Origin: Methanobacteriota archaeon
Lineage (GTDB): Archaea; Thermoplasmatota; Poseidoniia; Poseidoniales; Poseidoniaceae
Length of the DNA: 39,299 nucleotides
Reading direction: 5' to 3'
Assembly (NCBI GenBank): GCA_002699425.1
Contig: PABV01000053.1
Location: forward strand, 3,977-43,275
How positions within the stretch are numbered: position 1 is the first letter of the stretch; the number at the start of each line of letters is the position of its first letter. The notes under the pieces are model-generated. The model was not told the origin of the DNA. It saw only the letters and a list, made by a program, of their open reading frames with translations, and searched no databases. The position numbers and the translations under genes were made by a program. Shown here in pieces: positions 1-39,299 of this stretch.

Positions 1-705
1 TGTTAGCCAATCGGGTGGGCATAATCCGAGGTCCATGTATTGGCTTGGTTGGTGCAAGGCAGTAGTTACTTTTTCGACAGTATAGGTTTCATTTGAAAGA
101 CCAAGTAGGGCTGAAGCAATCCGTCTCACCTGATTCCAAACAAATGCTGTACCAACGATCTTGAAGCCGATGATTCGAGTTCCATCTAGCCAAGGTCTAC
201 ATTCGAGCACTTCTCGGTTGTATGTTTTTCCTTCCTCAACACGTGAGAAGTTACTCCAATTGTGTTCTCCTACGAATATTTGGCACCAATTTTTGAAGTC
301 GCTAACTTCGGGTTGTCTCCATTTTTCAACAGCTTCTAATCGATAGAGATACGTTCGGGTTGCATTTCTTCTTGGGAACCAGTTTTTCTCCACCTCCATA
401 GCATCGAAAAAAGCCATATCACCAGGAAGGCGATCCCTTACTGCTTTCATGAATCCTTTCTCTCCCATTGGGTCCCACTTTGAACGTTTCATATCGACGA
501 TACCGCCATTTTGCCTTACATTTACTCCAGCATCCGTTCTACTCGCCATCTGAATGGCTTTATTGTTATCAATAAATTTGCATTTGTGGAATATATCCAA
601 TAATTCCCCTTGAGCAGTTCTGAGGCCAGGCTGCATTTGGCTTCCGTGAAATCCTTCTCCGATGTGTCCAAAACGAAAAAATATACGCGCCGTAGCGCTT
701 TCCAT
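1..705 (-). CDS. truA: tRNA pseudouridine synthase TruA (C-terminus cut by window edge)
   Basis: Isomerises uridine to pseudouridine at positions 38-40 in the tRNA anticodon arm. The frame is open from an ATG at 705 to the window edge, giving 235 residues with no stop, so the C-terminus lies outside. Seen: an N-terminal strand followed by FHGSQMQPGLRTAQGEL (residues 19-35), the TruA N-terminal signature. SRTDAGV follows with the catalytic aspartate at about residue 58. A late WNQVRR motif corresponds to the family's VRNMV-type motif near the active site. It starts 5 bases after the stop of the TPR gene, so it is probably the last known member of that minus-strand transcript. The family is universal, so it says little about lineage. 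Identification is firm; only the end is missing. Confidence 0.9.
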   Translation of the reverse strand, partial: MESATARIFFRFGHIGEGFHGSQMQPGLRTAQGELLDIFHKCKFIDNNKAIQMASRTDAGVNVRQNGGIVDMKRSKWDPMGEKGFMKAVRDRLPGDMAFFDAMEVEKNWFPRRNATRTYLYRLEAVEKWRQPEVSDFKNWCQIFVGEHNWSNFSRVEEGKTYNREVLECRPWLDGTRIIGFKIVGTAFVWNQVRRIASALLGLSNETYTVEKVTTALHQPSQYMDLGLCPPDWLT

Positions 706-710
706 ACGAA

Positions 711-1226
711 TCACTCACTTGTGAGCATTTCAACAGCATCTTCAGCATTATACCCTAAGCCGCCGACTGCCCATACCAAGGCCTGACGAATCCAAGGCTT
801 AACCATAGCATTGTCACGTCCTTGACCAACGCGGTCGATGGCTTCTACAATCAGACGACTCGCGTCAAAGAGTGTGTCTTCAACTGGAATTTCTTCTAAT
901 TCAGCCATTTTCTCAAGGCGTTGATATTCTTTGATGGCCATAGGAATACGTCCACAATCCAGACAAAAATTTGCGAAAGAAGCAACATACTCTAAATTTT
1001 CTTCATCAAGTTGCATGGCTTTCTTGTAAACTTGCATGATCTTCCCCGCAGGTACATCATCTTCCATATCCATCGAGAGTCGCATAAAGGCTGCTTCTGC
1101 CCACCCGTAGTGAGTCGCAGCATTTTCTGGCATTTCTTCTCTTAATTCTTCGAATAGTCGCATTGCGTTGGTAAAGTCTCCACGTGCGAGGGCCATCCCC
1201 GCTTCCTGCATTTTGTCATCTGACAT
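711..1226 (-). CDS. TPR-repeat protein
   Basis: A 171-residue soluble protein made of helical pairs. Residues 4-60 read like tetratricopeptide repeats: small residues at helix-packing positions (GMALARGDFTNAMRLFEEL, then ATHYGWAEAAFMRL), followed by a second pair around residues 67-105 (YKKAMQLDEENLEYVASFAN and GRIPMAIKEYQRLEKM). No signal peptide or membrane segment is visible, so a cytoplasmic scaffold role is likely. The partner is unknown. It lies between the PH-like membrane protein and truA on the same strand, 40 bases from the first and 5 from the second. The name rests on repeat pattern only; no enzymatic motif was seen. Confidence 0.6.
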   Translation of the reverse strand: MSDDKMQEAGMALARGDFTNAMRLFEELREEMPENAATHYGWAEAAFMRLSMDMEDDVPAGKIMQVYKKAMQLDEENLEYVASFANFCLDCGRIPMAIKEYQRLEKMAELEEIPVEDTLFDASRLIVEAIDRVGQGRDNAMVKPWIRQALVWAVGGLGYNAEDAVEMLTSE

Positions 1227-1266
1227 GCTCGGTGGGCATGGTTTAGGTTCTTGAATGCTATGTGAC

Positions 1267-2265
1267 TTAACTCATTGCGCTTTCGAGCTTCTCTTGTAAA
1301 TCTTTCAAGGCTCCAGATTGACTGTGCTTTTGATGCATTTCATTGAGCAGGGTTTCAGTCGCTCTCCAGTTACGAACTTGATAAAAGCATATTTTTGGAT
1401 CAGGACGTTCGATTTTTCTTGTTCTCTGGTAAGTCACAAATGCGAAAACTTTCCCAAAGATTCCCTTCTTTTTGTCACTCGCTCCTCCAGCAGAAACGCT
1501 CATGCCTTCTTCAACCATCTCCATTTGATTGCCAGTATCCGTAATAATGGTCATATATCCTAAGAAGGTGCCTAAAAGAGTTCTTTGGATGCGTACTTCA
1601 TTGATATTTTCATACAAAATTCTTCTACCATCGCCTGGGATGAAAAGATGTTGGGTGTAAATTACACGATGATTTGTAATTGCATAAAGGAAGCTTCTTT
1701 GATAGAATACTGTAAATGCGCTCATTATTATTCCAAACACGATACCAAAGGTAGTTGCATTATAATCGATGTTGAATGGCATAACTCCTTGACCATCTTC
1801 GGTGAAAGCTGCGAGTATTTCGTCGATGCCCAGTAATATGGGAGAAATGGTCACGAATAAGAGATAAGTTGTCACCCATCCCCCGCTACCTGGTGTATTT
1901 AGCATGCGGTTGAGCCAAGTTAAGGCAAGCATGAGGGCTACTACGCCCGTAATCTGTCCAATTTGTCCTCCCATAATAAACCCGAGAATCTTTAGAAAAA
2001 TACTCACGTTTTCCCCATCTACCATTGAGTGTAATTGGCCCACAAGGATGTGAATTCCGATAATCAATAATGCCAAGATGTGTAGCTCGATGAACGCAAA
2101 AAACGATGGTTTTTGCGTCATGAGTACTTCTTCATCATTAGTAAGTCTAAAACGATTTACAAGAAACTCACGATTGTTTTCTTTTGGTTCTTCTTTTTCC
2201 GGTTCCGGTTCATTCGTAGGAGGCGTTTCTTCCTCGACTGGCTCGGGGTTTTCTTCTTCGCTCAT
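1267..2265 (-). CDS. Four-helix membrane protein with a bacterial-PH-like domain
   Basis: A 332-residue protein. It begins with a very acidic, proline-rich, probably disordered tail (residues 1-34). Hydrophobic segments follow near residues 54-78, 88-116, 124-150 and 170-192. After them comes a stretch typical of bPH2/YdbS-type PH domains: an aromatic-rich entry, TNHRVIYT, then RRILYENINEVRIQRTLLG and a glycine-rich strand (about residues 195-250). The remainder is basic and ends in a helix. Proteins of this build sit in the membrane with the PH domain in the cytoplasm, but their ligands are mostly unknown. A clear SD (AGGTG) sits 6-7 bases before the ATG. It follows the lipocalin-like gene after a 53-base gap, so it may belong to the ABC operon. 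Function is not assigned. Confidence 0.55.
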   Translation of the reverse strand: MSEEENPEPVEEETPPTNEPEPEKEEPKENNREFLVNRFRLTNDEEVLMTQKPSFFAFIELHILALLIIGIHILVGQLHSMVDGENVSIFLKILGFIMGGQIGQITGVVALMLALTWLNRMLNTPGSGGWVTTYLLFVTISPILLGIDEILAAFTEDGQGVMPFNIDYNATTFGIVFGIIMSAFTVFYQRSFLYAITNHRVIYTQHLFIPGDGRRILYENINEVRIQRTLLGTFLGYMTIITDTGNQMEMVEEGMSVSAGGASDKKKGIFGKVFAFVTYQRTRKIERPDPKICFYQVRNWRATETLLNEMHQKHSQSGALKDLQEKLESAMS

Positions 2266-2318
2266 AGGGGCACCTGCTTACGCTACTAGACAAAGGGGTC
2301 AAGAACCTTGTGTAGGTT

Positions 2319-3437
2319 TTAATGTAAAATGCCCCATGAATGTTCTGCATTTCCATGGATGGTATTCCAATTATTCAATGTACGAACTCCAAATTCATTT
2401 TCAATGAGTATTGATTTTATTTCGAGTGGATATTCATTGTAAGTCAAATGGCTCCACGCACCACCTCTTGTTGGTTGATTAAAATCCCAATTCGCTCTGC
2501 TAACTGCACACACGTGTGCCTTGATTGAGGTTCTACCGTTCTCGAGTTCTACAAAAAATTCAGGTAGATCATCGGTTTTTTGTCGATGCTCAATATTTAG
2601 GCTTGTAAATACCTCTGTGCGCTTATATTCAGCGTCATGAAACAATCCACCTTTTGAAAGCGGCCAATGTGGCAAATCTCTCTTTTTCCATGCCAATGAA
2701 TTCTTAGCTGAGATTGTAGGTGACAGATGAGGGATAAACCAATCAAGATATGACCCATCATCAAAATGTAGCATGCCCCAAAACCAAGGAGGTGAAGGTG
2801 CTTGAACACAAACTTTCTGAAAATATGCTGTCCCTTGGACATGTTCATCACCGATTTTTCCTTTACAGAGGGCGCCATGAAGTCGTAGTATCTCATATCC
2901 CATCTTTTTTGTATATGACGCACTCGCAAATCGTGCAGTGCTCATTGGTTTATTCCAGGGTGTCATTTTCAAATCAAAACAATCATGTTCAGTTTCTAAT
3001 CGTAACCAAAACTCACTTTCATCACCGTTCAAACCCATTGATAACTCATTCTCAGTAACGGCAACTACTGCTCCACCTTTCTTATGTGGCCAATGGGAGT
3101 GTTCTCCACCAAGAACAATAATTCTTGTTGATGTTAATACCAATGGCTCGAGCATTTTTTCTCCGTCAAACCACCACGCTGCAACCATGCCTTCCATTGC
3201 AATCCCGCCTTCTGCGTCAAAACCTGGTCTTCCGCTTGGCTTCCATTCGACACCATTTACTTCGACTAAGGGGTTGTCTTTAGTTGACCACAACACCATT
3301 AATTGTTTTCCATGAGGGGTATGTTCGTCACCTTCTAACATCACAAGCCACCACCACCAGTCCCAGGTCAGATGATGGAGTGGTGGGCGATTTTGCAAGG
3401 TCCATAATCGGTCTAAATCACCAAGAAAACGGTCCAT
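2319..3437 (-). CDS. CrtC/AttH-like lipocalin-fold protein (tentative)
   Basis: A 372-residue tryptophan- and glycine-rich beta protein without a signal peptide. The segment around residues 200-235 (GTAYFQKV, then PPWFWGMLHFDDGSYLDWF) resembles the GxGYxE...PW.W motif region of carotenoid 1,2-hydratase, AttH and tocopherol-cyclase-like lipocalin-fold proteins. The likeness is to a fold class, not to one enzyme, so substrate is open; a lipid or isoprenoid is the usual guess. An in-frame ATG lies 42 bases upstream, but I chose the one at 3437 because GGAGGT stands just before it and because it begins 1 base after the stop of the ABC permease. That tight coupling suggests it works with the transporter pair, perhaps on what is exported. 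Gene certain, family moderate, function unknown. Confidence 0.5.
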   Translation of the reverse strand: MDRFLGDLDRLWTLQNRPPLHHLTWDWWWWLVMLEGDEHTPHGKQLMVLWSTKDNPLVEVNGVEWKPSGRPGFDAEGGIAMEGMVAAWWFDGEKMLEPLVLTSTRIIVLGGEHSHWPHKKGGAVVAVTENELSMGLNGDESEFWLRLETEHDCFDLKMTPWNKPMSTARFASASYTKKMGYEILRLHGALCKGKIGDEHVQGTAYFQKVCVQAPSPPWFWGMLHFDDGSYLDWFIPHLSPTISAKNSLAWKKRDLPHWPLSKGGLFHDAEYKRTEVFTSLNIEHRQKTDDLPEFFVELENGRTSIKAHVCAVSRANWDFNQPTRGGAWSHLTYNEYPLEIKSILIENEFGVRTLNNWNTIHGNAEHSWGILH

Positions 3438-3438
3438 T

Positions 3439-4800
3439 TCATACCTCCATTTCCTTGCTCTTGAAAATTGCTTGACCAATGACCCAAGCCAAGAATGCTT
3501 GAATGAGCAACACTGAGGATGCGATTATTGCTGCGAGCCAGTTGCCTACACCTAAACCATGTGTTGAAGCAAAGAACTCGAGTGGCTCAGTCCCAGGTAG
3601 CTCTTCGGAATCGCAAATATCGTACGCTTCGTTAAATTGGTAATAACAACCAGAATTTTCACTTGGATTCCCACCGTGCCAATTTCCCATTTCAATGAGA
3701 ATCGGTAAATCTTGCCAATTAAGTGCTGCTCCAATGTCGACGATCATTAGTCCCCAGCCAATCACAGAGAACCATTGGATATACGTGTCTCCGCCGGCAA
3801 GGACAGAAACGAACGCCATGCCCAGTTCCCATGCAGCCAAGATAATCGCAAGGACCATGCCCTGCTTCCAAAGAATGCCAAATACACAAAAGATCATTCC
3901 ATAAACCATACTTACAAGCATGGCGGCAAAACAAATCGAGACCCAAACGCCAAGGTCAGAGAATCGAAATAATCCCTCTCCAGGACCTAGAAATCCCGTG
4001 ATAAGAGCCATTAAGGCACAAAGAGCGATGATAAAAGGCCATACAATCCCAAGATATCCTAACATGCGATACAGTAGGACTTCGCCGCGAGAGATGGGTT
4101 TTGCAAGCATAAAATGCATTGTCCCTTCGTTCATTTCATTGCGAATCAAGCCCGATGCAAGAAATAGGGGCAAAAAAATTCCAAGTAGGTAAACAATACC
4201 CATTTTTCCAACGCTGAGGATATATGCACGATGAATGGCTTCCTTTCCGAATTTATCTTCATTAGGATCCTCGTCAACATTACCATCTGTACTTATGATA
4301 TAAACTTGGGAAAAATTGCTGTAATAAACCGCAATATCACATGGAATGAGATTTCCATTGTTATCTTTTTGAGAGTCAGTGACGAGTTGCCCATCTCTTA
4401 CACAATCGCCATCATCATCATAGCCAATTGATTGAAATGAGTCCTTTGTGATGTTATCCCAATCAAAATCATCTTCGTTGATATATTTGGAGGGAGGGTC
4501 AGGAGTTACACCTGATGGGTATGACAATTCGTTAAACGGGTCGGTACCAAGCAAGATTTCTTGACCAGTTGGATATCCATCTCCATCATAGTCGTATGAA
4601 TCTCCATCGTTGTCATTCATCCGTAACTCTGTTGTCATAAAATCGAGGTAAAACAAATTCAGTAACATCATCGCTCCGACACTAACACTCAGTACAACCC
4701 ATGTTGAGAGGCGAGTTCTGTATTGACGTAAGGTAAACTCTGCAATGGCCGTAGCCTTACGGTCGAGTTTCGCCCAAGACCTTTCAGATTCTTCACTCAT
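3439..4800 (-). CDS. ABC-2 type transporter permease with an acidic, Ca-binding-type external loop
   Basis: A 453-residue membrane subunit of an ABC-2 family transporter. TM1 spans about residues 33-54. It is followed by an outside loop of roughly 140 residues carrying DxDxDG-type motifs (residues 63-75 NDGDSYDYDGDGY, then a GTDPFNE turn at 85-91, and DDDGDCVRDG near 128-137), as in thrombospondin type 3 or dockerin-like calcium loops. TM2 lies near 199-217, followed by the typical inside segment RNEMNEGTMHFMLAKPISRGE of ABC-2 permeases. Three or four more helices follow, and a last helix at about 423-445. It starts inside the stop of its ATPase (ATGA, 4797-4800) with GGAGG before it. The cargo cannot be read from sequence. 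The Ca-motif loop is unusual for this family. Confidence 0.8.
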   Translation of the reverse strand: MSEESERSWAKLDRKATAIAEFTLRQYRTRLSTWVVLSVSVGAMMLLNLFYLDFMTTELRMNDNDGDSYDYDGDGYPTGQEILLGTDPFNELSYPSGVTPDPPSKYINEDDFDWDNITKDSFQSIGYDDDGDCVRDGQLVTDSQKDNNGNLIPCDIAVYYSNFSQVYIISTDGNVDEDPNEDKFGKEAIHRAYILSVGKMGIVYLLGIFLPLFLASGLIRNEMNEGTMHFMLAKPISRGEVLLYRMLGYLGIVWPFIIALCALMALITGFLGPGEGLFRFSDLGVWVSICFAAMLVSMVYGMIFCVFGILWKQGMVLAIILAAWELGMAFVSVLAGGDTYIQWFSVIGWGLMIVDIGAALNWQDLPILIEMGNWHGGNPSENSGCYYQFNEAYDICDSEELPGTEPLEFFASTHGLGVGNWLAAIIASSVLLIQAFLAWVIGQAIFKSKEMEV

Positions 4801-5786
4801 GGTAAGCCTCCGGTAAGATACTCGAGAATACTCTGAAGATTATCATCAGGGTTGTCAATTTCCCATACGTGATGGTTATTTTTTACGATAATACTTGGTA
4901 AGAGGTTGTGTACTACGCCAAAATGTTTCGTTTCCACAACCAATTCATCTTTTGCAGGAATAGAAACGCTCGTCACCTCATCGATATCAATCAAATCCTT
5001 CGCCAATCGTTTTGGTTGCTCACAACGAATGGCTATTTTGTGAGGATGTTGATCGAGCAAATCTCTGATTGCATGGAGATTACCAATCGCAAGAAGTCGT
5101 CCTTTGTGTAGGATCACAATTTGCTCCGTAATACGCTCAATTTCAGATAGAATATGAGACGATACCAAAACGGTTCGACCCAATCGACCCAATTCTCTAA
5201 TTACATTCATGATCGACGTTCTTGCCAAGGGGTCGCAACCCTGTAATGGTTCATCGAGTACGATTAAATCAGGGTCGTTCACCAATGCATGAGCAATCTT
5301 TACCCTCTGGCGCATTCCTTTAGAAAATCTCCCAATTTGTTTATTCATCACGTCGGCAAGTTCAACAAAAGTCAGAACCCTTTCGGCTTCAAGTCTTGCC
5401 TCTTCTCTCGTCATTCCGTTTAATCTCGCAAACGTGGTAACAAAATCGATAGCAGTCATCCAATCATGCATTTTTTCATGCTCTGGTACGAAACCAGTTC
5501 TAGCGTATGGAGATTGATTTTTCCAAGGATCTTCTCCAAACAAACGGATTTGACCACCTGATGGTCTTATTTTCCCCATGATGATTTTGAACAGTGTTGA
5601 TTTTCCAGCACCATTCATGCCCAAAATTCCTGTAACTCCGCCTGATATGGCCAGTGATATGTCCGTTAATGCACTGATTTGTCCGTACTGTTTACTTACA
5701 TTTTTGAATACAACAACAGGAACGTTGTTATTTTGTGTGGATGCTGCATCTTCGGATCTCCCGGTTTGTGTAAAATCGGGCATCAT
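4797..5786 (-). CDS. ABC transporter ATP-binding protein (ABC-2 module 2)
   Basis: The cytoplasmic ATPase that powers the adjacent permease; 329 residues. Seen: Walker A GMNGAGKST, Q-loop region with TGFVPEHEKM, signature FSKGMRQR (in place of LSGGQ, common in ABC-2 exporters), Walker B LIVLDEP and the switch histidine in SSHIL. The D-loop reads GCD rather than the usual GLD. The C-terminal 90 residues form the small regulatory extension typical of CcmA/DrrA-like subunits. An ATG 150 bases upstream would give an N-terminus that merely reads through the previous gene. I place the start at 5786, where ATGA overlaps the upstream stop and AGAGGTG precedes it. Confidence 0.88.
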   Translation of the reverse strand: MMPDFTQTGRSEDAASTQNNNVPVVVFKNVSKQYGQISALTDISLAISGGVTGILGMNGAGKSTLFKIIMGKIRPSGGQIRLFGEDPWKNQSPYARTGFVPEHEKMHDWMTAIDFVTTFARLNGMTREEARLEAERVLTFVELADVMNKQIGRFSKGMRQRVKIAHALVNDPDLIVLDEPLQGCDPLARTSIMNVIRELGRLGRTVLVSSHILSEIERITEQIVILHKGRLLAIGNLHAIRDLLDQHPHKIAIRCEQPKRLAKDLIDIDEVTSVSIPAKDELVVETKHFGVVHNLLPSIIVKNNHHVWEIDNPDDNLQSILEYLTGGLP

Positions 5787-6796
5787 TCTCTCGTCACCTC
5801 TAAGGTAGATACACGTGCAGTGAGAATGTACAACGCTCCAATGTTGATGCAAACAATAGATGCTAAACTCCAAGTCCAAGGATGTTGGTAAGTGCTTTCG
5901 ATTGACATCAATGATTGGGCGATGTGAGCAATGCAATCAAATGGTGATATGACATACAAAATAGTCTTATCAAACAGCGCTTCTATGATTGCAGCTAATG
6001 TTTTTGTGCCCATAATTACAGCCAGAAGCCCAATGCCAGGAAAGAATCTACCTTTGCTTAGGCTTGAGAGGGCTAAGCCAATTGAGGTGTATGTAATGGC
6101 TAGTAACAGCCCACTGAAGGCTGCAAGTAAAAACATAGGAAATGTATCGAGAATCCAAGACCAGCCTCGCCCCATTACTAATACTTCAGCAAAATAATAC
6201 ACTGCAAGAGTGCCATCAATCACGAAAAAAAGGATGATGGCAATCGATAAGAATTTCATACTAGTGTAGTCAACTCGAGATATTGGTCGAGAGAAATAAA
6301 GGGCAGAAGTCCCATTTGAACGATCCTCGCTGATCATCCCTCCAACCAATATGGCGGCAATAATTGGGTAAAATATGATATTTCTTGGAAAGAACCCAAG
6401 GACATGGCCATACATGTTTTCTCTGTTTATTCCCCACATTGATGCTAATGTAGAGTCACCCACAACACCAGAAAGTAACACCATCGCTGCTGAACTAAGA
6501 CTACCCAAAAAGATGAGCAGAAGGACGATTCTTGTAACAACACCCCAAGGGCGATGGCCTTTGAATACAATTCCTAGCAGATGATGTCTTAAAATGGCCC
6601 AATTTCTCATCCATCTTGGGTTGAGTGTGCCATTCCACGGTTTGTATTCCTGTTCAAAAATCTGGCCAGCATCAACGCTTGCCTGTGTAACTTTTGCATG
6701 CACGTCTTCGTCACCTGTTTGTGAACCCCATGCACTATCCATTCGGGTTTGACCTGTGACAGGGGATTCTGGATGTAGCATGGTGTTTTCACTCAT
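5783..6796 (-). CDS. ABC-2 type transporter permease (module 1)
   Basis: A 337-residue membrane protein with a polar N-terminal tail of about 75 residues and six hydrophobic segments (near residues 86-110, 132-152, 176-199, 212-236, 243-265 and 300-325). The motif GGMISEDRSNGTSALYFSRP after TM2 matches the inside loop of ABC-2 permeases, where RxEGTxxxLLxxP is usual. It lacks the acidic external insertion seen in the second permease of the operon. It overlaps its own ATPase upstream and the next ATPase downstream by four bases each, so translation is probably coupled. The pair may form a homodimer with its own ATPase or a heterodimer with module 2. Confidence 0.82.
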   Translation of the reverse strand: MSENTMLHPESPVTGQTRMDSAWGSQTGDEDVHAKVTQASVDAGQIFEQEYKPWNGTLNPRWMRNWAILRHHLLGIVFKGHRPWGVVTRIVLLLIFLGSLSSAAMVLLSGVVGDSTLASMWGINRENMYGHVLGFFPRNIIFYPIIAAILVGGMISEDRSNGTSALYFSRPISRVDYTSMKFLSIAIILFFVIDGTLAVYYFAEVLVMGRGWSWILDTFPMFLLAAFSGLLLAITYTSIGLALSSLSKGRFFPGIGLLAVIMGTKTLAAIIEALFDKTILYVISPFDCIAHIAQSLMSIESTYQHPWTWSLASIVCINIGALYILTARVSTLEVTRE

Positions 6797-7755
6797 GATA
6801 AATCACCCAAAAGCGCTTCACTACCTTTCACGTCATAGCCTAATCGTTCCATAATTACGAGGAATAAATCTTCTAGAGATGCTTCGTGGTCATGCATCTT
6901 TCGAATTTGAGTTTCACATTTTGCTGCTGTTGATAGGATTGTATGATATGTCGAATCATCTTGATAACGAACACGCATAACTCTTCCTTCACGTCGTACT
7001 TTCATCCCCTTGTCGAGCAATCCCTCTTCCATTTTTGTAGCATGACCCCAGACATGGATTTCAACTTCTTTATCTATCGCCTTGAGGTCTTCGATTTTTC
7101 CTTGAGCGGCAAGTTTACCCTTGTGAAGAAGAACAATGTTTTCACATACTCTTTCAACATCTTCCATGAGGTGTGAAGCCATTAATACTGATTTTTGTCC
7201 TTGCCTGACTGTGTTTTCTAATGTTTGAAGCATGAATTCTCTGGCTTTTGCATCCAATCCATTGGAAGGCTCATCTGCAATGATTAATTCGGGGTCGTGC
7301 ACAAGAGCGCAAGCTAATTTTGTCGCCTGTTTCATGCCTGTGGAAAATGTTTCAACAGTTCGGTACCTTTGTTCTCCCAAACCTACGTATTCAAGTGCTT
7401 GATGCGCCCTTGAAAGAGCAATATTTGGATTCATACCCAATAATTCTCCACTATACTGGACCTGGTAAATCGCATCCATCTTCGGATTGAGTGCGTCATA
7501 TTCTGGCATATATCCGATTTTTGAACGGATTTCCTCTCCTTCGGTGCGAATATCATAACCAAGAATGCTTCCTTCTCCAGAGGTTACTTGAATAAGTCCT
7601 AACATTGTTTTCAGAAAGGTCGATTTTCCAGCACCGTTGGGTCCCAAAAGTCCAGTTGCACCATGAGGGATGTTGAGGTTTAAATCATCCAATGCGACGT
7701 GTGGACCATAAGATTTGGTCAAGTTCCTCGTCTCGATGAGAAGTGACTCGACCAT
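6793..7755 (-). CDS. ABC transporter ATP-binding protein (ABC-2 module 1)
   Basis: ATPase subunit of 320 residues. Seen: Walker A GPNGAGKST, an ABC-2-type Q-loop region (IGYMPEYDAL), signature FSTGMKQ, Walker B LIIADEPSNGLD and the switch histidine in ASHLM. The C-terminal 100 residues are a CcmA-type extension. I chose the ATG at 7755 because GGGAG lies 6 bases before it and the core begins at once. The upstream ATG at 7788 would overlap the TGT gene and add an unusual tail. The gap to the TGT stop is 16 bases, so it may share that transcript. Differences between the two ATPases in this operon (signature and D-loop) are what one sees in heteromeric transporters. Confidence 0.88.
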   Translation of the reverse strand: MVESLLIETRNLTKSYGPHVALDDLNLNIPHGATGLLGPNGAGKSTFLKTMLGLIQVTSGEGSILGYDIRTEGEEIRSKIGYMPEYDALNPKMDAIYQVQYSGELLGMNPNIALSRAHQALEYVGLGEQRYRTVETFSTGMKQATKLACALVHDPELIIADEPSNGLDAKAREFMLQTLENTVRQGQKSVLMASHLMEDVERVCENIVLLHKGKLAAQGKIEDLKAIDKEVEIHVWGHATKMEEGLLDKGMKVRREGRVMRVRYQDDSTYHTILSTAAKCETQIRKMHDHEASLEDLFLVIMERLGYDVKGSEALLGDLS

Positions 7756-7771
7756 GATTCTCCCTAGTTGC

Positions 7772-9838
7772 TTAGGTCTTTGAATCATGTCCCTCGACGT
7801 TTTTCAATCCGTCTCTTACACTCACGGCAATTCCTTTCTTAAACAAAGTCATCTCATTCGCTTCGCACTCGGCTTTCCCAACTGCTATGTATTCTCCATC
7901 TTGATTGTAGATTAAGCATATGTCACCTTGCTTAAGATTCTCATCGACGGACAAAACAAATCCGTGGAATACGTTTCGGCCTTTCCTTACAAATGGTTCA
8001 GCATGTTCATCTACGACCACACTGGGTGGGCGAGAGGATTGCTTTGAGAGCCAAAGGCCTCCTTGGGCAGTTGCAGCCAGGCTCCCATTGGTCAAACTAG
8101 GGCTGAAAAGGTGATTGCCCTTGCTATCAAGTACATTCCGTGCGCGCCCTGTGCCGCCTACAATGAAAGATACCTCAGCAACTAAATCAGCAGATTCTTC
8201 TGGATCAACGCCAAAGAATAATTGCATTTTGTCAGATAATTGCTCTCTAAACAACACATCTCTGTGTGCGGTTTTTTGGATTTCTTCACCAAGATAATCG
8301 CAGATATTTTCTAACAAATTCTCTTGGTTTATATCAGCAATCAAATGATTTTTGGGTTTAATATTCAGCGCACTTAATTGTTGTTCTATAAATCCTTTTT
8401 TTGGCGGATTAGTCCATATTTCCTCTTCTGCTTCAATGTGGGCAAATGGATGGAGGTCCTCTATACCGTAGGGAATGAGTCCAATTGGTGTCGTTATGAG
8501 TATTGGTACTTTTTCATTCATCGCTCTGATCTTCAAAATTAATTCATTTAACTTCATTCGCCATGGGCTGGGTGTGCCGTAAAAAATAATTAATTTTTCA
8601 GGATCATTATGTCCCCACTTGTGGTGTAAATTTTGTAATGACTTGATAATTCGTGGATCTGATTTCTCACTTCCATGTTCATATATCCATCCGCCTTGGT
8701 TGGAGATATTTTGGCTTGAAATAATCCACTGGTTTTGTTGATTCTCGATAAAATCCCATGCTTTTTTCAAGGCGGGATGTTGCTTGCTACGCCTTTTTGC
8801 AAGGTCCCATATACGGCCATCTCTAACAGCCTGGCGACAGCGAGATAATTCAGCCAGCGTGACTTCAAGATTAAATCTAGCAAGAATTTCAGTTTTCTTT
8901 TCTTTACTCATTTCTCTGACTTGTTTGGGTGTTATTGATTGTACGCAAGGTACGGTGATCGGCCATTCTGTCATTCGATCAAACTTCTCAGTACCCCAAG
9001 GACAAAGTAGCCGATCATCGCGCGCAAATAGTGCATAAGCTGCGCTGTCAAACAAATCAATACCCAGAGCAATCGCCATTGGAAAAAGCATTGGATGACC
9101 ACACCCGAACAGATGGGTTGGACGGTGAGCAGGGAGATTTGGTTTAGTTTCGAGAATAATTTCTGCAAGTTTGTCATACATGTGTTGTTCCATGATTGGA
9201 ACAATGCCGCCAATCGGATGTATCGTGAATGGTTCTTCACCCATGAGTAAGGCGCTTTTTCTCCTTAAATCTGGAAAAATCCCTCCTTGAATAGGTCCAT
9301 TGAGCATCATGCCTTTGGCTGTTTCGATGGAAGTTTTTGCTCGATTGTATGTTTCCTCGACAGCGTAATTCACCTCATTTTCATCCATGTCTGGTCGAGA
9401 AAAAACATCTAGCATTGTACCTATGTCAACGCGAATGTTTCTTTGGAAAGAAATGATTTCTTCGACTCCGACTTCAACATCACCATATATGTAGGATTGA
9501 AATGTACCACTATCGGTCATGATGGCTCCAGGATAATCCAAGAGAGCATGGACTCCATCAGCGAGCGCCTTTGTCTTAAGATGTTCATGTTTCCAAATAA
9601 CGTAGGAGTTTGTAATGAGCGCTTCGATACCATAATCTGTCCACATATCTCTGGGCGTAATGGTTTGGATGTTAGGGTTAATGACTGGAAGCAAGCATGG
9701 TGTGTTGACAATGCCGTGTTGAGTATGAATTTTCCCTAGTCTTGCTCTCCCATCTCTGCAGGTAATTTCAAAGACACCAGTATCATTCTCTTTACATGGT
9801 TTTGGGGCAGGCCGCTCATCGATATTCCATGCAGCCAT
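7772..9838 (-). CDS. tgtA: Archaeosine-type tRNA-guanine transglycosylase, PUA-containing, zinc site lost
   Basis: Replaces guanine-15 in the D-loop of archaeal tRNA with preQ0, the first tRNA step to archaeosine. 688 residues: catalytic TIM barrel (about 20-360), C1/C2 domains, and a PUA domain near 595-680. The nucleophile region MTDSGTFQ (Asp109) and the second aspartate in DLFDSAAYAL (Asp264) are present. Where archaeal enzymes normally carry CxCxxC, this protein has only VPCVQSITP (Cys298). The later zinc histidine in the usual HNL motif is Phe322 (RFNLEV). Start at 9838 has AGAGGA in front; an earlier ATG at 9916 overlaps the NifU-like gene. It sits between nifU-like and ABC genes on one strand. 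Identity is firm; activity without zinc is untested. Confidence 0.9.
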   Translation of the reverse strand: MAAWNIDERPAPKPCKENDTGVFEITCRDGRARLGKIHTQHGIVNTPCLLPVINPNIQTITPRDMWTDYGIEALITNSYVIWKHEHLKTKALADGVHALLDYPGAIMTDSGTFQSYIYGDVEVGVEEIISFQRNIRVDIGTMLDVFSRPDMDENEVNYAVEETYNRAKTSIETAKGMMLNGPIQGGIFPDLRRKSALLMGEEPFTIHPIGGIVPIMEQHMYDKLAEIILETKPNLPAHRPTHLFGCGHPMLFPMAIALGIDLFDSAAYALFARDDRLLCPWGTEKFDRMTEWPITVPCVQSITPKQVREMSKEKKTEILARFNLEVTLAELSRCRQAVRDGRIWDLAKRRSKQHPALKKAWDFIENQQNQWIISSQNISNQGGWIYEHGSEKSDPRIIKSLQNLHHKWGHNDPEKLIIFYGTPSPWRMKLNELILKIRAMNEKVPILITTPIGLIPYGIEDLHPFAHIEAEEEIWTNPPKKGFIEQQLSALNIKPKNHLIADINQENLLENICDYLGEEIQKTAHRDVLFREQLSDKMQLFFGVDPEESADLVAEVSFIVGGTGRARNVLDSKGNHLFSPSLTNGSLAATAQGGLWLSKQSSRPPSVVVDEHAEPFVRKGRNVFHGFVLSVDENLKQGDICLIYNQDGEYIAVGKAECEANEMTLFKKGIAVSVRDGLKNVEGHDSKT

Positions 9839-9875
9839 GTTTCTTCCTCTGGTGATTTCTTCTTGAGGATACTTG

Positions 9876-10313
9876 TCAAACGAATTCAACTTGACTGTGT
9901 TTTTCAACAAATTCACGACTTATCTCATCAAATGTCTGGAGCAATTTCTTAGAGAAACGGATGCGAGAGATTTGACTGTCATTTTCTAAATCAGATTTGA
10001 TGCCTTCTAAAGTGCCTGGAGCTGCTCCACAGGCCAAGCAAGCACCTGAAAGGTCTAACACAAGGTCAAGTCCATCATCAGTTTTTATTCGTGAAACGAT
10101 TTCGATACCGCCGCCGTGTCCATCAAGCGCAAGACGAACATCTCCAAGTCTTGCCATGAGTGCGGGAACCAAATCTTCAAGGTCGTGAAGAGAAAGATTC
10201 CGGAGACGATCCTCCTCGGCCGGATCGATATATTCTTGACGTCGACGTTCAGATTCCTGATTCATTGCCGCTTTGGCTTCCAAACGATATCTGGCAACAA
10301 GGTCGTCATCCAT
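9876..10313 (-). CDS. NifU C-terminal-like Fe-S protein
   Basis: A 145-residue protein with a charged helical N-terminus (1-55) and a NifU C-terminal (Nfu) domain. Seen: LDGHGGGIEIV (residues 63-73) and LSGACLACGAAPGTLEGI (88-105), whose CxxC (Cys92, Cys95) binds or passes an iron-sulfur cluster in Nfu proteins. It is transcribed divergently from sufC across an 86-base gap, which fits a role as a cluster carrier working with the SUF scaffold. The usual family sequence has CPS after the second cysteine; here it is CGA, still within family variation. No SD precedes the ATG, and an AT-rich box lies about 25 bases upstream, so it may be leaderless. The tgtA gene follows after 37 bases. Confidence 0.8.
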   Translation of the reverse strand: MDDDLVARYRLEAKAAMNQESERRRQEYIDPAEEDRLRNLSLHDLEDLVPALMARLGDVRLALDGHGGGIEIVSRIKTDDGLDLVLDLSGACLACGAAPGTLEGIKSDLENDSQISRIRFSKKLLQTFDEISREFVEKHSQVEFV

Positions 10314-10399
10314 GTAGTGGGCTATAGCGGCAATAATTCAAGTCTTGCCCTCCAGTGGACAATACGGTGATTCATAAGGGTGAATCGCGTCGGAATGTC
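10314..10399. promoter_or_regulatory. Divergent promoter region, nifU-like / sufC
   Basis: The 86 bases between two divergent Fe-S genes. On the plus strand TTCATAAG (10371-10378) lies 26 bases before the sufC ATG. On the minus strand the complement of 10331-10340 reads TGAATTATTG, centred about 25 bases before the nifU-like ATG. Neither gene has an SD. Both spacings suit archaeal box A with leaderless transcripts. The boxes are imperfect, so this is a reasoned candidate. No clear operator palindrome was seen. Confidence 0.35.
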
Positions 10400-11158
10400 A
10401 TGGCCGATATAGTGCTTGAAATCAACGACCTGCACGTGAGTGTCGATGATGTTGAGATTATTCAAGGGCTCAACATAACCATTAACAAGGGAGAAATTCA
10501 TGCCATTATGGGAAGAAATGGTTCAGGAAAATCGACTCTTGCAAACGTACTCATGGGACATCCTGATTACAAAGTCACCTCCGGTTCGATTATTTACCAA
10601 GGAAACTCTCTGCTTGAAATGGAAGTATACGAGCGAGCGAGATCTGGGATCTTCTTATCCTTCCAGTATCCTAGCGTAATTCCAGGAGTACAGGTTGGTA
10701 CATTTTTGAGGAAATCTATCAACAGTATCAAAGGTGAGCATGCGCCTAGTGCACGTGAATTTCGAAAACTATTGTCCGAAAAAATGGTAATGCTTGACAT
10801 GAATAAATCCTTTCTTTCACGATATGTCAACGACGGGTTTTCCGGTGGCGAAAAAAAGCGGTTAGAAATATTGCAATTACTGCTTCTAGAACCTTCTCTT
10901 ATCATCCTTGATGAAACCGACTCTGGATTGGATATTGATGCCCTGAGAGTAGTTTCAGAAGGGATTAACAGCGTGCTCGAATATTCAGCATGTCTGGTAA
11001 TTACTCATTACCAGCGTCTACTCGATTACGTAAAACCAGATCATGTTCATGCAATGATTGGTGGTTGTTTTGTCAAATCTGGTGGTCCAGAACTTGCTCA
11101 CAAGTTAGAAGCCAATGGTTATGATTGGCTTGAACCAAAGACGGAGGTAAAGACATGA
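10400..11158 (+). CDS. sufC: Fe-S cluster assembly ATPase SufC
   Basis: ATPase of the SufBCD scaffold complex that builds iron-sulfur clusters in the cytoplasm. 252 residues from the ATG at 10400; an upstream ATG at 10355 adds a tail outside the family and was rejected. Seen: Walker [11 protein letters not shown]-loop in FLSFQYP, SufC-type signature [13 protein letters not shown], Walker [13 protein letters not shown] and the H-switch in ITHYQRLL. The Glu-Thr after Walker B (DETDSGLD) separates SufC from transport ATPases, which have DEP. The ATG has no SD and a TATA-like box sits at -26, so it may be leaderless. It overlaps sufB by ATGA. Confidence 0.95.
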
Positions 11159-12555
11159 CTCAAGATGATGTAATTGGTGACTACAAGTATGGTTTTCATG
11201 ATTCAGAGACTGCCACTATACGATTCGATAAAGGATTGTCTGAACAAGTTGTAAGAGACATATCTGCTCTTAAGGATGAGCCCGAATGGATGACTGATAT
11301 AAGGCTCAAAGCCTACAAGCATTTCATCGAGAGGCCAATGCCTGATTGGGGAAACACAGGTATGCTAAAATCGATTGATTTTGATGCAGTGACCTATTTC
11401 TTGCGTTCGAGTGAAGGGACAGAAGGAGACTGGGATGATGTTCCAGAGGAAATCAAACGAACCTTCGACCGGTTAGGAATTCCTGAGGCTGAACAAAAAT
11501 GGTTGGGTGGAGTTACTGCACAATATGAATCAGAAGCTGTTTACCATTCCATACGCGAAGACCTCACATCCCAAGGAGTCCTCTTCTTTGACATGGACTC
11601 TGGTCTCAAAGAGCATCCTGAGATTATCAAGAAATATTTTGGAGCAGTAGTGCCTTATTCGGACAACAAGTTTGCAGCACTCAACACAGCGGTTTGGTCA
11701 GGAGGATCATTCATCTACGTTCCCAAAGATGTTCATGTAACCATGCCAGTCCAGGCATATTTCAGAATTAACGCCAAAAACATGGGTCAATTTGAACGTA
11801 CTTTGATTATTGCTGACGAGGGTAGTTCCATTCATTACGTAGAAGGATGTACTGCTCCTACTTATGCAACTGAAAGCTTGCACTCAGCAGTAGTGGAATT
11901 AATTGCTCTACCAGGTGCAAAAATCCGCTATTCTACCGTCCAGAATTGGTCGGCGAATGTCTACAATCTGGTAACGAAAAGAGGTATAGCCCACGAGGAT
12001 GCTGTGATCGAATGGGTAGACGGCAACATCGGATCAAAATTGACAATGAAGTATCCCGCTGTAATATTGAAAGGAGAGGGTGCTCATGCCGAAGTGATTT
12101 CCGTGGCTTATGCAGGAAAGGGACAACATCAAGATGCTGGAGCAAAAGTTCATCATTTGGCCTCGAATACGACCTCAAATATTCTGTCAAAATCAATTTC
12201 AAAGTATGGTGGAAGATCGTCTTACAGAGGTTTACTCAAAGTATCTCCAAAGGCAAAGAACTGTCGTTCAAAGGTGGTCTGTGATGCACTCTTGTTGGAT
12301 GAAGATAGTCAATCAGACACCTATCCTACCATGGAAATTGGAAATGCATCATCGGATTTAGAACATGAAGCAAGTGTATCAAAAATTAGTGATGACCAAT
12401 TGTTTTACTTGATGAGTCGAGGCCATTCTGAAGATGAAGCCATGGCAATGATCGTCAATGGATTTTTCGAACCATTCACTCGTGAATTGCCTATGGAGTA
12501 TGCCGTTGAATTAAACCGGCTTCTTGAGATAGAGATGGAGGGTTCCATCGGTTGA
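11155..12555 (+). CDS. sufB: Fe-S cluster scaffold protein SufB
   Basis: Main scaffold subunit on which the cluster is assembled, in complex with SufC and SufD. 466 residues, normal for the family. Seen: the N-terminal SufB domain with [14 protein letters not shown] and [20 protein letters not shown], the beta-helix core, and the C-terminal motif [15 protein letters not shown] followed by the conserved stretch around TYPTMEIGN and the helical end with [20 protein letters not shown]. The cysteine in NCRSKVVC corresponds to the one that takes sulfur in SufB. Translation is coupled on both sides: it starts in the stop of sufC and its own stop overlaps the UUG of sufD. Confidence 0.95.
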
Positions 12556-13568
12556 AATCTCATTCTGAAATTCTCGTACCTCCTCATTCTGAACACCTAT
12601 GGCGCTACACGCCTTGGAAAAGAATGCATCCCACAGAACCTCATGATGTGCCAGTGTCAAGACAAATGAGTATTACCGGGGCGGAACTTATTCCTACAGA
12701 TTTGCCTCCAAGCGAAGAAATATCAAGATCTCTTTTGCATGAAATGAGCAAAGGAGAAGAACTTGTAATCGCAAATGAATGCATGACCATCGATATCAAA
12801 GCCTCTGGCCACATCACCGCTTCATCTTTGAAAGTCGTCGCCAAAGGACACACTCAACTGATGATTCGTTTGGTAGGGGAAGCAGGATGGATTGGCCTTC
12901 GAATTCATGGTGAGGTGCTATCTGGAGGGTCGCTGAGCGTGGGATTTGTAAATCAACTCACCTCTGATTCTATTTTTTTGAGAAGTGAAGATTGGGTTGT
13001 TCATCGAGACGCTCGGATTGAACATGCAACACTATCTGGAGGAGGACTCACCTGTAAATCTGATGTTCGAGTTAATTTAGTCGATAAGGGTGCAGAGTGT
13101 GCTGTGGCTGCTGCTGTCTATGGTAGTGAAAAAAGACATGATGACCATCACTTTGAAATTCATCATGCTTCTCCAAATACAAATTCTACGTTAATCTCTC
13201 ATGCCGCATGCGATGATTCATCCAGAAGTATTGGGACTGGAATGCTTACAATAGACGAGCAATGTCACCAAAGCGAGGCGAATCAAGTTTTCCGAAACCT
13301 TCTCCTCTCTGAAAAAGCTCGCGCAGAATCCATTCCAGAACTAGAGGTCCTTGCAGATGATGTAAAAGCAGGACATGGGGCTGCATCAGCACCAGTTAAC
13401 TCTTCTCAAATACACTACTTGATGAGTCGAGGGATGAATCGCGAAGAAGCAGTTGGTGTTATTGCAGAGGGTTTTCTTATCGATGCATTTAGAGAAATAC
13501 GTAACAAAGATGTCATTGCTTTTTTGCGAGATGAGTTAACCCTGCACTTACAATGCCTGGTGATTTAA
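12552..13568 (+). CDS. sufD: Fe-S cluster assembly protein SufD (UUG start)
   Basis: Partner subunit of SufB in the SufBCD complex. 338 residues. The start is read as TTG at 12552-12554, overlapping the sufB stop as TTGA, with GGAGG about 9 bases before it. The next ATG lies 23 codons in and would cut off the conserved SufD entry motif LWRYTPWKR. The middle is the degenerate beta-helix typical of SufD. The C-terminus repeats the family ending, [23 protein letters not shown]. The core is more divergent than SufB, as is usual. Its stop overlaps the sufS start as TAATG. Confidence 0.92.
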
Positions 13569-14764
13569 TGCCTATCAGAGATGATTTCCCTATTCTTCAG
13601 CGAGAAGTGAATGGACGTTCACTGATCTATTTTGACAATGCTGCAACAACGCAGAAACCAAAGGTAGTCATCGATGCGATGACTGACTATTATCAATCTA
13701 TGAATGCCAATGTTCACCGAGCAGTTCATACTCTTGCGGGGGAGTCAACAGAAGCATATGAATCCTGTAGAAGTAACCTTCGCGAATGGTTCAGTGCGGA
13801 AAAAGTCATATTCACAAGTGGTACCACTGAAGCGATTAATTTAGCAGCTCATGCATGGGGGAAACATAACTTGAACAGAGGAGATGTCATTCTACTTACG
13901 GAAATGGAGCATCACAGTGATATTGTTCCTTGGCAGATGTTATCTCGTGAAATCGGTGTAGAATTGCGTTATGTTCCTGTTGCTGAAGATCATACACTTG
14001 ATATGGAATTACTAAAAGCATCGATGGAAGATGTAAAACTTGTTTGCTTCGTTCATACAAGTAATGTGCTGGGAGCCAGAAACCCCGTAGAGGAAATCGT
14101 AGGTATATCCAAAAAACACGGTGCAAAAGTTCTCATCGATGCAGCACAAGCAGTTCCTCACGATAGGATTGATTTTGCATCAATGAATATTGATTTCCTT
14201 GCATGCAGCGCGCATAAAATGTGTGGTCCAACTGGAATCGGTTGTTTATTGGTTTCACCAGAAACGTTTCTTGAAATGGAACCTTTTATGGGAGGAGGTG
14301 ATATGATTGAAACCGTTACTTTAGAAGGCTCAACCTATCAAAAAAATGAGCATAAATTTGAGGCTGGGACCCCCAAAATTGCAGAGGCAGTTGGATGGGA
14401 TGCAGCGATAAATTGGCTTTCCAAGATTGATTTGCAATCTGAACACGAAAGGTTACTCGAAATGGCCAGATACACCGCAAATCGATTGAGATCAATACCC
14501 GGTATGACCGTTTTTGGTCAGCACGCCGATGGTGATTCTGCCGTAGTTTCGTTCATCCATGACAAAGTACATCCAGAGGATATGGCAAGATTGCTTGATG
14601 CTCGCGGCATCGCATTGAGAACTGGACATCATTGTGCGCAACCGCTCATGGAAAAACTTGGAGTGAGCGGGACTTTACGTGCCTCATTTTATCTTTACAA
14701 TACGCAAGAGGAAGTGGAAACGATGTTATCGACCATCGAAAACATTGTGGAGAGGTTCTCATGA
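13568..14764 (+). CDS. sufS: Cysteine desulfurase SufS
   Basis: PLP enzyme that removes sulfur from cysteine and holds it as a persulfide for SufE. 398 residues. Seen: the N-terminal YFDNAATTQKP, LTEMEHHSDIVPWQ, the DAAQAVPH aspartate motif, PLP lysine in CSAHKMCGPTGIG (about residue 219), and the active-site cysteine in RTGHHCAQPL. The long loop and RxGHHCAQP are diagnostic of group II desulfurases (SufS rather than IscS). I chose the ATG at 13568, overlapping the sufD stop and with GGTGAT a few bases before, over the one at 13553, which has no SD. It overlaps sufE by ATGA. Confidence 0.95.
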   Translation: MPIRDDFPILQREVNGRSLIYFDNAATTQKPKVVIDAMTDYYQSMNANVHRAVHTLAGESTEAYESCRSNLREWFSAEKVIFTSGTTEAINLAAHAWGKHNLNRGDVILLTEMEHHSDIVPWQMLSREIGVELRYVPVAEDHTLDMELLKASMEDVKLVCFVHTSNVLGARNPVEEIVGISKKHGAKVLIDAAQAVPHDRIDFASMNIDFLACSAHKMCGPTGIGCLLVSPETFLEMEPFMGGGDMIETVTLEGSTYQKNEHKFEAGTPKIAEAVGWDAAINWLSKIDLQSEHERLLEMARYTANRLRSIPGMTVFGQHADGDSAVVSFIHDKVHPEDMARLLDARGIALRTGHHCAQPLMEKLGVSGTLRASFYLYNTQEEVETMLSTIENIVERFS

Positions 14765-15171
14765 GTGACACCTCCTCTTTACAAGAATTAATCGAAGAAT
14801 TCTCTGAGATAGATGATGCAATGGAGCGTCTTGAGTTGCTCATGGATTTCGCAGATGAAGTTGATGAGTTGACTCTAGATGAATGGAGCGATGAAAATCT
14901 TGTTAGAGGCTGCCAATCCCAAGCACATATTGTTGTTGAAAACCGGGACGGTTTGGTTTATACAAGGGCTGCAGCGGATGCAAAGATAGTACAGGGTTTA
15001 ATGGGAGTATTATCGGTTGTTATGAATGGAAAGTCTCCCTCATTTGTCCTTTCGTTAACTCCTCAGTTTGCTATTGATATGGGAATACTTAATTCACTGA
15101 CCCCGAGTCGATCAAATGGATTTCGTACAATGTTCGATATGATTCAATCAGAGGTAAAGGAGAAATTTTGA
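14761..15171 (+). CDS. sufE: Sulfur acceptor protein SufE
   Basis: Takes the persulfide from SufS and passes it to SufB. 136 residues, the family's usual length. Seen: the helical start (LQELIEEFSEIDDAMERLELLMDF), then NLVRGCQSQAHI with the sulfur-accepting cysteine at residue 51, the same number as in the well-studied enterobacterial protein, and the QGLMGVLSVVMNGKS helix. The start overlaps the sufS stop by ATGA, so the two partner proteins are translationally linked. Confidence 0.92.
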   Translation: MSDTSSLQELIEEFSEIDDAMERLELLMDFADEVDELTLDEWSDENLVRGCQSQAHIVVENRDGLVYTRAAADAKIVQGLMGVLSVVMNGKSPSFVLSLTPQFAIDMGILNSLTPSRSNGFRTMFDMIQSEVKEKF

Positions 15172-15480
15172 TGTTAGATCAGGAAATGATAATGCAAAAA
15201 CTATCAGAGGTAGAAGATCCTGAATTGAAAATATCAATCGTAGACTTAGGGCTGGTCTATGGTGTACGAATCGTCGAAAAAGAAGACCAGATGCATGCTG
15301 AGATAGATATTACATTAACAAGCCCAGGATGCCCTTCAGCCCCAGAAATAATGGCAGCCACACATCGAGCGGCTCTCAAAACTGACGGATTAGACACTGT
15401 TCATGTAAATTTAGTCTGGTCACCGAGATGGGACCCTCGTGTTCATGCTACTGAGGATGCGAGAATGGATATGGGTATCT

Positions 15481-15488
<8 letters not shown>
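15171..15488 (+). CDS. MIP18/DUF59-family Fe-S maturation protein (SufT-like)
   Basis: A 105-residue MIP18-family (DUF59) protein, as found at the end of many suf operons under the name SufT or PaaD-like. Seen: VEDPELKISIVDLGLVYGV (residues 14-32) and ITLTSPGCPSAPEIM, which holds the conserved cysteine of the family, followed by the VNLVWSPRWDP ending. It probably helps deliver clusters to target proteins. I chose ATG 15171 (a TTG lies one codon earlier) because GGAG sits about 8 bases before it; its A is the last base of the sufE stop. It ends 9 bases before the groEL stop on the other strand. Confidence 0.85.
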
Positions 15489-17150
<1,662 letters not shown>

Positions 17151-17164
17151 GATATACACCTCAG

Positions 17165-17440
17165 TTAGTTACTCACCTTTGCTTGTAGATCTTCTTCTTT
17201 GATGAGTAAATATTCAATCCCTAGCCACTCGATGGTCGTTCCACCATAGGAGCGATGAATGACTCGGTCCCCTACGGATACATGTTCTACATCAGGACCG
17301 ACAGCGAGAATAACTCCTACGTTCATTTTTTCTCTGGCTTCCTCCGGAAGAAGCAGGCCAGACTGTGTTTTTTCAGGTGCGGCTTCTTTTTCAAGTAACA
17401 CCATTGCTGCTAAAGGCTCAATTCCTACACTCATTTTCAT
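17165..17440 (-). CDS. groS: Co-chaperonin GroES
   Basis: Seven-subunit lid of GroEL. 91 residues. Seen: the N-terminal strand ending in VLLEKEAAPEKTQSGLLLPEEA, which contains the mobile loop that binds GroEL, then VGVILAVGPDV, VSVGDRVIHRSYGGTTIEW and the closing EYLLIKEEDLQA. The tyrosine-glycine region is as in bacterial GroES. Start is ambiguous between ATGs at 17440 and 17434 (a GTG at 17443 is also in frame). None has a good SD, so a leaderless first gene is likely. The gene leads the groES-groEL pair. Confidence 0.92.
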   Translation of the reverse strand: MKMSVGIEPLAAMVLLEKEAAPEKTQSGLLLPEEAREKMNVGVILAVGPDVEHVSVGDRVIHRSYGGTTIEWLGIEYLLIKEEDLQAKVSN

Positions 17441-17463
17441 CACACAACTACTGAACTGGTGGT

Positions 17464-17470
17464 TACATAG
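17464..17470 (-). promoter_or_regulatory. Possible TATA-like box before groES
   Basis: The minus strand reads TATGTAA here, about 25-30 bases before the groES ATG, the right place for archaeal box A on a leaderless transcript. An imperfect inverted repeat (AACTAC...GTGGTT, 17447-17465) lies between box and start and could be a heat-shock operator. Both are weak. Confidence 0.25.
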
Positions 17471-17502
17471 TGCTGTCCTATTTGAACTTGACGTCTGACC
17501 CT

Positions 17503-18618
17503 TTACCTCTTGACGATGATGGTTAAGATATCACCATCTTTGAGAAGATGGTCTAGACCGACTCTTTGCCAATCAAATTTAGCACTTGGCCCCTTTAACC
17601 GAGCAAATCTAAATTTTCTCACGAAATCTCTGTGAAGTCGATTGCAAATCATTTCCACAGTAGAATCATCCTTCACAATGAGTGGCTCAATCATGTCTGC
17701 CTCTTGCCCTTGAGGCTTAAGAAAAATCCGCATAAAACCCAGATTATCATAGATGAAATCTTTCAATGCATCCAGCCCAATATCTTTGAAAGCAGAAATT
17801 CTCATCACTGGCCATGTTTGAGGTAAACTTTTTTCCATAGACACAATTGATTTTTCTTCAGCGATATCGATTTTATTTACCGCTACAACAGAACGTGAAT
17901 AAATTCTATTTCCAGCAAGCACATCTACTATCTGATCTGGTGTCACATCACATCTTAGCGTGACAATCGCTGATGTATAACCAAAACTTCGAATGATTTC
18001 ACCTATTTCTTCATCATTCAATTGTGTTTGAACAACGGTAGAACGTACATCAATTCCTCCACGGTCAGTTCTTTTGATAAAAACCGCCGGTTTAACTTCG
18101 TTAAGTCGCATCCCTGCATTTCCAAGTTCTCTATTCAAAACCGCAAAATGTGACTTTTGAAATGGATCGACGATGTACAGGACCATATCAGCAGCACGAA
18201 TAACTCCAAGAATTTCTTTGCCTCTTCCTTTTCCTTCCGCAGCACCTTTAATCAAACCAGGTAAGTCCAAAATCTGGATTTTTGCACCACGATGTTCCAT
18301 CAGTCCTGGAATACATGTAAGGGTTGTAAATTCAAAGTTACCTGTTTCCGATTTAGCATCCGTTAATTTAGAGATGAGTGTTGATTTTCCAACGCTTGGA
18401 AAACCAACTAAGGCGACCGTAGCATCACCAGATTTTCGAACTTCAAAACCCTTGGCTGGACCGGAGGCTTTTGCAGACGCAGCAGCTTTTTCCTCCTTAT
18501 TTTTTAGTTGAGCAATCTTTGCTTTGAGTTTACCTATGTGAGCGTTAGTAGCTTTGTTTTTTTGGGTTTTATTTATTTCATCATAGAGCATTTGAATTTG
18601 CTCTTTGATGGTAGCCAT
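17503..18618 (-). CDS. DRG-family GTP-binding protein (Obg-related, with TGS domain)
   Basis: A 371-residue GTPase of the DRG branch, which archaea share with eukaryotes and which is linked to ribosomes and translation. Seen: a lysine-rich helical N-terminus (residues 1-50), Walker A GFPSVGKST (72-80), switch II DLPGLIKGAAEGKGRG, the DRG-specific insertion in the G-domain, NKID for guanine recognition, and a C-terminal TGS domain (about 300-371, starting PLIVKDDSTV and ending DGDILTIIVKR). I placed the start at 18618 (AGGGAG just before); the in-frame ATG 72 bases upstream gives a tail outside the family. It precedes groES by 60 bases on the same strand. Confidence 0.92.
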   Translation of the reverse strand: MATIKEQIQMLYDEINKTQKNKATNAHIGKLKAKIAQLKNKEEKAAASAKASGPAKGFEVRKSGDATVALVGFPSVGKSTLISKLTDAKSETGNFEFTTLTCIPGLMEHRGAKIQILDLPGLIKGAAEGKGRGKEILGVIRAADMVLYIVDPFQKSHFAVLNRELGNAGMRLNEVKPAVFIKRTDRGGIDVRSTVVQTQLNDEEIGEIIRSFGYTSAIVTLRCDVTPDQIVDVLAGNRIYSRSVVAVNKIDIAEEKSIVSMEKSLPQTWPVMRISAFKDIGLDALKDFIYDNLGFMRIFLKPQGQEADMIEPLIVKDDSTVEMICNRLHRDFVRKFRFARLKGPSAKFDWQRVGLDHLLKDGDILTIIVKR

Positions 18619-18623
18619 TTCTC

Positions 18624-18639
18624 TCCCTATGCATGGGGA
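18624..18639. promoter_or_regulatory. Near-palindrome covering the DRG ribosome binding site
   Basis: TCCCTATGCATGGGGA is a 16-base palindrome with one mismatched pair, centred on ATGCAT. Its left part is the complement of the AGGGAG that serves as SD for the DRG gene. In RNA it could fold and hide the SD, or as DNA bind a regulator. Visible structure only; no function shown. Confidence 0.3.
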
Positions 18640-18727
18640 ATGATAGAGGCTTCTTGAATGCTCTTCACATCGAGGCTTTACTTGACACAAACGATGCCCT
18701 CAAACGTGAGGAGTCATCCGGATTGAC

Positions 18728-19393
18728 ATGGGCATCGAAATGCGTCTTCACCTGATTGATGAAGATAGCCTTAATTTGTTGCTCAATCTAAGTTGGAATG
18801 AAATGTATGTTCAACTTGAAAAAGGTCTTTTGCGAGGCAAAAGACCTCCAAAAGATTCCCGGTTATCTCGTTCATTTGATATTGATGCTGAATCAGATAT
18901 CCTTGATCTTATGGATCAGGCTGCTGGTGAAGGTCGTGTGATTGATGTATTAAGAATGCAAAAGAATCACGCACTCTTGCTCCTCCTCATGGAGTGGGCA
19001 TCATTTGGCCATTGGGACTCCTGGGAAGGTCGCTGTTTCATTTACCTTGAGCAGGCAATTGGTGATTCAATCGAACATGTTGATGATATGTATGATCAAT
19101 CATGTTGGGAAAAAGTAAATCGAAACCTTAGAATCATTGGTGAAGATCAATTTGCACAAAATGTTTGTGAAAATTGGATGAAACGGAGAGAAGCATTGGG
19201 TGAAACACTCGATGAAAGAGAGGATCCCCACATCATGCCAACATTTGAGGCCCACGACAAGACGGCAAGAAAACTACACTATGCCGTAAATCGTCAAAAC
19301 TGTGTACAGATTCTCGGTCGAGAACACCTTGATGCAAAAGATTGGGGACATGGAAATTGGAACCTAACGATTTTTCTAGAGGCGTCTGATTGA
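18728..19393 (+). CDS. Unrecognised 221-residue protein upstream of grpE
   Basis: I do not recognise this protein. It is 221 residues, soluble, without signal peptide, acidic and rich in Trp, Met and His, with mostly helical sequence. A leucine-rich stretch MQKNHALLLLLMEWASFGHWDSW (about residues 77-99, given for orientation) is its most hydrophobic part but too mixed for a membrane helix. It overlaps grpE as TTGA (19390-19393), so a role tied to protein folding or stress is possible but unproven. A strong perfect hairpin lies in its own coding sequence near codon 35. Start chosen at the first ATG; another at 18740 is possible. Neither has a well-placed SD. Confidence 0.6.
   Translation: MGIEMRLHLIDEDSLNLLLNLSWNEMYVQLEKGLLRGKRPPKDSRLSRSFDIDAESDILDLMDQAAGEGRVIDVLRMQKNHALLLLLMEWASFGHWDSWEGRCFIYLEQAIGDSIEHVDDMYDQSCWEKVNRNLRIIGEDQFAQNVCENWMKRREALGETLDEREDPHIMPTFEAHDKTARKLHYAVNRQNCVQILGREHLDAKDWGHGNWNLTIFLEASD
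18823..18847. repeat. Perfect 11-bp inverted repeat with 3-base loop inside a coding region
   Basis: AGGTCTTTTGC at 18823-18833 and its exact reverse complement at 18837-18847 are separated by GAG. It lies 95-119 bases into the unrecognised gene before grpE and codes for the segment around KGLLRGKRPP. An 11-pair stem is stronger than any other inverted repeat I found in the window. Confidence 0.8.
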
Positions 19394-19986
19394 ATAAGGT
19401 CAATCAATTGGATGTAAACATGGGTGAAATCAACTCAGGTGATGACACCTCTCCACAAGTGGATGAGGAACTGGTCCAAGATCAGGAAAATATTGTCTCA
19501 GAAAATGAAATTGATGTGATTCTTGAAACCATCGAGGAAGAAGTCGATCCTCTCGAACAGGCATTAGCGAGAGCGGAAAAGGCAGAAAAAGAAATTGCGT
19601 ACAAAGAGGCAGAAATCCAAAATGTGAGAAAACGCATGATGGCAGAGAAAGCCACTGCAATCAAGTATGGTTCGATGGGTCTTTCAAGAAGGATGATCGG
19701 TGTTCTTGATGACTTTGATAGAGCCATTAACAATCTTGAAAATGATTCTTCAATCGCCGACGGATTCACTTTGGTAAGAAAAAAATTCTGGGCAGAACTA
19801 GAATCTGAAGGTTTGGTCTCAGTAGGAAACGTAAGTGATCTCTTCGACCCCTCAAAAATGGAGGCTATTGCTACAATTCCGGCTTCTGATGAGTACCCCA
19901 CAAATACTGTAGTTGAAGTTTTAGAAAAAGGATACATGTTCAAGGAAAGGGTCTTACAAGCAGCTAAAGTCGTCGTATCATCTTGA
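19390..19986 (+). CDS. grpE: Nucleotide exchange factor GrpE (UUG start)
   Basis: Releases ADP from the Hsp70 DnaK. 198 residues: an acidic tail (1-55), a long coiled coil (about 57-100, EQALARAEKAEKEIAYKEAE), then the GrpE beta domain with LDDFDRAINN, GFTLVRKKFWAELESEGL, FDPSKMEAIATIPASDEYPTNTV and GYMFKERVLQAAKVVVS. The start is read as TTG at 19390, overlapping the upstream stop, with AGAGG 8 bases before. An ATG at 19420 is the alternative and would only shorten the disordered tail. No dnaK or dnaJ follows in the window, which is unusual. Confidence 0.92.
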   Translation: MNKVNQLDVNMGEINSGDDTSPQVDEELVQDQENIVSENEIDVILETIEEEVDPLEQALARAEKAEKEIAYKEAEIQNVRKRMMAEKATAIKYGSMGLSRRMIGVLDDFDRAINNLENDSSIADGFTLVRKKFWAELESEGLVSVGNVSDLFDPSKMEAIATIPASDEYPTNTVVEVLEKGYMFKERVLQAAKVVVSS

Positions 19987-19999
19987 AGACCTCATAACA

Positions 20000-20020
20000 A
20001 GATATTACACAGGAATATCT
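20000..20020. terminator. Hairpin 14 bases after grpE
   Basis: AGATATT (20000-20006) and AATATCT (20014-20020) pair perfectly around a 7-base loop, just past the grpE stop. It is AT-rich, so weak, and has no T-run after it. It may mark the 3' end of the grpE transcript. Confidence 0.3.
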
Positions 20021-20098
20021 ACATCGCCAAGAAGCCCTACTTCGAGATATATCCTGCAGTATGGCCGACCATATAGCAACCTGAAAATCCACTTTTAC

Positions 20099-20118
20099 TT
20101 CTGCTTCTGCAAGCAGAA
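20099..20118. promoter_or_regulatory. Perfect 8-bp inverted repeat upstream of the zinc-ribbon gene
   Basis: TTCTGCTTCTGCAAGCAGAA: arms TTCTGCTT and AAGCAGAA around CTGC. It ends 13 bases before the likely TATA box (20132) of the following gene, where an operator could act, and 112 bases after grpE. It may instead be an RNA hairpin. The rest of 19987-20160 shows no gene. Confidence 0.45.
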
Positions 20119-20131
20119 ATGACACCTAATC

Positions 20132-20138
20132 TTTATGT
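20132..20138 (+). promoter_or_regulatory. TATA-like box (box A) of zinc-ribbon gene
   Basis: TTTATGT centred about 26 bases before the ATG at 20161, in an AT-rich stretch. The ATG has no SD, so a leaderless transcript starting at or next to it is likely. An in-frame ATG at 20119 lies upstream of the box and was rejected. Confidence 0.5.
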
Positions 20139-20160
20139 CAAATCATATTTTACAATTATC

Positions 20161-20628
20161 ATGGCAATCATCCGATGTCCGCATTGCGATGATGAAATCA
20201 GCCTTGATGATGATCAGGCTGGTCGTTTTAACTGCCCTCATTGTTCGAAGGAGTTTGAATGGAATACCAATCCGATTGCACCACCCACAACTAAGACTGT
20301 TATTTTCGTTGCACTTGCACTGATTTGTGCATTTTCTACTATTTCAATGGCAATATCCAATGATAGTTCTGAGTCATGTGATACATCACAAAATCCAGAT
20401 TGTCAAAATTCTGAAGGAGGTAGCGATGATTTATTTGGCGGTGGATGGGATGAGGTCATAGAGGATGTATTCCTTTTACCGTTCATTATGCTAGGAGCTG
20501 GTGTAGATCTCGTTGGGAAAATAATCGCTTTTTGCTTTTTTTGGTCCTGCTTTTTGATGACTGCTATATTTTCACTACTGGCTGTACGGGGATATTCCAA
20601 AGATAGGGTGTTATTCGATAACGAATAG
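20161..20628 (+). CDS. Small zinc-ribbon membrane protein
   Basis: A 155-residue protein that I do not recognise beyond its parts. Residues 5-26 form a zinc ribbon, with two CPHC knuckles (RCPHCDDEIS and FNCPHCSKEFEW), facing the cytoplasm. A membrane helix spans about 41-62. An outside acidic loop with two cysteines follows (SCDTSQNPDCQNSEGG), then a second hydrophobic region at about 102-139, probably two helices. Such CPxC-ribbon plus membrane proteins are common in marine archaea, and most have no known role. The start at 20161 is set by the TATA spacing and because the zinc ribbon begins at once. Confidence 0.65.
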   Translation: MAIIRCPHCDDEISLDDDQAGRFNCPHCSKEFEWNTNPIAPPTTKTVIFVALALICAFSTISMAISNDSSESCDTSQNPDCQNSEGGSDDLFGGGWDEVIEDVFLLPFIMLGAGVDLVGKIIAFCFFWSCFLMTAIFSLLAVRGYSKDRVLFDNE

Positions 20629-20666
20629 TTAGGACACACCGTGCACAAGGTCAAAGACCATGGCGA

Positions 20667-22721
20667 TTAGAATTTATCTCTAGACCGGTAATCATCCTCA
20701 AGAGGATCGTCTTTTACTTCCAATTCATTGATGGTATCCTTTAAATTTTCAAGTTGGTTAACTACTGCATCGACTTGTTCTGAAACTTCTGTCAAGTCAG
20801 CACCTTGTGCTATTCCATCAATTCCAAACACATCTGTTGACGAAGTATATACTTTCTTCTTTGCCTTCTTTGGACCAAGTCTGAAAAGGAAAAATGTCAA
20901 CACGAGCATCAACCCTACTCCAATGTAAATTGTTTGGTTAGAGATCCGGCTTTCTGCTTCGGAACCGAGTGCAGTTTCGATTAATTCCCAACGTTCAGGG
21001 TCATCAGGATAAGCATCTGGATTGGTTCCGTTTGGATTATCTCCGTAACCGTCATCATCTGTATCAGACCATTGTGTGGAATCATCAGGAAATGCATCCT
21101 CTGAGTCAACAACATTATCTCCATCAGTATCTTTCTCTAGCACTTTGAATACATTTTGAAAGGTAGCATTATTTCGCTGTCCATCTTTCATGAGCATGTA
21201 AATCTCAACGGAATAATTGCCATGTATAGATCCTGGTGGGATGTCGATACTGATGTTGAATGTGTTTGTACCATCATTTTCCATATACCCCTTTAACCAA
21301 CTTCCTGCATTCCATTCCTTGTCTGCAACTGGACCAATTGTGTTTGACCAAGCCATTCCAGACCAAGTTACAGGTGTAGGTGCCAATTCGTAAGCCTGCC
21401 ATCTGTGATTATTTACAGAATTACCAAGCGCACCTGAGTGAGCCGAACCCCAACAAAATGCTCCACCTGATGCATTGATTGCACAGGTGTGAATATTTTT
21501 CGCTGAAATAGCAATCAAAGGACCGGTTTGTGATTGATTGATGTAAACTGGGTAAAAACTGTTCGTCGTGCTATCATTTCCTAATTGTCCATGAGTATTT
21601 CGTCCCCAGCACATCCCTGTGCCGTTTTCTAACAGAGCGCAAGTGTGGTCATATCCAGTTGAAACTTGTGTGAAACTCTTGTTTTGAGTTGTGTTAATGT
21701 ATACTGGGAGGCTATTTGCTAATGAAGAAAAGCTAGAACCTAATTTTCCGTAATTATTGTATCCCCAACACACTATGCTTCCATTATCTAAGACAGCACA
21801 TGCATGATTTTGACCCGCATCGATGTCCACAGCAATTCTTCCGGATGGAAGCGAAACGTAACTTTGTGGAGTATTCTGATCCCCTGTGGTATCTGCAGAG
21901 TCTCCCAATTGATTGTTTCCATCATGTCCCCAACATGATATTGCTCCATTTCCAAGCAATGCACACGTGAACCTTTCTCCTGCCGCGATTTCAGTAGCAA
22001 AGTCATTTTCTCCAGGAAGTTCGACTTGAACTGGAGCATATTGGTCTGCATTCCCATCTCCAGAACCGAGATTTCCATTCCATGCTCTTCCCCAACACCA
22101 TACTGTATTATCTGAATCGATTGCACAACTATGGTAAAGTCCCATGCTTAGTTTCTCGATGGTTGTATTTTGGTTGAATGTGACAGGGGTTGAGGGTAAT
22201 TTCTCAGTGTTAGTGCTTCCAATGCCATTTTTACCATTGTTATTGTTACCCCAGCAGTAGAGTTTGCCTGAATCGGTAATTCCACAGGTATTTTCGTGAC
22301 CAGCATGAATTGATTTGAAGGATTCTCCCTCTGGATTTGTCACAAAACTAGTTGGTTTTGATACTGCATTGTCTTCTCCTCCGTCGCCAAGTCTTCCATC
22401 ACCATCAGACCCCCAACACATGGTAGAGGCATTATCGAGGATTGCGCAAGTATGAATATTCCCATTTGAAATCAAACCTTTACCGGGAACAGACTTAACT
22501 TCTTGATTGAATCCATCCGCAACTAAACGATATCGGATTTGATTTACTTGGGTGAAATTTAGGTTAGTAATTTCACAATCTACACTAGCACCTTCAGAAA
22601 CGTTTTGCTTGGAACACACGAATTCATCTTCAGAGAATTCGTGATTTACGTCAGAAGCCTGAAATGTGTTTAAACTACTCGTACAAAAGAGAAGTACAAG
22701 CACAATAGTAGCCTTTCTCAT
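20667..22721 (-). CDS. Secreted, membrane-anchored seven-blade RCC1-repeat protein
   Basis: A 684-residue surface protein. A signal peptide lies at residues 1-22 and then an N-terminal strand domain with two cysteines. Seven RCC1-like repeats follow (about 88-445), each with the pattern xTCAxxxxGxxxCWGxxxxGxLG. Then come a beta domain (450-530), a Ca-binding-type linker DTDGDNVVDSEDAFPDD with a second copy, a membrane helix (about 597-616) and an inside tail ending in a coiled coil. Seven repeats close one propeller. The paired cysteines in each blade probably form disulfides outside the cell. The substrate is unknown; such proteins usually bind proteins or sugars. A strong TATA box precedes it. 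It ends 38 bases from the converging zinc-ribbon gene. Confidence 0.85.
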   Translation of the reverse strand: MRKATIVLVLLFCTSSLNTFQASDVNHEFSEDEFVCSKQNVSEGASVDCEITNLNFTQVNQIRYRLVADGFNQEVKSVPGKGLISNGNIHTCAILDNASTMCWGSDGDGRLGDGGEDNAVSKPTSFVTNPEGESFKSIHAGHENTCGITDSGKLYCWGNNNNGKNGIGSTNTEKLPSTPVTFNQNTTIEKLSMGLYHSCAIDSDNTVWCWGRAWNGNLGSGDGNADQYAPVQVELPGENDFATEIAAGERFTCALLGNGAISCWGHDGNNQLGDSADTTGDQNTPQSYVSLPSGRIAVDIDAGQNHACAVLDNGSIVCWGYNNYGKLGSSFSSLANSLPVYINTTQNKSFTQVSTGYDHTCALLENGTGMCWGRNTHGQLGNDSTTNSFYPVYINQSQTGPLIAISAKNIHTCAINASGGAFCWGSAHSGALGNSVNNHRWQAYELAPTPVTWSGMAWSNTIGPVADKEWNAGSWLKGYMENDGTNTFNISIDIPPGSIHGNYSVEIYMLMKDGQRNNATFQNVFKVLEKDTDGDNVVDSEDAFPDDSTQWSDTDDDGYGDNPNGTNPDAYPDDPERWELIETALGSEAESRISNQTIYIGVGLMLVLTFFLFRLGPKKAKKKVYTSSTDVFGIDGIAQGADLTEVSEQVDAVVNQLENLKDTINELEVKDDPLEDDYRSRDKF

Positions 22722-22758
22722 GAGTTTCCCTTGCTATGATTCTTTTCAAGATATCCCT

Positions 22759-22766
22759 ATTTATAC
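22759..22766 (-). promoter_or_regulatory. TATA box of the RCC1 gene
   Basis: The minus strand reads TATAAATA within GGTATAAATAGGG, the best match to the archaeal box A in the window. It stands 38-45 bases before the ATG at 22721, which predicts a leader of about 12-15 bases holding AAGGGA. It lies in the 76-base gap after nadM, so the RCC1 gene has its own promoter. Confidence 0.65.
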
Positions 22767-22797
22767 CGGAAAATCTACGAAAACGCCAACTTTTTGC

Positions 22798-23328
22798 TCA
22801 TCCAGTGTATGGTTGTTCCTGACTAATTACATTGAGAATATACATGGCGTCATTTTCAATAAGCCAGTTTGTGATTTCAACGGGAAGAAGTTCTTTCATG
22901 ACTTCTTTCACAGCATCATCATCATGTATGGTTGATAACATAGTAAGTGTTTTTCTAATCCTCCATCCCTCAAGGCTTTCACGTCTCTCTCTCGGTAATT
23001 TCAAAACGCGAAATGATGCTTGTTCATACAATGATGCAGTTTCTTCATCAGAGGTGACTAAGATTCCATCTCCATGAATTTGTTTGGCATGTTCAACCCA
23101 ATGAGGCGGGTCATTGATATCTTCAATCTCCACGATGCGAGCATCTCTGTTTCCAAGCCATGCTTTGATCATGGAATGTCGTTGCTGAGCAGTCCATGGG
23201 TTATTGACTTCTCCGCCTGCCTGTGCACTTCCAATGGCGATAGTGACATTTCCTTTTTCAAGTGCCTGTTCTACCAGCCAAGCATGACCGAGGTGAAATG
23301 GCTGAAATCTACCTAATACGATGTGCAT
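22798..23328 (-). CDS. nadM: Nicotinamide-nucleotide adenylyltransferase, archaeal type (NadM)
   Basis: Joins NMN and ATP into NAD. 176 residues, normal for the archaeal family. Seen: GRFQPFHLGHAWLV with the nucleotide-binding HxGH motif (His12, His15) and the conserved GSAQAGGEVNNPWTAQQRHSMI stretch typical of archaeal NMNAT (split here: GSAQAGG, then NPWTAQQRHSMI). The C-terminal motif is ESLEGWRIRK rather than the common SGTxIR, so the phosphate-binding end is somewhat different. An SD, AGGTGA, lies 6 bases before the ATG. It follows the aminotransferase by 4 bases, so the two share a transcript. Confidence 0.88.
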   Translation of the reverse strand: MHIVLGRFQPFHLGHAWLVEQALEKGNVTIAIGSAQAGGEVNNPWTAQQRHSMIKAWLGNRDARIVEIEDINDPPHWVEHAKQIHGDGILVTSDEETASLYEQASFRVLKLPRERRESLEGWRIRKTLTMLSTIHDDDAVKEVMKELLPVEITNWLIENDAMYILNVISQEQPYTG

Positions 23329-23332
23329 ATCT

Positions 23333-24517
23333 TCACCTGAAATAGGACTCTACATCGAGTGCATTTATTGGATGACCCATGTCCTTAAAACAAAGCATCA
23401 TCCTCTTACATCCCTCAATCATTTCTTCGATAGAGGTTTCACCCATGGAACCCACTCTGAACATTTTCCCCTTGAGATCATCTTGACCTCCAATGACTTG
23501 TGTCAGATATGTGTCCTTAAGTCGAGACCTCCACTCGTCGTTGATACCATCTGGATACAAAATTGCCGTTACCGTATCAGACCGTTGTTTTTCATCAGCC
23601 AACAATTTGAATCCAGCGTCTTTGAACAAGTTACGAACACCTTCAGCCATCCTAGCACAACGAGAAATTCGATTATCTAAACCTTCATCCTTGAGTATTT
23701 CAAGCGAAGTTGCCCATCCTTGGGCTGCGATAATCGACGGCGTCCAAGGTGTTTGATCGTCATCACCTTTTTTCAGAGCAAATTGTAAATCAAAATAATA
23801 TGTAGGATGAAGTAATTCTTTTTGACGCCGGTAATTACTCTCCGATATGTATTTCTCATTGATTGCAATGGCTGCAATTCCACTTGGTCCTGCTGTACAT
23901 TTTTGAGCCCCTACTACCACCGCTTCAGCATTCCATGCCTCTGGGTACACTTCCAAACCTCCAACGCTTGTGATCCCATCGAGTATGAATCCCATTCCGT
24001 GCGAAGAAGCGAGTATGGATAGGGCTTCAGCATCTTGAGTTATACCGGCGCTGGTTTCATTATGACAAATAATGAGGGCTTCAAAGTTGTTGGATTTTGA
24101 CAGTTGTTCTAATTGTTCAATATCAAACGATTTTCCCCATTCATAGCGGATATGGGTTACGTTACAATATCTCATGGCCATTTCAGCGACCCTTTCTCCA
24201 AATTTTCCATTGGTTGGAATCAGAACATGGTCATCTTTTCCAAATCTATTGGTAATGACCATTTCCATAGCTCCAGTGCCACTTCCAGAAGCCACAATAA
24301 CCTTGTAACCATCATTTCCTTTCCAAGATTGATGGCCGACTTCACTTACACTCGGGGATAAATTGAATGCATATCTCAATCCGCTATTTAATCGAGCCAT
24401 CACTTCTCTAAATTCGAGACCTCTTGCGGTGATGGTAGCCGTTGCCATCGACTTCCTGCAGGCTTCTGACATCCGTGTCGGGCCGGGTACCAGAAAACAA
24501 TCCCCGGTATGTTCCAT
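23333..24517 (-). CDS. Class V aminotransferase, alanine/serine-glyoxylate type
   Basis: PLP-dependent aminotransferase of fold type I, class V, 394 residues. Seen: the N-terminal FLVPGPTRM that begins serine-pyruvate/alanine-glyoxylate aminotransferases, ASGSGTGAMEMVI for phosphate binding, CHNETSAGI, LDGITSVGGLE with the PLP aspartate, and GAQKCTAGPSG with the lysine at residue 206. The likely reaction is transfer of an amino group from alanine or serine to glyoxylate, but related phosphoserine or aspartate users cannot be excluded. It is divergent from pdxT, whose product makes the PLP it needs, across 75 bases. Its mRNA continues into nadM. Confidence 0.85.
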   Translation of the reverse strand: MEHTGDCFLVPGPTRMSEACRKSMATATITARGLEFREVMARLNSGLRYAFNLSPSVSEVGHQSWKGNDGYKVIVASGSGTGAMEMVITNRFGKDDHVLIPTNGKFGERVAEMAMRYCNVTHIRYEWGKSFDIEQLEQLSKSNNFEALIICHNETSAGITQDAEALSILASSHGMGFILDGITSVGGLEVYPEAWNAEAVVVGAQKCTAGPSGIAAIAINEKYISESNYRRQKELLHPTYYFDLQFALKKGDDDQTPWTPSIIAAQGWATSLEILKDEGLDNRISRCARMAEGVRNLFKDAGFKLLADEKQRSDTVTAILYPDGINDEWRSRLKDTYLTQVIGGQDDLKGKMFRVGSMGETSIEEMIEGCKRMMLCFKDMGHPINALDVESYFR

Positions 24518-24592
24518 GAATCTTCCAACATCATCAAGTGAATGAACCTATGGAATAGTCGGAGTCAAAAAGGAATCACACTTGGGGAGTAT

Positions 24593-25249
24593 ATGCTCCG
24601 TGTAGGCATACTCATGATCCAAGGGGGGAGAAGTGAACACATGGAAGCCATGATGGCTGCTGCTGAGCAACTTGGTCTTGAAGTAGAGATGAAACCTATA
24701 CGCAAATCAACAGATTTAGAGGCTATTGATGGAATCATTTTTCCAGGTGGGGAATCAACCAGCATGAAAATAGCTGCCCAGAATGAGGGTTTGCTCGAAG
24801 ATGTATATTCTTTCATTCGTCAGACAAAAATTCCGGTTTTATCTACCTGTGCTGGAACGATTTTGCTATGTCAAAATAATTTCTTGAATGCAACCATTTC
24901 ACGGAATGCTTTTGGCCGTCAAATCGATTCTTTTTCCTCTCCGCTTAGGGTATTGTTATCTAATGATTCAATCAAACCAGTAAAGCCTCAATCACTTGGG
25001 AAAGATTACTTTGGCTACCAACCTTTGCCTATGTGGCCAGAAGCACCTCCCGAGTCAAATGAATTCTTGGGGATTTTTATCAGGGCTCCAAGATTTGATG
25101 AATGTAAGGCTGAAGCAGTTGTTTATCTCAATGATGAAATCGTTGGAGTCAGAGATGGAAACAGGTTGGGATTGACATTTCACCCCGAACTAACTCAAGA
25201 CAGACGATTTCATCGGTGGCTGATACGAGAAATGGAGGCTACATCATGA
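24593..25249 (+). CDS. pdxT: PLP synthase glutaminase subunit PdxT
   Basis: Splits glutamine and passes ammonia to PdxS, which makes pyridoxal 5'-phosphate. 218 residues. Seen: RVGILMIQGGRSEHMEAM, FPGGESTSMKI (about 50-60), the nucleophile cysteine at residue 86 in LSTCAGTILL, and the catalytic His-Glu in FHPELTQD near the end. The start at 24593 is marked by GGGGAG just upstream; a frame-open ATG 51 bases earlier is less likely. The partner pdxS is not in the window. It overlaps the radical SAM gene by ATGA. Confidence 0.92.
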   Translation: MLRVGILMIQGGRSEHMEAMMAAAEQLGLEVEMKPIRKSTDLEAIDGIIFPGGESTSMKIAAQNEGLLEDVYSFIRQTKIPVLSTCAGTILLCQNNFLNATISRNAFGRQIDSFSSPLRVLLSNDSIKPVKPQSLGKDYFGYQPLPMWPEAPPESNEFLGIFIRAPRFDECKAEAVVYLNDEIVGVRDGNRLGLTFHPELTQDRRFHRWLIREMEATS

Positions 25250-26331
25250 CTATTCACCTGCCGATGTTAGGTTCGATTGTACCTCCAGAGCGGGGAGAGG
25301 CAGAAGGGTGTATCCAATGCCAACAAGGTTCGAAATTGGTTTTATTTGTGACAGGAAAATGCCATTGGGGATGTGATTATTGCCCACTTTCGGATAATCG
25401 AAGAGAAACACCGTTTATGTTTGCCAATGAAAAGAAATGCGAATCCTGGGAGGAAGTCATCCAAGAAGCAAAAGCCATGCAAGCCACAGGCACTGGGATT
25501 ACTGGTGGTGACCCAATGTTGGATTTTGAAAAAACAGTTGAGGCAATCCGAAATTTGAAAGAAGCATTCGGACAACAACATCACATTCATTGCTATACCT
25601 CCATTCCAATAGATGAGAAAAAATGTCAGACTCTTGGAAAAGCAGGCCTTGATGAAATCAGATTTCATTTGCTTGATCTTACGACGACTCAATATCAAGA
25701 TTCCATAATCAATTGTGCAAACGAAGGCATCGTCGTTGGAATTGAGCTACCGGTTGAACCGGATAAGCCTGATAAGTTCAAAAAATTATTAGACGATGTG
25801 GAAACATTGCCGGTTGATTTTGTTAACTTGAATGAGTTAGAGATTACTGTAGGTAATCAAACTGAAATGGATATTCGTGGATTCAATCTTGCAGGTGCTC
25901 TTACTGCAGCGGCAGAAGGTAGCGCAGAATTAGCCATGGAATTAAAATCAATGAGCGAAAAATATACCTATCACATCAAATATTGCACATCTTCGTACAA
26001 GGATGCTGGTCAATTACGTCATCGATTCCGAAGGCGTGCCAAAGTGAATATGCAACCATACGAGGTGCTGAGTGAAGATGACACCATCTTGTTTGGTGCA
26101 ATTCCCACTTCATTAGAAAATGCATCGGATGATATTTTAGAATTACAGCAAACACTCGATTTACCTGATGGATGGATTCGATATAATGCAAAAATGCTTC
26201 GAATCGAGATCCCGCTTGAAGTTGCGACTTTAATCGCCGATGAGGTAGATGTTTGTGTTCAGATGGTTGAGGTTCATCCAACTTATGACCGTCTAGAAGT
26301 ATCTCTCGTACATCTCAATGAATACCGTTAA
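25246..26331 (+). CDS. Radical SAM protein, COG2108-like
   Basis: A 361-residue radical SAM enzyme related to pyruvate formate-lyase activases. Seen: a first cysteine pair CIQC (residues 22, 25), then CHWGCDYC with the cluster cysteines 39, 43 and 46, and GITGGDPML for SAM binding. The barrel runs to about residue 245. A C-terminal domain of about 100 residues, without more cysteine clusters, ends the protein. Archaeal genomes often carry this family (COG2108 by recollection), but its substrate is not established. It starts in the stop of pdxT, so the two are co-translated; a link to vitamin B6 chemistry is possible but not shown. Membership firm, function unknown. Confidence 0.82.
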   Translation: MTIHLPMLGSIVPPERGEAEGCIQCQQGSKLVLFVTGKCHWGCDYCPLSDNRRETPFMFANEKKCESWEEVIQEAKAMQATGTGITGGDPMLDFEKTVEAIRNLKEAFGQQHHIHCYTSIPIDEKKCQTLGKAGLDEIRFHLLDLTTTQYQDSIINCANEGIVVGIELPVEPDKPDKFKKLLDDVETLPVDFVNLNELEITVGNQTEMDIRGFNLAGALTAAAEGSAELAMELKSMSEKYTYHIKYCTSSYKDAGQLRHRFRRRAKVNMQPYEVLSEDDTILFGAIPTSLENASDDILELQQTLDLPDGWIRYNAKMLRIEIPLEVATLIADEVDVCVQMVEVHPTYDRLEVSLVHLNEYR

Positions 26332-26361
26332 TATTCTAACCTGTTATTGCGTGGAGTTGGC

Positions 26362-27894
26362 ATGGAGCCACCAAATGATTCGGAATCACAAGTGGCAGAA
26401 ATTGATAAAACCTCGATTTCACAAAAAATCCAAATGAAACTTGGCATGGATTTTTCAGTGTTTAGAGAATCAAATACCTGGAAAGCATTTGGGATTGGTA
26501 TCATTCTATTTTCCTTGATTGGTTATGCTGGTCTATCGGTCTTTGGTTTGACATCTGACTCATATGGCGTCGACAGGTCGACGGCAAGGCTTGCGCCAGA
26601 TTTTGAAATGCTCACTCTCAATAGAACTGGTTTTGAAACAGATTTGACTAATGAGTCCGGTTGGTTTCAACTCTCCGAACATCGGGGAAAAATAGTCATC
26701 ATTGATTTTATGGCTGTGGATTGCCAAAGTTGTCACCTTGTTCAGGAACATCTAGAAATTCGACAGACAGAATGGGAGGAATTGAGTGGAGATTATCCTG
26801 TCATCATCGTTTCAGTGGGTAGTTGGTATACAAGGCCAGAAACTATTGAGGATTTGAATGAAACCTTTGGAGATCCTCAATCGAGTAAGCATATGCCTTG
26901 GCTGGTAGGAACAGGTGCTGATGATTCTGTTATTGTCAATCTGACCTCTGGGGAGAGAGGAGATATGGTTGAACAATACAATGCGCAACTCATTCCTCAG
27001 GTATACGTCATCGACCATGAAGGGTATATTGTTGCACGTGAAGAGACAGGAACGCCTCTTGACGGTTGGAACTCTTTTGATGAGGCTGTCCAATTAGCCA
27101 ATCAAGGAGAAGCCGAAGATTTGCGTTTTTCCTTGAAAAAAGTTGACAGATCGGCTGGTGCGATATTTGTGATGGGTCTGTTACTGGGTATTCTGGTTTA
27201 TTTTTCTCCTTGCGCATTCCCTGTATTACCCGGTTACATCTCTTATTATGTTGGACTAGGGCAAAGGCAAGATGAATTACTTGATGCTGGTAAAATTCAA
27301 TCAAAAATGCCTCACCATTTGGTACTTGGTGGACTTGCGGCATTAGGTCAACTCACCTTCTTTCTCATCATTGGTTTAATTGTTGTAGGGCTAGGGGAAA
27401 TTTTTGACTTAACAGGATTATTACATTATTTTGCCCTTATTGTAGCCGTTTTGTTGGTCATTCTCGGCGCCTTTATGTTAACCGGAGGGACAGCTCATTT
27501 ACTTGGATTCGTTCAAAAGTTAGTTGATAAATGGTCAACGACGGAAATGGATGAGCGTTTCACGCCAAAAAGAAACATGTACCTATGGGGAATTGGTTAT
27601 TCAGCAGCCTCAATTGATTGCACAGCAGCAGCAGTCATTCCATTTATTGGTTATCTCGCAATCATTGGAGGTTCTGCGACTTGGACAGGACTTTTCGGCC
27701 TCATGATTTCAGTTAGTTTTCTTATGATTGCTGTTACAACCGTTGTTGGTTTTGGGCAGCAGAGATTCATTTCAGCATTGAGAAAAAGTACCAATTTAAT
27801 CAAAGCGGTTGGCTCGTGGATGATGATGTTTGCCGGACTTGGACTGATCATATATCTCACCCAACCTGAGTTGGTCGCATCAATCATCTCTTGA
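26362..27894 (+). CDS. Thioredoxin-CcdA/DsbD fusion membrane protein
   Basis: A 510-residue membrane redox protein. A cytoplasmic tail (1-40) and a membrane helix (42-63) lead to an outside thioredoxin-like domain (about 78-245) with CQSC (Cys121, Cys124) in VDCQSCHLVQEHLE. Then comes a six-helix CcdA/DsbD core. Its first pair of helices carries SPCAFPVLPGYISYYVGLG, the fourth carries AASIDCTAAAVIPFIGYL: the two cysteines that move electrons across the membrane. CcdA normally has no attached thioredoxin; DsbD has one at the other end. The order here points to a self-contained reductant pathway for outside proteins, maybe the disulfide-rich secreted proteins of this window. ATG at 26362 chosen for TGGAG in front. 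Confidence 0.82.
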   Translation: MEPPNDSESQVAEIDKTSISQKIQMKLGMDFSVFRESNTWKAFGIGIILFSLIGYAGLSVFGLTSDSYGVDRSTARLAPDFEMLTLNRTGFETDLTNESGWFQLSEHRGKIVIIDFMAVDCQSCHLVQEHLEIRQTEWEELSGDYPVIIVSVGSWYTRPETIEDLNETFGDPQSSKHMPWLVGTGADDSVIVNLTSGERGDMVEQYNAQLIPQVYVIDHEGYIVAREETGTPLDGWNSFDEAVQLANQGEAEDLRFSLKKVDRSAGAIFVMGLLLGILVYFSPCAFPVLPGYISYYVGLGQRQDELLDAGKIQSKMPHHLVLGGLAALGQLTFFLIIGLIVVGLGEIFDLTGLLHYFALIVAVLLVILGAFMLTGGTAHLLGFVQKLVDKWSTTEMDERFTPKRNMYLWGIGYSAASIDCTAAAVIPFIGYLAIIGGSATWTGLFGLMISVSFLMIAVTTVVGFGQQRFISALRKSTNLIKAVGSWMMMFAGLGLIIYLTQPELVASIIS

Positions 27895-28614
27895 TGATTG
27901 TAATTTTTCGGACCAGAGGTTATTATGACAAGATTCCAATGATGGTTTAATCCAGTATGACCATGAGTAAACAGCAACGACAAGTCCAGTGGCGAGGTCA
28001 AAAAAGAAGTGCTGTTTGGTTGTCATGATTGAAATCATCATCAAAAACCAAGCAAACCACGCCAAAATTTGGATTTTCTTGCTCCAAACATTCCATCGAT
28101 CTAGGACTTTGAGAATCAAAAAACTCTGCACCACATGGAGACTAGGCCATGCATTGTACGGTGCGTCTCCAATGTGAAGCATGGAAAATAATGCAGATAA
28201 CAGTCCAGTACCTTGAAGCTCTTGTTCAGTGATTTGGTCCCTGAGGTGAACCTCTACAGGGGCTACGAGAAAAATAATGTAAATGCATGCAGATACGATA
28301 AACATCCCTTGATGGAATACGAACATTTCTCTTACCCTTTTGTCTTCTCCAATCCCATACCACGCAGATAATGGATAATACAAATACAAAGAGAAGTAAA
28401 TCAAAATCATCCAAGGAGTAAATGGTACCCAAGAATCAATTGAGAGTGATGGATCGAAGAGGCTGTAATTTCTGTATTGAGAAATTTGGTTTATCCCAAT
28501 GTATGGGATCAGAAGAAAAATCAGAAAAAGAAACAACATCCTAGAAAAAAGAAGATTTTTCTGTGAGCGAATTGCCCAATTTTTCTCCCAAATAGGCCAT
28601 GGCTTAGACAACAA
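27880..28614 (-). CDS. PAP2-superfamily membrane phosphatase/transferase-like protein
   Basis: A 244-residue membrane protein with about six helices. The PAP2 catalytic motifs are in place: PSLHVVQSF (motif 2, the acid-base histidine) and TKQHFFFDLATG (motif 3, the nucleophile histidine). Motif 1 (KxxxxxxRP) is not evident; the family with this pattern includes Aur1/Ipt1-like inositol-phosphate transferases, which act on lipid headgroups. The start is TTG at 28614 with GAGGGG 8 bases before; the next ATG is at residue 26 and would leave out the charged start. Its 3' end overlaps that of the CcdA fusion by 15 bases, tail to tail. It follows the SPFH gene by 14 bases. Confidence 0.7.
   Translation of the reverse strand: MLSKPWPIWEKNWAIRSQKNLLFSRMLFLFLIFLLIPYIGINQISQYRNYSLFDPSLSIDSWVPFTPWMILIYFSLYLYYPLSAWYGIGEDKRVREMFVFHQGMFIVSACIYIIFLVAPVEVHLRDQITEQELQGTGLLSALFSMLHIGDAPYNAWPSLHVVQSFLILKVLDRWNVWSKKIQILAWFAWFLMMISIMTTKQHFFFDLATGLVVAVYSWSYWIKPSLESCHNNLWSEKLQSSRDD
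27881..27900. terminator. Perfect hairpin over two overlapping stop codons
   Basis: CAATCATCTCTTGATGATTG: 8-bp arms around TCTT. It contains the stop of the plus-strand CcdA fusion (27892-27894), and one base more (27880) completes the stop of the minus-strand PAP2 gene. On the plus strand TAATTTTT follows, so it looks like a terminator for that direction and perhaps for both. Confidence 0.55.
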
Positions 28615-28628
28615 TAAAATGCCCCTCT

Positions 28629-29873
28629 TTAGAACATTTTACCACAACTTGGACATGCGGACCACCCTGGTTGTATCTGAATATTGCAACATGTTTGATG
28701 CATCTGTGCTGGTTGTTGTGTCTGTCGATTCTCGGTACCATCTCCATCAATGGCTTTTTGCGCAGTTTGTTGTTTTAGAAATTCTGCCATAACTTCAGGA
28801 GTCAATGCACCGGCTTCCTTAGCCATTGCCATCATTTGCATTTGGATATCATTTTGTTTTTCCATTCGGTTTGATTGATGATCTTGCATTTGTTTAACTC
28901 GATTTGCTTTCTTTGCTTGAACCTGTTCAAACATTGCCATGGCTCTATCCATTTTTGCATCTTCTTTTTCAATCTCGAGATTTTGTGTATCTTTTTGTTT
29001 TTGAAAATCTAATTCGTATCGGGCTTTGTCTCGCTCAAGTTCCGCCGCCCAGTGGGCCTCCATCTTTCTTAATTCCTTGAGTTCAGTTTCCATTTCAACA
29101 GTAACACGACCATTTGCTTGTGCTCTTTGGATATTGACTTCCATCTCAATTCGAGCGAGTGCACTCGTTTCTTGATGCTTGAACAATTCGGCTGCATGTT
29201 CAGCATTTGCTTGTTCCCCCGCTGCAGTAGCTTTGAGTTTTGCTCGGTGCTTCTCGACCAATTCCATATCAGTGGGGTTAGTGATTGCAAAGGCCTTGAG
29301 TAGTGTGAATCCCATATTTGAAAGAAGATTTCTCATTTCCATTTCAGCGGTCATTTCAAATCTTTCTTGGAATTGTGAACTCCTTAGGTCTGCACTTGTC
29401 TGACACTTTGCGATACAGGGAATAATCACTCGGTTCTGTAACTCTGTCGAGACGATAAGCCCTACATCGTGCCTGGTCAATGTTGGTGCTCGGTTGGCAA
29501 AGATGTTCAACATTTTTGGCAAATCATCTTTATTGATTTTTAATCTTAAATTTGCAAAACCTTGGGCGACATGACCATCACCCATTTGGGCATTGAAAGG
29601 TATGCTGTAATCCATCGGGCCAGTCATTGCGAAGAGTAAGCGTCGGTCTGTGGCAGTCACTCCCATTTGCTCCCCAATCCATCTACTGAAACCTCCTGCC
29701 ATATTGCTGAGAATGGTTTCAGAAAGAATATCTCCGATTCTGCCATCAACAATCATAGCGAGTGCTTCATTTGGTTTGAGTACTACCTGCTGTTTTGAAA
29801 AGGTCTTAATTTTGTCTGCATTCACTAATCTTGCCACCACATCAGGGTGGTCTCTCCATCGGTACATTGCCAT
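28629..29873 (-). CDS. SPFH-domain protein with coiled coil and C-terminal zinc ribbon
   Basis: A 414-residue soluble protein. An N-terminal SPFH/virion-core-like domain (about 1-215) is seen through its entry VLKPNEALAMIVDGRIGD and the NLLSNMGFTLLKAFAIT ending. A long charged coiled coil follows (about 220-345), then a Met/Gln-rich stretch and a zinc ribbon with CPSCGKMF at the very end (a CC pair lies about 15 residues before). No membrane segment is visible. Such proteins assemble into large oligomers, sometimes near membranes or stress sites. I chose ATG 29873 with AGGAG 9 bases before it; a TTG at 29882 is too close to the SD. It sits between a helical unknown and a PAP2 gene in one transcript. 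Confidence 0.72.
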   Translation of the reverse strand: MAMYRWRDHPDVVARLVNADKIKTFSKQQVVLKPNEALAMIVDGRIGDILSETILSNMAGGFSRWIGEQMGVTATDRRLLFAMTGPMDYSIPFNAQMGDGHVAQGFANLRLKINKDDLPKMLNIFANRAPTLTRHDVGLIVSTELQNRVIIPCIAKCQTSADLRSSQFQERFEMTAEMEMRNLLSNMGFTLLKAFAITNPTDMELVEKHRAKLKATAAGEQANAEHAAELFKHQETSALARIEMEVNIQRAQANGRVTVEMETELKELRKMEAHWAAELERDKARYELDFQKQKDTQNLEIEKEDAKMDRAMAMFEQVQAKKANRVKQMQDHQSNRMEKQNDIQMQMMAMAKEAGALTPEVMAEFLKQQTAQKAIDGDGTENRQTQQPAQMHQTCCNIQIQPGWSACPSCGKMF

Positions 29874-29885
29874 TTTTTCCAACTC

Positions 29886-30410
29886 CTATTTTTTTCTTAA
29901 TCCATTAAGGACATTATTCCTTGCGCCAAAAAATCCACGACATGAAGTCACTTTTTGCGTGGTTTGACGAATAACTGTGAGTAAGTCTTCCTCTCCAGTT
30001 GCAAGAATATGCTCTGCGCTGTTGGCAAGATTTACTGCCTTCGTAATCATCTCAATAACATCATGATCGTGTTTAATCAATTTCTTCAAATCTGCATTTG
30101 AAGGTGAGCGTTGTCCCGAAAAAAATGCATGTTCCATACCAGAAACAGATTTTTCGACATCATTCGTTAACATATCACACTCTTCCATACACTGCTTCGC
30201 AGCCCTTGCTTCTTGGATTTTGTCTTCTCTGAATGCCGTATCATGAATATTCTGCATGTGCGAGCGAACTCGCCCTCCTGCTCGAATCATCTCTTCACGT
30301 ACGAGTTTATCGACTTCTATCCTTTTCCCTTTGGCATATCCAGAATAACCAGAAAGGATGAGTTGAACGCCTCGCACGTAAGGAATCAAGTCGAGTGGGG
30401 TTCCTACCAT
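29886..30410 (-). CDS. Unrecognised 174-residue helical protein
   Basis: I do not recognise it. 174 residues, nearly all helix, no signal peptide or membrane segment. The first 20 residues (MVGTPLDLIPYVRGVQLILS) are mildly hydrophobic and might lie on a membrane. Cysteines occur at two points in the middle (KQCMEECDML) and one near the end (TSCRGFF). It is 12 bases from the SPFH gene and on the same strand, so it is likely a partner of that protein. Start at 30410 without SD; a TTATGAT-like box is about 26 bases before (complement of 30432-30438), suiting a leaderless first gene of a three-gene set. Confidence 0.55.
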   Translation of the reverse strand: MVGTPLDLIPYVRGVQLILSGYSGYAKGKRIEVDKLVREEMIRAGGRVRSHMQNIHDTAFREDKIQEARAAKQCMEECDMLTNDVEKSVSGMEHAFFSGQRSPSNADLKKLIKHDHDVIEMITKAVNLANSAEHILATGEEDLLTVIRQTTQKVTSCRGFFGARNNVLNGLRKK

Positions 30411-30461
30411 GATTAGCGGTTAGTCTGGTGAATCATAATGGTTTTGAGTATCAGTGGGATT

Positions 30462-31055
30462 TTAACCGTCTAACAAAATAGAATTTTCTGCAAATAATTC
30501 AGCCTCTTCATGATTATGTGTAACGAGAATTGAACCGATTCTTTTGTGCTCTAACAATTCGATGGTTTCTTGTAATAATTTTTTCCTCAATGTTTCATCT
30601 AAAGAAGAAAAAGGTTCGTCTAAGAGTAAAAATCGAGGTTCAGCAACGATAGATCGGCCCAGTGCTAATCTCTGTGCCTCTCCTCCTGATAATTCATCAA
30701 CTCTTCTGTTTTCATATCCCGATAAATGAATAAGTTCAAGAATTTCGCTTACATCTGCATTTTTATTTCCAAGTTTTATGTTTCCACTCACATTCAAATG
30801 GTGGTATAAGACTGGTTTTTGAAAAATGAGTCCAATGCCTCTCTTCTCAGTTGGTGTGTTTTGTATGTTTTCACCATCGAGATTAATTGACCCACTATCA
30901 AAAGAATCAAGTCCACATATGCATCGTAGTAACGTCGTTTTTCCGGAACCAGATGGACCCATAATTGAAAGTCTCTGACCTTGAACTAAAGTAAACGAGA
31001 TATTTCGAAACAGTGTCTTTGAAAACGATTTACTCACATCCTTTAATTCAAGCAT
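30462..31055 (-). CDS. thiQ: Thiamine ABC transporter ATP-binding protein ThiQ
   Basis: Cytoplasmic ATPase of a thiamine importer. 197 residues, short as ThiQ proteins are. Seen: Walker A GPSGSGKTT, Q-loop in GLIFQKPVLYHHL, signature LSGGEAQRLALGRSI, Walker B FLLLDEPFSSLD and the switch histidine in VTHNHEEA. The start overlaps the thiP stop as TGATG, with GAGGGGG 6 bases before; a TTG one codon earlier is less likely. On sequence alone it could serve iron or sulfate; the thiamine call comes from thiB and thiR in the same operon. Confidence 0.85.
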   Translation of the reverse strand: MLELKDVSKSFSKTLFRNISFTLVQGQRLSIMGPSGSGKTTLLRCICGLDSFDSGSINLDGENIQNTPTEKRGIGLIFQKPVLYHHLNVSGNIKLGNKNADVSEILELIHLSGYENRRVDELSGGEAQRLALGRSIVAEPRFLLLDEPFSSLDETLRKKLLQETIELLEHKRIGSILVTHNHEEAELFAENSILLDG

Positions 31056-32722
31056 CAAAATCCCCCTCCATCATGTTCTTCTCTCCATTTTTCTGCGATG
31101 GTAAAAAAGCTCAGTGTGAGGGTCATTAAAACGGTTGCTACGGCCATAGCGGTTGGGTATGTGAGGGGATCAAAACCAGGCTTAGACATAATTTGGTCGA
31201 TCAATACGGAAAGAGTGTCAAAGGAACCATCTCTTGCCAGCATCCAAGATGCACCAAATTCGCCAAGAGAAATGGCTGCGCAAAATAATGAAGCAACGAT
31301 AAGAGGAGGGCGAATATTGTGCCATTCAATATTCCAAAACATTGCCCAATGGCTTAATCCAAGTGTTTTGGCGTGTTCGATCAAATCAGAATCAATTGAC
31401 CTATATGTCGATAAGAAAATTCGAATGACAAATGGAGTTGCGATAATGATATGGGGTAATACCGGAATCCACCACTGCCTCATCAAATCAGGTTGCCATT
31501 TCATGAACCCAATCAATATTCCCAGTCCAATCATGACCGCAGAGATGCAAAATGGAAGCATGAGGAAAGTTTCGGCAACTCTGGCTTTGTGATTGCTTCT
31601 TTTTTCTAGTGCGATGAGTGATTTAGTAATCAATAACCCCAGTGGTACTGCAAAAATGACAGTCATTGATGCATAAACCAATGACTGCATAGTCGCATCG
31701 ATTATATCGGTATGTGCATAAGAGCCATTTATGGCTCTCTTCCAACCATCTAATCCCCAAAAGTAGGTGCCCCTCTTGGTTCTGTCTTGAATTCGAAAAG
31801 ATCCTACAATCACAGAAACGAGTGGTGTGACTACAAATATCAATGCAGGATACAGAATAAATCTGACTTTTCTTGGTTTTGGTTTCTCAAATTTCTCATC
31901 GATATGTGGTATGACAGAACTGAGTTTTTTCTGAAGGATTCCAATTACAGCAAGTCCGATAATTAAAATTGTTAGTTGCAAGAAGAAAGCAGCTAAAATC
32001 AGTTGATTTAATTCGGTGAGATAACCGGGGATTCCTACGCCAGAACTGTGTATGGCCATGAATGATTCTAGGGATTGATTACCAGGAGTAATCCATCTTA
32101 TCATTGCAAATGAAGTAAATGAAAAAGTAAAGGTCAAAATGGCTCCGCTCAATATTGATGGCCACAATATGGGAATCCACAAATATCGTATTCTGTGATA
32201 TGGCGTCCTACCCATTTGTAGAAACTTTAGCTGCTCTTCCATAGAGGGGTGTACTCTTGAGATAACTGGTTCAACAAACCGAATGATGAGTGCAATATTA
32301 AACCAAGCATGGGCTAATATAAGTGCCATGTATCTGTAGTCTTCATTTCCAATAAGATTCAAACCACCTTTTCCGATGATTGCAAGAAAACCCATTGCTG
32401 CAACGATAGTGGGCGTGACAAAAGGCATGGTCAAGATGGCTCTCACTAGTGGTGCTCTTTTCCACTGATATCGAGCCAAAATCCAAGCAAGAGGTAGACC
32501 AATAATGATGGTCAATATTGTCGAAAGAAATGCCTGTGAGATAGTGAACCACAATACTTCGCTGGTTAGGTCATGGGTTTGAAACGAGTGAATGTAAGAA
32601 AAACTCCATCCCTCGGAAGCCAATAATATTCTTTTCAATCCAAGGAATAGTGGAAACAAAATGAGCAATACGAAAATCCCTATCGAGAAAAAGTGAATCA
32701 GATGTGATTGACGGATTTTCAT
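31055..32722 (-). CDS. thiP: Thiamine ABC transporter permease ThiP (two fused permease domains)
   Basis: A 555-residue membrane protein with about twelve helices, built of two fused binding-protein-dependent permease domains. Each half has its EAA-like loop for the ATPase: one in EQLKFLQMGRTPYHRIRYL (about residue 182), one in EHAKTLGLSHWAMF (about residue 458). This fused layout is that of ThiP and FbpB. The start at 32722 overlaps the thiB stop as ATGA. An ATG at 32740 is also in frame and adds six residues. The product follows its binding protein directly, so production is probably balanced by coupling. Confidence 0.85.
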   Translation of the reverse strand: MKIRQSHLIHFFSIGIFVLLILFPLFLGLKRILLASEGWSFSYIHSFQTHDLTSEVLWFTISQAFLSTILTIIIGLPLAWILARYQWKRAPLVRAILTMPFVTPTIVAAMGFLAIIGKGGLNLIGNEDYRYMALILAHAWFNIALIIRFVEPVISRVHPSMEEQLKFLQMGRTPYHRIRYLWIPILWPSILSGAILTFTFSFTSFAMIRWITPGNQSLESFMAIHSSGVGIPGYLTELNQLILAAFFLQLTILIIGLAVIGILQKKLSSVIPHIDEKFEKPKPRKVRFILYPALIFVVTPLVSVIVGSFRIQDRTKRGTYFWGLDGWKRAINGSYAHTDIIDATMQSLVYASMTVIFAVPLGLLITKSLIALEKRSNHKARVAETFLMLPFCISAVMIGLGILIGFMKWQPDLMRQWWIPVLPHIIIATPFVIRIFLSTYRSIDSDLIEHAKTLGLSHWAMFWNIEWHNIRPPLIVASLFCAAISLGEFGASWMLARDGSFDTLSVLIDQIMSKPGFDPLTYPTAMAVATVLMTLTLSFFTIAEKWREEHDGGGF

Positions 32723-33828
32723 GAAAACACAGTTCCCCATTCATCGATCCATGTAGTGAGGTTTTGATTGATCGTTGATGGGCTCATATATACTGGGTTT
32801 TGCGGAATGATTGAATGAAATTCATATCCATTTTCGGAGGGCAGAGTTTCAGATGGAAGAACACTATACATCCAATTTTCTACCGGCATATCTTTGTTCA
32901 CTTCTTGTGAGATCAGGTAAGAAATAAATTCCATGGCAAAGTTACCAGAATCACTTCCTCGAGCAATACTCACGTATTCAAATTGATGAAATGCATAAGA
33001 TGGGATGTCAAGCGCCTTAGAAATCGTGTTATTATCGGCAAACCAAGCCTCTACGCCAGGAGAGTGACAATATGATACTGTCAAATCGGCATCTCCTATA
33101 TGGTTGTCTTGCCAGACACCATAACCGCCTGAATAGTGAACCTCATATGAATCACTCCACCCAGGTGTGATAATCACCTCATTTTCCCTCATCTCTTGCC
33201 ACCAATCAATGTAGGTTGTATTTTGGTCAGCATCATGATCAAAGTAATGTGTTGTTCCTAGCAAAAAACCTCTGCCAGGGCTACTGCTTTGTGGGCTTGG
33301 TATGGCGACTTTTCCTTTCCACTCTGGTAAAGTTAGGTCCCATAATGATGTAGGGATTATGGTTTGATTCTCGCCTCCAATCAATTCTGAGTTATAGTTC
33401 AGGCAAATGTAACCGTGATCATATGGCATACCAAATTCGAGATTACTGTCGATTGCATTGTCAATCAAGTTTCTTGTTTTGCCATCTTCGAAGAATAATT
33501 CCGTCGAGGCATTATTTGACAAAGGTTCGAGTAGATCAGCATCAATTGCAGATTGTAGATATGTGTTGTCCAATCCAAGCACGATATCTGCCTGTGGGCT
33601 ATCTTTTGTTTGCAGAAGATAATTGTAAATCCCTCCAGCATCACCTGCTCGAATGATATTTACTTCGATGCCGGTTTTTTCTTTGAAATCATCAAATAAG
33701 TCGTCGGTGAACCCAAGGCTATCATAAGTAAGTATAGTAATCTCTTTTTTTCCCTCTGATTTATCTGTTCCAATGCATCCTGACATCGATGCAGTAGCAA
33801 AGATGATGGCAAGCAGAATGTGCTTCAT
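32719..33828 (-). CDS. thiB: Thiamine-binding lipoprotein ThiB
   Basis: Outside binding protein of the thiamine importer. 369 residues. Signal peptide with lipobox ending in SMSGC (Cys18), so it is probably lipid-anchored. Then the ThiB signature ITILTYDSLG at the start of the mature chain, and ADIVLGLDNTYLQSAIDADL, which closely matches the ADVVLGLDNNLLDAA stretch of bacterial ThiB. PYDHGYICLNYNSE and the SSSPGRGFLLG motif fit the same family. Start: ATG at 33828 overlapping the thiR stop as TGATG, with GAGG before; a GTG one codon earlier is possible. Confidence 0.85.
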   Translation of the reverse strand: MKHILLAIIFATASMSGCIGTDKSEGKKEITILTYDSLGFTDDLFDDFKEKTGIEVNIIRAGDAGGIYNYLLQTKDSPQADIVLGLDNTYLQSAIDADLLEPLSNNASTELFFEDGKTRNLIDNAIDSNLEFGMPYDHGYICLNYNSELIGGENQTIIPTSLWDLTLPEWKGKVAIPSPQSSSPGRGFLLGTTHYFDHDADQNTTYIDWWQEMRENEVIITPGWSDSYEVHYSGGYGVWQDNHIGDADLTVSYCHSPGVEAWFADNNTISKALDIPSYAFHQFEYVSIARGSDSGNFAMEFISYLISQEVNKDMPVENWMYSVLPSETLPSENGYEFHSIIPQNPVYMSPSTINQNLTTWIDEWGTVFS

Positions 33829-34694
33829 CACATCGCCTCAAGAGTGTTAAGAGCACGATGACACTTATCCACCAGTTCGAGGGGGTTATGGGCGGTGATG
33901 TACAATCCCGGCTCCCAAGCATATCCTCCTTTATCAAGAAGGCAATCAATGCGATGAGTGCTTTCCATGTTGAGGATATTTCCATTCTCGATACGAGCCA
34001 ATGACCAGCCCAGTTCTTCAATAAATGAATCAATCTTTTGCATGTTGACGCCAACTTCACTCATGGGTGCGGCAATGTTGATCAAAGCATTGGCGTTATC
34101 ATCAATTTTTTTGGTATTCAACAAGACAGATGCAAGATGACTCGACACACCAAATGAGGGGGTATCGTAATGTCTAATTTTATTATTAATCACTGATATT
34201 TTCCCCGGAAAAGCAGCCACGTCTTGCAAATTAGTTGCCTGTTCTAAACAAGAGGCGATATTGCTCCCAACTGCGGGGATCCAGTTTTTTATCCTCTGAG
34301 GGTCGATTCTACTCACAGCCCATTCAAGTCTCTTGAGTAATGCTCTTTCTTTTTGACCTGATTCTAAATCAATACCAGTAAGTGATTTATTGAATTGTAA
34401 TATTTGGCCAGGTCCAAAAGCGAGTTCGACAACAAATCGTTGTTTGGTAAGCTTTGCTTCTGGTCCATATACTCGAAGAGCATTTGATATTTCAGTCGCC
34501 CAGCCGTCAATCATCAGTTCGTCAGCCGTACCGGCCAACTCTGGTAAAGGTCTAGTATATTGGCGAGAGATTGTAGATTGTGTTGTACCCAAAATATTAG
34601 CGATTTCTGCTTGAGACCATTCCTTTGCTCGTAATTCTCTCGCGATTTGCATATGCAATCGTTCTAGCCATCTCATGCCATTATCTCCAAGCAT
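33828..34694 (-). CDS. thiR: Thiamine-responsive transcription regulator ThiR (HTH-ThiN)
   Basis: A 288-residue regulator: N-terminal helix-turn-helix (about 10-50, with WSQAEIANILGTTQSTISRQ as recognition region) and a C-terminal ThiN domain (about 110-285). ThiN motifs seen: WIPAVGSNIASCLEQA, DVAAFPGKISV and FGVSSHLASVLLN. ThiN is a thiamine-phosphate synthase fold; HTH-ThiN proteins are known in archaea as regulators of thiamine genes that sense thiamine phosphate. It heads the operon that contains thiB-thiP-thiQ, which fits well. Start at 34694 is 25 bases after a TATA-like box; an ATG at 34676 with GGAGAT is the alternative. Whether it keeps enzymatic activity cannot be told. Confidence 0.85.
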   Translation of the reverse strand: MLGDNGMRWLERLHMQIARELRAKEWSQAEIANILGTTQSTISRQYTRPLPELAGTADELMIDGWATEISNALRVYGPEAKLTKQRFVVELAFGPGQILQFNKSLTGIDLESGQKERALLKRLEWAVSRIDPQRIKNWIPAVGSNIASCLEQATNLQDVAAFPGKISVINNKIRHYDTPSFGVSSHLASVLLNTKKIDDNANALINIAAPMSEVGVNMQKIDSFIEELGWSLARIENGNILNMESTHRIDCLLDKGGYAWEPGLYITAHNPLELVDKCHRALNTLEAM

Positions 34695-34714
34695 GATTGG
34701 CTCACTATGTGTTG

Positions 34715-34725
34715 GTTATTCAATA
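34715..34725 (-). promoter_or_regulatory. Possible TATA-like box of thiR
   Basis: The minus strand reads ATTGAATAACC, with its centre about 25 bases before the thiR ATG at 34694. No SD precedes that ATG, so this suits a leaderless first gene of the thiamine operon. The match to box A is only fair. Confidence 0.35.
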
Positions 34726-34738
34726 TTGCTCAAAAAAA

Positions 34739-34751
34739 ATGCATAATGCAT
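34739..34751. promoter_or_regulatory. Palindrome between thiR and the decarboxylase gene
   Basis: ATGCATAATGCAT: two ATGCAT hexamers around one base, a perfect odd palindrome, between divergent genes. It lies about 14 bases upstream of the likely thiR box and 42 bases upstream of the box for the decarboxylase. A regulator, ThiR itself being the first candidate, may bind there. No known motif was matched. Confidence 0.4.
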
Positions 34752-34792
34752 ATGTGTGGTTTAAAAATACAAAGCCGCAGAATTATAAGACT

Positions 34793-34799
34793 CATATGG
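34793..34799 (+). promoter_or_regulatory. TATA box of the decarboxylase gene
   Basis: TTATAAG about 22-25 bases before the ATG at 34818, which has no SD. Good position and sequence for an archaeal leaderless promoter. It also sets that ATG as start over one at 34707. Confidence 0.55.
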
Positions 34800-34817
34800 C
34801 TCGATTGTGATATAAGC

Positions 34818-36218
34818 ATGGACGAAATGCAATTTTTGGAGTCAGTTTACGAGTTGGCGGTATCGTATCTCGAAGATAAGGGTACACTCGTGGACTATCA
34901 AAACTTCGACAGTTTAGAAAAAATTACAGATACAAAACTTCAAGTCGGCCCCATGCCTTATGAAGAAATCTTGCAAGATATTCAGCATTATCTCAAATAT
35001 TGCGTAAGAACAAACCAATCAGGATTCATGAATCCTTTATGGGGGGGTATCAATACTGTTGCTCTTGCCGGTGAATTCCTTACATCTCTCACAAACACTT
35101 CGATGTACACTTTTGAACTTGCACCTATAGGGACCGTGATCGAAAAGTCAATTATCTCCAAGATGCTTGGTTACGTGGGTTATCCCGATGGGGCTGGGAC
35201 TTTCACAACTGGTGGTTCAAATGGAAATATGCTCGGTATGCTTTGTGCACGGTTAAAAAATAATCCGGTGGGAATGCAAACTGGCTATGACAATCGTAAT
35301 CTAGTGGCCTTAGTTTCTGAGGAGTCTCATTACTCAGTAGTAATGGCTGGAAATGTTATTGGGATTGGTAAAGAAAATATAATATCAATTAAATCTGATC
35401 AATTCGGTAGAATGCGGGCTGATGCTCTTGCAGAAGAAATCCAGTACTTGAAAGCTGAAGGCAAAGAAGTATTCTGTGTTGTTGCAACTTCTGGTACAAC
35501 GGTGAAAGGTTCTTTTGATCCCTTGAAGGAGTTGGCTGAAGTTTGTTTTAGAGAGAATATTTGGCTTCATGTTGATGCCGCCTGGGGAGGTAGTGCCTTG
35601 CTAAGTTCAAAACACACGCATCTAATGGACGGTATTGACTTGGCGGATTCAGTATGCTGGGATGCGCACAAAATGATGGGTATACCATTAATTTGCTCAT
35701 CATTCCTCGTTAAAGATGAATCGATTTTGGCGAGAGTTTGTAACCATACAAAATCGGCACACTATCTCTTTCAAAGCGAAGACAGAACCAATGATCTTGG
35801 TCATTATTCACTCCAATGTGGGAGAAGAAATGATGCCCTCAAACTTTTTCTCGCTTGGAGGCAGAAGGGAGATGAAGGTTGGTCAAAACTTATCGATTCT
35901 TACATGGAATCAGCAGATTATATTGAGTCAAAAATCTCTCATCACCCTCGTTTAGAATTGGTTTCTCCCAGGGAATGGACAAACATTTGTTTTAGGTATA
36001 CCTCTGAAGTTATTGATGAAAATACATTGAATAAAGAACTCAGGAAACGTTTGATGCAAAATGGAAGTTTCATGGTTAGTAAAGCGATGATAGATGGAAT
36101 GTATATCATTCGTTTAGTAATTTCGAATCCGGAAATTACTCTCTCTTCACTTGACCATTTTATCGAAGAGGTTGTCCGTCTTGGAGAAGAAATCGAAAAA
36201 GAATTGCCACACAGATGA
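34818..36218 (+). CDS. Group II PLP-dependent decarboxylase (glutamate/cysteine-sulfinate/aspartate type)
   Basis: Removes CO2 from an acidic amino acid using PLP. 466 residues. Seen: TTGGSNGNMLGML, the ring-stacking histidine in EESHYSVV (residue 171), HVDAAWGGSAL with the PLP aspartate (253), DAHKMMGIPL with the lysine (285), then the family mark SLQCGRRNDALKLFLAW. The ending of that mark and SAHYLFQSED match animal glutamate and cysteine-sulfinate decarboxylases more than the archaeal tyrosine/aspartate enzyme MfnA. Products could be GABA, hypotaurine or beta-alanine; the substrate cannot be fixed by eye. It is transcribed away from thiR, and its ATG at 34818 has a TATA box at the right distance. 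Confidence 0.82.
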   Translation: MDEMQFLESVYELAVSYLEDKGTLVDYQNFDSLEKITDTKLQVGPMPYEEILQDIQHYLKYCVRTNQSGFMNPLWGGINTVALAGEFLTSLTNTSMYTFELAPIGTVIEKSIISKMLGYVGYPDGAGTFTTGGSNGNMLGMLCARLKNNPVGMQTGYDNRNLVALVSEESHYSVVMAGNVIGIGKENIISIKSDQFGRMRADALAEEIQYLKAEGKEVFCVVATSGTTVKGSFDPLKELAEVCFRENIWLHVDAAWGGSALLSSKHTHLMDGIDLADSVCWDAHKMMGIPLICSSFLVKDESILARVCNHTKSAHYLFQSEDRTNDLGHYSLQCGRRNDALKLFLAWRQKGDEGWSKLIDSYMESADYIESKISHHPRLELVSPREWTNICFRYTSEVIDENTLNKELRKRLMQNGSFMVSKAMIDGMYIIRLVISNPEITLSSLDHFIEEVVRLGEEIEKELPHR

Positions 36219-36225
36219 AGGGCAC

Positions 36226-36238
36226 GCTTAAGTTATGC
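36226..36238 (+). promoter_or_regulatory. Possible TATA-like box of the gcvT-like gene
   Basis: The stretch CACGCTTAAGTTATGC ends here; TTAAGTTATG is centred about 25 bases before the ATG at 36256. No SD is present. Weak match, right spacing. The 37-base gap holds nothing else. Confidence 0.3.
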
Positions 36239-36255
36239 ACCTTTTTGCTTAATGC

Positions 36256-37359
36256 ATGGAAACTTCCAAGCCTGTACGGACAGCACTCTATGGGGAACAC
36301 TTGAAACTTAATGGGAACATTGTTGATTTCCATGGGTTTGAATTACCGATATGGTATACTAGTATCACTCAAGAGCATCTGGCATGTCGTCATGAGAGTG
36401 GTATTTTTGATGTAAGTCATATGGGAGTATTCCGGTTCTCTGGCCATAACGTAAAACAATGGTTGCAAGGTTTAGCAAGTCAGAAAGTTACGGCTATTGA
36501 ATCCGGGCGTTGTGCTTACACGCATTTTATGGATGAGTCAGGATGCATTATCGATGACATGATATTCGCTGTAACTTCGGATGATGAAATTCTTGGCGTG
36601 CCAAATGCAAGTATGATTGAAGTGATGAAGGATTGGTTTGATGCCCACCTTGTCGAAGGAATTGACCTGGAAAATCTCTCCTCTCAATACAGCATTATCG
36701 CTCTACAGGGCCCCAATTCAAAGGATGTTTGCGAAAGGGTACTAGGAACAGAAAACCATGTGGGACGTTTCAGATGGAAGCAATTATCTACGAATGAATT
36801 AGGCATTAACGGATGGATTCAAGGTACAGGATATACTGGCGAAAAAGGGTATGAGATTTTCATTCCAAACCAACAGGCACCGCTGCTCTGGTCTTCATTT
36901 GTAGAGGCAGGTTCAACTCCAATCGGATTGGGTGCAAGGGATACACTAAGACTAGAGAAAGGATATTTGTTATCTGGCCAGGATTTTGCATGGTCACAAT
37001 TGAACGATGATACCTTTCTGCACCGTGATTCATGGGAGACAAACGTTCCGTTTGGTTTAGACCTTGAGCATGAATTCATTGGCAGAGAAAAGGTAGTCTC
37101 GCACCAAGCAAAGGATGCACGTTGGTGGGGGCTCATTCAGTTAGAAAAAGGCCCAATGCCTCGTCCGGGTAAAGAAATACTTTCTTTGGACGGCGAAGTA
37201 TGTGGACGATTGACCTCAGGTGCACCTTCGCCATCGATGGACAGAACAGGTATTGGCATGGGTTATCTAACAGGAGTTGATGCTGGTGATGAAGTACTCA
37301 TACAATCTTCTCCAAAAAAGCGAATACGGGCTAAAGTCGTTCGACCTCCATTTGTCTAA
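36256..37359 (+). CDS. gcvT: Aminomethyltransferase, glycine cleavage T-protein-like
   Basis: Moves the one-carbon unit from the aminomethyl group on H-protein to tetrahydrofolate in glycine breakdown. 367 residues, full length. Seen: VDFHGFELPIWYTSI, GIFDVSHMGVF, CIIDDMIF with the catalytic aspartate (Asp101, as in the E. coli enzyme), YSIIALQGPNS, GTGYTGEKGYEIFIP, GLGARDTLRLEKGYLLSGQDF and a C-terminal barrel. In other T-proteins the last motif usually reads LYGHEL or LYGNDI, so LSGQDF is a mild departure. No gcvH or gcvP lies in the window, so a related folate-dependent demethylase cannot be ruled out. It seems to have its own leaderless promoter. Confidence 0.82.
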   Translation: METSKPVRTALYGEHLKLNGNIVDFHGFELPIWYTSITQEHLACRHESGIFDVSHMGVFRFSGHNVKQWLQGLASQKVTAIESGRCAYTHFMDESGCIIDDMIFAVTSDDEILGVPNASMIEVMKDWFDAHLVEGIDLENLSSQYSIIALQGPNSKDVCERVLGTENHVGRFRWKQLSTNELGINGWIQGTGYTGEKGYEIFIPNQQAPLLWSSFVEAGSTPIGLGARDTLRLEKGYLLSGQDFAWSQLNDDTFLHRDSWETNVPFGLDLEHEFIGREKVVSHQAKDARWWGLIQLEKGPMPRPGKEILSLDGEVCGRLTSGAPSPSMDRTGIGMGYLTGVDAGDEVLIQSSPKKRIRAKVVRPPFV

Positions 37360-37383
37360 AATTATGAACGGATAATGCATTGC

Positions 37384-37392
37384 CTTATTTTG
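37384..37392 (+). promoter_or_regulatory. Possible TATA-like box of the last gene
   Basis: CTTATTTTG centred about 25 bases before the ATG at 37413, which has no SD. Right spacing for a leaderless start; the sequence is only a fair match. Confidence 0.35.
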
Positions 37393-37412
37393 GATAAGTT
37401 CCAGCGGCGTGT

Positions 37413-39299
37413 ATGAGCCGAATGATACCCGTGTTTTTGATGGTTATTTTATTAGGAGCATCATATAGTCAAATGAGTTGGGTTGAACCTGAAGAGGAAA
37501 CTCCTGGTGAGTTCGATGATATCCACTCTGTTGAATTAACTCCCGAGCAAAAAAATGCTCTTTCATCTTCTGGTTTCAGCAGAGGTAGCAATACGAACTG
37601 GACTCAGGTAGCCGGTGGGGCAGGTGACGACACGATTTTTGAAATGATGGAAGATTCACAAGGTGACTTGGTTATCTGTGGACGAGTTGAGAATGCGACT
37701 CAACTCGGTTCGATTTTGCTCGAAGTTTATGGAAGTGGAGATATTCTGATCGCAAAATTGTCAGGTTCTGGAGTTTGGAAATGGGCGACAGTTGTAGGAA
37801 GTCCTGCATTTGTGGATGCTTGCCGGGGTATCGATGTTGCAGCCAATGACACCATTTATGCCACAGGTTATATCAGAGAACAGATGGACTTTGGTAACGT
37901 TTCTGTATTGGTTAATCCCGGTTGGGATGGTTGGATTGGAGCGATTTCCTCAGCAGGAGAGTGGGAATGGGTTCGAACTTTTGGTGGCGATGATATTGAT
38001 GTAGGATGGGATGTAGCAGTGGATTCGAAAGGGAATCTTGCCGTTACTGGATTTTTCCAAAACACCTCATTTTTTGGGGCTGCAGGAGCGGTTACTGCTC
38101 TCAGTCAAGGTAACGTTTATCGCTACTTTTTGACCTATTTCAACGTCTCACAACAAGAATTTGTTTGGGTCAAGACTACACGAGGATTCGGTTATTCAAC
38201 CGCATTTCAAGTTGTAGTTGACCATACTGATGATGGTATCTACACAGCAGGTTACAATAACGGCGACGAAGATTATGGATTCAATAATTCATCATATCCT
38301 TCTGGTACTTGGGCTGCAGTTGTCGCTAAGTATACGACCAATGGTACCTTGAAATGGATTTTCTCGGTTGACTCAAGCGCATGTGGATTGGGAAGTAATT
38401 GTGGAGCCTATTTCAACAATATCATCGTACATCCGTTCGGGGGCATTGTCGCAGGTGGACAATTTTTGCAAGATTACCGAATTAACGGTGTGGTGCAAGC
38501 TGCATCTCAAGGTGTTTGGGACGTGTTTGTTATCCGTGTCGGTGTTGATGGTAAAGTGATATGGAATTCGCATGGAGGAAGCCCCGGTGATGATCGAGTT
38601 GAATCACTTTCAGTAAATCCGAAAGGTCAAATCCAGGTCGGAGGCTGGCATGAGAGGGATATCAGGTTTGGATATCATCTTGCAAACCGAACTTCCAACT
38701 CTTATGATGATTTTTACATCGCCCAATTATCTCACACTGGAACCTGGCAATGGGCGTTTTCCAACGGAGGTGGTTTGACAGATAGTGTCGGAGGATTACT
38801 TGCGCTATCTGACGGTTCAATTATTGCAGCAGGAGATTTTACCGGACTTGTGACTTTGGATAGCGGTAATACGTTGTATTCCGCTGGTGATGGGGACATG
38901 TTCGTTTGGAAATTTTTCCATGATGCAGATAGTGATGATGTTGGAGATTATTTTGATAATTGTATCAATGTTCCTAATCTGAACCAAACGGACTATGAAA
39001 ATGATGAAATTGGAGACGCATGCGATCCTGATGATGACAATGATGGCTTACATGATGTTCTCGATGATTGCAGTCAAGGTTTCATTGGCTGGAATCAAAC
39101 AGACCCAACTCTTGACCATGACGCAGATGGTTGTCATGACGAGGAAGAAGATTTAGATGATGATTCAGATGGAGTACTCGATGTAGATGACTTGTGTCCT
39201 AAAGGCATCAACAATTGGACCTCTACTTTCGAACTGGACATGGATGGCGATGGATGTCAAGATGATACCGAAGATATTGATGATGATGCAGACGGCGTG
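37413..39299 (+). CDS. Large secreted protein: beta-propeller-like repeats then Ca-binding repeats (C-terminus cut)
   Basis: Open from 37413 to the window edge, 629 residues so far. A signal peptide covers about residues 1-21 (MSRMIPVFLMVILLGASYSQ). Then come repeats of about 50-90 residues, each ending in a Trp-rich strand and a glycine turn. Examples are WKWATVVG, WEWVRTFGGDDIDVGWDV, AVDSKGNLAVTGFF and WQWAFSNGGG, the pattern of SBBP-type beta-propellers. From about residue 505 it turns to thrombospondin type 3-like acidic repeats (DADSDDVGDYFDNC, DPDDDNDGLHDVLDDC, DHDADGCHDEEED and so on) with regular cysteines. Probably a cell-surface protein that needs calcium. Partner unknown. The stop lies outside the window. 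Confidence 0.75.
   Translation, partial: MSRMIPVFLMVILLGASYSQMSWVEPEEETPGEFDDIHSVELTPEQKNALSSSGFSRGSNTNWTQVAGGAGDDTIFEMMEDSQGDLVICGRVENATQLGSILLEVYGSGDILIAKLSGSGVWKWATVVGSPAFVDACRGIDVAANDTIYATGYIREQMDFGNVSVLVNPGWDGWIGAISSAGEWEWVRTFGGDDIDVGWDVAVDSKGNLAVTGFFQNTSFFGAAGAVTALSQGNVYRYFLTYFNVSQQEFVWVKTTRGFGYSTAFQVVVDHTDDGIYTAGYNNGDEDYGFNNSSYPSGTWAAVVAKYTTNGTLKWIFSVDSSACGLGSNCGAYFNNIIVHPFGGIVAGGQFLQDYRINGVVQAASQGVWDVFVIRVGVDGKVIWNSHGGSPGDDRVESLSVNPKGQIQVGGWHERDIRFGYHLANRTSNSYDDFYIAQLSHTGTWQWAFSNGGGLTDSVGGLLALSDGSIIAAGDFTGLVTLDSGNTLYSAGDGDMFVWKFFHDADSDDVGDYFDNCINVPNLNQTDYENDEIGDACDPDDDNDGLHDVLDDCSQGFIGWNQTDPTLDHDADGCHDEEEDLDDDSDGVLDVDDLCPKGINNWTSTFELDMDGDGCQDDTEDIDDDADGV

Follow-up and report, generated by a model that had tools for sequence, protein, structure and literature searches.

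The archaeon whose DNA is analysed here, a member of Marine Group II (MGII), encodes an archaeosine tRNA-guanine transglycosylase (ArcTGT/TgtA) that lacks the four residues with which its relatives bind structural zinc, which raises the question of whether such an enzyme can work without the metal. Members of the TGT superfamily are described as characteristically carrying a structural zinc, one that even the non-catalytic eukaryotic subunit retains; in the Pyrococcus horikoshii enzyme (PhTGT) this metal fastens a short loop onto a helix. A preliminary description of the window (the whole stretch of 39,299 nucleotides) had proposed that this protein is an archaeosine TGT without its zinc-binding site. 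We examined the protein by alignment, structure modeling, and comparison with its homologues across Thermoplasmatota.

The window encodes a bona fide archaeosine TGT

The ORF is a bona fide archaeosine TGT, in agreement with the earlier assignment: it scored 456.1 bits against TIGR00432 (archaeosine TGT equivalog; cut-off 350) and 241 bits against PF01702 (TGT domain), and an AlphaFold2 model built from a 63-sequence alignment matched P. horikoshii ArcTGT (1iq8_A) with E 1.4e-55 and TMt 0.92. It is not ArcS (TgtA2, archaeosine synthase alpha), since it reached only 98.9 bits against the ArcS model NF040592 (cut-off 440); the ArcS hallmark PCxxxKPYxxSxxH is also absent from it. The ORF comprises 714 codons from a GTG, from which all residue numbers are counted here, and probably 688 from an ATG at nt 9838. 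Alignments of MGII homologues begin near residues 20–39, which fits the ATG start; this start accounts for the 26-residue offset of the earlier numbering. The aspartates previously listed as intact catalytic residues (109 and 264) correspond to D135 and D290, align with PhTGT D95 and D249, and are invariant in all readable homologues; the C-terminal PUA domain is likewise present, as had been stated. Of the 290 Thermoplasmatota ArcTGTs compared, more than 97% share the same residue at each of 52 positions, and the window ArcTGT has all 52.

The genome (assembly of 1.91 Mb, 88% complete) gave just one TGT-family match; its placement in MGII draws on the earlier description, on gene content, and on the relationships set out below. 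Shorter second TGT-like genes (356–398 aa, about 90–110 bits on TIGR00432) were observed in several Thermoplasmatota families and are perhaps bacterial-type Tgt or DpdA-like. Next to the TGT gene, a NifU-like domain gene adjoins it, divergent from an iron–sulphur assembly cluster, and elsewhere the window encodes an RCC1-type repeat protein, here in an archaeon (Table 1).

Table 1 Features of the window and related loci, with positions and strand
Feature	Position	Strand	Basis or remark
ArcTGT/TgtA	7772–9838	−	from probable ATG at residue 27
Longer ORF form of ArcTGT	7772–9916	−	714 codons, open back to GTG at 9916
PUA domain, C-terminal	7808–8026	−	residues 631–703; PF01472 67.2 bits, E 1.2e-18
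Former zinc site	8873–8959	−	I320, V322, V325, F348 at PhTGT C279, C281, C284, H307
I320 (PhTGT C279)	8959–8957	−	alignment to 1iq8
V322 (PhTGT C281)	8953–8951	−	alignment to 1iq8
V325 (PhTGT C284)	8944–8942	−	alignment to 1iq8
F348 (PhTGT H307)	8875–8873	−	alignment to 1iq8
Catalytic Asp D135 (PhTGT D95)	9512–9514	−	aligned; invariant in all readable homologues
Catalytic Asp D290 (PhTGT D249)	9047–9049	−	aligned; invariant in all readable homologues
C41	9794–9796		outside zinc loop; well conserved in MGII ArcTGTs
C360	8837–8839		outside zinc loop; well conserved in MGII ArcTGTs
NifU-like domain gene and SufC-SufB-SufD-SufS-SufE-like + PF01883 cluster	9876–15488		iron–sulphur assembly; NifU-like gene divergent from the cluster
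RCC1-type repeat protein	20667–22721		684 aa; 296 bits to RCC1-like domain
ArcS (L032)	G000:C4:3112-4467		separate gene in the window's genome
Second TGT-like gene	G034:C1:1347911-1348963		
Second TGT-like gene	G314:C6:219650-220639		
Second TGT-like gene	G029:C69:72349-73431		
Second TGT-like gene	G020:C112:29627-30697		

All four zinc-ligand positions are replaced at unchanged spacing

The zinc ligands of PhTGT, which we take to be C279, C281, C284, and H307, are present at those numbers in the PhTGT sequence (1iq8). The zinc loops align as FPCSCPVCSKYTPQELREM (PhTGT) and WPITVPCVQSITPKQVREM (window ArcTGT), with a gap-free match of FPCSCPVCSKYTPQ to WPITVPCVQSITPK, and the segments around the His position read LALHNL and LARFNL, respectively. 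The CxCxxC...H site is thus absent from the window ArcTGT, which has IVVF in place of CCCH, and the proposed loss holds at all four ligand positions; the phenylalanine reported at the His position (Phe322) is F348. The single cysteine noted earlier (298) is C324, the sole Cys in the former site, and aligns with PhTGT V283, a non-ligand position. A gap of about four residues had also been suggested, but none exists: the spacings 249–279, 279–284, and 284–307 measure 30, 5, and 23 residues in PhTGT and in the window ArcTGT alike, and all four further lineages tested (Thermoplasma, Aciduliprofundum-like, second-family MGII, and MGIII) gave the same values. The alignment to 290 homologues likewise ran through the site without gaps. 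The interval originally assigned to the site covered two of the ligand positions and missed the other two, and we therefore re-set it to 8873–8959. Because MGII homologues at 45–68% identity show the same replacement, a frame error, which the preliminary description had raised, is excluded, as is a sequencing error; the stretch is also in frame within the 714-codon ORF. Since the CxCxxC...H site is usual but not universal (the Thermoplasma ArcTGT also has no Cys there), it was not used as defining ArcTGT.

In the AlphaFold2 model, mean pLDDT was 96–98 across residues 311–350, which include the former zinc site. AlphaFold is blind to metals and often gives the metal-bound shape, so this high confidence is permissive, weak evidence for a metal-free fold rather than proof of it.

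If the metal site had been rebuilt, other Cys or His residues of the MGII ArcTGTs would bind zinc at or near the same place, and several cysteines are indeed conserved among the 115 MGII sequences (C41 in 107, C272 in 115, C360 in 113, and C667 in 103). However, none of these lies at the former site, where the only cysteine, C324, is present in 49 of the 115 and off the ligand positions; C360 is 12 residues further along the helix than the former His, C272 falls in the HLFGxGH motif, which precedes the catalytic Asp, and the set shows no newly conserved CxC or CxxC. We regard a rebuilt site as quite unlikely.

Loss of the zinc site is widespread in Thermoplasmatota

To place the replacement in its lineage, the four ligand positions were read in 290 ArcTGTs from Thermoplasmatota, the phylum on which the survey centred; the set contains some genomes twice, from two collections, and is weighted to the window's class and to Thermoplasmatales. 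The Cys triad was absent in 196 of these sequences, 190 of which have residues other than Cys at all three positions, and CCCH (CxCxxC...H) was retained in 94. In MGII, the window's order, the triad was absent in every sequence (115/115), so that the replacement is a lineage trait as had been supposed, and all four ligands were absent in 66; both catalytic Asp residues were retained in all readable members of this set. At the Cys positions the window's own MGII family is mostly hydrophobic, with Tyr or Phe replacing the His; x-Ser-Leu-His predominates in the other MGII family. Of 15 sequences from the remaining family of the class, which we infer to be MGIII, 12 were without the triad, and one genus kept CCCH. 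The triad was also absent from all sampled Thermoplasmatales, among them Thermoplasma sp., Ferroplasma acidarmanus Fer1, and Cuniculiplasma sp., from all sampled DHVE2/Aciduliprofundum-type sequences, from one more family (PSLH/PSFH), and from isolated members of other families. Closely related pairs with and without the site were found in two MGIII genera and in two genera of family f31.

On an ArcTGT tree of 316 columns, from which the zinc columns were left out, the state of the site changed about six times (bootstrap range 5–7), at least three of these on well-supported branches. With CCCH shared by P. horikoshii and the majority of the other Thermoplasmatota families, the changes are most naturally read as losses rather than gains. 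Loss of the zinc site is real, old, and widespread in Thermoplasmatota. In the usual Cys-less pattern the cysteines are gone and His307 stays, paired mostly with Ser/Thr at position 281; in the window's family the His307 equivalent is gone as well. At positions 281 and 307, 118 of the 196 Cys-less sequences pair Ser/Thr with His, 57 pair a hydrophobic with an aromatic residue, and 21 have other combinations; these counts are not phylogenetically corrected, and the classes largely track two clades.

The preliminary description had suggested that the loss could be useful in the zinc-poor surface ocean, and the absence of the triad from all MGII and most MGIII ArcTGTs, both groups being marine, would agree with a zinc-saving adaptation. 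However, lineages of acid and vent settings (Thermoplasma, Ferroplasma acidarmanus, Cuniculiplasma, and DHVE2/Aciduliprofundum) have also fixed the loss, one MGIII genus retains CCCH, and zinc ligands are intact in both of the basic zinc proteins checked in the window's genome, ribosomal protein L37Ae (CPVC...CGKC; CxxC...CxxC) and RNA polymerase subunit N, RpoN (CFSC...CC; CxxC...CC). The CxxC...CxxC ribbon of a window protein at 20119–20628 is also intact. Across the Thermoplasmatota surveyed, scarcity of zinc in the ocean thus fails to account for the loss, and we consider zinc saving very unlikely to have driven it.

ArcS has also lost its CxCxxC motif

The window's genome contains pathway partners of ArcTGT, namely QueC (119 bits) and ArcS, a TGT-related paralogue that acts after ArcTGT and is encoded by a separate gene with the PCxxxKPYxxSxxH hallmark as PCSATKPYSYSPTH. 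With ArcS and QueC present, the ArcTGT gene found in nearly all MGII genomes, and the 52 near-invariant positions, both catalytic Asp residues, and the PUA domain all retained, it is most unlikely that zinc loss signals decay or a change of function in the enzyme, even though its C-terminal half is unusually long compared with PhTGT (714 codons vs 582 residues).

The CxCxxC of ArcS itself has been lost in the window's genome, and both proteins were scored in 76 Thermoplasmatota genomes (ArcS loci L296–L415 plus L032). The ArcS motif was absent in all 36 genomes with a Cys-less ArcTGT and in 18 of the 40 with an intact ArcTGT, the latter spread over several families; both sites were kept in 22 genomes, and no genome had lost that of ArcTGT only. 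No significance can be claimed for this association, since supported branches provide just three independent pairs, but as a lead it suggests that ArcS loses its site before ArcTGT. A stepwise shedding of structural zinc by the entire archaeosine pathway of Thermoplasmatota would extend this order, in which the ArcS CxCxxC is lost first, then the ArcTGT cysteines, and finally the His, the metal being replaced by a Ser281–His307 pair and later by a hydrophobic–aromatic pair; we hold this scenario only tentatively. In the MGIII-type genome G003 (same class, family f3, genus g22, 97% complete), TIGR00432 detected no ArcTGT and the search for ArcS gave just short PUA proteins; this genome has possibly lost the archaeosine pathway. 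No ArcTGT was found in G008, a genome of another family (93% complete).

Comparison with characterized enzymes and proposed mechanism

A review (PMC6313347) cites Kawamura 2016 for the activity of the Thermoplasma acidophilum ArcTGT, and among the papers examined here none linked ArcTGT with zinc loss. The ligand positions read QSYH in a T. acidophilum-type ArcTGT (L197, G099:C1) and in that of a Thermoplasma sp. (L216). The T. acidophilum enzyme is of the same family as the window ArcTGT and has the same domain order, without the three zinc Cys and with the Asp pair kept; unlike the window ArcTGT, with which it shares about 33% identity, it retains His307. It has reportedly complemented a Thermococcus kodakarensis arcTGT deletion. 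It acts on G13 and G15 of tRNA-Leu (review, PMC6313347); expression in E. coli gives insoluble protein (PMC11298593), which may be a sign of lower stability. The window ArcTGT represents a known enzyme in a variant form shared across its lineage, with a single Cys-less relative known from biochemistry. P. horikoshii ArcTGT (1iq8, 1j2b) resembles it in fold (TMt 0.92–0.93), zinc-loop spacing, catalytic residues, and PUA domain, but holds zinc by the four ligands that the window ArcTGT lacks. Bacterial Tgt and eukaryotic QTRT1/QTRT2 share the TIM barrel of the TGT superfamily and the inserted zinc subdomain, but have no PUA domain and serve queuosine rather than archaeosine; the zinc-coordinating residues are reportedly retained in QTRT1 as well as QTRT2 (PMC6165067, PMC4425180).

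Taken together, the window protein is probably a working archaeosine TGT without structural Zn2+, whose loss of the site is ancestral to MGII and one of several independent relaxations. The suggestion that it is active in a zinc-free form is shared here as a prediction from the invariant catalytic residues and the activity published for the Cys-less Thermoplasma enzyme. It would exchange G15 of tRNA for preQ0 via the usual two-aspartate chemistry, and its C1 subdomain would no longer hold structural Zn2+. Where the metal clips the short loop to the helix in other ArcTGTs, the same backbone may here be kept by side-chain packing, with the small hydrophobic residues I320, V322, and V325 at the Cys positions against the aromatic F348 at the His position. 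The gap left by the metal could be closed in two ways, by a polar Ser–His pair or, as in the window's family, by a hydrophobic–aromatic pair, a reading tempered by the fact that the pair classes largely follow two clades.

The zinc site of ArcTGT is a dispensable clamp that has been relaxing repeatedly in Thermoplasmatota, and single losses of metal sites in marine genomes should not be read as zinc economy. The large natural set of ArcTGTs without the site indicates that the structural metal is dispensable, and the close relatives that keep it (in MGIII and the f31 genera) offer matched pairs for the part of the metal in stability and in the choice of target base. Stepwise shedding, if true, would provide a natural series for the replacement of a structural metal by packing.
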